Below are positions 1-64,000 of a DNA stretch of 64,000 nt, piece after piece (positions within the stretch are counted from its first letter, which is position 1; the number at the start of each line of letters is the position of its first letter). The stretch spans positions 2,356,001 to 2,420,000 of the forward strand of contig CP114119.1 in NCBI GenBank assembly GCA_029959195.1, written 5' to 3'. The position numbers and the translations under genes are program-made. The notes beneath the pieces were generated by a model. The model ran no database searches, had not been told where the DNA came from, and was given only the letters and a program-made list of their open reading frames with translations. This DNA comes from Dictyophora rubrovolvata (lineage: Eukaryota; Basidiomycota; Agaricomycetes; Phallales; Phallaceae).

Positions 1-2027
1 CACTCGTCAGAGCGCCTCGAATCGTCTGTCTGTGCTTTGGGACTGGCTCCAGCAACCCACATACAAGGGTCTGGGCTGAACAAGCCGATAAGTTTCAATT
101 ACTTATAAACTGAAGATAATAATAACCTTGCGGCATGTCCTGCCAAATTGAGTGGTCCAAGCTGAGGGGAGAATATAAAATCCGGGACATCGTAAGCGAA
201 TCGTAACGACCTGAACTGGCACCTGTTCCGATATTGCACGATTGAAGCGTGTGTATATCCGAAGCATCAAACGGATTGTAACCACTTTTTTGAAGGAGAA
301 AGGCGATCAACCTCTAAATGAGTCGATAAACTGAAAACTGAACTAACCAGAGCATGACAAAAATCACCATGCCTAAACTCCAGGCATCAGCATATATCCC
401 AACATAGCCACGGGATTTTGCTTGAAGGGCCAAGATCGCCTCAGGTGGCATGTAACAAATGGTACCAACAGCGTTCAGGGTTTCTTCATATGCACGAGGG
501 CGAGCAAGACCGAAATCAGCTATCATAAGACGTGGATAGGGACCTGGTGTGTGTAGAAGTATATTCTCGGGTTTGAGATCTGCGAGTTTTTTTTCAGATC
601 TATAAACAGCACATCTCTGCAGGTAACTTGCCTCGGTGTGAGATATTCCTATCATGTAGATACTGCAGACCCAGCATCAACTGATAACTACAATATTTCG
701 TTTCCTTTTCCTGGATCCTTCCATTTTCTTTAGTCGTGATGTATGTAAATAAGTCACCACCAGTGGATAGCTCTAAAAATAAATTCCTAAAAAATCCCAT
801 CAGATTCAGGTGCTCCCAACAAAAACTGCGACGCCCACAAGAAGTCCTCTTGCACTACTACGTCCAAAATTTGATTAATGTTAGGCTAGGGAACTAATGT
901 AAACATGTGTCCAAGAAAATGGACGGATAGATGTACGCACATGGTTGAGGCCTCGAAGAAGTCCGACTTCCCGCATGAGCTTGTCGGTGGGAGGGCCACC
1001 TCCCAATTTAATCATTTTGCAGGCGGCTTGTTGATAGAGCAATGTAGTCGAACATTCAATAGTTTTGAAAGTATAGGCCAAATTAACTACTGCGTAAGAC
1101 CCGCTATGCCGTCGTCGCAAGGTCCCGATAAAATGGAAAACGAAAAACAGAGAAGATTATCATACCTTCCTAGAGTGAGTGAAGTGACCGTATAATTCCC
1201 AACTTGCTACCGAACATTGTTAGGTGATTCACTTCGTGATAGGGTATGTGTGTTACCTTATTTGGAGGGACCATGGGTGGAGTTGGATCGAATAAGGTTT
1301 TCTTCCGGAAGATACTCGCAGGACGCGCATATACGCATTTAAAAGCTGTATATGGGTTAGAAACACCATTATTTTGTTCTCGGCTACTTCAATACCTTCC
1401 GACCGTGGAATTTTGATGACATTGTTGTGCATCAGTATAACGGAAGTTCTCTTAATCAAATGGTTGTTCAACAAGAGGCCATTCGTTGAAAGATCCTAAT
1501 AGAGGATAAATAATATGACTTGAAAAGACTGGATTCGCTGACCTGGCAGGCGACTAAGGTAGCACCCGAAGGTGATTGAATGCTGCACTGAATATTGTCA
1601 GAATATTTAAAAATCTCGCCAAATGTTTGGACGAACACATGGATCTTGCAGTGCACGTGGGAAACCACTGGGCTCAGAATCACGTATGAACTATAGTAGT
1701 TTGTTAAAAGTTTCCAGGTTTGTTAAACGACAAACGCAATTACCATTTAGTCTGGTTGCGACCGATTACAATAGGTGTGCCCATATAGACGGGAAGCTCT
1801 GAAACGGCTTAGACTTCAACGCGTTGTGAGTAAATACTAAAGTCTACAGAACCTTTCTCGTGGCCGTCGGATTGCGAAAGACAGACCAAATGGGCCACCT
1901 TTCGAGAACTCGAAGACATTGGCTGTTTCCGCGGTCGTTTAGAGCCTAAAATATTCTTCACCGCTTCGTCTTGCGATGAAACCAGCTTGCGCTTTGTCGC
2001 CCTCGATTCACTGTGAAAGGATGACAT
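1..2027 (-). CDS. FHA-domain checkpoint kinase, Chk2/Rad53/Cds1 type (3' end beyond window)
   Basis: Serine/threonine kinase of the DNA-damage/replication checkpoint family (family knowledge). The N-terminal part is a lysine/arginine-rich leader, then an FHA domain: VIGRN at about 1765 and SHVHCKI at about 1660 are the phosphothreonine-binding GR and SxxH signatures. The kinase domain follows: AACKMIKL lysine (about 1010), HRDLKPENILL rebuilt across an intron (about 550-640), ADFGLARP (about 510), GTICYMPPE (about 460), GYNPFDASD (about 270) and a subdomain XI segment LVCGLLEPVPKHRQT at positions 20-75. The gene therefore runs off the left edge. The HRD/LKPEN junction fits a GC-AG intron (GCAAGT donor). 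Start chosen at 2027 because splicing that leader to the FHA exon keeps frame; it is the least certain part. One FHA plus kinase argues for Chk2/Cds1 rather than CaMK. Confidence 0.85.
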
Positions 2028-2189
2028 ACAAGCGAAGGAGGGTACGTGACGAAGTGACTGGGTGACAGCGACAGATAGTTCTGGGCTGCCTTAGCAGCGG
2101 AGGGAAGGATATGTAGCTTTTTCTTCAACGATAACATACAAATATACATCGTTAAGCGCAGAATAGTTGAATACCGGATACTAAATTTC

Positions 2190-3470
2190 TCATCCTCCTG
2201 CACCCCCTTCGGCCCACCTTCGTAAATCTTCTTCTGTGACTTCTGGAAATTCCTCTGCAGTAACCTTTGTCTTGTCAGCTTCCTCATGTACGGGCTTTAG
2301 AAAAAGAAAGATAAGCAACAAGAATCCTCTGCCAAAGATTCAATAATCACCTCTTCGCCAAATAACATGTCGATGTTGTCATCCCCGGAGGAATCTATTT
2401 TCATTTCTGATGTCTGAGAAGAAAGAAGTCAGGATATCGTCGCTTGAAATTATATCAATATTCACTGAGGGCTCCGACTATGTTCTCTTCATTAATTCAT
2501 CCTGAACGGGCAACACTCAAAAGACTTACTGCACTAAGAGTGTTATTCACCCGTTGAAATAGTTCATTTATTTTGGCTTCTAATTCGTCACATTTACTAT
2601 GTTCGGGTGTCGGCAATTACGTCAACAAACAGATATAAGTACCGGCTGAACGTACGCATGAATTGTCTTGGTCTCTCCTTGTCTTAGTTCAAGCTGTCGG
2701 TTCATCAGAGCTTCTAAATTGGCTCGAGCCTACGAAAATAATTTAACCTCAAAGAAGAAATATATAATCTATAGCGTTGAAGCCTTACTTGAATGGGGCG
2801 CAAATCATTCGCTGCCGCTATAAGATTTTGACCCATCACTCGCATCCATTCTAGTAAGCGGTCCCAGTCGGGTGGTATTTCTGCTGCATACGGAGGTGGG
2901 GTTGGCGCAACTACCGAACTCAAGAAAGACGAATATGTGAAAAGCATGGTGGTAAGTATCGACTTCAGCGCTGGCCGTCGGTCTGGGAAAAAAAAAGAAG
3001 TCCAGTAGCCGAAGAATGAAGAATTTTGAAACGGACCGACTGAGGGATCTTCCGGATAAAGTTGTACTGCTCCCATATCCTTCAAACTAGGGAAATTTTC
3101 TTTCGTCTACATAAGAAGTCGATGGCTGGTTGAATACAGAGTCGAATGACGTTTTGACAAGACTAAAAAATGCAGCACCACATACAAACCATGAATCGCC
3201 ATAAGCATTATAATACCCATCTTCAACAATCCAATCAGCCCGAGGTTTTTCTAACTGAGTTAAAGGCCAATCCGGAATGTTGGTTTCATTCGCCAATAGT
3301 TCGTGTTGCTTTTTAACAATCTCGGATTCGTCGAGTTCAGCGACAGATTCGCCTGAGGCTTCCAATCGCGTTCTAAGTAAAGATAATAAATGAATATTAT
3401 GGTTGGTATAGTTGACATATATTGAAGGTGGTGAGGGAAATGGGTTCTGTAATGTCTGCTCGTCCTCCAT
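2190..3470 (-). CDS. MED7: Mediator complex subunit 7
   Basis: Middle-module subunit of the RNA polymerase II Mediator (family knowledge). The N-terminus has the family signature NPFPSPPSIYVNYTNHN, followed by PRADWIVEDGYYNAYGDSW, corresponding to the P-x-W-I-x-x-GYY-x-FG block. A second exon carries ENFPSLKDMGAVQLYPED and the helical segment DWDRLLEWMRVMGQNLIAAA, then ANDLRPIQ-ARANLEALMNRQ, the conserved RPHQAR-type helix. KCDELEAKINELFQRVNNTL closes the family domain. Two further short exons give an acidic tail ending in a TGA at 2190-2192. Introns have good GT..AG ends and all joins keep frame. Start at 3470 is the first ATG before the proline-rich signature. It is divergent from the gene at 3575. 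The last two tail exons are inferred from splice signals only. Confidence 0.86.
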
Positions 3471-3574
3471 GTCGAAAGAGAGCGTGTCGCGGGGTTTTAA
3501 AATCTCAAGACTTACGTCAGCGAGTATACTGCTGTCGACGACGACCTAGCAGCGGCGGGTTTCAAATTGTTGAC
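3471..3574. promoter_or_regulatory. Short divergent promoter between MED7 and the BuGZ-like gene
   Basis: Only about 104 bases separate the two start codons, so both genes must start transcription inside or very close to this stretch. It contains no TATA box that I can see. Shared regulation of two general nuclear factors is inference from spacing alone. Confidence 0.5.
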
Positions 3575-4973
3575 ATGGCAAAGAAAAAGAAGTCCAAGAT
3601 CGTAAGTTCAGGTTATCATTCAGGGGCGAGTTCTATCTTATGGTGTACTAGGTTCTACGTCCATGGTGCTGGTATTGTGAGCGTGAGTTTGAAGATGAGA
3701 AAGGTATGTGCTTCAGATTTCACCAATTTCCTTTTCTCATTCGAGATTTTTTAGTCTTAATGCAGCATCAAAAGGCGAAGCATTTTAAATGCCATCAATG
3801 CCCTCGACGTTTGAATACGGCTGGTGGTTTAGCTGTGCATATCCAACAAGTCCATAAACTGGATCCAGATCAGTATGTTTTTTATGCATGCCCACGCAAG
3901 TTTCTATCTCAATTTCATTCAGACTTCCTCGTATCGATAATGCTATGCCTGGGCGAGACGGCTACGAAGTGGAAATCTTTGGAATGGAAGGTATTCCAGT
4001 TCCGGATGTAGCAGACTACAAGAGACGAAAGGAACAAGAACTCGGTCTCCCCGCTGGATCAATTTCTGGTTCAGGGAAAGGTTTACAACAAAACAAGCGG
4101 CCGAAGATTGAAACACGAGTGCTTACCACGGAAGAGCTTCGTATACAGTTAGAGGCACATAAAGCACTCATGGGTGCTACGGATGGTGTCGCGAAAGCGA
4201 CGAATGGAACAGGAGACGCTAACGGTAATGGTGGAGCAGTTTATAACGCTGCACCTCAAACGTACGTCAATCCACCTGTGCCTGCACCAGGTGCCATTCC
4301 TCCATTTATGCCGGGAATGCCACCACCGCCGTTCCCGCCCCCAACAGGGTTCCCCGGATCCATGCCCCCAATTCCTGGCGCAGTACCTGGTGGACCGCCA
4401 CCGCCATTTCCTCCATTCGCTCCAGGTGGTTTTCCTCAAGGGTAAGAAACACTGTTCTTAATCCTGCTAAAGACTAACACGACGCTTGACATATGTACAG
4501 TCCACCCCCACCTGGATTCCCATTCCTGCCGCCTATGCCACCTCCAGGTGTACGACCTCCCATTCCTCCATCAGGTGTATCCCCACCAGGCCCAGGATCT
4601 GCTCCTTCGATGCCACCTTTGCCACCTTCCCAGAGCCCGATGGCGCCACCACAACCTCCAAGCATGCCTGCCGTTCCCGCTCCGCCTCCTCGCCCACGCA
4701 CACCGAATCCTCCTCAAACAAATCCACCATTAAAAGCAGGCACAGTTCTTATATGGTCAGATGCAAACTATTCTCCTGTGAGTCGTTTTTGAAGTAGTGT
4801 TTTGCGAGGTATTGGTATTGATCTCATGTCTGTAACAGATCGAGAAAAGAGCGTTGGATCAAAAGTATTATTATGTTCCTCAGGGGGAAGATGGTTCACT
4901 TCCTACGTCCGCATCGGCTGCTATTGCCAATCCTCGTGGCACAAAGAGGGCCAGAGCAGAAGACTTCTTGTAG
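3575..4973 (+). CDS. BuGZ/ZNF207-like C2H2 zinc-finger protein
   Basis: Homologue of BuGZ/ZNF207, which in animals binds the kinetochore/spindle protein Bub3 (family knowledge; fungal role inferred). Starts MAKKKKSKI, then after an intron [15 protein letters not shown], the characteristic first finger directly after a basic start. After a second intron comes [19 protein letters not shown] and [12 protein letters not shown], and then [19 protein letters not shown], the near-invariant BuGZ block. The middle is a long Pro/Gly/Met-rich low-complexity region (about 4260-4720), where family members carry a flexible segment. The C-terminus [13 protein letters not shown] and [13 protein letters not shown] is also typical; the stop is TAG at 4971-4973. 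Five introns inferred, all GT-AG. No short GLEBS-like motif was resolved by eye. Confidence 0.88.
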
Positions 4974-5261
4974 ATGAAGTTGAAATGAAGATGTTCTCCT
5001 AATGCAGTCGATCGATTGAGGATTTAAAAAGCGACTAATTTCCCAACTTGAGCTTTGTGTTTTTCTTCTTAGTGTATTAAATTGTATTGCTTTTTTGCAG
5101 CGTCAATTATATGAGTGAACTGTCTCTGCTATGCCTGTAGCGCCTTAGATGATTCAGTTTGTACCGGCAACTACCGAAGCTAACTTCGGTACCGAGGCGA
5201 CTTTCTTAAGTACCGAACTGCCACCTTGAGCGTGATATTTTACTCTCCCATATCCACGCAA

Positions 5262-6014
5262 ATGTCGATTAAAACGGATAGCGAGAATAATATGCGGCTT
5301 TTAATTGTGGGCAATTCGGGCTCAGGCAAGGTCAGTGATGTACAATTCAAGTATGTAGTATGCTTTCTTAGACTTATTCATTGACACACCGTCAAAGTCT
5401 ACTTTCGCGGATGCCTTAGGCAAACTTTCGAATTTCCCTGTATTACATCTCGATAAGATTCACTGGCGTCCCAACTGGGAACAGGTAGATTTGTGATACA
5501 GATGTGTCATTCAATGCACTCATACCGAGAAGACACCAAGAGAGGAACTTCGAGAGTCAGTCGAAGACTTCATTCTCAAAAACCCAAATTGGGTGATAGA
5601 TGGCAACTATGGAAAGACAGTAGGGGATTTAACTTTACTCGCTGCCACCAATGTCGTCTGTAAGAAATTCAAAATAAGCTTGTATGCCCAATTCCTGAGT
5701 TCATTGCATTCAAATCTGTAGGGCTCGATCCGCCATTTATTTTATATTTTCCTCGTCTTCTTTGGCGCACTTTTGCACGTTTGCTAGGCTTTAAGCCACC
5801 TTGCAGTCCCGGATGTAATGAGTCGTTAAAAGACATCTTTACCCTCGGGAAAAAAAGCATTATCTGGTGGTGTTGGACTCAACATACTCCCACGAGAAAA
5901 AAGCATGAGCTCGAAATGCTGGAAGATAAGGACGGAAGATGGATTCGTCTTGGAGGTTGGGGAAAAGCCGCTGAAGATTTTCAGAAACGGTTGAAAAAAT
6001 TCTTGCAGCGTTGA
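5262..6014 (+). CDS. P-loop NTPase, adenylate-kinase-like / topology-modulation (FlaR-like) protein
   Basis: Small nucleotide-binding protein of about 190 residues. A Walker A loop LLIVGNSGSGKST lies at the N-terminus, split by an intron between GSGK and ST. It is followed by LHLDKIHWRPNWEQTP and WVIDGNYGKT, the motif set of bacterial 'DNA topology modulation protein FlaR-like' kinases of the shikimate/adenylate-kinase fold. A basic segment FPRLLWRTFARLLGFKPP and C-terminal GKKSIIWW follow. Three short introns (after the P-loop, after NWEQ and after NVV) restore frame. Substrate unknown; the FlaR name is historical and the true reaction is not established. It stands convergent with the ligase gene at 6159. 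Confidence 0.75.
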
Positions 6015-6158
6015 TGAGCTTAGCCAGTTTAATAGAACATACGAAGTTTTGAAATGGGGTTTATTGGTTTCATAACACCTCACTTCATAGTAATACATTG
6101 TTAGATACCGCGTGCAACTTGATAGTCTTAAATATATCAACCGATAAAATCAAACTGT

Positions 6159-7417
6159 CTACTTTCCATTTATCCATCGTCCATGCCGTTTCACCAGCTC
6201 CTCGACTATCTCGCTTTCAATTTCACTTTGATCTTCTTTAAGCCGAATCCATGTTTCTTCGAAAGTATTTGTACTTGAATTTGAAGGAGTAACAAACACG
6301 ACTTCGTATTTCCGTTTATGAAGATCATTCCCAACGACAACTTGATGTCCATATCTTTCTAAGGCGGCGCGCGCTTTGGGTATCAATAAAGTCTCATCAG
6401 TCTCCAGCTGAGAGTGACAAATGACAAATTGTCAGACGCCAAATTTTTCAGAGTCGAAAAAATAGCTTACTTTGAAACTGACGATGTAGGCTTCCGGTGT
6501 CCATTCGTTCACCATAGGTTTCAATATCTTTGGTACCTGGTCCATTTCAATTTGAAGAGACCCCTTGGTTGACTGAATCTTATGCTCCGACTTGAAAAAA
6601 AAACAGTATGCAATTTAGGGACAACATAGCTTTTTCCGAAGGAGAAAGTGAATCCACTCACCATTTTCTGAGTGGGTAAAAAGAAATCGCTAACGGCAGC
6701 AGCCAAATAATACAACGCATATCGCTTCCTCACGCTCAATTCCTTCGATATAGCGCGCAGAAGGTATAGGTATTCGTTGATAGTAACAAAAGTGAGGGTA
6801 TGTAACATGCCCCGTGTGCGCACGTCCTTGTAGGTTTTGAGAACCTCTTCAAGTCTCGGGACTTCAGGAGGCGATACTGAAATTTGTACACCGTCACCAC
6901 CGTCTTTGAATTCCAGGAAATCTAAAAATGGGTTGGTGGAGTGGGAATAATGGCGACTGAAGGGTTGTAGACTGAATTGTCGGTGCATGAAGATGACGGC
7001 GTATCCATGTTTGAGGAAGTATTCTGCAGATGTAGCTCCTCTTGTACCTAGATTGAAGGAAACATCATCACAACCTCAACAAAACCAGTGAATGACGAAC
7101 CAGCACTGAAGTTATCCAAGAAACGAACACTAAAGCGAGCTATTCAGCATCCAGTTTAAAAGCTATTTCTTCTTTATGAAGGATCTCACACATTGAGTTC
7201 CAACGGCACAGTAGTACCTCCGCTCTGTCATGCATTATTACCCGGGGTCACCAACAGCCGTGCAAATACACCCAAACAATCTCACCGTAACAAGGGCGAT
7301 GCGTCTGTTTTCCTGAATATGTCTCACTATGAACTGCTTTACATCGGAAATCAATTCTTCGAGGTTCGGCGGTGGCGGTTGTGTTTCAAAATAAGACTTT
7401 GCTGAAAAACTAGACAT
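6159..7417 (-). CDS. Phosphopantothenate-cysteine ligase (coenzyme A biosynthesis)
   Basis: Joins 4'-phosphopantothenate to cysteine in CoA synthesis (family: eukaryotic PPCS, yeast Cab2). Visible blocks in order: start MSSFSAKSYFETQPPPPNLE at 7417; RIALVTGGTTVPLE; VRFLDNFSAGTRGATSAEYF, the NFSxGxRG nucleotide-binding signature (about 7050-7110); RYALYYLAAAVSDFFLP, the strongly conserved AAAVSDF motif (about 6690); KPMVNEWTPEAYIVSFK and LETDETLLIPKARAALERY; and the C-terminal KYEVVFVTP. At least four introns, all with usual borders. The TAG stop is at 6159-6161. The order and the conserved Asn/Lys-type ligase motifs point to an intact enzyme. Tandem with RPN5 behind it, convergent with the P-loop gene. 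Confidence 0.9.
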
Positions 7418-7558
7418 GGGACGGTCGTTCTATCGAATTTTGCTTCCGCAGGTCACACAGTCATAAGGAGTCACTCCGGTCACTCCTAAATAGTGCTTTC
7501 AACTCAACTCAGACTTGAATGAATATCAAAGAGAAATTAAATTTTGTTAAATATATAA

Positions 7559-9418
7559 TCAACTTCTAGGCTGCGCAGCCAACGCAGCATTCATTCCCAT
7601 CCAACTTTTCTCGACCAAACCTAGCAGCTTGCCCATATCGGAACTCCAATCATTCATAACATCCTCTGCACTGCGTTTCTGCGTAAAACTAACTATCCCA
7701 CTCGGCCGATCGATTCTTGCCCAAACGCTGCCTGAAACAACAAGACGACATAATGTTTCTTCAGTTTGCTCCTGAGATAAATCTAATAATGCCTGCAGCC
7801 GAGAGAGTTGAATGCGAGTGTAGTAGTGCGCGATAACGCGGATGTTCTATTTATTTCATTTTAGCCCTGAAACAGGAACAAGTGAGGGGGGGGAAGGAAA
7901 ACAGTACACACATGTTCAATAACACGTGTATGGAAATCTTCCCATTGCTTTTCGTTTGCCGGTCCGAAGACAGTCGTTGACCGCAGGGTTGATCCATAGA
8001 TACTTTCGATGCCCGACCAACGCATCAATTCACGTGTTGTAAAGCATTTTACGAGATTGCTAAATGATGACATGGTTGTATAGCATTGAAACTAGAAACA
8101 CAAATTAAATGAAATGAACATACTAATGAAGCTCCATTTTGGCCAGTGCGGGGTTCGCAAACAAGTGATGCAGCATGTCCGACTGTTCGTTATCGTAAGG
8201 TGCCAAAAGTACATAGTACACAATGTATTCCAATGCCTGACGAGTCGTGATGAGATAGAAGTTATTGGCCATCATCAATTAGGACATACCTGAATACCTT
8301 TATTCCCTTCATCTTCCTTTATTGACGGAGTCTCCCAAATCTTGTAGTAGTGCTTGGCAACGTCAAGATAGGCCGTTTGCTGAAGAGAAAATTGAATCAT
8401 GAGATCGTAGTATTTCAGCTTAAGATCCTATGACATGCATCAGACATTAAAAACAAAAAGACGGGGGAAAGAAAAGATATGCTTTACTGACCTCGTTCTC
8501 TTTCTCTTTCAAAAACGTTTCATTCACTTTCCTTCCTCCCACCCGTACCTTGGCCCACTCAGCTTCACCATCAGCGAAAGCGCTACTCGAACTATCCTGA
8601 CCCGTCTCACGACTCTGTTTGGCTTTCTTGGCCTCTTCGTCCTTCAGCTTAGCAACGCCAATTAAAAGCCGCATTTGTTCCAACAAGAACTCGGTTTTCT
8701 CCCTCCGCTCCATCGAAGAGTATGTTTCAACTTGTAACTCCGAGACTAAATCAGATGCTGTCTGCAATTCTTCCTTTGGCGTCGATGAGGATGTCGCTAG
8801 AGTTTCATGGTAATGAGCTAAAGATAAAGTTACTCGTGCTCGAGGCGTCTCCAAGAATATCTGTCAACAAATACATAAAAAAAAGAAATAATCAATAAAA
8901 AAAAAAGAACGCAACAAACAACACACCTTTCCTTCCGTCACATCTCGTAATGCATGAATGACAGATAACCACGTCTCTAATCCTTGTTGTTGTTGTATCG
9001 TTTCTAGCCATGTCATGGTAAGCTCAACCATTGACTGAACAACGCTCTTCAATTGACCATGCTTCTTCGACAAAAGAATCAAATTGCTGGTTAACGATTT
9101 GTAGTTTTTAGCTTCATGAGTCAATGTTAAGAGCTTTTCCGCTAGCCGGGTCGTCGATTTGAGATCAGAAGCCTTTCGTAAATAATTAGCATTCAAATTC
9201 AAGATGAAGTACTGATGATATTACATTTCGAGTTTGTTTCTCCAATGCGAGAATCTTTTCAATGGCATCCTGTAACTTGCCTGACTTCAAAGGACTAAGT
9301 TAGTATCCTCGCGTTTCTTGCAGAAATTGCTTACTCCTGCAATAGCGTCAACCTCAGGAAGTAAGGTGCCTACTTCTGGAGTAAAGTCTCTTTCTTGTTT
9401 CTTTGGTTCAGCAGACAT
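7559..9418 (-). CDS. RPN5: 26S proteasome regulatory subunit RPN5 (PSMD12)
   Basis: Non-ATPase lid subunit of the 19S proteasome cap (family knowledge). Start MSAEPKKQERDF; then helical repeats with LKSTTRLAEKLLTL, NYKSLTSNLILLSKKHGQLK and MVELTMTWLETI; ETPRARVTLSLAHYHE; MERREKTEFLLEQMRLL; and DLKLKYYDLMIQFSLQQTAY. The PCI domain is in the last exons: LMRWSGIESIYGSTLR, then HYYTRIQLSRLQALLDLS, VSGSVWARIDRPSGIVSF and the end GMNAALAAQPRS. This is collinear with the whole family (about 450-470 residues). Introns of 50-70 bp separate all blocks. A longer in-frame start about 60 bases upstream exists but its peptide is not RPN5-like, so I chose 9418. Confidence 0.92.
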
Positions 9419-9724
9419 AATAGTAATAGTGCTTTTTGCGAAGGTTGCGTAATGACGGAGGTGACGCGTTCTTGTCACGTTGTCACACCCACGTCTGGTT
9501 CAGAAAGAGATATAGACCTGGAATTTGAAATTATATTTTCAAACAATTATGATGTAATTACACGCATGAAAGAATTAATACAAATGCTGGTGTTATATAG
9601 TAATATGGTATATATGAACATTAGAGGGAATAATTGGAGGAGTCCAATTTAGTACCAGCGGCCAGGGAAACGGATAAAAATATTTTATGTAAAGTTCAGA
9701 ACGTCTTGTCCTGTGAAAATCGCC

Positions 9725-11118
9725 CTACGCCCAATGCAAGACAAAGTAACCCAAATGCCTGCAGCTTTCGGGGTGTACCTTTTCACCGACAACCCCCCAG
9801 GGAGTGACAGATAACTTGTAAGTGACACCACTCTTCAAAGTACCAGTCCCGGTATCCTGATTTAAAGTTCCCTCCATTTTCCAAGAGGAATTGTCGTTGC
9901 TAACGGTAGCATTCATTGTAATGATGCTTCTATCCAAAAACGGAAGCGGCAGTTTGCTAGTGAGACCTTGTGGCTCGACATCTATTGTCATGGGCGAAGT
10001 TTCCCCGGTGACTTTGCGGTAGAAACCTTGCAATGTCAATCGGGCAGTTTTGAAACGGTCGACTGCTTGTCGGACACCAGGTAATTTGGTTCCGTGACCA
10101 TGCGACAGGGAGATATGTGGCGGATCATAATCCACCGATGCGATAGGATAGAGCGGTGGCTTAGTTTTGGCAAAGCATCCAAATATATAGATGAAATTGA
10201 CGTGAGTAGCGGTGAGCAAGGGTGATTCGTCGTCCTCGAAAGCTAGGGTCTCAGCGAGGGCTGATAGATCATCATCATTTTTTACGTATGATGTTTGGCC
10301 TGTATTGTACTCAGAAAAACTGCTATTTTTTTTTTGGGAGGGAGAAATAAACATACCATGCACATAAGCTGCGATGACGAACGTTTTGATATAGCGAAGC
10401 TTCCAGTTGTATGCGGGTATTTGAGCCACGAACTGAATAAAGCTGAGATTCTTTAATTTGGCAAGAGATTCGAGCTTGGTGAAATTATGGTTGTCTGTAG
10501 CGGGAAAACTTGAGAAAAAATGTTGATAGGGAAGCTTGATTACATACCGTGCTCGGTGACAATGTCAAGTAAGACTTGCAACAGTCTCTCGACAGATTTT
10601 TTGTCTTGTTTATCCAGATCGGGGAGCTTGACAGTGGTTTGTTTTTCTGGTAAACTGTCGTACAGAGACACGATCTGATCCCTGCGGATGGCTGATTTAG
10701 CCAGGGAGAGCCACACGCGCGATTTGTGGTCTTTCCGCGGCTGCACCCGACGAGCCAGGGCGTCGAAATCCCATGAATTGCCACGAAGATGGGACTCGAA
10801 TGCCTTCCAAGCGAGCTTATCACGGCATTTGGGAGATACGCTCATCAAACTGAGCAAATCGTGTGATCGAAGATACGGAGACAAGAGAGGAACAACTGCA
10901 TGGAAATTCCGCTGAGTGTCTGAGATGCTACATGAGGATTGAGTCGAAGTGGTGGGTGAGTGCGATAGAGACGGCGGGGTTGACGAGACGGGTGTGTCGA
11001 GACGCGAAGTGCTTGAATTGGATCTCGCGCGACGAATTAAGGGAGGAATGAGGAGAGAAATGGTAGCTCTTCTTTGAGAAGAATGACGCTGTAAAAACGT
11101 TGTTGGAGAAGGATCCAT
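9725..11118 (-). CDS. F-box-like conserved basidiomycete protein
   Basis: Unknown function. The N-terminal third is Ser/Thr-rich (RRARSNSSTSRLDTPVSSTP), then a candidate F-box helix region VVPLLSPYLRSHDLLSLMSV and SPKCRDKLAWKAFESHL. The middle has DLDKQDKKSVERLLQVL; the C-terminal part is beta-rich (ASVDYDPPHISLSHGHGTK to KVHPESCRHLGYFVLHWA). Two introns, near 10310 and 10500. I prefer the ATG at 11118: the first in-frame ATG (11172) directly abuts a TATA box, so transcription would be expected to start downstream of it. Skp1 binding and a ubiquitin-ligase role are inference; the F-box match is weak. Confidence 0.65.
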
Positions 11119-11171
11119 ATCAGAACTCAAGATGGCGTTGAGAATGTGGAGGGCCGGAAGTTGCAATGTCA

Positions 11172-11180
11172 TTTATATAA
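11172..11180 (-). promoter_or_regulatory. TATA box of the F-box-like gene
   Basis: On the minus strand the sequence reads TTATATAAAT immediately before and into the first in-frame ATG. With a usual 25-35 base offset, RNA would start near 11145, making the ATG at 11118 the first one in the transcript. This decides the start chosen for that gene. Confidence 0.5.
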
Positions 11181-11182
11181 GA

Positions 11183-13607
11183 GACTGAGGTATTGGTTGT
11201 GGTTTGGACACTGAGTTGTTTGTCCTTTTCAAGAAGAAAGAAGGGACAAAGACAACCTACGTCCTGTATAAATACTCGTTGTTAACTACAAAAAAGCTGT
11301 GGGATGAGAAACGGAAACGTGTGTTTCGGGACACAAAAAATGTTTGCCCACACTTGGGTCGGAACGGTGTGCACAGCATCAGAGCTTAGCAGTGTACTGT
11401 GACTGTCACACATTCCAGCCGGTCGGCAAAGGGCCCTATCATTCCGCCGCGAGTGACGAGTCCGCTGGCATTGGACTGACGTCGGCCGCATGTTTAATTC
11501 ATGGTCTCAATTTGGCTAGCACTCTCTGGAAGCTTGTATCTTTATTCTTATCATGACTCGAGACAATATCTCGCATTTTCCGTATTCCTACATGTGGTGC
11601 CCTGGCGGCTCTGCCAGTGCAGGCGCCTGTTATTGGCTGCTGTTGGGAACTGCCTTACCATCGCAGTCTCGAAAGAAAAAAAGTGTCCTGATGACTAATT
11701 ATAGTCTGCGCGGAAGCGGAAATTTCATTCCGAGAGCTTGGTGGCTGCGCGGTTGAACTTGCACAGCCTTCTCAGAGCATCAAAAGTTCCCCAAACTCTC
11801 TTCAGGCAATTACCCCAAAGTTCCACGCACTTCCAACTGTAAATTTTGGCTAATTCCATTTAGATATCTTTTTAGGACGTAATTCTACCTTTCATCTTTT
11901 CACGGAACCCAACCTTGGCTATCTACAGACCATGAATCTCAGTTCAAGGACAAACTCCTACGCTATTGGAAATAACGTTCGACCGTATCTCCCACATTTG
12001 ACAAGCGCCTCAATAGACTTCTATGCTCAGTATCCGACGTTTGGATTTCTGGACGCCAAGTTACACATTCCACCATCTATTGAAGAGGTGTGAAGCATGT
12101 GAAGAATGAAGATACACGACACGCCACGATTTCTAATTTGTAAATTTGTCAGCCTCTATAATAATAGGAACGAAAGTGACTTTCGTCCAGCACTGAAGAA
12201 TGTCATATCCTGCAGCCTTGGCTGCGTTCCCCTGGCATTGTGAGGATTACCAATATTAATGATTTGAATTTTAAACATTCCCCTCACCATACACACACAG
12301 ACCCTTTGTGTCTCATGTCGCCCAAAAAAGTACTCTAACGCATGCCATCAGATGACACTGATAGATGGGGTAGCAATCAAGTTTTTTCTGCTGAATTCAA
12401 AGTTTTCAATGAAGAGGATAATCATGAGACATACACGTTCATTAGACAAGACCTTATGCAGACTGCTTTCATCACATCGTTTTCCCGTGTCGTCTGGCAC
12501 GGTTTACCCTCGCGACAGGTGGTTTCAGTGCCTACTGTCAGTAAAACCGGTACAATTTCAGTGCTATATGACCTATGTGCCAATGATTGATCCACGTAAT
12601 ACGCAGATCGACCACTGGCGAAAACTAGGGGATGTCATAAAACCTATAAGCTGTATTTGACAATTGTCCTTTGCACAGCCACCCGCGTACGAGTCAAATG
12701 CTTGGAATGATATAAGTGTATACATATGTTATCAAACCTCCGTATGAATAAAGTTTGATTGCAGGCCTATTATACTAAGTGACATCCTTACTACTCATTC
12801 AAATCCTTGACAGTCGGAAAGCAATTACAAAAGCATACGATGGGAGCGGCCTCGCACTCGGTCGCAGTTCTGCATGTATTTCAGCGTTCATTTACGTGCG
12901 ATACCAGAGAAGTTGATATTATTGATTTGTTTGAAATTAGATCTACGAATACTACCACCATGCGAGTCAACGTACACGCAAACGCGTGCCTGGATTCAAT
13001 CATGCATAGCAATTTTGAATCAAGCTGAGTAACCATTTGGTTCAATTATGAGCATGAGTAGACAAGGCATCAATGGATCATTTGAAAGCCCGTTGCAAGG
13101 CAATTGTGTAGACCCGTGCAGTGTCATTCATCGTATTTTCGTCTTTTCGAGAAGATGAACGGTGGGTGGCTCGATATTTGATTGAAAACTTGGGGTTATG
13201 TTTATGTATATGTGGACCGCTCAAAATTTGGGGGATCGCAGTTTAGCATCGCATTTTGTTGCATCGGTGATAGTGCAAAATCCTTTTCTCCTTTTCCTCA
13301 TAATTTAAATATCTTCCAGTTCAAGAACATCCCTGAATGTCATTGTCAACGTCGATGAGAACCAGTCGAGTAGAAATGAATCACAAAGCAGAACAAATGA
13401 CGAGGCGGACGCCAAGGCGCCAAAGACCCGATACGGTTTTGGACAAGGTGTCCGAAAATTCTCTTCTTGCATCGTAAACTATTCACACCCTTAGATACAT
13501 AGCCTTGCGTCCCGTTCTCGGAACCATCAGGCGACTAATTTTTGCAAGTTGCAACCCAACGGGCCACGGTCTCCGGGTGTCGCGGATACGAAGAACATCG
13601 TCATCAT
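11183..13607. other. Gene-poor interval
   Basis: About 2.4 kb with no recognisable conserved gene. The longest open frames (for example 12342-12590 and 13483-13896) show no domain and no consistent codon pattern. A 53-codon frame at 11932-12093 (+) starts MNLSSRTNSYAIGN and ends at a GT that could be a splice donor, but I found no matching second exon. I see no promoter or RNA gene here. Confidence 0.4.
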
Positions 13608-14527
13608 TAGGGCTCGCCACAGTATCCGTATTGTACGGAATACGGCGGCCGTATATACGGTCCGTACACGTACCGTAACAGGTTTTGAGAGACCAAAATA
13701 CAGTCCGTACAAATACGGCCGTAACGTCTGTATTACGGATACGGATTATTGGGGCAAGTTCCATTAAGTAAGCACATAATTTCTCACCTTTTTCATTAGT
13801 TCTCTTTGCTCCTTCGGGCCTATGGAGGCCTATGGAATCTGGATGCCTGAAGCAGGCGCCGGAATAGCACCAAGGCTGACCCGAGCTCACGGGCACTAAA
13901 CCTCTCCATGGCGCTGGGCGCTGCTCTCAACACCACGAACAAGTCGTCTAGGTGCCTCTAGGTGCTCAAATCTTCTCATCCCGTCTAGGCCCTCACAGAC
14001 CCTTACAGTCTTCATAGTACAATCAAAGTCTTATATTACTCCGCGAGGTGACGCCCCAATCCGCAGAGCAAGGAGCCCACCCATCCGGTGTTCCACATAG
14101 CTCACCCCCAGCCTCACCAGCGGCTCCGTCGCAAGTTCGAGGCAGGAATACGCGGATGCGTCATCTCGCGTTGTGGGAGGTTGTGGGTCCATGATCGTGA
14201 CGCTTGCAGCTGCTTCGTTGAACTTTGTCTCACGTTAGGCGCCGTGACCGCGTGACCATTGGTCGACCGTTGTGCGTATTTGAGCACTCGAGGTAAGTTT
14301 TTGGTGACATCCACATGTTATTTCCCTAAATTATACTTAGAAAATATATATATTCTATACTCTGTACATTCAGCTCTCATTATTCTGCCAAATTTATAAT
14401 CCGTGCACGTAATTACCCGTATACGGCCGTAATACGGACCGTACTGTACCGTAAAGGGCTCGGGTTGGTTCCAATACGGTACGGATACAGTACGGAATAC
14501 GCCGTTACGGTACGGTGGCGAGCCCTA
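13608..14527. mobile_element. Non-autonomous hAT-type DNA transposon (MITE-like, 920 bp)
   Basis: Perfect 13-bp terminal inverted repeats: TAGGGCTCGCCAC at 13608-13620 and GTGGCGAGCCCTA at 14515-14527. The flanks are an exact 8-bp direct duplication GTCATCAT at 13600-13607 and 14528-14535. A TAGGG-type terminus with 8-bp duplication is the hallmark of hAT elements. Inside both ends are dense short CGTAC/CCGTA motifs in both orientations (13622-13745 and 14398-14512), the sub-terminal repeats where hAT transposases bind. The interior has no transposase frame, so it would need one supplied elsewhere. The intact duplication and ends suggest a fairly recent insertion. Confidence 0.93.
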
Positions 14528-14821
14528 GTCATCATGACGGCCTCTTTTGATTTGGTTTTCAGCAGCGTCGGATCAATCAGAAGAGAAAAAGGGACAACTC
14601 TCCCATGTTGTTACCCCGCACGAACACAGAAAATACCAGACAATGTTATGTAGATAATGATGGAGCCACTGGCAGGAGCTATCTGAGTGACAACGTCACC
14701 GCATCACGGTCGTGGCATTGGGCGTTTATCAAGCCAATGTCGTTCTTCGTAATGCGCAACTCTGCCACGACAGCCATCATCTAGTCTTTACCCATCATAC
14801 TCTCATTGCTGGATTAAGAAT
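14528..14821. other. Right target-site copy and upstream region of the DUF2470 gene
   Basis: Begins with the right GTCATCAT target-site copy. The rest carries no open frame of note and should contain the promoter of the gene starting at 14822. I see no clear TATA box. Confidence 0.35.
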
Positions 14822-15712
14822 ATGTCGGACGAGGTAGCTTCACGTTCATCATTCTTGTGTATGTACATGAGCAATCATCCGGACACACTGGGTAAGTATT
14901 TGAATGTTTCGCTGTGTGTGCAATGCACATCTCACCAAAGCTTCTCAAGTTGCGTATGTTAGACATTTTGGAAAGATTCAGCCGCTGGTTGAGTCCGCGT
15001 CAATGACGTCTATCAACTCAAAAGTGAACATTGTGGCTTATTTGTGCATTCAGACTTGCTAGTGCTAAACGATATAAAGGCGATGTCACTCACCTACATC
15101 CTAAAAGGATCCAAAGAGAAAGGAACTGTAACTGTTCCTTTTGAACCACCTCTTTCTGGATATGACGAGGTCAAACCACGGCTACTCTCAATGAAACTGG
15201 ATGCTGAAGAAAGTTTGGGAATGGTCAGTAATAAATGAATTTTCGTTAATATATGGAAAGCTAACAATTGAGTCGCACCTAACCAGGTTAAACGACCACA
15301 GATCACAACGTTTGAAATGGGACCTGAAATATTCGTCACCCTATCCCTGATTGCGTTGTTCATTTTCGTAACTTTCTCGGAACAGAAGCCGTATTCTACG
15401 GTATACAATATAGGACCCTGGCTCCGAAATGCTGTCGGGGGGCCCAAGGTTATTAAAGCAATTTGGATTTTCGCTTTTACTCTTCATTTTCTAGAAGCTG
15501 CATATGTGTTTATACTTTGCCGAAGACACTCCACAGGTTTTGTGCTAGGAGTATGTCTTGCGTGTTCTCCATCCTTCATGGTTCAGTCATTCAGTATGTC
15601 TTTATAGGCTAAATGGGTTATACTTGCATTTTCTGCCGGATACCCCGGATGGACTAGATTAAAACGATTGATCCAAAAGGCCAGAATAGACTCTATAACC
15701 AAAATTCATTAG
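14822..15712 (+). CDS. DUF2470 domain protein with C-terminal membrane segments
   Basis: Unknown function; DUF2470 is also found at the C-terminus of haem-utilisation-like flavin proteins. Start MSDEVASRSSFLCMYMSNHP, then after an intron VAYVRHFGKIQPLVESASMT, then KAMSLTYILKGSKEKGTVTV and GYDEVKPRLLSMKLDAEESL, the ordered DUF2470 blocks. The next exon has PQITTFEMGPEIFVTLSLIA with a hydrophobic stretch, GPWLRNAVGGPKVIK, a second hydrophobic stretch IWIFAFTLHFLEAAYVFIL, and a last exon AKWVILAFSAGYPGWTRLKR ending TKIH at 15712. Introns at about 14891, 15026-15081, 15225 and 15555 are all GT-AG. The 15026 intron shows a GCTAAAC branch-like site. Probably an integral membrane protein; partner unknown. 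Confidence 0.75.
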
Positions 15713-16016
15713 CGTTTTCTCGGTTCACTCGCCACCCTGGGTATTCCAAGAGCCAGCCGGGTGGATAACATGCTGTCCTATGATGTACATTATTCGGATT
15801 ATAGCTATCATTAGAGCAGAATTAGTACTTTTGTCTACCACGAAAACTTGAATAGACCGCCATCTATTCCGAAGTCTAGTTGCCCATCAAAGTTTAGGCG
15901 CTCGATACCAATCGAGCAGTTTGTTTCCGCGCAGGTTGTCAACCAATTCGATAACCCAGTTTCCATGTTCAAACTCCGAACAGCACGCCGAAGCCTAAGC
16001 TTAGACTCCCACCACG

Positions 16017-18844
16017 ATGACAACAAGCACACTGTCTGTAACAATGCTGGGAGCTGGACAGGAAGTAGGTAGATCCTGTTGTGTTTTGAAATATAAGGGA
16101 ATTACCGTTGTTTGTGATGCCGGTCAGTAGCATAGTTTCTCACGTAAGATTTTGGATGGGACAGACGATTGCCACAGGCATCCACCCCGCACATTCGGGA
16201 ATAGCTTCGTTACCGTTCATAGATGCTTTGGACTGGAGTACAGTCGATGCCATCTTAATAACGCAGTAAGTACTCTATGTCATGGTTGATACATGGTGTG
16301 TGCGATATTTGGGCTTACATACATTCCAAAAAGTTTTCATCTTGATCATGCTGCCGCATTAACTTACATTATGGAAAAGGCGCGTCTTGTGAGAATATAT
16401 TCGCATGAAAAGCACTGACTCTCAAAAAAAGACGACCTTCAAAGACGGGAGAGGCAAAGTTTACATGACACCCCCTACCAAAGCGGTATACAGGTTAATA
16501 ATGCAAGACTTCGATAGGACGAGGTTTGTTTTCTTTTCAGAACGACACGGACAATGTCACATATACTCATACCTTAAGTAGCGAAACCCCTTCAGGGCCT
16601 TTTTTCACTCCCAAAGACCTTGCTAATTCTCTCTCGAACATAATCCCAATATCTGCTCACCAGCTTATCTCTCCGTCTCCCCGTTTGTCCTTCATACCGT
16701 ATCATGCAGGACATGTCATTGGAGCCTGTATGTATATGGTTGAAATAGACGATCTCAAGGTCTTTTACACAGGAGATTACTCGAGAGAAGAAACCCAACA
16801 TCTTCCAAAAGCGGAGATCCCCCCCGTTCAGCCAGATGTTCTAATTATCGAAAGCACACACGGGGTTCAAAATCATAGACGAAGGGACCAAAAAGAGGAG
16901 ATCTTCACCGAGATCGTTCATCAGATAGTCAAGCGTGGTGGACACATTCTTCTGCCCGTCTTTGCTTTAGGACAGCCTCAGGAGTTAATGCTGGTATTGG
17001 ACGCTTATTGGAAAGCACACCCCGAACTCCATTCCATTCCTATATATTATACTTCTGATATGGTTGATCAAAGTTTAGCAGTTTATAAAGCATATGTACA
17101 TACATTGAATTCCGACATGCGAAGGCGATTCGCTCGACAAGATAATCCTTTTAAATTCCAGTGCGTCTTTCTGTGCTCTTCAATCTCACGGCACTTTCTT
17201 TAAAAAAAACAATCGCAGATACGTCACTCATCTTCCGCAAGATCGCAATTTTGCAAAAAGGGTGGCTGATGGCCCTCCATGCGTCATACTTGCGACGCCT
17301 GCAATGCTACAAAGTGGTTTTAGCAGAGAGCTATTGGAGATGTTGGCTCCTGATCCCCGCAATGGTCTGATAATAACTGGATATTCAGCTGAAGGAACGT
17401 TAGCAAGGGTAAGTTCAATCTGCGAAAATACCACTATACTTGTACTTTCTCATCTGGTCAATATAATTGCTTTTCTCCCACTGTTGATCGCGAATTCCTC
17501 CCTTCTTGAAACCGTTTATTTACATACTACAGGACATCATTCAAAACCAGCCGAATGAGTTGACGAGTCTAAAGGGCAAATCTATTCCTTGTTGTTTATC
17601 TATCCACGAAATTGCATTTTCAGCACATGTTGATTTCGGTGAAAATGTTGCTTTTATAGAACAGGTTCATGCATCGCATGTAGTACGTATGAATATCTCT
17701 GTTAAGCTTTTGAGCTGATCGACCCATTTCGTTAGGTACTCATTCATGGAGAACGGCATGGGATGCATAGACTTAAAGACGCGTTGCAGAACCGGTTCGA
17801 TTCTCGTGGTGAAAATGTGGAAATACACACACCTCGTAATCTCGAACCTTTACTTTTGGAATTTAAAAAACGACAAAATTTGACAAAGGTGATATTCGTT
17901 TCAAATCGGTATTATATGCGAATCAGTTCGATTTTTTTTTTTTACGACTTTGTGCTAGGTCGTTGGAAAATTGGCTTCGGGCGGGCCACAAGACGATACA
18001 ACTCTCTCAGGTTTATTAGTCTCAAAGGAGTCTTCCTCTATATTATTCGACCCTTCTGAAGATCTATTTCGCGACGACTCTGAAATTTCCCCCGCAACTA
18101 TAGTACAAAGACAGAAACTTTCTATTGACGTCGAATGGTCCTTAATTATTCAACCGCTCGAATATATGTTTGGCCCGGTTGAAAAATTAGCTGATAAGAA
18201 TGGTAAATTGGTATTTCAGGTAGGTTTTTTTATTATGCTTTCTCTGCCATTGCCTTTTTTAAATACTGCGCCCAGGTAATGAAAACATTGGCCGTGCAGG
18301 AAACAGGAGTTTTCGAGCTGACATTAGAATGGACATCATCTCCTCGTAATGATATGGTAGCAGACGCTGTTATTGCTTTCCTTCTTAGCGCACAAGGAAA
18401 TCCTTTGTCATTGGAAGAATGTCGGCATTTCCTTCAGCCTACTTCCGTGAACCTCACTGAAAATGCGGTAGCGATGACCGAACACCGCACCCATACAACC
18501 ATTACTGCCCGCAATTTTGCTGAGACCAACTTAGAGCGTGTCAAGACAATCTTACAAGCGCATTTCGGAAAAGTCGAAGTCTATTGCCAAGAGGAGAATC
18601 AAAGAACATTTGGCCTTCAAGTGACTTTCAAAATCACTGTAGATGCAGCGGAGGCTAACATCATTTATGTCGAATCAGAGTCCTTGGTGAGTTGACCTTT
18701 CAAAATAGTAATCTTTGTTTTTAAATCTTCAAGACGGTCGATTGCCCGGATGATATTCTTCGAAAAAGGTTAAACGAGATTCTGGGACTTGTCATGATCA
18801 ACTTGAAAAGTTTCCGAGACGTTTTTGTGCATTCTGTCATGTAA
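16017..18844 (+). CDS. Ysh1/CPSF73-like metallo-beta-lactamase endonuclease (divergent)
   Basis: Family members cut pre-mRNA at the poly(A) site within CPSF. Start MTTSTLSVTMLGAGQEVGRS; zinc motif THFHLDHAA near residue 65 (split by an intron at 16268); YHAGHVIGACMYMVEI; YTGDYSREE; ESTHGV; PVFALGQPQELM; ILATPAMLQSGFSRELL; beta-CASP GYSAEGTLAR; FSAHVDF; and HGERHGMHRL. The C-terminal CPSF73 domain starts KLSIDVEWSLI and ends FRDVFVHSVM. The metal-binding His/Asp set is present. But ESTYG, GRAQE, YYASSLA.KCMAVYQTY and SPGFMQSG, almost fixed in canonical Ysh1, are ESTHG, GQPQE, YYTSDMVDQSLAVYKAY and TPAMLQSG here. I infer either an active but fast-evolving paralogue or relaxed constraint. About eight short introns, all keeping frame, including 16524-16578. 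Confidence 0.85.
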
Positions 18845-19078
18845 ATGTAGTCCATCAATGTGAATAATAATAACGCACTCTTGAGACAAAACGACATAAG
18901 TCACATCCATAAAGTATTTGAATCAAGTTTTCCGACCAAGCGTAAACATGATAGATAAGATAAATAAAGATCGAACGGAAGGTGGATGGATGATGGAATA
19001 TCAAGCGGACGAGCCCGATTAAAATATCATAATGGCGTTGCATGTAGCAATCTTAGTGTAGAAGACAAGATGAATCCA
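18845..19078. other. Intergenic spacer
   Basis: Short AT-rich spacer between the endonuclease gene and the SED5 relic. No feature seen beyond the likely 3' end signals of the plus-strand gene. Confidence 0.3.
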
Positions 19079-19873
19079 CTAAAGTGACTATGAAACGAGG
19101 ATGAAAATAAGAAACTGGAACAATAATTTGATTGAGTGACCGAATATTATGGATAGAACGGAAATAACAACATACAAAGACGATGAGAACACCAAAGATT
19201 TTTAGCATCAGCCATCTATTGCCTGATATACTGGCATAATATCTCAATAACTCCCGCTGAGCGCCAGAGATGTTGTTCGCTATGCCACGGTCTGCATCAA
19301 TCCGCTGAACAGTTTCTCATTGTTCGGCTACCATAGTGGTTAATTTGACCTAGCTCTGCAGTGGCGGATTCGATAGACTCGATAGCGGTGGAACGAGATT
19401 GAATGTATGGGTCCTATTGTAGAAGGTTATTAAGTGTGATACGGAGATAGTCAAGCCACACACCTGTTGCTCCATTGCATGTATGGGTCATTCCCTTTGC
19501 CGCCAGGGCCTTCTTCCGCACTTCCGATATCCAACGCCAGAATATGTCCATCCTAAACTTCACAACCCTTTCCTTTGGCAATCTGAGATTTAAAGATTGA
19601 GGACTCAAAATCATGAAGAAGGACATGATGATATCACACCTGCGTTCGCAATTCTGATGCGTCCCTGAAGCTTAAACTTGTGTTGGCGGGCTTGCGTTGC
19701 AACAAGGTAACAACATTCTTGTTATGTTCCTCTACCTGTGTGGCTTTTTCTTTCAATTGGGTTTGGGCACGAACGTAGGCTTCTAAGGATGCAATATCCT
19801 TGTTAGTTTTTGCAATATCTTGTTTATCCAGTGCGTCAGTCCCTTTGATGACACGAGCATTAACCTGAAGCAT
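19079..19873 (-). pseudogene. SED5/syntaxin-5-like Golgi SNARE relic, 5'-truncated and frameshifted
   Basis: Recognisable Sed5 pieces in order: VEEHNKNVVTLLQRKPANTS and RDASELRTQ (about 19640-19750), SRSTAIESIESATAELGQI (about 19350-19405), QRIDADRGIANNISGAQREL (about 19240-19310) and the tail anchor RWLMLKIFGVLIVFV (about 19165-19210). The N-terminal Habc start of Sed5 is absent. Within the SNARE helix there is an in-frame TGA at 19317-19319 and a frame change near 19340-19350. Further frame changes lie near 19475 and 19560-19580. These cannot all be explained by introns, so I call it a decayed copy. The functional SED5, which is essential in fungi, should lie elsewhere in the genome. Confidence 0.72.
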
Positions 19874-22112
19874 GACATGAACGCGAAAGATTCATACATT
19901 AATTTCTGTCGGTCGATCGTTATCTCCGGCGAGGCGATGTCACATACAGCACTTTCGCAGCTTGTCTCGGCGTCGTCGGTTGAACCAAGGCTTTCTCTGT
20001 CCGTAGCGAATACATCCAGTGCGCCATCGGCAAAGGAAGCAACTTAAACGAAGTATTACGATCAGCCAAAGGTCAAATTAGAATGCAAAGCCCACTAACC
20101 ATCGGTCCCGGATTCAACGACGACTGCCGGGCTGAAGGCCTTGAGGGCGGCTGTGATTGAGCAGCCCGCTGCTTCTGCAAACTGCTGTAATTTAGTATGA
20201 GTTCAACAGTGAATGATCTGTACTGCATACTTCATATACAACTTGGGTGTCGGTTGTATCTAGCATCGCCATGTGAACGTTCTTTGGCGAACGCTTCGAA
20301 TCCAATTTCTCAGATGCCTGCGACAAACGGAACCGATAAGAGACCTCACCATCAACAAATACGTTAGTAAGATATCATCATAATCATCGCTCTGTGTTAG
20401 GTTCAATATCATGTATGTCGATTTGATGTGCTGACTTACAACGTCGATCTCCTGGCCCGCCTCGTTGTCCTTTCCAGGGAGGAATTTGTTCCACCTCTTC
20501 AGATCGTTTGCTGTGCGGCTGGATCTCCCTCGCGAGGTTCCAGCACTGCCATGATTACTATCGTCCTTATCTCCAGCGCTCCCATCTTTCTTATCACTGT
20601 TACCCTTATCATTGCCGTTCCCGTCCTCTTTGCCCTCTCCATCTTCTCCATCCTCCTTATCCTCCTTGCTCTTCCCTTTCCCGTCTTTCTCGTCGTTGTC
20701 GTTGTCATCATAGTCGTCGTCTTCACCATAGTCATTGTCATCGTCGTCTTCCTCCTGCTTATCCGTTCTTTTGGCCCCCTTTGCTTCCTTCTTCAGGTCC
20801 ACATCCTTCAAGGGCTGATCCGGTTCATGGCGTCTGAAAGGCGCGGAAAGTAGTTCGGTCAGTCTCTTATCGTGCTTGAGCTTAAAACCGTCATAAAGAA
20901 TAGCTTGAGGGTTGACAAACGGAAGCTTGAAAGGGTATGAGAAATTTTCTTCCAAAATCCGGTCCTTCGTTGAGTCTGCTTTGTCACCTCCCGGTTCCAG
21001 CTGCTGCTTAGCGTCGCGCAGGAACTGTAACGGGTTTTGTGTGTCTATTGTGGGGGCCATCGTATAGGGGCGGAAATTCGATGGTCCAACGCGAGTGTAA
21101 GCTATCTCAGCTCCAGGGAAGAAACCCCACCTGGACTCAATTTGTGCTACATCTTTGACTCCTGAAGCGACCTCGAAGTGAAGACCGCGCGAAAGTTGAT
21201 CCCAGAATGCCCATGCCCATTCCTCTGCATGGGTAATGCGAAAGGGGAAGCGTACATTGGCCATAATCTCGTGTTTTGAGTACCCGTTCTTTTCTCCAGG
21301 TTCCAATATTAGCGGGAGATTCCTAATAATCCACAACTTATAATCTCTCTTGTGTAGCACACTCACAACGACGGCGTCACGGGGTTGAGAGATGAGTATG
21401 GCACCCTGATTTTGGGATTTCTCCACATTGACAGAACTGTTGGGACCGACTTTGAACCTACATGTTATACAGTAAGTCATTTGTTCGTAGAGAGTGTGAG
21501 GTCTTGACATACATGGGGGACATAACACGAAGCCTCATGGGTAATGCGAAAGGGGAAGCGTACATTGGCCATAATCTCGTGTTTTGAGTACCCGTTCTTT
21601 TCTCCAGGTTCCAATATTAGCGGGAGATTCCTAATAATCCACAACTTATAATCTCTCTTGTGTAGCACACTCACAACGACGGCGTCACGGGGTTGAGAGA
21701 TGAGTATGGCACCCTGATTTTGGGATTTCTCCACATTGACAGAACTGTTGGGACCGACTTTGAACCTACATGTTATACAGTAAGTCATTTGTTCGTAGAG
21801 AGTGTGAGGTCTTGACATACATGGGGGACATAACACGAAGCCTACACCTCCTTTAAAACTTTGTGAAGTTCCAGACACCACAGGACCGGGGGATTCCGTC
21901 CACATAATTTTATCCTCATTGATGGAGAAAGGTTTGAAGCCACTTGGGAGCTGGCACTCGGCCTTATAGGCATTGAGGGGGTCTATACGAGATACGTGGT
22001 ACTCGTAAGTCCGAGCTCCTCGTAGATAGCTATTATATAATCGAGTATCACGCAGCGTGTATATAGCTATTTTTTTCACCGTAGGCGCGTGCAGATGCCC
22101 GTGTGCGCCCAA
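19783..22112 (-). CDS. Unknown protein with long Asp/Glu/Lys-rich segment; carries a 308-bp internal duplication
   Basis: No family recognised. Start MGAHGHLHAPTVKKIAIYTL; a folded-looking region with RGARTYEYHVSRIDPLNAYK, ILISQPRDAVVVSVLHKRDY and EEWAWAFWDQLSRGLHFEV; then SNFRPYTMAPTIDTQNPLQF; a highly acidic stretch (about 20570-20790, Asp/Glu/Lys/Gly); and RWNKFLPGKDNEAG. Four C-terminal exons with good splice sites give SDDYDDILLTYLL, SEKLDSKRSPKNVHMAMLDT, QFAEAAGCSITAALKAFSPA and SFADGALDVFATDRESLGS. The reading frame closes at 19783, overlapping the SED5 relic by about 90 bases, so the true end may have been lost. A tandem duplication (see separate entry) interrupts the frame unless one copy is removed by splicing. 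Confidence 0.55.
21228..21843. repeat. Perfect 308-bp tandem duplication inside a gene
   Basis: Bases 21228-21535 are repeated as 21536-21843 with no difference that I can find by eye. The unit holds part of two exons of the acidic gene and the candidate intron between them. Because 308 is not a multiple of three, the second copy shifts the frame and leads to a stop if read through. The lack of divergence points to a very recent event or an assembly error. Confidence 0.9.
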
Positions 22113-23252
22113 ATTAAGCGGGAGGCGGGAACCGACAGGGCGGGGCGACTAGTTGACTATGGTACAAGAGGCGCAACCGAGGAAAGTTCCATCACGTGAC
22201 CAAGTCGACAGGCGCCAAACGGCCCAAACCTTTTCTCGACCATCACTACCTCCTTTCCCAACTGCGCCCATCTCCCCGCGTTTGCGTCTTTTAGTAGATG
22301 CGAAAATGTGCAGCATTCGGATAGATATGTATGGATGAGGGCCGGCAATGGATCAATAGTAAGCATCTGCCTAGTGAAAATTTTTTTCACCTTTTTAACA
22401 TTTTTTTTGTTCATGTACCTCGGTTTTAGCTAGAGTGGACGCTGCAACCTCTCCTCTCCCCTCTCCCCTCTCCCCTCTCCCCCTCATACATGGCTCATTT
22501 TTAGGTTTCAGCTCCTCTTTGGCGGGTTTGCTGGGTGGTGGGGGCTGGATGTGACGGTAGGTTTGTAAACCCTAATGCTGGCATATTCCATCAAACATTA
22601 GATAGATTTTGGTGTAAATAAGTAAATTAGTAAAATTTGAAATATCTAAGCTATGGCAGGTGCAGATTAAATCGTCGGCGGCGGGAGGACTGTTCAGATT
22701 GAATGTTACCTGCCTGCCCACTCGTTTTGTCGTCTACGCATCTGGTCTCGAAGCTAGCAGCGGGTGGAGACGTTGGAGGGTTTGGCGTGGGGAGCTACCA
22801 CCCCGCCTCTACTTAAGGCATTTTCAGCTCATCCCGCCCATATCTCTTAGGTTTGGGGCGGGCGGAATGATAGGTGGGTCGCCGGTTAACTAGCTTTCTA
22901 AAAATAAAATCACTTGACGCCTTTGAAGGGTTTTCATCGTCTACGGGCATGGAAGTCCGAACTCCTTTGCCGAGTGCCACTCTCACGAAGTTCGTATTCC
23001 CTCGCATTGAGGTGGTGGTCACTGGCGACGAAGGCGTTCATCGGTCGATGTAGATCTCGACCATCGCCAGACTTAATCCATACATCGCCTAACCGAAGGA
23101 AAGGACCATCGATATAGTTCGGGGAATATTGGGCGACCATAGCCCGCAGGACTCAGCAGTTCTACATATATACCGTTTGGCATGGATTGTGCTCATGGTG
23201 TATGGAGGCGATGAACTCGAGTGATAAGCTTAGAGGATTGATCCGTGTCCGG
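22113..23252. other. Gene-free stretch with a heptamer microsatellite
   Basis: Upstream of the acidic gene. Minus-strand open frames at 22813-23022 and 22934-23140 include the peptide VAQYSPNYIDGPFLRLGDVW, which looks protein-like but which I cannot assign; it may be another gene fragment. No promoter element is evident. Confidence 0.35.
22449..22485. repeat. (CTCTCCC)n microsatellite
   Basis: Four to five head-to-tail copies of a 7-bp pyrimidine unit, about 340 bases upstream of the start of the acidic gene. Pyrimidine tracts of this kind are common in fungal promoters; function here is not shown. Confidence 0.8.
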
Positions 23253-23365
23253 GTAAACCCCAGCTGGAACAATTCTCCGACGAAACTAACTAAGGCCTAT
23301 ATTTCTCGTTCGAAAGTTGACCGGAAGGTGCCATTCGAAAGTGGAGCGACCAGAAATCAGGCGAC
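23253..23365 (+). pseudogene. Fragment of the Lnt-like acyltransferase gene
   Basis: Shares clear base-level similarity with about 29761-29880 of the intact gene at 28990: TAAACCCCAGCTG, AACAATTC, GACGAAACTAA, AAGGCCTAT, TCTCGTTC, CCGGAAGG, CATTCGAAAGTG and CCAGAAATCAG all occur in the same order. Small insertions and deletions break the frame. It covers the region just before and around the catalytic glutamate of the parent. No other part of the parent was seen next to it, so this is a short displaced copy and not a second gene. Confidence 0.8.
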
Positions 23366-23565
23366 AAAGAATGAGCGGAGCCTAAATGTTTAACGCGTAC
23401 CCACGTGACCTTTCAGGCGCATGCGTCCGCCGTCGAATCTCGATTTTGTTTAAATATCTCCATTCCGTTTCCACACCTATACATTCTGCCCTCACACACA
23501 TCTTCATTCTGTTCACAACGCATGTTCTCACACACATCTTCATTCTAGATTCTTCCTGCATTTAC

Positions 23566-24642
23566 CTAACTTTTGCATAACTTACAGCGTCGAACTCGTT
23601 TTAAGAATGACTTCAACACCGAAAACTTTTGTATGAGGCGTCGAACCCCTTTTTTCTTCTGCGGGCTAGACTGACTGCCTGACCGCCACAGCGGATATCC
23701 TCGGAAACTCCATTTCCATCCAATTTCTTCAAGACGCTGACGTTGGGAGTAGTACTCTAACCCTTCGGTCATCTCCAGAGATATAACATTCTTCGAATCT
23801 TTCTCGATAGGCCTGGGGATTCCCTGTATGAAAAGACGTGGCGTTGCATCGAAAAGTGAACCCCAGAGCCTTGCAATGTCACGAAATATGGGCACATCTG
23901 TGTAATGTGTTCCTATTTCGTCTTGCACTTCATCGCCCATTACCAAAATGTCCAGTACTTCTAATGGGTGCTTGCGGCTAGAAAAGTGCATCGGTGTGTT
24001 TCTTCTTACTGTCTTCACAGTGGGTTGTTCTCCAAAATAGCTCGCGTCCCTCCAGTGCTCAGAAATATAATAATGTAGATAAAGCGCGTTGACTGATTTC
24101 GGCAGGCATGCCGGGAATAGAAAATTGTAAGGATCGAATCTTACCTCTGCGCCAAACTTTATGTGGATGGTGCGGAGGTTGGGAAACAGACCTTTTTGAG
24201 TCAGAATGTTACCCATAAAGTAGGGTATAGGGTCTGCGTTTCCGAACTTGCCTTTGGGCAAGTTTTGCTCGCGAAACCAGGGGGTTTCACGCCAATAATA
24301 TTCCAATCGAAACTCAAAGGAGCGACACCGTGTATTTAAGATATGGTCCCGAGGAAGACTCTCCAACTTGGATACCCAGTACTGATAGAAGGCTCTAGAA
24401 GGTATATAAACATCCAGGGATGCCTTATACAAATAGATCCATCGTAGCCGCTTGTTGATACGAGGGAGTAGGAGCATCAGGTAGATGCGAGCGAAATAAT
24501 TCAGTGTAGGATCGTCCAGAACTTGTTCGATGATGACAAGCAATATTTCGAAAGGTAAACGTTCCATGAGTGTTCGTACCAAGCCGTTGTTCCGTTGTTC
24601 CGTGTGGCAGGCATAAAGGGTGGAAGGTGCAGAGTTGAGCAA
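23566..24642 (-). CDS. Intronless F-box-like hypothetical protein
   Basis: Single open frame of 358 codons. Near the N-terminus RLPFEILLVIIEQVLDDPT resembles the start of an F-box helix, and a Met one codon before this (MERLPFE) is an alternative start. The rest has aromatic-rich segments, SLPRDHILNTRCRSFEFRLE, FPNLRTIHIKFGAEVRFD and LEVLDILVMGDEVQ, as in the many fast-evolving agaricomycete proteins that pair an F-box with a degenerate leucine-rich region. The C-terminus is strongly basic (KKKGVRRLIQKFSVLKSFLK). An AT-rich TATA-like GATAAATAC lies about 30 bases upstream. Substrate selection for an SCF ubiquitin ligase is inference. Confidence 0.7.
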   Translation of the reverse strand: MLNSAPSTLYACHTEQRNNGLVRTLMERLPFEILLVIIEQVLDDPTLNYFARIYLMLLLPRINKRLRWIYLYKASLDVYIPSRAFYQYWVSKLESLPRDHILNTRCRSFEFRLEYYWRETPWFREQNLPKGKFGNADPIPYFMGNILTQKGLFPNLRTIHIKFGAEVRFDPYNFLFPACLPKSVNALYLHYYISEHWRDASYFGEQPTVKTVRRNTPMHFSSRKHPLEVLDILVMGDEVQDEIGTHYTDVPIFRDIARLWGSLFDATPRLFIQGIPRPIEKDSKNVISLEMTEGLEYYSQRQRLEEIGWKWSFRGYPLWRSGSQSSPQKKKGVRRLIQKFSVLKSFLKRVRRCKLCKS

Positions 24643-24963
24643 GCTCAGCGGAGCCTGAAAGGGTCAAGTATTTATCTCCCGCCCACCCCGGGTAATTCGT
24701 TGGTAATTCGTGCCTCTAATATGTCTTTAACACTATTCTCTCCTTCCCGGTTTCTCGCTGCGTAATTCTATCTAGAGAATATTAACAATCAAGGTTCCAC
24801 CCGTGCGGCTGATTCATGCAAAGTATTGAACGCTTCAAGGAGATCGAAACACAAAATCCAAGGAATGTATATTTTGTACATCGATGCTAATAAATAAATC
24901 AAGTTTAAACCTTCCAGAGGCCGCTGTTATGGTCAATAACTTAATGCTGGTCGAACGCCAAAT
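24643..24963. other. Intergenic spacer
   Basis: Separates two minus-strand genes and holds the promoter of the F-box-like gene (its TATA-like box) and the 3' flank of the RlpA-like gene. Nothing else recognised. Confidence 0.3.
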
Positions 24964-25535
24964 TTAATTGTAGTTCCAGGAAACTAAAGCAAGTATACAT
25001 AGATAAGGCCGATAATAAGTAAAGTCAAAAATATCGAAAGATAATTCATTTACCTGGAATGACGCCAACAGATTCTGGCGCAAATGCAGTAAACAGTCCA
25101 ACGGACATGTCAATGCTATCTCCCGCGCAGCCGGGACACAAGTCCGCAACAGTTGCGGTTTGAGTGTTGCCAGAGCTGGTATCAGTGATGGTTACAGATT
25201 GTCCACAGTGACTGCCACCATCATATTGGCTTTCGGCTGGGGACAAATTGAATTTTAGACGCATTCAGGTTACCTGAGAGAACTTGAAAACGTACGCAAA
25301 GCGATGATGAAATCGCTGTCTTGGTGGATTTGTCCGCAAGCACCAAATGCACCTTCTTGGAAGTAAAATGTTCCTCTGGATTGATTTAATGAAGTTGGTT
25401 GTTTATGGGTGAAACAAATGGGTTCACTCACCGTCCCTGGAAGTCGCGAGCGACAAGAGAGACTGGAATAGGTTTTGCCAGGGCAATTGTGAAGGCCAAG
25501 GTTGTTGCGAAAGCAGTAGACAAAATTTTGAACAT
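24964..25535 (-). CDS. Secreted RlpA-like double-psi beta-barrel protein
   Basis: Starts MFKILSTAFATTLAFTIALA, a clear signal peptide, followed by KPIPVSLVARDFQGRG. After introns come TFYFQEGAFGACGQ and HQDSDFIIAL, then ESQYDGGSHCGQSVTITD and TATVADLCPGCAGDSIDMSV, the barwin/expansin-type barrel with its paired cysteines and the D-x-C-P-x-C motif. The C-terminal strand is FAPESVGVIPVSWNYN. This is the size of the small stand-alone fungal RlpA-like family (related to plant barwin and papain-inhibitor-like folds). Such proteins are secreted and often linked to cell-wall interaction or fruiting; the ligand here is unknown. Stop at 24964-24966, with a last small exon. Confidence 0.85.
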
Positions 25536-27130
25536 GTTAGATATATGTGGAATGGAGAAGAATTAGATGAGATTAAATTAGTAGACTTTGAGTTGGGAAA
25601 TTATATTGCAAGGAATGGCGAGTTTATAAAGGAATTGAAAGCACAGCTTGTAGCTGCTAAACGTATCTTAGTAAATAATAGACTGATGAATACATGAAAT
25701 ACACCCACGAAACATTATTTCAACAAAGATTCCCATTAGCCAGATTTCAGATGATGGTTGACATTAATGTGCCCATTACGAAACAATCAGCGGAGAAATA
25801 TATAGAATCAAGACCACATCGAGCAGCGGCTTTGAGTAAAAGCGGGGATAGCATTTCGCAATTGGGAATCGTAATTGGTGATTACTGAGCGTGCTGGTAT
25901 CACAAGGTGTTTAAACGCTGTGAGCGGTGTTCGGTCATTCGGTCCGTTTGTTTGAAAACCAGGTATTTCATCAAAAAATTTGATTATTTCAACAACTGCT
26001 ATATCGATTCAGTTAAAAGCAACTGTATATATGGGCAATCAGCGCTAAAAACAATTACCGTCACTTGAGAGCCGTCGTCTTGTTGTGATCAATATTCGGA
26101 ATGACCATCATAAACAGGCCAACTCCTGAATTGCGGTGTAGTTGAGAGTTGATGGCGGTTAATGAAACTGAGTATAACTTTTAAGGTACGAAACCCGAGA
26201 GAAAGCTATGGTGAAAACACTTTTTTGCCGGATAATAACCATAGCATTTCAAAACTTTTGAGCTTCCAGTATCAGTTGCGTCGGAATAGAGATCGTTTGT
26301 AGAATTCGCCGTTTGGAGATCAAAACCCGCACCGCGAGGTATCGGGAGAGTTCGACTAGGAACGTTAGGATTAAATGTTGAAATATTGATTGGTGCTGCT
26401 GCTTTGGATTGAAGACGAAAACAAGTGTGACATTGTTTCTTGTAGTGCTTAAGGATGTAGTTTGGCGTACGGTACTACGACAAATTTTGATGCCGAGGTG
26501 TGATCCGATTGGGTTGTAACAAAATTGTGACATGATGTCAACCGAACGCGCCATCACAGTTTGGCACACTCTCTGGCGTCCTCGCGACGGTCTTTTCATT
26601 GCCAACTCACTAATCTTACTATGTTCCAGGAGGCAGCTATGTTAATGCATCAGTTGGAGCACCTGGCAGAAGAGCGCGTGTTTAGACGGCGAAGTCAAAG
26701 CGGCCAGTCTGAAACCAGATGAGAGATTGAAGAACTAGAGTTCGAGGGATTCTACTAGTAGAAGGTATCGATTATCGCAACCCAACGTTATATACTTCCG
26801 GGAACTTGTGCGCACAGGGAGTGACTTCTGTGGTCATAATTGAGCGCGGCCAGAAAATACATTTGTATATTTATGACTGACACAGGTGGGTTAGACATCG
26901 TCCAAAAATTTAATTCCTTATTCTCAAGAGTCCATATAGTCGCAAAAGTCATCTTCAAACTATCCTCCTACCGTGGTGACATTAGTATATACGTCAAAAT
27001 ATCAACAATCCAAATTCAACCTAAGATTCACAAAAATCCTTAGGACTACATTTGAAGGACACTACTGATGCGAGCCGGTCAGGAGTGCGCACAATGAGAA
27101 GCTTCGCAGAACGATTTCAATCAGTAAAAT
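25536..27130. other. Gene-free stretch
   Basis: About 1.6 kb of AT-rich sequence upstream of the secreted protein gene. Open frames such as 26249-26605 (-) and 25694-25888 (+) lack any protein-like pattern. I recognise no RNA or repeat in it. Confidence 0.35.
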
Positions 27131-27546
27131 TGTTAAGAACGACGGCGAAGATACAAAGAAAACCACCATGACAAATCGCCAAGCCCCATCGTCCCTGCAT
27201 ACCCGTCGTTGTATCGCCGGTTTTGACAGGTTTTGACCTCCGGAACGCTCGTACCAGCTCGTACCCTGGTATATGCGGGTTTTTGAGCTAAGTACCTTCG
27301 CCGTTGTTCCCAACAAAGAAACGCTGGGTTGGCTACGCCCGAATTAGAATCGCCACCTTGGGTTATAAAACCGGTCCCTGACCATCGTCGAAAGGTGTCA
27401 AATCTATTTGATTTTCTTCTATTCAAACTCTATTTCGCTTAATTCCCATCCTTAAGTTAAACGATTTTTTCATTATCCAAACTTTGTTCTTTTAACTGTT
27501 TTAAATCATTTTGTCTTAGTTTAGTCCAGAGTCCGGGTCCTTAACA
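27131..27546. mobile_element. Candidate solo LTR-like remnant (retrotransposon kin)
   Basis: Begins TGTTAAGAAC and ends GGTCCTTAACA, so the two ends form a TG...CA pair with inverted TGTTAAG termini, as LTRs do. A TATA-like GGTTATAAAACC lies in the middle at 27361, as a promoter of an LTR would. I could not find a convincing 5-bp target duplication and no coding part is attached. It is a fossil at most; family (Ty3 or Ty1 type) cannot be told. Confidence 0.3.
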
Positions 27547-27775
27547 GGTAGAAAAATAGCCGATAAAGCGTCTCATAAATATGTTTATATGTAAATCGTT
27601 TTGGCTGCAAAAGAATAACATTGTATTCTCTCTAGGAACAAGATTCTAAGTTGCGTTTTTGACTTGAAGGCTCTTATCTTCATTTTCTCACTTCAATACT
27701 CTTTTTCTCTTAAAAATTTAAACATAGCCGTTTATTGTTTATTCTACTCGCTTTTATTTACATTCCCATTCTTCT

Positions 27776-28093
27776 CTACTCGACACACCTGGTTCCCTTC
27801 GTTCCTGATACTCCTGGTACGCATGCACACCAAAAAGGGAGGAAATTAACTCGGAGTGAGTTGCGATCATTGCTGAAGGTGTGGTAGCTTCCATCACAGC
27901 CAATGTTGGCCCCTTTATTACCATCACAATAGCCGCCGCTGAATGCAACGATGTCAGCGTTGGCGGTGGATAGGATTCCAATCGCATATAGAATAAATGT
28001 GAAAATAAGGTGAATTGCATGTCTTTGTAAACTTTGAGATACGAAGGTAATCCGATACTGAAGAGTTTACCCTTGACTTTTCTGCCGTTTCAT
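27776..28093 (-). CDS. Possible small secreted cysteine-containing protein
   Basis: An ATG at 28093 followed by a candidate 46-base intron (GTAAAC...CAAAG) gives a frame with a hydrophobic segment AIHLIFTFILYAIGILSTAN, a likely signal peptide, and then ADIVAFSGGYCDGNKGANIG and CDGSYHTFSNDRNSLRVNF. The AFSG-x-x-CDG pattern resembles small secreted cysteine-rich proteins common in agaricomycetes. After this the sequence no longer looks like that family and soon reaches a stop, so the gene may be truncated at its 3' side. Low certainty: short, one intron, no known relative checked. Confidence 0.38.
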
Positions 28094-28989
28094 ATAGAAT
28101 TTAGGGTGCTCTTGAACCATCCGTCATTTCCAATCACATAGTCAATCGAATATCGAAGCTATGAAGAACTGTTCTTCAGCGTTATTAACTTGCATCACTG
28201 AGAACAGGAGAAACCACTGACCCGAATTAAGCCTAAAGAGACTTGTGGTGTTTTAACGTTTATTCAATTGAAAGAATATGATTACAGGGATACTAGTAGG
28301 TATTCCAAATAATAGTATTAGCTTGGAACTATACGGAAAACACCACTAATACCGACGACATGACTTTTGAAAACCGCAGCCATATGCGTGAAAGAAGCCT
28401 TAAAATAGGATGTCACATTGAAAATTTTAGTGGGGCGGACGGCTTGTGCATATGAAGAGAATCCGGTCTGGGTTAAAGTCGCGCTCATAAATGAAGGAAG
28501 TCGAATGGAAGCTTACCGCAGAGAATCGATATGACGGATTTTAGGAAAATGCGCCTGCTAGATTTAAATCGAACACTCCGCCGGTCTAATCAATCATGTA
28601 GAAAAGGCAGCCTCCTTCAGGTCTGAATCAATACTGACACGGTATATCTTACTATGATCTCAATTGGGGTTCGACTCGAAATTTTTCACTTCACGTGTGA
28701 CGAATTAAAGACAGGTTCTTTAGAAAGTGCGAGTTCGGTGATGTGAACGGAGCTATTGCAAATCCGACAGAGGCTGAGGCGATGGGCGTTGCGCTGGGTA
28801 GTGAGATATCTTTGGAACGGATAATATCGAGCCTGGAGGTCATACATGTGTTTTTTTTTTGAAGTCCATCGATGTGACACGCCACGGTGACAGACGCGTC
28901 AATCTTCGGCTGTTCCCGGTCAGCCTAAGCGCTATTTATAGGACGCTCGTCGTCGTGGCTGCCACTCAACGTCAACGACGATAGCCATA
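28094..28989. other. Intergenic stretch
   Basis: No conserved frame. Minus-strand frames of about 64 codons at 28686-28885 have no support. The 3' part is the promoter region of the Lnt-like gene; a TATTTATAGG box at about 28932-28941 lies roughly 50 bases before its ATG. Confidence 0.4.
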
Positions 28990-30767
28990 ATGGATGTCCT
29001 TCGACGTAATCCAACTGCAATTCCATTGGCATTAACACTTGCCTTCTCACTTGCTGGACTCAATCCAAGCGGAGGACCATCCTTCGTCCCATCAACCGCT
29101 CTCGTAATTATAATCCTGATCTACACGAGATCAAACGAACTGCACAGATATCTTGCTCAATGGTCGATTTTGACGCTTTCCATAACGCTCTCTCATTCAA
29201 AAGCATCTCTAGGTGCATTATCGTCGCCATCGATGTCGATCTTTGTGCTTTCACTCCTGTCTTCAGTATCTGCGCTGTTTGCGCTGATTCCAATTTTCTT
29301 GACTCATTCTTTATCCTCAAAGCTTGCGGCAAATTATCGTATTTTGCTTTTCCCGACGCTTTGGACTCTGACGTGGCACAGGGTTTCATGTGCTAGTCCT
29401 ATCGGAAGACTACTGACATGGACACCCTTGACCGGGACTTCATCATACGCGTGGATCCTGCCCATCCTCGGATTGCCTGGACTGGATTTGGTTTCTGCTT
29501 TATGGGCTAGCACCGCCGCAGAATACATATATAGTATTTTAGATGATGGTATATCGAAAGACGAAGTCCTGCTCCCTGATTTTGCACCCCGTGCAGAGCG
29601 CGGAACTGCTGCAACTACGAGTTTATCCTCATCCCTCACCTTTCTGCTTGCTCTCACTATACCTTCTTTTATTACAACCTCTCTTCCTCCTCCCCCTCAT
29701 TCCGATGCACCCGTGCATGTCCCTCTAAGTGTCTCCTGTATCCTCCCACGACCAACCTCAGCTAAACCCCAGCTGCAACAATTCATCGACGAAACTAAGG
29801 CCTATTCCTCTCGTTCACAAGTCATGCTATGGCCGGAAGGCGCAGTAACATTCGAAAGTGAAGCAGCCAGAAATCAGTCCCTCGATCTAATCAAGCGAGA
29901 CGTGTTCGATAACGGGAAGCGCGGGAATCTCTGGGTTGGTGTATCTTTTCTACAACGTGTCGCTGGAGATGACAAAACGGGAACACGCGATGGGATGTAC
30001 AAAAGTGGTATGACATTAGTTGGGCCCAAAGGCGTTGTTGAATTCACATATTATAAACGAAACTTGGTACCAAGTGAGCAAGCACTCTCAGCCTGTCTAC
30101 TCCATGTTCTTGTTGACCAGTTTTTCCACTAGTCGCTGAATTCTTCACTCAACTTCCCGCTTCGACAGCCCCGCCCTTGTATACCATTGAACTTCAAAAA
30201 ACCAAAGAACACGTCACGTTAACCACAAGCATTTGTCTGGACTTTTCGTCCCCGTTACTCCCTGGTAACGACGAAATGATAACGACAAACACTCGGCCGT
30301 CTTTAATCCTGGCCCCGGCACGAACATGGGACACGCGAGTCGGTCAAGCCATGTATTCTCTGGCGCGTGTCCGTGCGAAAGAAATCGGGGCTGAGCTTCT
30401 TTGGTGCGACGGCGGTGCTGGTGGTTTGAGTGGTGTTGGTGATGATATCCAGGTCGGATGGGGATCGTGGTCCAAAGTCATTGGGGTCACTAACGAAAAT
30501 AGCGAGGATTCGAGCCCCAATGCAACTTTATATGCCACCTTTGGCGATTTTGGAGTAATAGTTGTTATGCTCGGTCTATGCGGCGCTGCTGGTGTTGTTT
30601 CTATCAGCGGCAGTATTACGCGAGACACTATTCGTCAGGTCGTGGATTGGATTAGACAGAATACTACCCCTCTTTGGGTCTGTGCCAGAGAGCATCTCAC
30701 TGGAGACAGATCGACGGTACCTTTACCCATCCAAATTGATGACGAAGAAGAAGAGAGGCTCATATGA
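28990..30767 (+). CDS. Lnt-like nitrilase-superfamily membrane protein (apolipoprotein N-acyltransferase-like)
   Basis: Predicted 572 residues from two exons (intron 30074-30132). The N-terminal half has about five hydrophobic segments (IPLALTLAFSLAGL, LVIIILIYT, SIFVLSLLSSVSALFALIPI, ILLFPTLWTLTW, SSLTFLLALTIPSF). It is followed by a carbon-nitrogen hydrolase domain with the full catalytic triad: Glu283 in LWPEGAV, Lys356 in YYKRNLVP and Cys396 in TSICLDF. A final hydrophobic segment VIVVMLGLCGAAGVVSISG precedes the tail, as in bacterial Lnt, which N-acylates lipoproteins. Fungi lack bacterial lipoproteins, so the natural substrate is unknown; acyl transfer or amidase activity is inference. 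The triad and membrane layout argue for a working enzyme. Confidence 0.87.
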
Positions 30768-30860
30768 GAGGATGTCATGGGTTTTTTTTTCCCTTTCTCT
30801 TTCTTCTCTTCCTTTACGAAAGTCACGATTTTTCACTTTTCCCCCCTGAACCAGACATCT

Positions 30861-30900
30861 CCCAACGTCTGCAGATGGATATACATCTGCAGACATTGGG
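30861..30900. repeat. Near-perfect inverted repeat (hairpin) behind the Lnt-like gene
   Basis: Left arm CCCAACGTCTGCAGATG and right arm CATCTGCAGACATTGGG pair over 17 bases with one mismatch around a 6-base loop GATATA. It starts 94 bases after the stop codon, so it would lie in the 3' untranslated region or at the transcript end. Fungal polymerase II does not need such hairpins, so a role in RNA stability or as a binding site is only a guess. Confidence 0.8.
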
Positions 30901-31791
30901 CTGTATCTGGTTAATGTATCTGTATTTTGTTATTCAGCCCGCCATTCTTCATTGATTGTTTTTGGTTGAACTTTGGAAAAGCCACTTTGTAATGAAAACG
31001 AAAACTACTATACAGCTATTGATCCTCCTTTGGATTACGGAGTCCCACACTGCCTCCATTGAGAGGCGTGCGTAAAAGCATTTTTCCCCTGATCGAGCGT
31101 CTAAGGTTTAAGAAAAATAGGATTATGAACTTAGGTATACGTCAAGGTCACTACAGGTGATTCACTAGCTGTCCGTAAATGCTGGACTCGATCCAAATAC
31201 TTTATCGACAATAGCTCCATAAAAAAAAAAATGGAACCCTTACGACGGGGAAACATTTGAAGGAACGCGTTTGCCCTTGGCTAACAGTACAATGGGGCCA
31301 TTGGAGCGTATTAATAATACTCGATCACCGTAGACCACCCATACCCAGCAAAGCACATTATCACAAACTTAAATACCAGTCCGTTGTGTTAATATTCAGG
31401 CCTGACCAACTGTTAGAACAAAACTTACCAAGGTTACCCAGCGGTACTTTACCTATAGACAATACCAATGTCACCCTCGCAGTAGAGAACAGATCATGAA
31501 AGAGGCGGATAGATCAATGCAAATAAATAAATAGCAGATGGAAATAAATTATACGGGACCGGGGAGCCCTTGCATCAATGGCAAATGCAAGGGAATAGAT
31601 CTTTGCGTGGACATTTCAAGCGTTAATAATCGATATAATGTGATATGATAATATTTCGTTCATTCCCCGGTAATTTCCATTGTCAATTTATACAAAGGCA
31701 TTTCCGTCGGTATACCAACATGAACAACATAAAACGTTATAGTCTATAAAAGATTATTTAGTTCAGCGCATTTTTGACCTTAAAAAAAAAG
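30901..31791. other. Convergent intergenic region
   Basis: Between the 3' ends of two convergent genes. The only sizeable frame (31257-31499, +) shows no domain. AT-rich; expected to hold both polyadenylation regions. Confidence 0.4.
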
Positions 31792-34479
31792 TCACTTCAC
31801 CTGAGTAACTAAACTGTAATTTGGAATCTGCATCAAATCTAAACCACACACAACGAAAGAATTCCACTGCTTCTCGGCTGTGGAAGACCCCAGCCAAAAG
31901 TACACATCCTCTTCCACACTCGCGATAGAAACAGCATCAAGATCAGAAACGATCGATACTATTATATCAAAATAATCAGAATCATGGTACTTTTCTTCCT
32001 TGTCCCAGCTCAATATTCCCCATAGTAAAGGAGAATTCTCGTCGGGCCCGCTGAGAGGTTTCCAATGTGCTAAACCCGACTGGGGAGACGAGATTTGACG
32101 TGACCAAAAATCAGGAGATACAGTGATCGATCCAATAAGAAGGTGAACGTATGGATTATCTTCACGAATTCGTGTCAAATGCCGAGAAGGGGATAAGATC
32201 CGGAGGCCCATGACTGGCGTTGTGAAAGAAGAGTCTACGGAGGGTTTAACCCTGGCCACAATTCCAATTCGATACCACCCGTTCGCCACGTGAGTCCTTG
32301 ATATCCCCGTGGGAGAACATGAAAGCATATACGAACATGCATTATGTGGTTTGTCGTTTGCCCAAAGAATTTCTGGTGAGATTTCTAAATGTTCCCAAAT
32401 GGCCGATACTTTCACCATCAGGACGACTCGGACGGTCACAGCAGTTTCGCCTGAGATCACGTTCGAACTTTGCAACGTACAAATTGGGATGATAAGAAAC
32501 GGAACCAGGGAATTACTGAGCATCTTAGTCGGAGCGAGCGTGAATTTAAGAGATGTACTTCCCTCCCATGCGTCTGATTCGTTCAACGTAGCATCTTCAA
32601 TAACCATATCACCAACAAGGTGAGTGGGCTCGTCCTCGAGCAAGCTGCCAGAATTGGATTGGCATAAAGTGCGCATTTGAGGCCATAATCGATCCGGTAA
32701 CGCAAAAGATGCACCAATATCAGTCCAGCCAGACCTTCCGAGTTGGTCATCAGGAATTGAACTATCATAGACTTTCCTTCCCGACATCCACCAAGCGCTC
32801 GCAGAGCCACGACTGAAATTCGTATAGAACGGGCGACACGTATTCTTCGAATCGTCGCCAATTCGTGAACGTCGTTGTCTAGGCCCGAAATATGCTCCAA
32901 CGGGGTGAGAAGTCGAATTTTGACTGCTAGCAGGTCCGACCCACAGACGTAAATCGTCGTTCCACCATTCACTCCAGGAGCGTTCTGTTCCATCGTCTTT
33001 CGCCCGTTCCCATGTCCATCCGGGGGCGAAAATAGCAACAGACAATCCCAAGGGAGACAAAGCCGTAGGAAATATCATATCCAACGATTTCGAAATGTCA
33101 AATCCTCCATAACAATTTCTACCAAAGACGTCGATACCTTCAAATACATCTGATGGCGAGCGATCTAAGCTTTTGGCAGTTTCTGAACTTTGTAAAAGCT
33201 TTGGATGGTACGACGATTCCGTTTCGGGTGCGGACTGAAACTCCCCAGGCGGCGCTGGAGAAGGCTGTGAAGCCCAGGTATAATTCGTGAATAATTTTCC
33301 GGCGGCCAGAAAGAAAGGCGCATTCAGAGGAGTAAGTGCATCTTGCCATCGAAGTTTTCCCTCGGTTGTCGCAGAATCGTACCTGGTCCATACATGAAAT
33401 TTTCATTTAAAACACCTAACAAGATTTTTACCAGATAATCTCAAAATGAGATCCGACGAGTCGCTTTCCTTCATTTCTGATATACGAAGTCCAATTCTCA
33501 AGGGTTTTGGCATTCTTTCGCATACGGTCTTCGCGGGATTGACGTAGCCCAGGGGTTAAAACTGTTTTCATACCACATAGTTTCTTCTCAGCCACAAAAG
33601 CTTCTTCGTCTTTCTTTTTCTCTTTCTCCCCTCCAATGTAAAACTCTTCAGGAGGTATGAAATTAAGATCCGTTTCAATATTGAGAAGATACCCATCAAA
33701 TCCATACTCTTGAGCTAGCTGAATAAGCTTCCTTGCCGAATCGATGGCAAAAGACGGTTGAAGTTGTTGACTCGAACCTGACAATGCGCAGTAAGAAGTT
33801 CCCTGATACAGACATTTGCAAAGATCCGACTTGGACTCCTCCCATTCAAATATTCTGGAGAAGAACAATCTGTTTTCATGTTGAGAGCAACTTTCAGTAG
33901 ATGAAGCATACAGTGTTCCCAATACTGTTACTCCTCTCCGATGGCCTGCTTCTACCCATCCTCGGGGTGGTAAAGTAACACGGTTATGAGAGAAGCTGGT
34001 CGGCGGACTCGGTCAGCATCAAATCACGTCCAAATCAGAGAATCCAAATAGTTACTAAATAAACGTGTCTATTAAATGCCTGAATGAAAACAAGTCGTGG
34101 ATATTATTATGGAATCTGACAAGATCACGCTCACCAGAACTCAAAAGAGTAACCACGCTCGAAGAGATTTTCGGTGTAACCACCCTTGAAATCATGACAC
34201 ACCAGCAACTTTGAAGTGTCAGCCTCCTCTGCCGCTTCTTGACGTGTTTCTGGTTCAAGAGCATCCATCATCCTTGGTTCGCGCCTTGGAAGCCATGATA
34301 GTAACTCGTCAATTGACTTCAGGTAGTCAATCTGTTCAATGTGTAGGCCAATTTAAATGCTCAGCTCATCGCCAAATTATTTCAATTTGGGTTTGAATAA
34401 TTACTCTTGATATCCAAGCATCGTCACCATCTAAAGTAATTTCGGCAAGTCGGTCCCGTTGTAGGCTTCGGAGAGGCAT
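31792..34479 (-). CDS. Endo-beta-N-acetylglucosaminidase, GH85 family
   Basis: Cuts the chitobiose core of N-glycans; fungal GH85 enzymes are cytosolic or secreted. Starts MPLRSLQRDRLAEITLDGDD. Next come DYLKSIDELLSWLPRREPRM and KLLVCHDFKGGYTENLFERG, the family's HDxxGGY entry motif, then LPPRGWVEAGHRRGVTVLGT. The catalytic segment EYGFDGYLLNIETDL holds the Asn and Glu of the N-x-E pair (about 33680). After this come SHFEIIWYDS, LRWQDALTPLNAPF, DVFEGIDVFGRNCYGGFDIS and LGLSVAIFAPGWTWE, all in family order. The C-terminal half (about 31800-32900) is beta-rich. No signal peptide is seen at the chosen start, which suggests a cytosolic enzyme for free-glycan turnover. Several introns near 33080-34440 are inferred. 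Confidence 0.88.
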
Positions 34480-34636
34480 GAAGCTGATCAGGGACAAGGA
34501 TAGGTGGTCGGCGCTAATCCACTCACGGCTCTTGCTGGCTGGCAGTCGAACTTAAAGTAACTAAGCTAGATTCGCAGTGATACAGTAGTTGGATCTATTA
34601 CATGGAAAGTACAGAACAAAAACATAGCAAAAAAGA

Positions 34637-36338
34637 CTAAAGTGTTCCTTGTTGGGTTCGATGAATACTTGTAACGCGCAGACCTTCTTGGATCGCAACA
34701 GCCTCGTCCGCCTAATCAACTCAATCTTAGCATAAAATTCTTCAATAGTCAATGAAACGTACCCATGGCAAACTAAAGAACTTGCTGTCCTTGAGATCTT
34801 CCTCGCGAATGCCTTGCTCATTACCGAGGATAATGTCCAAATCTCGCGACTGACTTTCAAGCCAGGTCTTAACGAAAGAAGGAGGATCTTCAATGAACGA
34901 CTTCAGAAAATCGAGCTTTATTTTCGAACTTCGTATTGATTGCGCAGCCAGTCCAATCTTCCATTTAATATCGTTATCGCATTCGTTTGCGGGTACAGCC
35001 AATAACATACCTCGTCATCTATTGAAGTGATTTGCTTTGTAGTTTCGATGGCTGAATGAATCGCGTTCATCTTAGCCTTCAAAGCTATATCGTCTAGAGG
35101 TATCTCTATATCATAAGCTTGCATGCCATTTGCGTTTGGTGGATCGACGCTGGAGGCACGGGATTAGGACAACACCAGGTCTTCGTTGAATGGCTTACTT
35201 GATAACATAGTCCAGCACAACCGGTTCGGGAGGCTGTAGACACCGATTTATCAGTTCTGGTAATTGCTGAAACGTGATTTGTTCCAGGTTAATAATCTGA
35301 TTAAAAGTGTCGGTTCTAGTATAGAGCAAGTCAATTACTTCAAAGTTACGAACCGCTCTCAACTTGGCATCCAACCGGATTATCTTTCTATCGACTTTGT
35401 CTTGTAGACCATTAACCTTGATGTAATGCCATAAAGCAGTGATAATCCCAGTTCGCGCGTCCTCTTTCATATCCAGCAGTTCTGCTAGAGGCTTGATAAG
35501 TCCGTGCCGGTCAGGATTTCTCCTTAAATGAAGGACAACCCGTGTCTTGACCGCAACGTCTCCGCGTCTTTTTATCTCGAACCCGTCTTGATCAGGTGAC
35601 GTTCCTGGATGACGCCACTCGAGAATGCGTCAGGATTATAACGCACTGCGAGGAGTCGAGGGTAGCACCTCACCTCTACTATGTTACTGTCAGGATACAT
35701 CGACTGATCCCGATCCAGTTCAATAACCAATGCTTTCAAAAACGACGTAAACTTGCGTGGTGGTATTTTCAAAGCCTGTATATTCGGATTTGCCTGAAAA
35801 AAAGTGTTGCTCGACTTTTAGACCCCCCGCGACCAGTATAGCAAAGTCTTACTTACATCGTCCAGCAAACGCCCTTCCACTCTAAATGTCCAAACCGGGA
35901 TGCCTTGACCCGAAGCAAAGTCCACAGATGACGGGTCGACGTCAGCATTATCTCCTAATTGCCATGGCTGATTCTCAGCCTTGTGTGATAAAAATATCCG
36001 CAAAGTGCAAGACACCTATCGGAGAGCAGAGTACGTCAACGACGCGTCCTGATGCAGAGAAATACAGCATACCGGGGAAATTTTGTTCATAGCATCTTGA
36101 ATCTCCATTTTCTTTCTTGTAACTGTCCAGTCCAACTTCCTCTCCGCTTCTAGTAAATCGATATAGAGCTTGGAGTCTTCAAAGTCGCTCACTAATGAGC
36201 TAGGTATCGTTTTGTCTGTTACTTTGCGACGTCTGCGGCAAACTTTAGCATTCTTATGCAAATTCAATTTGCAACTCACTTGGCAGCCTTAGGAGCCTGC
36301 GTGTCCATTCCTACTTGAGCGTTCGTGCTCGTCGCCAT
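34637..36338 (-). CDS. SWI/SNF chromatin-remodelling subunit, SWP73/RSC6/BAF60 type (SWIB domain)
   Basis: Accessory subunit of ATP-dependent chromatin remodellers (family knowledge). Starts MATSTNAQVGMDTQAPKAAK; then RRRRKVTDKTIPSSLV and LLEAERKLDWTVTRKKMEIQ, the conserved N-terminal helix; TLRIFLSHKAENQPW and VPVW-like IPVWTFRVEGRLLDD; FTSFLKALVIELDRD; and the SWIB core with VVLHLRRNPDRHGLIKPLAE, ARTGIITALWHYIKVNGLQD and DRKIIRLDAKLRAV. The C-terminal helices include IKLDFLKSFIEDPPSFVKTW and SRDLDIILGNEQGIREEDLK, ending HRTQQGTL at 34637. About eight introns. Divergent from the GDP-fucose synthase gene with 90 bases between starts. Confidence 0.9.
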
Positions 36339-37882
<1,544 letters not shown>

Positions 37883-38571
37883 AGAAGCCTCTCTCCGGCG
37901 TGATGACATCCATGGCGTGCGTACTGAACGGGGGAACAGTGGTATCTGGGAAGGATAATTGAAGCTCAAAATAGAACAAATGGAATATTGAGGAAAGATA
38001 GATATGAGAGATTATCACGAATAAACATCCACTTTCACTGCGCTTCGTATCAGCTTCACTTCACAGAAGACAAAGACACAATATGCGTCACTCCGTTGTC
38101 CAATTTCTGCAAGCTACTATACTGTGAATGTGGGTGGTAAACTTGTCCTAGTTTGAATTGTAGAAGTATAACATGGTGCTGGAACTTTTTTGGCTCTTCG
38201 GGAGGTTCACAATTTCGTCACGTTTGTTGGGGAAGTTTGAATGATCGTACAAGTGAAAAGTCGTAGGGTAAAGGTTTCGTTTCTTAAGAGAATACCCCCA
38301 GAGATACTTTCGACAGAAATTCGCAGATTATCAGCCAGTAACGTCACGTATGCGGGAAGATTAGAAACAAACGTCACAATTAGTAACGTCCATTACCAAT
38401 CTTTGGAGAAATTTTTATTTCCGATTGCGGACTACATACAAGTCTCACCGCTTATTCAGAATTTCCTCCGAAACTTGTATTCAGTTTGACCGTCTCGGTG
38501 ACTCGAATTCGGAATTATGAGCTTTTATTTAACAGCACGAGGAAACATAGATACTCGTCAAGCTTTCCTCC
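37883..38571. other. Intergenic region upstream of the SSU1-like gene
   Basis: No conserved frame. Its 3' half is the promoter of the transporter and holds the ACGTCA-type motifs noted separately. Confidence 0.35.
38340..38391. promoter_or_regulatory. Cluster of ACGTCA (CRE/ATF-like) motifs
   Basis: AACGTCACG at 38340-38348, AACGTCACA at 38370-38378 and AACGTCC at 38385-38391 lie 180-230 bases before the transporter start codon. Fungal bZIP factors of the ATF/CREB type bind ACGTCA, so stress control of the pump is a reasonable inference. No binding is shown. Confidence 0.35.
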
Positions 38572-40015
38572 ATGATTGACGATTCAACCCAGCTCGAGTC
38601 TGGTCTTCTGGCACATTTACCGTTTGCTACTTCAACGACGGAACGCGATGAACTTCCGACCAGTGCTCCTCCGCGAACAACGCAGCAACTCTTCTCGCCA
38701 ATAAGAACTCTGCGGGATGTTATCAAGTTCGTCTTTTGTCGGATGACAATGTGTGTGCGGCTGACATAGCTCTATTCTTTACAGAAACTTCTCTCCAGCA
38801 TGGTTCGCCATTAACATGGGTACGGGCGTTGTCAGCATCATATTCCACAGCTATCCATACGGCACACCTTCGAACGCGATGAACATATTATCATTAATAT
38901 TCTTTTTCCTTGATCTCATCCTTTTCGTTCTTTTTTTGTCGATGAGCGTCGCGCGATATGCCCTCTTTCCTGGCTCCTGGAGGGATATGCTTCGACATCC
39001 CGTCCAGAGTTTATATTTAGGCTGCTTTCCAATGGGCGCGGCTACATTAATAAACGTAGGATTAGGCACCGTTAATCAGCATTTTGCCGTTGGAGATACA
39101 AAATTTCTATATGCCCTTTGGGCGTTTTGGTGGCTTGATTCGTTGGTTTCATTTCTATGCTGCTTTGGAGTCGTCTATGTAATGTAAGAAGTTCTCTTTT
39201 GTCGATTGACGTGTGCTTTAATACGTCATCTAGGACCGTTCATCAGCGGCATTCCATGTCCACGCTTACCGCCATTTGGCTTCTTCCTGTAGTGCCCGTT
39301 ATCGTCGCAAGCACCACAGGCCAGCTTTTGACTTCAGCTCTCGCAGTTCATTCTATATCACATGCACATCTTACGATGGGTGTCTCGCTCCTCATGGTCG
39401 TCATTGGTCTCTCCCTCTCCTTCATGATACTTACCCTTTATCTTCGTCGGCTTATCATCGAGGGCCTGCCTGACGTGAATGCAATAATATCTTGCTTTCT
39501 TCCATTGGGGCCATGTGGTCAAGGAGGATACTCACTTCTGATCGCGGGTCTTAATGCTCAAAATTTGTTACCGAATGGACAGGGTTACATTCTTGGGGAT
39601 CCATTAGTTGGGCGAGCGATCAGTTTTATTTGTTTCGCTGGAGCTTGGATACTTTGGGCCATGGCTGTTTGGTGGCTTGGATGTGCTCTCTGCGCTATTG
39701 TTCACAATTTAGCGAGAGGAGAACGCATGCCTTTTACATTAGGTTTCTGGGGACTTGTCTTTCCAAATGTGGGTTCTTGAGCCAACAACTTGGACTTTCG
39801 TCGTCTAACTTTCCAAACAAAAACAGGGTGCAATGGCTCTATTAACAATACAACTCGGTACCGCGATGGATGCAGACTTCTTTCGTGTTCTTGGAGGTAT
39901 TCACGGTGCTGCTGTAATTCTCATGTGGGTGGTGCTTGTCGGCCCAACGCTCATTCGTGTTTGGGACCGAAGGATCTTTATTGCACCTTCAAGTCCAATG
40001 CCAGTCAAGGCATAG
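38572..40015 (+). CDS. SSU1/TehA-type transporter (sulfite efflux or C4-dicarboxylate, TDT family)
   Basis: Integral membrane protein with about ten transmembrane segments. After a polar N-terminus (residues 1-50) and an intron comes NFSPAWFAINMGTGVVSIIF, the TDT-family signature; then ILSLIFFFLDLILFVLFLS; the conserved HPVQSLYLGCFPMGAATLIN; and LWAFWWLDSLVSFLCCFGVV. The next exon has TAIWLLPVVPVIVASTTG, MGVSLLMVVIGLSLSFMI and FLPLGPCGQGGYSLLIAGLN, and RMPFTLGFWGLVFPN leads into the last exon LLTIQLGTAMDADFFRVLGG, ending at 40015. The pattern matches fungal Ssu1 sulfite pumps better than malate permeases, but substrate cannot be fixed from sequence alone. Confidence 0.85.
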
Positions 40016-40288
40016 GGAGAACTTTGTATACAATACACTTTTTTATTTTATTTCTTAAGCGAGGAGCTTAGGTTTTTTCTTTACAGTATAAAATTGTCGA
40101 CTTATTAGGATAGACTAGGCTTAAGCGGTTCGTGTCCACTGTCACCCATAGTCCACACTACAAACAAAACATCGCTTGTGATATCCTCTAAAGATGATGA
40201 AAAGCGCTGCATTGGCGCTGTAATGTGAATAGTATACTATCTGTCAGGCTTGTCGAGATGCTAGGTGTTCTCAGGCTTCTCCCCCATC
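40016..40288. other. Intergenic spacer
   Basis: Promoter region of the TKL kinase gene and 3' flank of the transporter; no distinct element seen. Confidence 0.3.
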
Positions 40289-43025
40289 ATGGCTGAGATA
40301 GCAGGTATTGCTATTACTATCCCTGGGATCCTTAGCGGGGCATGGACAGTATTGAAGGCTGCTTACGACCTGTATGGTAGTGTCGATCTGCGTAGAAACC
40401 AGATTCGAATTCTGTTGGGGAGGGCTAGCAATCTAATCACACAGATCGCACAACATTTGTCTCGTGAAGAGCAAGGACCGCCATCACCTAGAATGCAAGA
40501 GAACGCGAATAAGCTCCAAAGGCACGCTCTCGTTTCATTCGCTTTCTGTTGACTCGACTCAGGATTCAATCTTCCAGAACCTGCGAAGATCTGAAGGGGC
40601 TCCTTGAGAAACTCAAACTGAAAGGACTTTTATGGTGTATGATGCACACCGATAAGATCGACACAACTATTAATGATATTCAGTACCAAATAACAAATGC
40701 ATTCGAGATGTTTAACGTATGTGGTGTCGTCTGTTCTATCTCTAAAATATCAGATCTCATCTCGTAGAATCAGTTTGCCTGTCATCTCGATAGGGACAAC
40801 TTCCAAGTCGAAATGCGACAAGCCCGATATAACGATCAATCCGGGCTGATGAAGAAACTCCACGATTTATCTTCAAACGACGAAAGAATTCTAAATGCAA
40901 TACAAAATCAGGGTGGCATGCAAAAAAGAACAGAGGAGTTATTAATAGCCGTCCTTAAGGTATCTTCTAGTACCGTTCATTAACCAATCATGTGAGATTT
41001 AGTCTCCGTCAGTGCGTTGAAGGACGTGCTTCAGACAGATCTCCAGAAATGGAATTTCTCCGAAGCACAGGGAGCCTTTTACAACAGAGGTCGAAAAATA
41101 AACCATGGAGAATATCACAAGATTGGATCATAACCAGTTTTGAAGTCGACTTCGATGTAATCGACTCTATTGGCCAGGGTTCCTTCGGGAAAGTGTTTAT
41201 AGGTCAGTGGAATGCTGCTGTAAGTGAATTTTGTCTCTATTATATGAATGGTTCCTACCTAATTGAGAAGAGGGTCGCTATTAAACAAATGTACGCCGAT
41301 GATGCTCGTACCCTGACGGACAAAGATAGGAAGGTGAGGGGTCCTAACTTGCAGTGCACGGGAATTCAGAGTGTACAGGAGATTTCTTTAGGCAATGTAT
41401 AAGGAAGTTGAAATATGGTAAATGATCGGCTCATTCTCTGTGCATAACATCGACTTCTTCGCTCTTAAATACGTGACCTCCAGGACGAAACTACACCATC
41501 CTAACATCCTGAATCTTTATGGAGCTTGCTTAGAAGGGTCGCCGGTGAGCCTTTGGATCTCTTGGTGTCACATTGACAGTAAAAACACCTAAAAGCCTTT
41601 TCTTGTCATGCAATACTGTCCATTTGGAAACATACGCAATTATCTTCAAGCACATCCAGAGATGAACAGACTCAATTTGGTAGTCCTGATTTGGCACCCT
41701 GTTTCAAACTATAAGCTGATAGGGCCGATTTTAGTGTCATGATATCGTTGCGGGAATGAGTTATCTCCACAACAAAAATATAATACATACTGACTTGAAA
41801 GGCGTGAGCAACAATGCTAAATTCCCCGTTTCTCTTTCATACGCTCGCTCTTATATACTTGACAATTCCTTTAGGCTAATATTCTCGTGGATAATCAACG
41901 CAATGCCGTAGTCTCAGACTTCGGATTATCTCTAACTATAGACGGTATTCGTAGCCTGTCTAGTTTAACACGTGGTGCTGGCCCACGAGGAACCTTGCGC
42001 TGGATGGCACCAGAGTGTCTCGATGGTGACTCGCCAACTAAGGCTTCGGATGTATATAGTCTTGGTGTTACGATATGGGAGGTGAATATTGAATCTTTCA
42101 ACCTCTGTAAACAATTTGAGACTGAAATTATGCATGATAGATTTTTAAAGGAGAGAACCCTTTCCCCGCCATAGCTGATCGGCTTATCGTGTCCCATGTC
42201 GTAGATCGTCAACGACGTCCGGATCGCCCGCCTCTCTTGATAGAAGATGCTGTCTGGGAACTTGTACAAAAATGTTGGTCCATGATGCCGGATTTTCGCC
42301 CGTCCATGACTTCAGTACAGAGATCGTTGGAATCCTATTCTACGAGGCTTGGCCCCGGTAACGGTTCGAATACTCATTTGCTTGGTCCTGTCGCATCCAG
42401 CAATCCAGCAAAGCGGAAGTCTTCTATGGCGGCCACAATCAAAGAAAAATGGGACAGATCCCTACGGACACAAGAGCCTACATGGATACGGGGATCCCCC
42501 AGTTCATGCATCGACTCATTGACTATTCCAAAGCCACCAAGAGACAAAGTATATCAGTACCGTGTCGTCAAGGGTAACATCAACTTGGGAATCCGACATA
42601 TGTATGCTAATCCTGACGGCTCTCAAACTGTCGATCTACGTCGATATAACAGAGGTCGTGGCATTCATGAATCAAAGACTATTGAGGTGCACGCTGTGGA
42701 CTCGGATGATTGCACGCAGACTCTGGTGGCAAAGTGGGACGGTGCCGGGGAAAGCACTTACCGTGGCTGGGGCGACTGGGGGGATGGCGACAGTGCCTGG
42801 GGTAATGGGGATGGTGACAAAGCCTGGGGTAATGCGAAACGAGACAGTGCCTGGGATAATGGGAATGGTGACAGTGTCTGGGATAATGGGAATGGTGACA
42901 GTGCCTGGGGAGATGTGAAAGGTGACAGAGCCTGGGGTAATGGGGATGGTGACAAAGCCTGGGATAATGGGAAAAGAGACAGTGCCTGGGATAATGGGAA
43001 AAGAGACAGTGCCTGGGAATGGTGA
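40289..43025 (+). CDS. TKL-type protein kinase with MLKL-like N-terminal helical domain and repeat tail
   Basis: Residues 1-200 are helical: MAEIAGIAITIPGILSGAWT, RRNQIRILLGRASNLITQIA, ENANKLQRTCEDLKGLLEKL and TTINDIQYQITNAFEMFN. This resembles the four-helix N-terminal domain (MLKL/Cbl-N type) seen on fungal TKL kinases. The kinase domain is complete: IGQGSFGKVFIGQW glycine loop, RVAIKQMYADDA lysine, KLHHPNILNLYGACLEGSP, PFLVMQYCPFGNIRNYLQ, IIHTDLKGANILV catalytic Asp (His-Thr-Asp instead of His-Arg/Gly-Asp), SDFGLSL, RWMAPECLDGDSPTKASDVY and WELVQKCWSMMPDFRPSM. A beta-rich region (VYQYRVVKGNINLGIRHMYA) and nine-residue WGNGDGDKA-type repeats follow. Some ten introns. The stop at 43023-43025 lies inside the repeat array; the frame past it would otherwise go to 43116. 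Signalling in cell fate is inferred from the domain pair. Confidence 0.85.
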
Positions 43026-43050
43026 CAGAGCCTGGGGTAATGAGAATGGT
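42789..43050 (+). repeat. Coding minisatellite, 27-bp unit, ten copies
   Basis: Nine units of 27 bp and one of 19 bp, exactly 262 bp, each starting GACA(G/A)(T/A)GC and holding CTGGGG(T/A)AATG. The translation has a nine-residue period with one Trp per unit. Unit nine (43005-43023) is 8 bp short, which shifts the frame and creates the stop of the kinase gene. Such arrays expand and contract by slippage. Confidence 0.95.
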
Positions 43051-43437
43051 GACTGGGGGGATGGTGGCTGGGGGAAAGGGACAGTGTGGAAAAGCAGTGA
43101 CGGCGTTGGGGAGTAGGAATGATGGCTACAAGTCAGGATTTACTTATATAAGAATAAAAGGAACTATGTATGTAAAAACAAGTGTCATTGTGGACAACTC
43201 GAGCAAGGTTCCAGACCCTTACACTGTACACATGCAAGGGGTTTGGCGCACGCGGCGCCTCTAGTCATCTCTAGTTAGAACTCCGACGGAGTATTTGCCG
43301 GATCGGCTTGTCAGGTTTGCGTCAGGTACTATTTTCATCTCTGCAAGCGGGTACTCTGAGTTTTCAGGTAAATCCTTTTTTTTTTTTGAAGCTCTTTTCG
43401 TGCAAAGTTAGTCAAAACTCAGCACGATTCTCTTTTT
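43026..43437. other. Repeat remainder and spacer before the aminopeptidase gene
   Basis: The first 90 bases continue the Trp/Gly/Asn/Asp repeat pattern in another frame (to a TAG at 43114-43116). The rest is spacer and the likely promoter and leader of the aminopeptidase, with a T-rich tract at about 43377-43388. Confidence 0.45.
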
Positions 43438-46400
43438 ATGAAAATTCGGCTGAACCTATTCATTCCTCTGAGTCATACCGTGACTCGCCGATCGATCCGA
43501 ACTCAATTCAACTCCAAATTGCACACTTGCACCACGCGCACCATTACCACCATGTCGAATGCTGCTGCAGTTGATAATAATCCCTCGAAATTCAGACTTC
43601 CCATTAATGTCGTACCCAAGCATTATGATGTGCTCATAAAAACCGATCTGCAAGCTTTCAAGTTTGAAGGAATAACGAAAATTCAGTGCGAGAAATACCT
43701 GATATTTTTAATCGCCATCGTATTAATGTTGGTTTGATAGACTTGATGTCAAAGAGCCTACCTCTGCCATTACATTCAATTCATCTAACTTGTCTATCGA
43801 GAACGTGCGTCTTGCTTATTCAGAGTCTAACCTGAAAACAATCGACCTCGCGAATGTTTCGTTCGATGAGAAAATGGAGAGGGCTACAGTTGCACTTCCA
43901 GAGTCTCTCGCGCAAGGTTCTGAAATCCAATTAATTATCAAGCATTCTAGAGACTTAACGGATGAATTGATGGGTTTGTATTATCCGATTTGGACTGCTC
44001 ATCTCTCTCTTCTAACAAGGGTCATCGATAAGGTTACTATTACTCGACATACAAAGATGAAGGAAAGGAAAGGTGTTACGCTTTGACGCAATTTGAAGTT
44101 CGCAAACCCGGCTTTTTGTTTCGATTTTGTTTCAATGATCAACTTTAGGCTACTGCAGCTCGACGGGCGTTCCCGTGCTGGGATGAACCGATGCTCAAAG
44201 CTACCTTTGAAATTTCAATGATTTCAAGAAACGACACCGTCAATTTGTCGAACATGCCCGTCGAATTTGAATCTCCTGTTGCAAAGTCTGGGATTAATAC
44301 AGAATTATTCCACGATCAGGATCACGCAGACTGGAAATACACTCGATTTCAAGTTACACCCCTAGTAAGGAGTGTTGCCTGCATGCGCATATTTTTATTA
44401 AGGCTTATGCACTTAGATGTCCACGTATGTTGTAGCATTTGCCAACGGTGATTTCAAGTATCTTGAAAGTTCATACACGAGTACCCTGAGCGGCAAAACA
44501 CGACCACTGAGAATATACGGTATTACTCCTTTCGTCCCCGAGCCATACTTATTCACCCACCCACCTACTCAGCGACGAAGGATATAATTGACCAAGGCCA
44601 GGTATAAAGATTCATTTTCTCACTAGTCGAAACTTGCCTTAAGTTTGATTTTCAAGTTCGGCTTAGATGTCAAAGCTAAAGTTGTACCCCTCTATGAGCA
44701 AGCTTTTGAAATAGAATATGCTCTTCCAAAATTGGACACCATTGTAGTATGATATTAAAGTTTACCAAAATCACTCACGAGTATATGGCTAAAAGGTTTC
44801 AGGTTCACGATTTTGATGCCGGTGCTATGGAGAATTGGGTACTTGGGTGTCATATTGGGATGTTTTCCTTACTCACTTTGAGTAGGGTTTAATCACTGGT
44901 CGAACTGACGCGTTTCTTGTTGATCCAAAACGGGCCGATATCAGAAGCAAGCAAAGTATAGCAGAGACTCAAAGCCATGAAGTGCGTTTGTTGGACCCTA
45001 ACTGCATAAATCAAGCTTAATCGTTTCAGGTTGCACATATGTGTATGTTATTATTGTATTTAGTAGTCGCACAACTGGAACAAAACCTCCAGGGTTTGGG
45101 AATATCACTACAATGAAATGGTGGGATAATCTATGGCTTAATGAAGGTAAGATATCCCTCGTGTTCTTCACATTTATGTAAAATCCGACGTATCGTTGCA
45201 AGGATTTGCTACCCTCATGGGAGAAGTTATAATTCTTAATAAGTATAGATTTTCTTCTTCTTCGGGCTTGTTGAATATGGTTCATGTCGTCTAGGATGTT
45301 TCCCGAATGGAAAGTATACTCTAGCTTCTATAATGATCACACGAGTAGTGCTTTATCTCTTGATTCCACGCCTTCTTCACACCCTGTGCAAGTTGACGTT
45401 CCAAATGCGGATGACATAGGACAGGTATGTTACTATTCGAATTCATGAATTAGTTCGACATTTAGACTTGAACTAGATATTTGATGATCTTTCTTATTCC
45501 AAAGCCGCGTCCAGTATGCCTTTGTGATGCCAAGCATTATTATCATTTGTTTATTCTTTTCCTCAGTTCTCCGAATGCTCTCGGTGTACACCGGAGAAGA
45601 GAAATTTCTAAAGGGCGTGTCGCTTTACTTGAAAGCCCATTTATATGGAAATACAGTCGCAGACGATTTATGGTCTGGCATTCAGCAAGCTACAAGTAAG
45701 TTGAAGTATCTTTTTATGTCGATTCTCTGGGATGTTAAAATATTGACTTAATTAGACTTGCACATACCTGCATTGATGACAAATTGGATTTCACAGGCAC
45801 GCTCTTGTCTAATATTTGTTTACGTATGGAACTTACGTTGCCTCAGACAGGACACCCTGTCATAACCGTCAAAGAAACCGAGGATGGCATTCATATTCGA
45901 CAAGACCGCTACTTCAAAACAGGGGTAGCGAAAGAAGAAGATAACCAGACGATTTGGTATGTAACGTTTTGCGTAGTAGACTGATTGTTCGAAGTAATGT
46001 GGCATTTCAGGCATGTCCCGTTGAATACTCTAACAGTCACTCCTAATGGAGAGGCTTCAGTTGATAGACAGGCGCTACTCACCACTAGAGAAACAACCTA
46101 TAAACTAGACACTAAGCAATTGTGGAAGCTCAATCAAGGTGCCACTGGATTCTGTATGTAATTCAACTTATTTTTTTGTGTAACGGAAACTGACACATCA
46201 CCCCCTCAAAGATCGAGTTTTGTATAGTCCAGAACACTTGGCCAAATTAGGAGAAGAAGCCTCTCGAGCAGGCTCAGTTCTTTCTGTGGAAGATCGCCTT
46301 AGTCTGATCTCTGATGCTATGGCGCTCGCATCCTCTGGGCATGCATCCACTAGCAGTGCTTTAACCTTTATTGACCGTCTCCGTGGAGAACCTGAGTGTG

Positions 46401-47673
46401 AGGATTTCTTCGCTTTCATTGACAACCATAATTACTGATTTTATTTTCTTCTATCTTCAGATCTTGTATGGCGTGCTATTCAAGATCGTTTGAACGAGTT
46501 GATTTCCACATGGTGGGAGCAACCGGAAAGTGAGGATCTTCGTAGTTTCTTGAGGGTGAACTTTTTTTTTCAAACACTATCACTGTACGAGGATTGAATG
46601 AGTTATTAGACTCTCATTGTACCCGTTGTACGCAAATTAGGGTATCAATATCCAGAAGACGAAGATACGGACACTCGCGAATTACGAAACACCGCCATTT
46701 CTGGCGCAGTAAAAACTAATGCTGCTGAGTTCGTTCCTTTTTTGTCCTATAATCAAACACGTTATATAGACTTTCCCCCCCCTCAGAGTCGTGCATACAC
46801 TGAAACAATGGTTTGAAGTTTATCTGACCACTGGTTCCGATTCTCATATACCACCTGACCTTTTGACGCCTGTATTTGTCACTGTAAGTGAGAAATTCAG
46901 CACTGGTCTAAATTTCGAAGATTCACCAGTTCCCCAGGGGGCCAAATTTGGTGGAAGACGAGAATGGGAAAAATGCAAGCAGGCATATCTCGACCCTCCA
47001 ACTCCGCGGATTCAATTATCTGCTGCGGCAGGAATTTGTGCTACTCGTGATGCGGAACTTATTGAAGAGACGTTCAAATTCGTGAAAACTGAAGTTCAAA
47101 GCCACGTACGTGTTTTGTCTCTTGCTACTCCGTGGCCGATCTTTTTGACGAGTAAAATCAGAATTTATACCGATTCTTCTACTTGATGGGCAGTAATACG
47201 AAATTCGGAAGAGTGAGTCCTGCATCCAGAACCTCTAAGGAACAACATTCAACTGTCAATGAAATTTAGAGGACATTCTCCTTCCTGAAAGAAAATTACG
47301 ATGACGTGAGCAGCATCGACGTGTTTTGTTGTCAGACGCAAACTGAACAACCTTAGTTCTATAAAAGACTTGAAGGGACATATCAATTTGGCGATCTTAT
47401 CAAGGGCGTGTCTACACTGATGTCCACCAGGAAGGACGCCGAAGATTTTCAGGACTTTTTCAAAGATAGAGACACCTCCAAGATTAGTTATGCGCTTAGT
47501 CAAGTTTTGGATGATATATATGCCAAGTCGGCATGGTTGGAGGTGCGTGATGTATTTGATTGTCTTTTCTAATGACATATGTGATAATTTTATTATTTTA
47601 GAGGTCAAAGGGTGATGTTAGTGTCTGGGTAGAAGAGTGGAAAAGGAATAACAAAATTGAAGATGGCATATAA
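43438..47673 (+). CDS. M1-family zinc aminopeptidase (APE2/AAP1 type)
   Basis: Removes N-terminal residues from peptides. Domains in order: FRLPINVVPKHYDVLIKTDL; ATAARRAFPCWDEPMLKATF; HDFDAGAMENWGLITGRTDA, the exopeptidase GAMEN motif; the zinc motif HEVAHMWFGNITTMKWWDN with its second zinc ligand in LWLNEGFATLMGE; MFPEWKVYSSF; FDDLSYSKAASVLRMLSVYT; and the C-terminal helical ERAP-like domain ending RNNKIEDGI. About 20 introns. A 13-nt microexon (45030-45042) lies within the zinc motif. Two starts are possible: 43438 gives a 38-residue leader rich in Arg, Lys, Ser and Thr without acidic residues, like a mitochondrial presequence; 43552 (MSNAAAV) gives a cytosolic form. Both are plausible. Confidence 0.92.
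45030..45042 (+). other. 13-nt microexon of the aminopeptidase gene
   Basis: Flanked by introns 44982-45029 (GTGCGT...TTTCAG) and 45043-45092 (GTATGT...CTCCAG). It encodes Val-Ala-His-Met and the first base of Trp, so the HEVAH zinc-binding motif is put together from three exons. Without this exon the site would be destroyed, which strongly supports the reading. Confidence 0.85.
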
Positions 47674-48102
47674 CAAAACGAAGTCATTCAAGAATATGTA
47701 GAACCAATCCTTACATAAAGCCAACAATTGGTTCTGTTGAATATTGTTGATGGTACATCATGGTAGTCCTGAAACTTGCTGTAAGCGACGAAAGCTAGCA
47801 TAAATAAGCGCCCGCTCGAGCAGTGAGAGCAGTACATAGTAGGTGGGTCTCGTGCTCAATGTGTTATAAGGAGGACATTTGACCTTCTACGATTTTATAA
47901 TTCCAGCTATGGCTTCTAGTATCGCATTCTCATTAGAATATTGGACTTCCAAAGGCTTATCTTCATGCGTCGGTCAAATGGCTCATATCCGAAAGCACTG
48001 ACTGTTCCCAACAATTGAACCGTCACGATTTGATCTCTCTGTTCTCCCAGCCCACTTCTTGTAATTTTCTTGGTGTCTTGGTGGAAGCGAATCTAGAGAA
48101 AA
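47674..48102. other. Intergenic spacer
   Basis: Holds the 3' end of the aminopeptidase transcript and the promoter of the Kelch gene. No distinct element seen. Confidence 0.3.
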
Positions 48103-49789
48103 ATGTCGTTCTTTTCTCGGTTTCTGTGTCTGAAAAGACTGCCCATTGTCGATGTTGATACCAACAACGATAAACAACAGCAACCCCGAGTTCAACAAAT
48201 GTCAACTCAGCAATCACAAGAGCAGTTACTACAAGCTAGGTATGATAATGATCATCCAGTTTTCATGTCCAAAGAGCATCATTGATTCACATTCTTTGCA
48301 AAGTGATTCCAAATTTCCTCCGCAAGGTCAGAATCTTCAAGGAAGCAATTTTGCGCCCACTTCCATTAAGAGCTACCCATGGTCTGTACAGCGACTGAAC
48401 TTCTTGCCACCTTATAACTCGACAAGGCCGCCTACCTCCCAGCCTTTATCTCCTTCTCCATCACCATTTCCCCGCTACGGTCATGCCATTCCACTCAATA
48501 CCACCCCCAGCGGCGAACTATACCTTTTTGGCGGTCTTGTCAGAGATACCGTAGTTTCAGACATGTACCTCATCGCTACCCGAGATCTTACCGCTACTCT
48601 AATTGAGACCATGGGCGACTTACCACCTCCCCGTGTCGGTCATGCCAGCGCTCTAGTCAGCACCGTCATCATTGTTTGGGGAGGTGATACCAAACAGGAT
48701 GGACAGGCCGTTCCGGAAGAACCACACGATAATGCTCTATACTTGTTTAATACTGGTTAGAACACGATTGAATTTGTTGATATTTTCTCTTAAAAAGAAC
48801 TACGTAACTGACGCGCTTTCTTTTTTTCTTTTCTTTTTTTAGCGTCTAGAGTATGGACTCGAGTTGTTACCGCAGGTGACACACCCGTCGGTCGATATGG
48901 TCATGCCGCGGCTATGGTCGGAACCAGATTTTTCATATTTGGCGGTCAGGTCGAAGGTCATTTTCTCAGTGATCTGTGGGCTTTCGATTTGAATACCCGT
49001 ACGTAAACCCTAAGTAGCCTTTTTTTTGTTTTTGTACCAACCTTACACTACCTAGTCAAAGTTGCAGCTCCTGTTTGGGAGCGATATGCTCCCTCGGATA
49101 ATGTCAGCCCTCCTCCACGTACAGGTCATATTTGCGTCACCTATAACGAGAGAATCTACATGTTCGTCCCACTATTTCACCCCTGTCGCTTGCTTGTTTG
49201 ATTAATCGATTAAAAAACCTCCAGTTTCGGAGGTACCGACGGCCAATTTCATTATAACGATACCTGGGTTTTCGATGTCATCACCCGTACATGGAGGGAG
49301 CTTAGTTGTATTGGCTATATACCCGCTCCGCGCGAAGGTCATGCAGCAGCTATTGTTGATGATGTTATGTACGTGTTCGGCGGACGAGGCATGAATGGAC
49401 AGGACTTGCGCGATCTTACTGCTTTCAAGATATCCAGTACGAGATTATTTCCATCTCTTGTGTTATATTGATTATTGATCGATGTTTTACTACTAGATCA
49501 ACGGTGGTATACCTTCCAGAATATGGGACCTAGTCCAGCCGGACGCTCCGGACATGCAATGGCGTCATCAGGAACTCGCGTATTTGTTTTGGGAGGAGAA
49601 GCCTATGGGGTGTCAAGACCTGAAGACTCGAGTGTTATCCACGTTTTAGATACCAGTACGTTTGTTTCTAATAGACATATTTCTTCACTTTTATTTTCAC
49701 CATTCAATTTAGAGCATATTAAATATCCTCAACCAACTAGGAATGCCACCAATGCAGGAGTGACTGCAGCTGATCCTTTCTCGACTTAG
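48103..49789 (+). CDS. Tea1/Kel1-like Kelch-repeat protein, short form
   Basis: Kelch beta-propeller protein; Tea1/Kel1 proteins mark growing cell ends and link microtubules to polarity (family knowledge). Start MSFFSRFLCLKRLPIVDVDT, a Gln-rich linker, then YPWSVQRLNFLPP and six Kelch repeats: PFPRYGHAIPL..LYLFGG, PPRVGHASALVSTVIIVWGG, VGRYGHAAAMVGTRFFIFGG, PPRTGHICVTYNERIYIFGG, APREGHAAAIVDDVMYVFGG and AGRSGHAMASSGTRVFVLGG. It ends shortly after VIHVLDTKHIKYPQPTRNAT at 49789. Family members continue for several hundred residues of coiled coil; no coiled coil follows here, so this is a propeller-only form, either a paralogue or a shortened gene. Six or so introns with good borders. Confidence 0.85.
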
Positions 49790-52181
49790 TCTTGCCAACT
49801 TTTTCCCCCAGTCTGGTAAACGAGCTTGATGTAATGTATTTTTAGTTATTTATATACACGCCCATCTTTTACAGATTCTGATCCAGTGACCTGTGCGATG
49901 TACGATGCAGTGTATAGTTTACAATTCAAATGCGGAGTGACGTGAAATCTGAATTACGTTTTCAAGTCTCTCTGGGGACAATCCGCTTGAGAACTTGATC
50001 ATTGTTGTTGCTGTTACTGAACCTGGGACATCCTGACAAAATGTTGATGCTGCCACGAGATTGCTGTGCATATGGTACAACCTTGAGCGGAAATCGAATT
50101 ATGGAACAAAATATGCATTATTTCGCCAATAAATTAATAATCTGGTTGAGTATTGACGTGGAAAGGGATTTCAGCCGCATGCCACGGAAGTGCGAAGACG
50201 AAGAGAGGCTCAAAACGTTCCGTCTCATCAGCAGGTTCAATCCCAAGCGAAGAACCCGTCATGGTATCGAGCGGACCATGGGCAAAGCAAGCAAGCGAAA
50301 TGAAGGGCTAGACTCCATTGACAGCGTCCAATCGGTTGTCATACATTCAAAATGCAACGTTGAATTGATAAACGTCCGAGACAGGAGACTGACAGCGGAA
50401 AATATACGACCGTAATAGAGCGATAAAAACGGGAAAGATGATGAGACGGAGAAATTAGACAATAAGGACCGTAAAAAAGGAAGAAAACAATATGTAACAA
50501 AACGGATTTGATGTGTGTATGTATGAGTGTAATAATACAAGGACTTAGACGAAGGAGAGGAAAAGGAGAGGAGAGGAAAGAAATAAATGACGGATCAGGA
50601 GCAAAAGAAACAATGTATATAGAGTTTTTAAAGCGTGTAAAAAAAGTATAATAGTAAACCAGAGGAATGAGAAATCGAAAAAAAAGCTGAATGAAGTCAA
50701 GAAGGTAGAAAATAAAGAAGAAAAACCGAGAAGTGGAAGGACAAGTCTAATTGTGGATGTTCGGGAAGGGTAGAATGCCGTCTGTCATACCGTCCTACTA
50801 TTACTGCATCGCATCGTATCACACCAGGCGGGCCATTACCAACGGGCGACGGAATGGACAATGAAGCTTGAGAACGAGACCTCCCTATTTTTTTTGCATC
50901 TTCTAAATAAACAACCCAGGAATGGAAGAAAAGAGGATTCGGATTTGAGCCCAAGAAAAAGTTTTTATGATACGAAGAACCACCGCTTGCTATCAAGAAA
51001 GAGGAATAAAAAAAGGACGTGACAGCAAGTGTGATAGCAAAAGAAATTAATAGACGAGTCAGATGGACAGGGGCGTTTCATACGATGTGAGGAATAAAAC
51101 GTCAAAAAGGAAAGACAATCCAAACCAAGGTAAGACAGGAAACCGATGGTGAATAAAGGCGGCGAAATGGTTGGATGTAATTTACACCCGCACGAGGAAA
51201 TCGTCATTTCGATGGTCGTGCTCTAACCGCAACTGGGACGACATCCAACACGATCACCGAAAGAAAAGAGAAGGGGGGGGGGAAACGGCCAGATACACCA
51301 TCCATCATCCATTGATTTGATACAAGAAGAGTGAGGAGAAGCAATGTCACGATCCCGCCACCTTTTTTTTCGCGGCTAGCTTTTTTGAATATAACAATAA
51401 GAGGGAGATGTATAAGGGTCGAGCCGTCGTTATGGTTGCTCCATGCAGAAGAGTATTAACCGACCGAGCGAGGACAAAGTACCAGTAGCATCAGTAAGAC
51501 GGTAGTTGAAAGGGGGTAGGCGATGAGAGGAGCCTCTTCTAATACATTGAGAGGCGATAGAGAGATGAGAGAGAGACAACAGGTGAAAAGAAACGTCGGT
51601 CGTTGTTGCGATGCAAAAGATGAATGGTGACGATTAGTAGTAGAGAGGCTGATAAAGAGACAGTGGGATATTGCAAGGATGACAGAGAAGAATGTAGGCG
51701 AGGAAGGAACGAAGAGGGTTCATGTTGTGTGTATGTAGCCTTGTGAACACGGGGAAAGGGGTAAGGGGCATGATTTTGAGAGGGAGTGTGTAGTTATGGA
51801 TGATGGCCCTTCCTTTTCATCGACATGGTCAAAGAAAAGGGAAGGTATGGATGGATGTGCGAGATGAAACAGAAAAGAAAAATCGAGTAATACAATAGAT
51901 AAGGAAATAGGAGCCCGAGACAAGCGAGAACGACGAGACAGACAGAGACAGACAAAAAATACACGATAGGGACATGTCCAAATCGTGACGTAGGCGTGGG
52001 TGTATAGGAGAATGAGAGAAGCGCGAGAAAAGAATTTGTCGATGCGGGACGTGAAGTACGTATACGTGCTAGTCAATAGTGACTAGTGGTGACCGAGACG
52101 GGGATGAGACAGAAGGAAAGTTCCAGAAGGAAAATAAAACCAGGCAGGAGACAGTACAACGAGCCAGGAAAAAAGAGACCT
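49790..52181. other. Long non-coding interval, purine-rich on the + strand in its right part
   Basis: About 2.4 kb without a supported gene. From about 50420 to 52180 the + strand is strikingly rich in A and G (GAAGGAG, GAGAGAGAC and similar runs), so the minus strand is a pyrimidine-rich tract directly behind the stop of the ankyrin-CCCH gene; a long 3' untranslated region is possible. The 137-codon frame 50002-50415 (+) has no coding character that I trust. Confidence 0.45.
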
Positions 52182-55100
52182 CTATACAGTAACCTTCACC
52201 TCCAGCACTGTCTCTTTCTCTTTGACAATATCTTTCTCCCTGGTTTTGTGGTCCTTCTCTTTTCCTTTCCCCCTTTCAGCATTCACAGTCGAAGGCGGTG
52301 GAGCCTTGCCCCATGCTCCCATATGACTATGACTACTCGCCGTGCCCTCTTTCACAACCTGAGCAGCTGTGGGTCTGGCAGCACCACCGTTAACAAGTGG
52401 CGTACTCCAACCATTCGTAGCGGCGTGTCCCGTAGCCGCGACAGTCGCCGCTGTTATTGGCATCGCCGTCGTCGTCATCGTCGCACTCATGGTTGTTGAA
52501 GTAGCCGATGCTTTTGTATTGGAGCCAGTAGTATTCGTTATAACAGCTGCACTACTCGCATTAGACGTGCCACTCGAAACTGGATGTATGGGCGTCGTCC
52601 GGCCAGTCGCGGACGTAGCGGCTGATGAACCCACTCCGTTCATGCTACTTCCATTACCCAGGACAGGAAAATCATCTGCAGTAGGGACACGTTGGTGTTG
52701 TTGTTGCTGTCCCCCTCCTCTCGATGGCGAAGTAGACACCGAACGATGATGCAAATGTCCAGATCCATATCCATGTCCATGATTATGCGAATGGGAATAT
52801 CCGCCACCCCCCTGCCCATGCGGCCCATTATGCTTGCCTCTTCTTCCCCCATTACCATTGTGCTGTCTCCTCCCCGTCCCAAGTGGTTCCGCAGAATCCA
52901 ACGTCATAGCATTCAAAATCTCATCCACAGTAGCAGCTGACGACGTCATACCCGCACTGACTGGGCCATTCGTCGTACTTGCGCCGATGCCAGCACCGAC
53001 TGCGATGGGGGATTGTGCATCACCACCATCTACATTGCTCACGCCGTTAGCAAGACCCGCAATAGTTGAAGAATGGCCATTCGCGTAATTTGACCGACGG
53101 TACGAAAGAGATTGTGAATGTCGATGACCTGGGGGCAAGCCGTTCGGTGAGAGGGGTGATGTTATGCTTCCATTAGCATCAGGGAGAACATGCGAGAAAC
53201 GGCACTCATCACTAGAAAGAGCACAGTTGTTTAATATCGAGCCAAACATAAGGAATAGAATGGAAAGAAGAAAACCCACCCATTGCGACATTTTCCATTT
53301 GGGAAGAACAAGCATAACGCTTTTTTGGATGAATGTGGCCCGCCATGGTGATAATGACCATTTGGACCATTATTAAAACGATCACCCCTATCGCGATCTC
53401 TATCTCTCTCTCTGTCGCTTCTTTCTCTACCTTCTCCTCTATCCCTGTCCCTATCTCTGTCGTTTCTAAACGCGGCACTACTCCGACGACCACCTCTACC
53501 AGGACCACCACCGCGCGGCCCAAATTGACCAGGCCCACCAGGTGGACCAGGCGGTGCTGGTACAGCGGAGCCTGTTACAGGCACAGAATGAAGCCCAGGA
53601 TGGGGAGGAGGAATAGATGCACCAGGATGCATATGTTGGTGATGTATCCCAGCAGGATGAAGCTGGGGCTGGTGGTGAGGATGGGGTGGCGGCGGCGGCG
53701 GTATAGACCACGAAGCGTGTGTCGGGTGAAGAGTTGGGTAAATATGGGGAGGAGGTGGGTAGGGCATCATGTGTGGTGGATGTGCTTGCTGTGTGGTAGG
53801 AAGTTGTGGCTGCTGGCCCTGATTTTCGAGCAAAAGCTGGCCCTGATGAGACGGTTGAGGTTGCTGTTGTTCAAGATTGGTTTCTTGTGAAACAGCAGGT
53901 GGTGGAGGCGGGGGAACGAGATGCTGATGAGGATGAGGGAGAGGTATGGCCGATTGAGGGTGGGATAGATGGTGAGGAGAGGAGAGTGATGCTCCTGGAA
54001 CGGGTGGTGGGTAAAAGTGATGGGCTAAAGCCTGTGGTGGCGGCGGAGCATGCATTTGTGAGCCGTCCTGCGAGTGCGTAGGAGGCGGAGCATGCATCGG
54101 AGGGTACATATAGACCATTCCGGGATGCGCGTACGATGTTGGAGACGTCGGAGATCTAAGGTGGTCTGGTCCGCCTTCGGCGACGATGGCACCTGTGACA
54201 GGAGTTGCTCTCGCACCCGAATCACTACCGGATGCCGATATGTTGCTTTCTAGGTGTGCATCGGTAGGGGTAGGGGGGATGTCGATTCCTTTTTCCCTGT
54301 TTTGATCAGAAGAGGATGGCTGTTGAGAGGTTAGAGACTGATCAGCAGAATCAACCGGCGCCGATGGGTTGCTTCCTGCGGCAGCTGCTTGTGTGCCTTG
54401 GAGTGGGTAAGCAAGTGGTGAGTAATACAAATGAGGGTAATGAGCAGGAGGCGGGAGAGGGCCTTGGAAATAGGGCGTCGTTGGATGCAAAAAGACACAC
54501 GATGAACCGTATCGACAGGCGGGAAAGTACCTAATAGTGACAAGATGTATTAGATGAAGACAAAACGAAACAAAACAAGGGGAAGAGCGCGTGTGGCCAC
54601 GTACCGGCAAGGAATATTCCGAGCGATTTCAGGGGGAGGAAGACTAGGGTGGGACTGTTGATTCGTAGTTGTGTTGGAAGAGGGACTGGTAGGATTGGCA
54701 AGCGTCGTCGTCGTCGTCGTCACGTTGGTGGATGTGGAATCTGTAGGATCGGGCTGATGATCCTCCTGTCGAGCCGTTGGGTGCTGAGGCTGGTGATGGG
54801 GAAGATACCACGATGAGTCTTGCACATATGGATAATAAGGAGGGTAGGGATAGTATTGGGGGTGCATTGCGGGTTGAGGATAGGGAGATATTTCACCCCG
54901 TGCGACAGCTAGCGACTGTAAAATGTACGGATCCGTAGAGTACGTCTCAGGTCTTCCCTGGGCAGAGGCGTTGTTGGGATTGGCACCTCTGTTCAATAGC
55001 GCTTGGACAATTGTCGAATGTCCCCCTTTTACAGCCAGGATAAGAGGTGTAACACCATTATGGTCTAAAAACAATCAAAGAAACGGGTAAGAAAAAGCAA

Positions 55101-55279
55101 AAAAGAAGAGAGAGACGCCTCATCAGAAAAACTGTGCAATGGTATTGCGAGCAAAAAAAAAAAAGGGAAGAAAGCCAAGACAAACCTTTAATCTCAATAT
55201 CTTGTGAAGAATCAGCCAATAATTCATCGACTCGTGCTGCGTCTCCCTCTTGACACGCTTTCCATAACAGCGAAACCAT
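52182..55279 (-). CDS. Ankyrin-repeat and CCCH zinc-finger protein
   Basis: Starts MVSLLWKACQEGDAARVDEL, the first ankyrin repeat, followed after an intron by DHNGVTPLILAVKGGHSTIV and QALLNRGANPNNASAQGR, the second. A Pro/Tyr/Gln-rich low-complexity region follows. Two CCCH fingers: CRYFPACRYGSSCVFLH (C-x5-C-x5-C-x3-H, about 54560-54605) and CLFFPNGKCRNGDECRFSH (C-x7-C-x5-C-x3-H, split by an intron near 53210-53290). Between and behind them lie His/Pro/Gln-rich segments, an Arg/Asp (RD) tract at about 53385-53460, and a Lys/Glu-rich C-terminus ending KVTV at 52182. CCCH fingers bind RNA; a post-transcriptional regulator is likely, target unknown. Start at 55279 is the ATG at the first ankyrin helix. 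Confidence 0.87.
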
Positions 55280-57635
55280 CGAAAAGAAAGAAAAAGAGGG
55301 GGAAAACAAAAAGTGCACGAAGAGGTGTAACGGAAACGGGCGGCAAATGTACCCGCGTTGTCTATTATGGTCTCACGTGGACTCCTTAATTATTATACAC
55401 GTAAGTATCCCCCGACTTTGCTGAAGTGACGCTTGCAGTGGCAGTCAGTCGTAAGCAATTGGCCATCTAATATTTCAAGTATTATTTCAAGTTTACCGCG
55501 TACTTCCTGCGTCCTACATATGCGATACACTTAAACAAAAGCAATTCAGAGAGCCGGTTCCAATAAAGTCGAATGGCATACGTAATAGCGCGGTTTCCCC
55601 ATTTCCTCATCCGGCGTCCGGAAGAAATCATGTACCATCTACAAATTCACACAGGTCAAAAACACTTTATGCAGGACCGTATATCGCGAGACATCATCAC
55701 TGTCTTTCTGATTTTCAGTGCTTTTTTTTCGAGAATTTGTGTCCAGGTTCAATATTAATCCGGGGTTTTCAAGTTCGAGCGCCGAACCGACCGATAATTA
55801 ATGTTTATCCCAGTTCTAGTCTCTTCTTTCCATCGGATTACATTCCCAGATATATCCATGTGCTCTCCATCTCATCGATTACTAGGGTCTGGAATGGCCA
55901 ATCGATCCCCAGGCCAAAATAGAGCCGAAAGAACTCAATTCTGCCGCGCAAATATGAATCCAGCCAGTTTAGATTAGTATCGACCCCCTAGTCATCGGAT
56001 GTACGTACACTTTATTTTCAAAGCTGGCTTTCACTATCTCGCGTCTTACATCGAACAGGAAATTACAGTCGTGAGGCCCAAGACTAAAATGGACAGCGAT
56101 CACTGTCTACTTTATACTAGTCTGAGGCGCGCGGACCAACTTCAAGTCAATACAAATCCCCGGCTTACGCATATCATCGTTTTGCCCCGCACCGTCAAAT
56201 ACCTGTCTCTTGATATAACACCGCCAAAAAGCATTAACCCCCTCTTCACTTCATTCGAAGTTTGCGCCTCCCACTGATTCCGATCGCACTACTAGCTGAG
56301 TCATAGACTCACCCGGTCATACTTAGACTCGGTCCTGGGTGGGTAATTATAACTCGTCCGGCAATGCGCAGAGGGAACGCTTTCGGAGCTACCAGAAGGC
56401 TCGTGTCGTCAGACCTTTTTAATACAGGCTGAAATACCAAAAGAAACGATGTTTACGGAGCTTGTTAAGCAAGGGCATTTTATCGTACGGCGGGTCTCCC
56501 GTCGCGGACTCGCAGCGCACACGCCAAGTCTAAAATTGAATGTCCGGATGCACAGCTTTTCTGCGACAAGGTTTTGCGCTGGGCGTTGTTGACTAGGCAG
56601 CCTCAGCCAAAGTTTTTGAACCGCATGGTATAATCCCGAATAGTATGCGCATATCGACACCTGCGGACAGGTACCAGTCAACGCGCTAAGGGTCCAGATT
56701 CCTGTCCTGTTTAGAAATGAGATAAGTTCGCGCCGGCTGCGCGCATATCCGGTGTAATTGAAATATCAACCCCAGTGTTGCGCTTCCATGCTGCTCACCC
56801 GACCGGTGCAGTCGACATTGTAAGAAGCGGATTGTCTATTATTTGCGGGCTGCTGGGATGGGGATGGGTAATCATGGCCACTAGCGAAACGGGTTTGAGA
56901 GCTTATACCAATGCGTTTCAGCTGTCATTCCCGGACTGTATCCGAGAGTACAAAACTCAATTATTCATGCCATGTAATACATACATATCACCAAATTAAT
57001 CAAGAGAATAGATAAAAAATAATCATAGTGTTGCGCGCGAAAACAACATACAAGGAGAAATAGCAGGATTGACGCCTCGGGCTTAGTACCACCCGAACCG
57101 GAATAACCAATACTCGCATAGCCCATCCCTCGTATATGCGCCGACGTTGTGTTCCATATGACAATTATAAAGGCCGTGTCGCCTTAAGCATAGGTTTTCT
57201 TGGTTTTCACATTTCGTTTACATATTTTCCCCTTATCTTGCATTTTAATCGCGATCTTCATTCGGTGAAACCTTTCTCTTTCCCTTAAAATCCCCAGACC
57301 ATGTATTTATTTTTTCCATATGGTTTTACCTCGTCTTGTTCACATTTAGATTACCAGTGTTCCGTTTTCACTTGGACGCTGAATTAAACATGTATATAAA
57401 AACCCGTCTTTTCAAGAGGAAAATAGCATCCAATTCCTTAGTCTTGTATCGCAACTTTTCTCTCAGTTCGAATTTGAGCGGATAAGCTTTATTTAGACCT
57501 TATTTTACACTCCTCTACATTTACAAAACGCTCTATTCTACCACTATTCCTCAGCACACCTTACCACTTGGTTCCCTATTCCTTCCTGTTCGCTCCTGTT
57601 GCGCACGTATCAATAGACTTTTGTGAAGTACAAGG
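55280..57635. other. Gene-free stretch
   Basis: Upstream of the ankyrin-CCCH gene and downstream of the P450 gene. Frames such as 55999-56277 (+) and 56409-56681 (-) have no recognisable domain. The left 250 bases should hold the ankyrin-CCCH promoter. A TATA-like AATTATAAAGG at 57161-57171 followed by a pyrimidine-rich stretch resembles in layout the candidate LTR region near 27.1-27.8 kb (see findings). Confidence 0.35.
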
Positions 57636-59796
57636 TTAGACATCTTCCCGTTTACGAAAAAGTAAAACATCCTGAGTATTGGGAGTATAATCCACTGTGC
57701 CGTATCCACCAGTTGGTGGATGAACGGGGTCAAGTTTGAAATCATAGGTCGTGAGTACATGGCTGACTGTGATTTTAAGCAAGTTGGCAGCAAAGAACCG
57801 ACCAGGACTAGACACAAAGTAAATTCAACAACTGATAACAACCATCAATACATAGCAAGGGACTTACCAAGCATGCTCGCCTATTCCAAACAATAGAAAA
57901 TCCGTGGAGAGCGTCGTTAGCTTAGACGTAGAATTCGTCCAAGTCGTCTTTGATTCACGAATTATTTCTTCCGTGTCAGAACCATTTGAACCAGTACTAT
58001 GGGGTTTGCAAAACCTGAACCCATCGAATGTCTTCGCTTGTGGGTAAACTTCATCGTCCATATGCCGAGGCAAAGACACAATTGCCATCAAGGAATCCTT
58101 AGGCACGCGTACTCCAGTAGAAAAAACGTAGTCAACGGTTGCTAGACGTGGACTAGTCACTGAAAAAGAGTGGTGATTCTTAACATGGTAAGAGTAAAGT
58201 TAAGATGGTTCTATTGACTCACGAACGGCCGGTGGGTAATGCCGCATTGTCTCCATAATGAAGCTATCTAGCTTTTGCATACGGCCCATGGATACTTTGC
58301 TCCATCCGTAATCTGCTACAACCGATTCGATCTCTCGGCGTAGAGGTTCGATGTATTTCGGATGAGAAGCGAGGGAATAAAAAATCACGTATAAAGACTT
58401 TGGGGGTTTATTGGTACAGTCATGTTTAACATAATACCAAGCTCATACCAAAGAAGTTGTGACAACTGCAGCTGCATTCAAATGGAGTAAACACAAAACG
58501 AGGTGTCGCAGATTACGGTCTTCTTCTTCAACGAGGTCTATAAACCACGAAAGCACGTCCTCCTGTGCAAATTGGATAATCATTATTGTGAATACTGAAC
58601 AAAAAAAGACTGAAGATATATACTTCTTTGTCTGGATAATCTGGACCATATTTTTTAAATTTCTGAATTCTGTCTTCAATCGTTTTCGAAAGATAGTAAG
58701 TTGTAGTTTTGACGGAAGTCGGAACGCTTGTCAAAAAAGGAGCGAGAATACTATGATCATAATTAATAACTTTAGCACATCGTCCTCCTTGTTACTTACG
58801 GCTTGAGAAGATTGGGGAAAAAGCGCAAAGTTATACCGCCTTCACTTGCAGTTTTGGCGAAGTCCATCACCACTTTAAGATATCCTGGGTTTCTATCTAG
58901 ATATTTGATCATTGAAAAGGTATGGTAAAATATCAATGAAGGACGACTTGCAAATGGATGGGTCGTTGATATATGACCGATTGGCAGCTCGTCCGCCGAT
59001 CAATTTACAAACTCCATGGATCTTTACAGGTTTCCAATTTGTGTCTTATCATCTCTTAGATGAGGATAACTTCAGTACACCAAGACGCACCAGTGGGAAG
59101 TAATTCGTTGCATGCTGATATAACCTCTTCACGAGTATTGTCGAAAAAGGTCCCAATATACCGAGTCAGCTTGGTCCGAACGATAGGTTGGTGATATGGC
59201 TTGTCAAAAATTTCTGCGCCAAAAGTATAATTGCCTGACGTGACCTAAGAATATCTTTCGTTGAATATCTTCCCAACGTCGTGTGAAAATCTGACCTGTC
59301 TCATAGCTTCCCCTGCTGAGAGCTCTTCCCCTCTCCTGGTGCGTAACTCGTCGATGTATTTCTTCCCGGCAATCACGATGAGCCATCCAATTGGAGTCGG
59401 AACCCGGAAAATTCCTTCTTTGCTATACTATAACCAACTCAGTCGATAGACTTCACCTATGTAGTCTGCATCCCACCTTTTGATACCCTTCTGAAATGAA
59501 CTCTTTAGCTCGAGACATGAATAGGAAGCCGTCAACATATGACCAGAGTGGATTAGAACTCGGAAATTTTGGAATGTCCTCCTGCAAAATCGAATAATGA
59601 AAAGCTTAATTAGAACCCAAGGTAAACAAATCTCACAAGAGGATCACGACCTCGAGATATCGCAACGGTCAACGCAACGAAAGCGGCAGCTCCTATTACC
59701 GTTACAGGTGTTGGATAGGCTTGCCAGGTATCTAAGATGTTGTGTCAAATCTTACTTTCAACGATAAATAAATAACAAACACAAACCAAGAGCCAT
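57636..59796 (-). CDS. Cytochrome P450 monooxygenase
   Basis: Haem monooxygenase, anchored in the ER membrane. Start MALDTWQAYPTPVTVIG runs into the hydrophobic anchor GAAAFVALTVAIS (about 59655-59740, first intron after MAL). Then IPKFPSSNPLWSYVDG; GKKYIDELRTRRGEELSAGE; LTRYIGTFFDNTREEVISA; DYPDKEEDVLSWFIDLVEEE; LNAAAVVTTSL and MIFYSLASHPKYIEPLRREI (I-helix region and following); the ExxR motif in SFIMETMRHYPPAV; VPKDSLMAIVSLPRHMD; and the haem loop FGIGEHACPGRFFAANLLKI with its cysteine. About twelve introns. It resembles the basidiomycete P450s annotated as ent-kaurene-oxidase-like, but the substrate is unknown. Divergent from the methyltransferase gene at 60202. Confidence 0.9.
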
Positions 59797-60201
59797 GTCG
59801 TGAGTTGTGTATAAATCGATGGCTGTTGGACACCCGTTGGATGACGTTTTTAACTAGGTGAAGGGATATCATTGACCGACCCTTGTAGTCCTACGGTACA
59901 GCCACCAAATTTGATTCTCACGTTCATAAGGTGAAGTCAAATGGGACCATTGTATGTATTGCATGGAAATGATCAATGCAGATCAATGGCTCACGGAGTT
60001 TTAAAGATAAAATCAGAAATAGATGTATATCCTAGTAGATTGGAGTCTAGTCGAATAATGATAAAGTCGGCATCTTTGGGAACCAGTAGTTCTGCCGAGT
60101 GTAATGCCGAGACTCCGAAATGCTTCTGGCTCCGGACTACTCATAAACTTGCGCAAACTTCACAGCTACAAATGCTAATCTTCCCCACGAGATAAGCAAG
60201 C
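59797..60201. promoter_or_regulatory. Divergent promoter region of P450 and methyltransferase
   Basis: 405 bases between two start codons of opposite direction, in which both promoters must lie. No open frame of note and no obvious TATA box. Joint control is inference from the arrangement. Confidence 0.4.
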
Positions 60202-61337
60202 ATGGCTGGAAACCTCCCAGATGCAGAGTACAACATCACCTCCGAAGAGGCTAGTTCGTTGAAACGCGTAATTGGAGGTATTCAAGACGATGAAGAGCTC
60301 AAGCAGCACTTGTTAGAAATCCGTTCTGAAGCTTACGCCGTATGTCTCCGAAAACTTTTACACCCTCGTCTCGTTGTCTTATATTTTGTCTAGGTACAGC
60401 CTTACGTTTGCATCAATAGGTTTGAATTTGCGAGGTGAGGCCGGTGATTCGGGATTGAGGGACTGGGTCTTGTATAGAAATTTTAACTTTGGAGTTAGGC
60501 TCAGAATCGCTAAACACCCTGCGTATCAACATGTTCTCAAACTTGGACAAGAGCGCAAAAATGCAATTTTCCTCGACCTTCCATGCTGCGGTGTGTAATC
60601 AATTTTTTGACATAATGATCTATTCACAAATGCCCATAGTCGGAGGCGACTCTCGAATGGCTGTTGCAGACGGCTATCCTAGGGAAAATGTTATAGCCTC
60701 TGATATAATTGCCGGTAGGTCTTGACAGCACAGATCAAAAAAGGCTTTTACATTTTTTCGCCGCCTTTTTCTAGGTTATTGGACTGTTGGCCACAAGCTC
60801 TTCAAGACAACGCAGGAGACATACCCCGTCCCATTTCTCCAAGGCGACGTTTTCAACCCAAATTTTCTTCAACCTGGCGTACCTGCTCTTTCTACAGCTT
60901 CGGAGGTCGTCGACTCTCCTCCTCCACTCAGGTCTCTAACCTGCTTGACACCGTTGCAACACCACGTCTCCGTTATTTACTCTTCTCTGTTCTTCCATTT
61001 GTTCGATGAAGACAAGCAACGTCGACTGGCTCATCTGTTCGCTTCCTTACTTTCTCCTGTTCCCGGCTCTATCATTTTTGGTTTTCACATTGGTGCTTCT
61101 AATGCCGAAGAAGACAAACTCGGTAGGGATCGGCTTACATTTCTCGGGAAACCTGCGTTTGCACACTCTCCAATTAGTTGGAGGGAGCTTTGGAGCGGCA
61201 CGAATGGTCCTTTTAGGCCTGAACAAGTTTCTATAGAAGTTGAAATAAGCCAGACTAGAAGGGCTGAACCTTTCAAAGGTGGTTTCCAAGATACTTATAG
61301 AGGTTATTTCCATATATGGAGTATAACAAGGATTTAA
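60202..61337 (+). CDS. SAM-dependent methyltransferase, AusD/Trt5-like (copy 1)
   Basis: Start MAGNLPDAEYNITSEEASSL; LKQHLLEIRSEAYAV; YVCINRFEFARLRIAKHPAY; a SAM-binding region DLPCCVGGDSRMAVADGYP followed by ENVIASDIIAGYWTVGHKLF; LQGDVFNPNFLQPG; LQHHVSVIYSSLFFHLFDED; SLLSPVPGSIIFGFHIGA; HSPISWRELWSGTNGPF; and end YFHIWSITRI. This is the block order of fungal methyltransferases in meroterpenoid pathways (AusD, Trt5), widespread in agaricomycetes. About four introns. It is a tandem paralogue of the next gene; its substrate is unknown and probably linked to the neighbouring P450 (inference). Confidence 0.85.
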
Positions 61338-61799
61338 TCCATGTAACGCGGCGAAGGAGTATATGACGAACTAAAGTTTCGATATGTACTGCAAACTTCG
61401 AGTTACCGTTCATTTATGTCAATATTTGATTCGCCTGTGAGTATCAATAGACTTGTTCGAAAACGGCTAAGATCCTAAAAGGACTTCCCAATGTCTGTCC
61501 CCATAGCATGCAACGTGTGACCACTCGACCTACAAGGATCACCGACCACCTCTTAATTTCAAATTTCCTGTTTTACATTATAGGAAATGATAGATCTGAT
61601 ACCGAAAAGACTCCGAAAAAGGTAGTTGTTAAATTTGTACTTCTCCCGTCCTCATGCACCATCGACCATCGTACTAAAAATATGCTGCCGGTCGCCTCCG
61701 GCCGTATTGAGAATGACACACGACACGCCTCTTTTCCCATGACAATCTTCAAAAGGATGAACAACGACAATCATAATATCTCTTTAAGATAAGCATCCC
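61338..61799. other. Spacer between tandem methyltransferase genes
   Basis: Not alignable by eye with the divergent promoter of copy 1. A 94-codon frame (61508-61792) is judged random. Holds the promoter of copy 2. Confidence 0.35.
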
Positions 61800-62926
61800 A
61801 TGACAGTCCAAGCTCCGCCATTAGACATAGAGTATAATCTCTCCACCGAAGAGGCCAATCTGCTCAAACCCATAGTTGGTATTCAAGATGACGAAGAGTT
61901 GAAACGACACATATTAGAAGTCCGGTCGGAAGCTTATTCTGTATGTCGTTTAACTGTTCATTGGACATCGGTATGTGTCATTATCGCTACAGGTTTATCC
62001 CTATGCGTGTATTCGTGGATTCCACTTTGTGAGGTAACACATTTATTACAACATCAGTTGATACTAAGAAGAATTCTGACGAGGTGTTGTAAACTCAGAT
62101 TTAGAATCACTAAACATCCCGCGTATCAATACGCCCTCAAACTGGGAAAAGAACGTGAAAATGCTATATTTCTTGAATTACCATGTTGTGGTGAGCGAGT
62201 GGATGGTTTTTTTTGGTGTCCCATTTCTCAAAACTATTCGTTAGTTGGAGGCGATTCTAGAGTAGCCATCCTGGATGGCTATCCCAAAGAGAACGTGCTT
62301 GCATCTGATCTGTTGTCCGGTAAACATCTAAAGCCCCGGTTGTTTGCCTACGGCTCACTTAATATGTTTTAGATTATTGGAAAATTGGTCATAAGCTTTT
62401 CAAGACAACGCCAGAGACACATCCCGTCTCATTTCTCCAAGGCGATATCTTCAACTCAAATTTCCTCCGTCCAGGTGTCCTTCCTCTTCATTCTCCCGCA
62501 GATATCGTTGATACTCCTCCGCTTAAATCGCTGACATCCCTTACACCGCTCCAACATCATGTCTCTGTCATTTATACTGCCGCCTTCTTCCACTTGTTTG
62601 AAGAAGATAAGCAACGCCAATTGGTTTTCCTCTTTGCTTCTTTACTTTCCCCTCTACCCGGCTCTATTATATTCGGCTCCCATTCGGGTGCTTCAGATTC
62701 TGACGAAGATAAATTAGGCAAAGACCGTGTCACATTCAGGGGAGAGAAAGCGTTCGCACATTCACCCACCACCTGGAAGGAACTTTGGACCGGAAAAGAT
62801 GGGCCTTTCAAACCCGACCAGGTTTCTCTGAAAGTTGAAGTAGTTGAAAGAGATAGACGTTTTTTCAGTCACCAGCCTCCTGCGACCAAAAACTATCAAC
62901 ACGTGTGGAGTATAACGAGAATTTAA
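61800..62926 (+). CDS. SAM-dependent methyltransferase, AusD/Trt5-like (copy 2)
   Basis: Start MTVQAPPLDIEYNLSTEEAN; same exon plan as copy 1, with VYPYACIRGFHFVRFRITKH, ELPCCVGGDSRVAILDGYP, ENVLASDLLSDYWKIGHKLF, LQGDIFNSNFLRPG, HHVSVIYTAAFFHLFEEDKQ, SLLSPLPGSIIFGSHSGAS and the end HVWSITRI. The two copies are well conserved in protein but differ at many silent and some amino-acid positions, so the duplication is not very recent. The second has Glu instead of Asp before LPCC. Both keep the glycine-rich SAM loop and look intact. Confidence 0.86.
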
Positions 62927-63210
62927 CTTAGTCTATCTTTCATTACGCAAGTACATTTTGGAATCTCAGTTTGTTGTATTTTATTTATAATTCGAGCTAC
63001 ATACGGACATACTTTTGCGCTGAGAAAACCATTAGTTAAGAGCTAAGTACGTAGTCCAATGAGATAATTCAGTTACCGATCATGACAAAGTTTGCCTCCG
63101 GAAGCCAGACTCGCTTAATATGGCCCTGACTTTACTTGTGCCCTCGTAGACGTACGTCGTCTCTACAGTTACGTACGAGCTCAAACTCTTAACATCGAAA
63201 ACAACAGGAA
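62927..63210. other. Intergenic spacer
   Basis: Contains TACGTACG-type palindromic steps (ACGTACG at 63041-63054 region and GTACGTACG near 63170) but no feature I can name. Promoter of the F-box gene is expected here. Confidence 0.3.
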
Positions 63211-64000
63211 ATGGAAAAATCAATTACCGGATCTATAAACTCCAAACTTCCCCATGAAATCTTATGTCGTATATTTGGACTGAGTTGTCCAATTTACCAT
63301 CTCCTGAAGATGAACCGCTACCTCCATCTGATGAAGGTATGCAGGCTTTGGCGAGAAATTATCCAAAACGATCCGACATTCTGGAATCTTACGGACTTCG
63401 GATCACCGTACGAGGATCTTCTCCTCGAGACCCTAAGGCGCTCGAAGGCCATTCAGCTGACTGCCATCGTTCCATTCAACAACTATTTCAGTGTTGAGTC
63501 GCGGAAAGGATTGATATGGCAGTCATTCATCACTCATGATCATTGGCGGATCCGAAATCTGCATCTCAAGCTCAGCGGTTCACTCAGGTTGGACAAAAAC
63601 ATGTTCCAATTCTTGGGAAAGTACGAATACCCCTCTCTGAGAGTCTTTACCATAGATCCATCACCTACATTCCCCGATTTCCCACTTCTCGAAAGTTTTT
63701 CCATTCCGGAGAATATCAGATGTTTAAATATCCCGATTCCCTTGCTGGACTACCTCCTCACAAAACACACTTATCCATCATTCCCTCGCCTCCAAACACT
63801 TTCCATCGCATTGAATTACTACTATCGCTCGCCCCTACACTTTCAAACACAAGTTTTTGCCTTTCTCAAAAATTGTCCGTCTCTACAAAGTCTAGAACTA
63901 GCCTTTTCGTTGGTAGACCCTACTGAAAATGTAGGCCTAATGTCATGGTCCGTATTTCCAGGCCTTTCGTTCCCGAAATTGACCAAGGTTTGGGTCGATG
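63211..64000 (+). CDS. F-box protein with leucine-rich C-terminus (runs off right edge)
   Basis: An open frame without any stop from 63211 to the window end, at least 263 codons. Start MEKSITGSINSKLPHEILCR, then IFGLSCPIYHLLKMNRYLH and KVCRLWREIIQNDPTFWNL, a standard F-box of the agaricomycete kind (LPxEIL...C+xWRxI...TPxLW). The rest is leucine-rich-repeat-like: RIRNLHLKLSGSLRLDKN, YPSLRVFTIDPSPTFPDF, FPRLQTLSIALNYYYRSP and CPSLQSLELAFSLVD. Role as an SCF ubiquitin-ligase substrate receptor is inferred from the domain. Confidence 0.8.
   Translation, partial: MEKSITGSINSKLPHEILCRIFGLSCPIYHLLKMNRYLHLMKVCRLWREIIQNDPTFWNLTDFGSPYEDLLLETLRRSKAIQLTAIVPFNNYFSVESRKGLIWQSFITHDHWRIRNLHLKLSGSLRLDKNMFQFLGKYEYPSLRVFTIDPSPTFPDFPLLESFSIPENIRCLNIPIPLLDYLLTKHTYPSFPRLQTLSIALNYYYRSPLHFQTQVFAFLKNCPSLQSLELAFSLVDPTENVGLMSWSVFPGLSFPKLTKVWVD

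What the first reader, a model, noticed from the sequence alone, without database searches (positions are those of the whole stretch)
40289..43116. TKL kinase with MLKL-like helical N-terminus and a Trp/Asn/Gly/Asp repeat tail
The domain order (four-helix-like domain, complete kinase, beta-rich region, nine-residue tandem repeats) parallels animal MLKL and fungal HeLo-like cell-death executors, where a helical bundle is switched by an attached module. Here the kinase keeps its Lys, catalytic Asp and DFG Asp, so it may be an active signalling enzyme. The HTD instead of HRD/HGD is unusual. The repeat tail, one Trp per nine residues with Asn/Gly/Asp, could drive self-assembly. Helical match and function are inference; I did not compare it with any database.
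Basis: partly seen in the sequence, partly recalled or inferred. Interest (0 to 1): 0.72.

Follow-up and report, generated by a model that had tools for sequence, protein, structure and literature searches.

The report
Fungal kinase fused to FIP lectin
A fungal gene joins a helical front part and a probably active signalling kinase to a copy of the mushroom "immunomodulatory protein" (FIP) sugar-binding module, which hints that a protein known mainly for its effects on mammalian immune cells may work inside fungi as the sensor of a kinase.

Summary
I splice 11 exons (40289-43025, +; 726 aa). The "beta-rich region" is a fungal immunomodulatory protein domain (Pfam Fve PF09259, aa 544-631, 70.3 bits, cut-off 25; 45 of 89 aligned residues identical to FIP-nha). 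It shares one uninterrupted open frame with the kinase C-lobe, so the fusion needs no splice guess. The kinase keeps Lys267, Asp360, Asn365 and DFG Asp378; HRD is HTD. A second gene of the same build (contig C4) has HAD, lacks the Trp tail, and ends right after its FIP. These are the only two Fve matches found in this 28.2-Mb genome. Between the copies, N-terminus and kinase show purifying selection (dN/dS 0.24, 0.28); the FIP is looser (0.60, not distinguishable from 1). The Trp tail is a locus-specific 27-base minisatellite whose ninth unit breaks the frame, so the protein ends at 43025, not 43116. An MLKL-like N-terminus is not supported by Pfam, PDB or profile comparison; helicity of exon 1 is. 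Best reading: a FIP-lectin sensor kinase, laid out like fungal recognition proteins with a C-terminal lectin fold. I saw no FIP-kinase fusion in the literature searched; InterPro and UniProt were not available.

The parts
40289..40521 (+). exon 1: start codon and helical N-terminus, aa 1-78 (hydrophobic stretch at aa 4-22)
   Evidence: AF2 single-sequence model of 77 residues, helix 11-61 and 67-76, mean pLDDT 76.3; most hydrophobic 19-residue window of the protein
40522..40562 (+). intron 1, 41 nt, GC-AG type, same site in the sister gene (38 nt)
40563..40716 (+). exon 2, N-terminal domain
40768..40959 (+). exon 3, end of N-terminal domain (aa 193)
41013..41219 (+). exon 4, linker and kinase glycine loop GQGSFG (from aa 247)
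41271..41333 (+). exon 5, VAIK Lys267
41392..41417 (+). exon 6, alpha-C region (AMYKEVEIW)
   Evidence: this acceptor is present in both copies, the one first used is not
41484..41544 (+). exon 7, kinase
41596..41679 (+). exon 8, kinase
41735..41803 (+). exon 9, catalytic loop HTD (Asp360)
41875..42081 (+). exon 10, DFG (Asp378), activation segment, APE
42141..43025 (+). exon 11: kinase C-lobe, linker, FIP/Fve domain and Trp repeat tail in one open frame, stop TGA 43023-43025
42420..42740 (+). FIP (Fve) domain with the helix-like stretch before it (Pfam match aa 544-631 = 42474-42737)
   Evidence: Pfam 70.3 bits (place); PDB FIP-nha E 4.7e-23, LZ-8 1.9e-19, FIP-fve 7.5e-19
42786..43025 (+). 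27-base / 9-residue Trp repeat tail: 8 whole units (42786-43001) and a partial ninth

Best explanation
A probably active tyrosine-kinase-like (TKL) kinase, most likely intracellular, whose C-terminal FIP domain is a lectin-type sensor and dimerisation module. Ligand binding by the FIP beta-sandwich (a glycan or a non-self protein) and pairing through the FIP helix would bring two kinases together for trans-phosphorylation; the signal would pass to, or be carried out by, the helical N-terminal domain. Shown here: the fusion, an intact catalytic set, identity at 5 of the 6 glycan residues described for FIP-fve (the sixth is Ser for Thr), an amphipathic stretch with the LZ-8 dimer residues W12 and D45 kept (L10 not), and purifying selection on N-terminus and kinase. 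Inferred: that the FIP senses anything, that it dimerises in this context, where the protein sits, the direction of signalling, and a role in non-self recognition or regulated cell death. The Trp tail is most likely a minisatellite add-on, not the switch.
For: Fusion read in one exon. FIP identity. The same architecture in a dispersed second copy, where the FIP is the C-terminus. Only these two Fve matches were found in the genome, exon by exon, at E up to 10. Selection: dN/dS 0.24 N-terminus, 0.28 kinase, 0.60 FIP. [quoted passage not shown] FIP dimerisation by helix swapping and glycan residues (PMC4962085 and PMC7461872, passages); Fve fused as a presumed carbohydrate-binding anchor to a bacterial P47 protein (PMC7020563, passages).
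Against: No expression or protein data. The FIP dN/dS is not significantly below 1 (Fisher p 0.15), so constraint on it in one or both copies is not proven. Its glycan residues may be kept for structure alone. Location is assumed: no signal-peptide or membrane predictor was run, and the N-terminal hydropathy peak (mean Kyte-Doolittle 1.78 over aa 4-22, 1.88 in the sister) is above the 1.6 often used for membrane segments (recalled), so a membrane anchor is not excluded. The N-terminal domain has no identified family. The window FIP has more derived sites than the sister FIP (7 against 3, 10 not placed, p 0.34): not significant, and decay would look the same as adaptation. The single-sequence model of the FIP and tail was of too low confidence to use (mean pLDDT 39.3).
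Confidence: 0.42

Rival explanations
1. Built: an MLKL/HeLo-like executor whose N-terminal bundle perforates membranes when the kinase is switched, with the FIP as its sensor.
For: Domain order; helical exon 1 with the most hydrophobic stretch of the protein at the N-terminus; basidiomycete MLKL-like domains are abundant (PMC9815663, passages) and some HELL domains sit on kinase or pseudokinase proteins (PMC12881547, passages).
Against: No Pfam match to MLKL_N, HeLo or related families for either copy; the PDB search finds no MLKL or HeLo; hhalign 0.1% against the genome's own MLKL_N protein; MLKL is a pseudokinase (PMC12881547, passages) while this kinase keeps its catalytic residues.
Confidence: 0.2
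2. An ordinary Agaricomycete-type TKL kinase in which the FIP is only a dimerisation clamp, with no ligand.
For: FIPs dimerise through the helix and first strand, and dimer residues W12 and D45 of LZ-8 are kept here (PMC7461872 passages).
Against: The sugar-site residues are kept as well (5 of 6 identical); the LZ-8 interface residue L10 is not kept; a clamp alone does not need the beta-sandwich pocket.
Confidence: 0.22
3. The window copy is a decaying duplicate: relaxed FIP, expanded minisatellite, frame break in the tail; the sister gene is the working one.
For: Fve score 70.3 bits here against 94.1 in the sister; more derived FIP sites here, 7 against 3; tail frame break; tail absent from the sister's coding sequence.
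Against: With the introns removed no stop codon or frame break occurs before the tail in 11 exons; N-terminus and kinase show purifying selection over the pair (p 1.4e-6 and 1.9e-7), though a two-sequence ratio cannot say which copy.
Confidence: 0.13

Closest known systems
Fve-type fungal immunomodulatory proteins (FIP-nha, FIP-ach, LZ-8, FIP-fve; Pfam PF09259)
   Same: 45 of 89 aligned residues identical to FIP-nha and 41 of 89 to FIP-ach; alignable to LZ-8 including W12; glycan residues 5 of 6 identical
   Different: Fve-type FIPs are described in general as small proteins of 110-125 aa (PMC7461872 abstract); here the domain is the C-terminal part of a kinase and, in the window copy, is followed by a Trp repeat tail
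Agaricomycete TKL-like kinases, including the FslK lineage (PMC3937382)
   Same: PK_Tyr_Ser-Thr domain, catalytic residues present, DLKGAN in place of the tyrosine-kinase motif DL(R/A)A(A/R)N; another kinase of this genome has HGDLKGANILV
   Different: HTD/HAD in the catalytic loop; FIP fusion; in PMC3937382 only 16 of 241 FslK members have any extra domain. Placement by tree was not done here
het-B BH protein of Podospora anserina (HET domain plus C-terminal lectin fold; PMC10890737 passages)
   Same: Effector or signalling part in front, C-terminal lectin-type beta-sandwich behind, C-terminal domain less conserved than the domains before it
   Different: HET/TIR-like domain instead of kinase; fruiting-body lectin fold instead of FIP; there the comparison is between alleles and recognition is demonstrated, here between duplicate genes and recognition is only inferred
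MLKL and fungal HeLo-like / BaMLKL proteins
   Same: Helical N-terminus (exon 1) ahead of a kinase-type domain
   Different: No sequence support for homology of the N-terminus; catalytic residues present; additional FIP domain

Membership tests
Fve-type FIP domain (PF09259) | Score above the curated Pfam cut-off (25 bits) | tested here: met
   70.3 bits window copy, 94.1 bits sister copy
Fve-type FIP domain (PF09259) | N-terminal amphipathic dimerisation helix before the FNIII sandwich | tested here: inconclusive
   Helical moment of aa 526-541 reached by 111 of 2000 shuffles; W12 and D45 of LZ-8 aligned and kept, L10 not; the Pfam match starts at profile position 21, after the helix
Fve-type FIP domain (PF09259) | Glycan residues W24, T28, D34, T90, I91, W111 of FIP-fve (PMC4962085, passages) | tested here: met
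   W, S, D, T, I, W: five identical, one conservative. The first three are aligned to FIP-fve itself; the last three rest on alignment to FIP-nha and FIP-ach
Fve-type FIP as a protein | Small protein of 110-125 aa | tested here: not met
   Fused to a kinase; in the window copy in one open frame, in the sister across a predicted intron
Fve-type FIP as a protein | Homodimer or tetramer in solution | not testable with these tools
   Needs purified protein
TKL-like active protein kinase | VAIK Lys, HxD Asp, Asn, DFG Asp present | tested here: met
   K267, D360, N365, D378; 205.5 bits PK_Tyr_Ser-Thr
FslK lineage | Position in a kinase tree | not tested
   No set of fungal kinases on hand beyond this genome
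MLKL | N-terminal domain of the MLKL_N family (PF22215) | tested here: not met
   No MLKL_N hit at E up to 10 for either copy; searching the genome with PF22215 gives one match, in a different gene
MLKL | Pseudokinase | tested here: not met
   Catalytic residues present
BaMLKL / HeLo-like | Four-helix bundle | tested here: inconclusive
   Only exon 1 was folded, from a single sequence: helical, pLDDT 76.3. Of six N-terminal segments one has a clear helical moment
BaMLKL / HeLo-like | CDD MLKL_NTD profile match | not testable with these tools
   CDD not on hand

The most novel reading that the evidence does not exclude
FIPs, studied since LZ-8 for their action on mammalian cells and without a native role in any passage that I saw, are the recognition modules of a fungal intracellular immune or allorecognition receptor: FIP senses a non-self glycan or protein, a kinase without the HRD arginine transduces, and a helical N-terminal domain kills or signals, all on one chain.
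Probability: 0.17. Interest if true: 0.82.

Novelty: new variant of a known kind. Interest (0 to 1): 0.6.

Why it matters
[quoted passage not shown] In the passages that I saw of six FIP papers (PMC7461872, PMC9791630, PMC7649207, PMC5173029, PMC4962085, PMC4129116) none gave them a job in the fungus; the review PMC7461872 holds none of the terms 'physiological', 'biological role', 'natural function' or 'role in the fung'. A kinase that carries a FIP as its own C-terminal domain makes that question testable: find the ligand of the domain, then ask whether it switches the kinase. It would also add FIPs to the lectin folds that fungi use behind signalling or death domains.

Tried and rejected
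Tail as a prion-like or self-assembly module: the single-sequence model of the end of exon 11 showed no regular structure in the tail, but its confidence was too low to count (mean pLDDT 39.3). The unit occurs nowhere else in the genome within 3 mismatches (7 hits, all in this array). Among 8 units codon changes are 2 synonymous against 19 non-synonymous (random single changes: 16 against 63), so I see no sign of coding constraint. The sister gene has an 18-of-21 match to the unit after its stop codon (score reached by 0 of 2000 shuffles, whose best was one point lower, and by 0 of 159 other stretches), so the array probably grew from, or shrank to, a seed in the common ancestor.

MLKL homology: Pfam with E up to 10 (the sister gave three chance-level families, E 0.024 to 0.2), PDB, the genome's own MLKL_N gene on C7 and the PigL_N family (0 matches) gave no support. 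A profile of the two N-termini against open frames of 40 other kinase loci gave nothing below E 1.1.

The first splice model (722 aa) was replaced by the 726-aa model, because the first exon 6 acceptor is lost in the sister gene while an acceptor 12 bases upstream exists in both. The dN/dS table was made with the shorter exon 6 in both copies and was not redone. In that table the 42-codon linker before the kinase has dN/dS 1.35 (2 synonymous, 10 non-synonymous changes) and the 22 comparable codons between kinase and FIP 0.33. The sister gene's last intron is uncertain: two donor/acceptor pairs keep the frame (one used, one noted by eye on the sequence).

The degenerate pattern for H-x-D-L-K/R-G-x-N failed, with 2 hits against 1 in the control, since introns split the motif in this gene. 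HxD counts come: 40 loci chosen by me from the 135 Pfam matches (high-scoring and covering the catalytic loop; window, sister and two near-duplicates left out); motif read in 35, not read in 5; four extra matches in other frames set aside.

Literature: 10 searches. Those on FIPs with kinases, domain architecture or PF09259 found 0, 3, 18, 7 (6 listed) and 2 papers; I saw their listings and passages of some, not all, and no FIP-kinase fusion in them. The library holds open-licence PMC papers only. Papers opened were seen as passages by search term, except PMC3937382 (outline, first part of section 4, section 9) and PMC12881547 (passages and section 18). PMC4790977 is not held. The tie of kinases without the HRD arginine to innate immunity was seen only as a search listing and otherwise is recalled.

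Scanning bacterial genomes for Fve fusions was not done, because the one case seen in print lies in a cluster with an insecticidal toxin gene.
Full report
WHAT IS THERE. The window lies in a 28.2-Mb genome of 11 contigs (G000, contig C3:2356001-2420000); I take it for a basidiomycete by gene structure and content (inference; no species name was available). At 40289 an ATG opens a gene that I splice into 11 exons ending with the stop codon at 43023-43025, 726 residues. Introns are 41-71 bases; the first is of the GC-AG type, the other nine GT-AG. The neighbours are a SLAC1-family transporter (ORF 39157-39780; Pfam 135.8 bits) and a probable M1 aminopeptidase (Peptidase_M1_N on ORF 44191-44451, 22.8 bits, below its cut-off of 25.8); I see no sign of a functional gene cluster in these two.

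THE PART THAT WAS MISSED. The beta-rich region behind the kinase is a fungal immunomodulatory protein domain: Pfam Fve (PF09259), aa 544-631, 70.3 bits, cut-off 25 (first seen). By sequence against the PDB it matches FIP-nha (E 4.7e-23), FIP-ach (5.6e-21), LZ-8 (1.9e-19) and FIP-fve (7.5e-19). Identity to FIP-nha is 45 of 89 aligned residues. Kinase C-lobe and FIP lie in one exon in one open frame (ORF 42189-43025), so the fusion does not depend on the splice model.

A SECOND GENE. The same genome holds one close relative on contig C4 (matches at 1284034-1286656), fetched as L017 and spliced to 649 aa. It has the same order: N-terminal domain, kinase (199.9 bits), FIP (94.1 bits). Over 620 aligned codons 527 residues are identical. 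It ends with ...LVAKWEK, directly after the FIP; it has no Trp tail in its coding sequence. In it the FIP follows the kinase across a predicted intron whose ends are uncertain. By blastn the similarity of the two loci begins about 30 bases before the start codon and stops near the end of the FIP, which reads as a dispersed single-gene duplication. A family search found only these two Fve matches in the genome, and the N-terminal domain has no third copy at E up to 1. For the C-lobe half of the kinase, the next matches are at 30-49% identity (6 rows at 4 to 5 other loci, E 4.9e-6 to 6.2e-4).

SELECTION. With a simple counting method (NG86-type), dN/dS between the copies is 0.34 overall, 0.24 in the N-terminal domain, 0.28 in the kinase and 0.60 in the FIP; the 42-codon linker before the kinase has 1.35. 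Fisher tests of synonymous against non-synonymous change give 3.9e-12, 1.4e-6, 1.9e-7 and 0.15 for the first four. N-terminus and kinase are therefore constrained; for the FIP constraint is not proven from two sequences. Using FIP-nha and FIP-ach as outsiders, 7 differing FIP sites are derived in the window copy, 3 in the sister, 10 cannot be placed (p 0.34).

KINASE. Lys267, Asp360, Asn365 and DFG Asp378 are present. The arginine of HRD is Thr here and Ala in the sister. In 40 other kinase loci of this genome, the motif could be read in 35: 26 HRD, 9 others (3 HGD, 2 HCD, 2 HLD, 1 HHD, 1 HAD), no HTD. The motif DLKGAN is not that of tyrosine kinases (PMC3937382, section 4).

FIP FUNCTION SITES. 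PMC4962085 (passages) lists W24, T28, D34, T90, I91, W111 as glycan residues of FIP-fve; here they are W, S, D, T, I, W, the first three by direct alignment to FIP-fve, the last three through FIP-nha and FIP-ach. PMC7461872 (passages) names L10, W12 and D45 at the LZ-8 dimer interface; W12 and D45 are kept, L10 is not. The stretch before the sandwich (aa 526-541) has a helical moment reached by 111 of 2000 shuffles.

N-TERMINAL DOMAIN. Exon 1 alone, folded from a single sequence, is helical (residues 11-61 and 67-76, mean pLDDT 76.3). The protein's most hydrophobic 19 residues lie at aa 4-22 (mean Kyte-Doolittle 1.78; 1.88 at aa 1-19 of the sister), a level at which a membrane segment is possible. 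Of six N-terminal segments tested for amphipathic helicity, one stands out (107-129, 5 of 2000 shuffles), the first is borderline (95 of 2000), the other four are not unusual. No Pfam family matches the window N-terminus at E up to 10, and only three chance-level families match the sister's. The six PDB matches are unrelated proteins (E 0.47 and worse). The genome has a different gene that does match MLKL_N (30.2 bits; 25.6, cut-off 27); hhalign between it and our N-termini gives probability 0.1%. MLKL/HeLo homology is thus neither shown nor excluded.

TAIL. The 27-base unit is repeated 8 times in frame from 42786 to 43001, with a ninth unit of 19 bases that breaks the frame and leads to the stop at 43023-43025. 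The bases to 43116 continue the repeat in another frame. The unit is found only here in the genome (7 matches within 3 mismatches, all in this array). Among the 8 units codon changes are 2 synonymous and 19 non-synonymous, and the consensus repeat is open in a second forward frame too, so openness is no evidence of use. After the stop codon of the sister gene lies an 18-of-21 match to the unit. I read the tail as a minisatellite that became C-terminal coding sequence in this copy.

HOW IT PROBABLY WORKS. The protein has a module that in its free form binds sugars and dimerises, fixed behind an intact kinase. The simplest mechanism is ligand- or pairing-induced kinase activation, with the helical N-terminal domain as output or partner-binding part. 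In Podospora het-B a C-terminal lectin fold behind a HET domain decides recognition specificity and is more divergent than the domains before it (PMC10890737, passages); the present gene has a lectin-type C-terminal domain that is likewise less conserved between copies than N-terminus and kinase (78 of 100, 168 of 191 and 232 of 265 residues identical). A bacterial precedent for Fve as a fused presumed carbohydrate-binding anchor exists (PMC7020563, passages). These are parallels, not tests.

NOVELTY. Kinase and FIP each belong to a known family; the N-terminal domain could not be assigned. The combination FIP plus kinase was not met in the searches made for it (listings and passages), and Fve-type FIPs are described in general as proteins of 110-125 aa (PMC7461872 abstract). 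InterPro and UniProt architectures could not be checked, so relatives may be annotated there without a paper.

Noticed in passing
window 21228-21843: A 308-base perfect tandem duplication (2.0 copies, 100% identical) inside overlapping minus-strand ORFs 20260-21528 and 21477-22112 without Pfam match at E up to 0.01: a very recent duplication or an assembly artefact.
   Followed up: partly
window 50001-52000: Strong purine bias of the + strand (GC skew 0.27, AT skew 0.30) over 2 kb, with one ORF of 130 aa or more starting in it (50002-50415, not tested for a family); function unknown.
   Followed up: partly
G000 C7:1321243-1321575 (L025): Another gene of this genome (open frame 921 aa) matches Pfam MLKL_N at about its cut-off; its first 696 aa, the part fetched, carry no kinase match.
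   Followed up: partly
PDB chains of Vip4, residues 677-739: The sister gene's FIP domain weakly matches the C-terminal part of a bacterial Vip4 protein (E 2.7e-4; 0.066 for the window copy), perhaps a distant Fve-like fold.
   Followed up: no
window 40522-40562: A GC-AG intron of only 41 bases (38 in the sister gene), conserved in place in both copies.
   Followed up: partly
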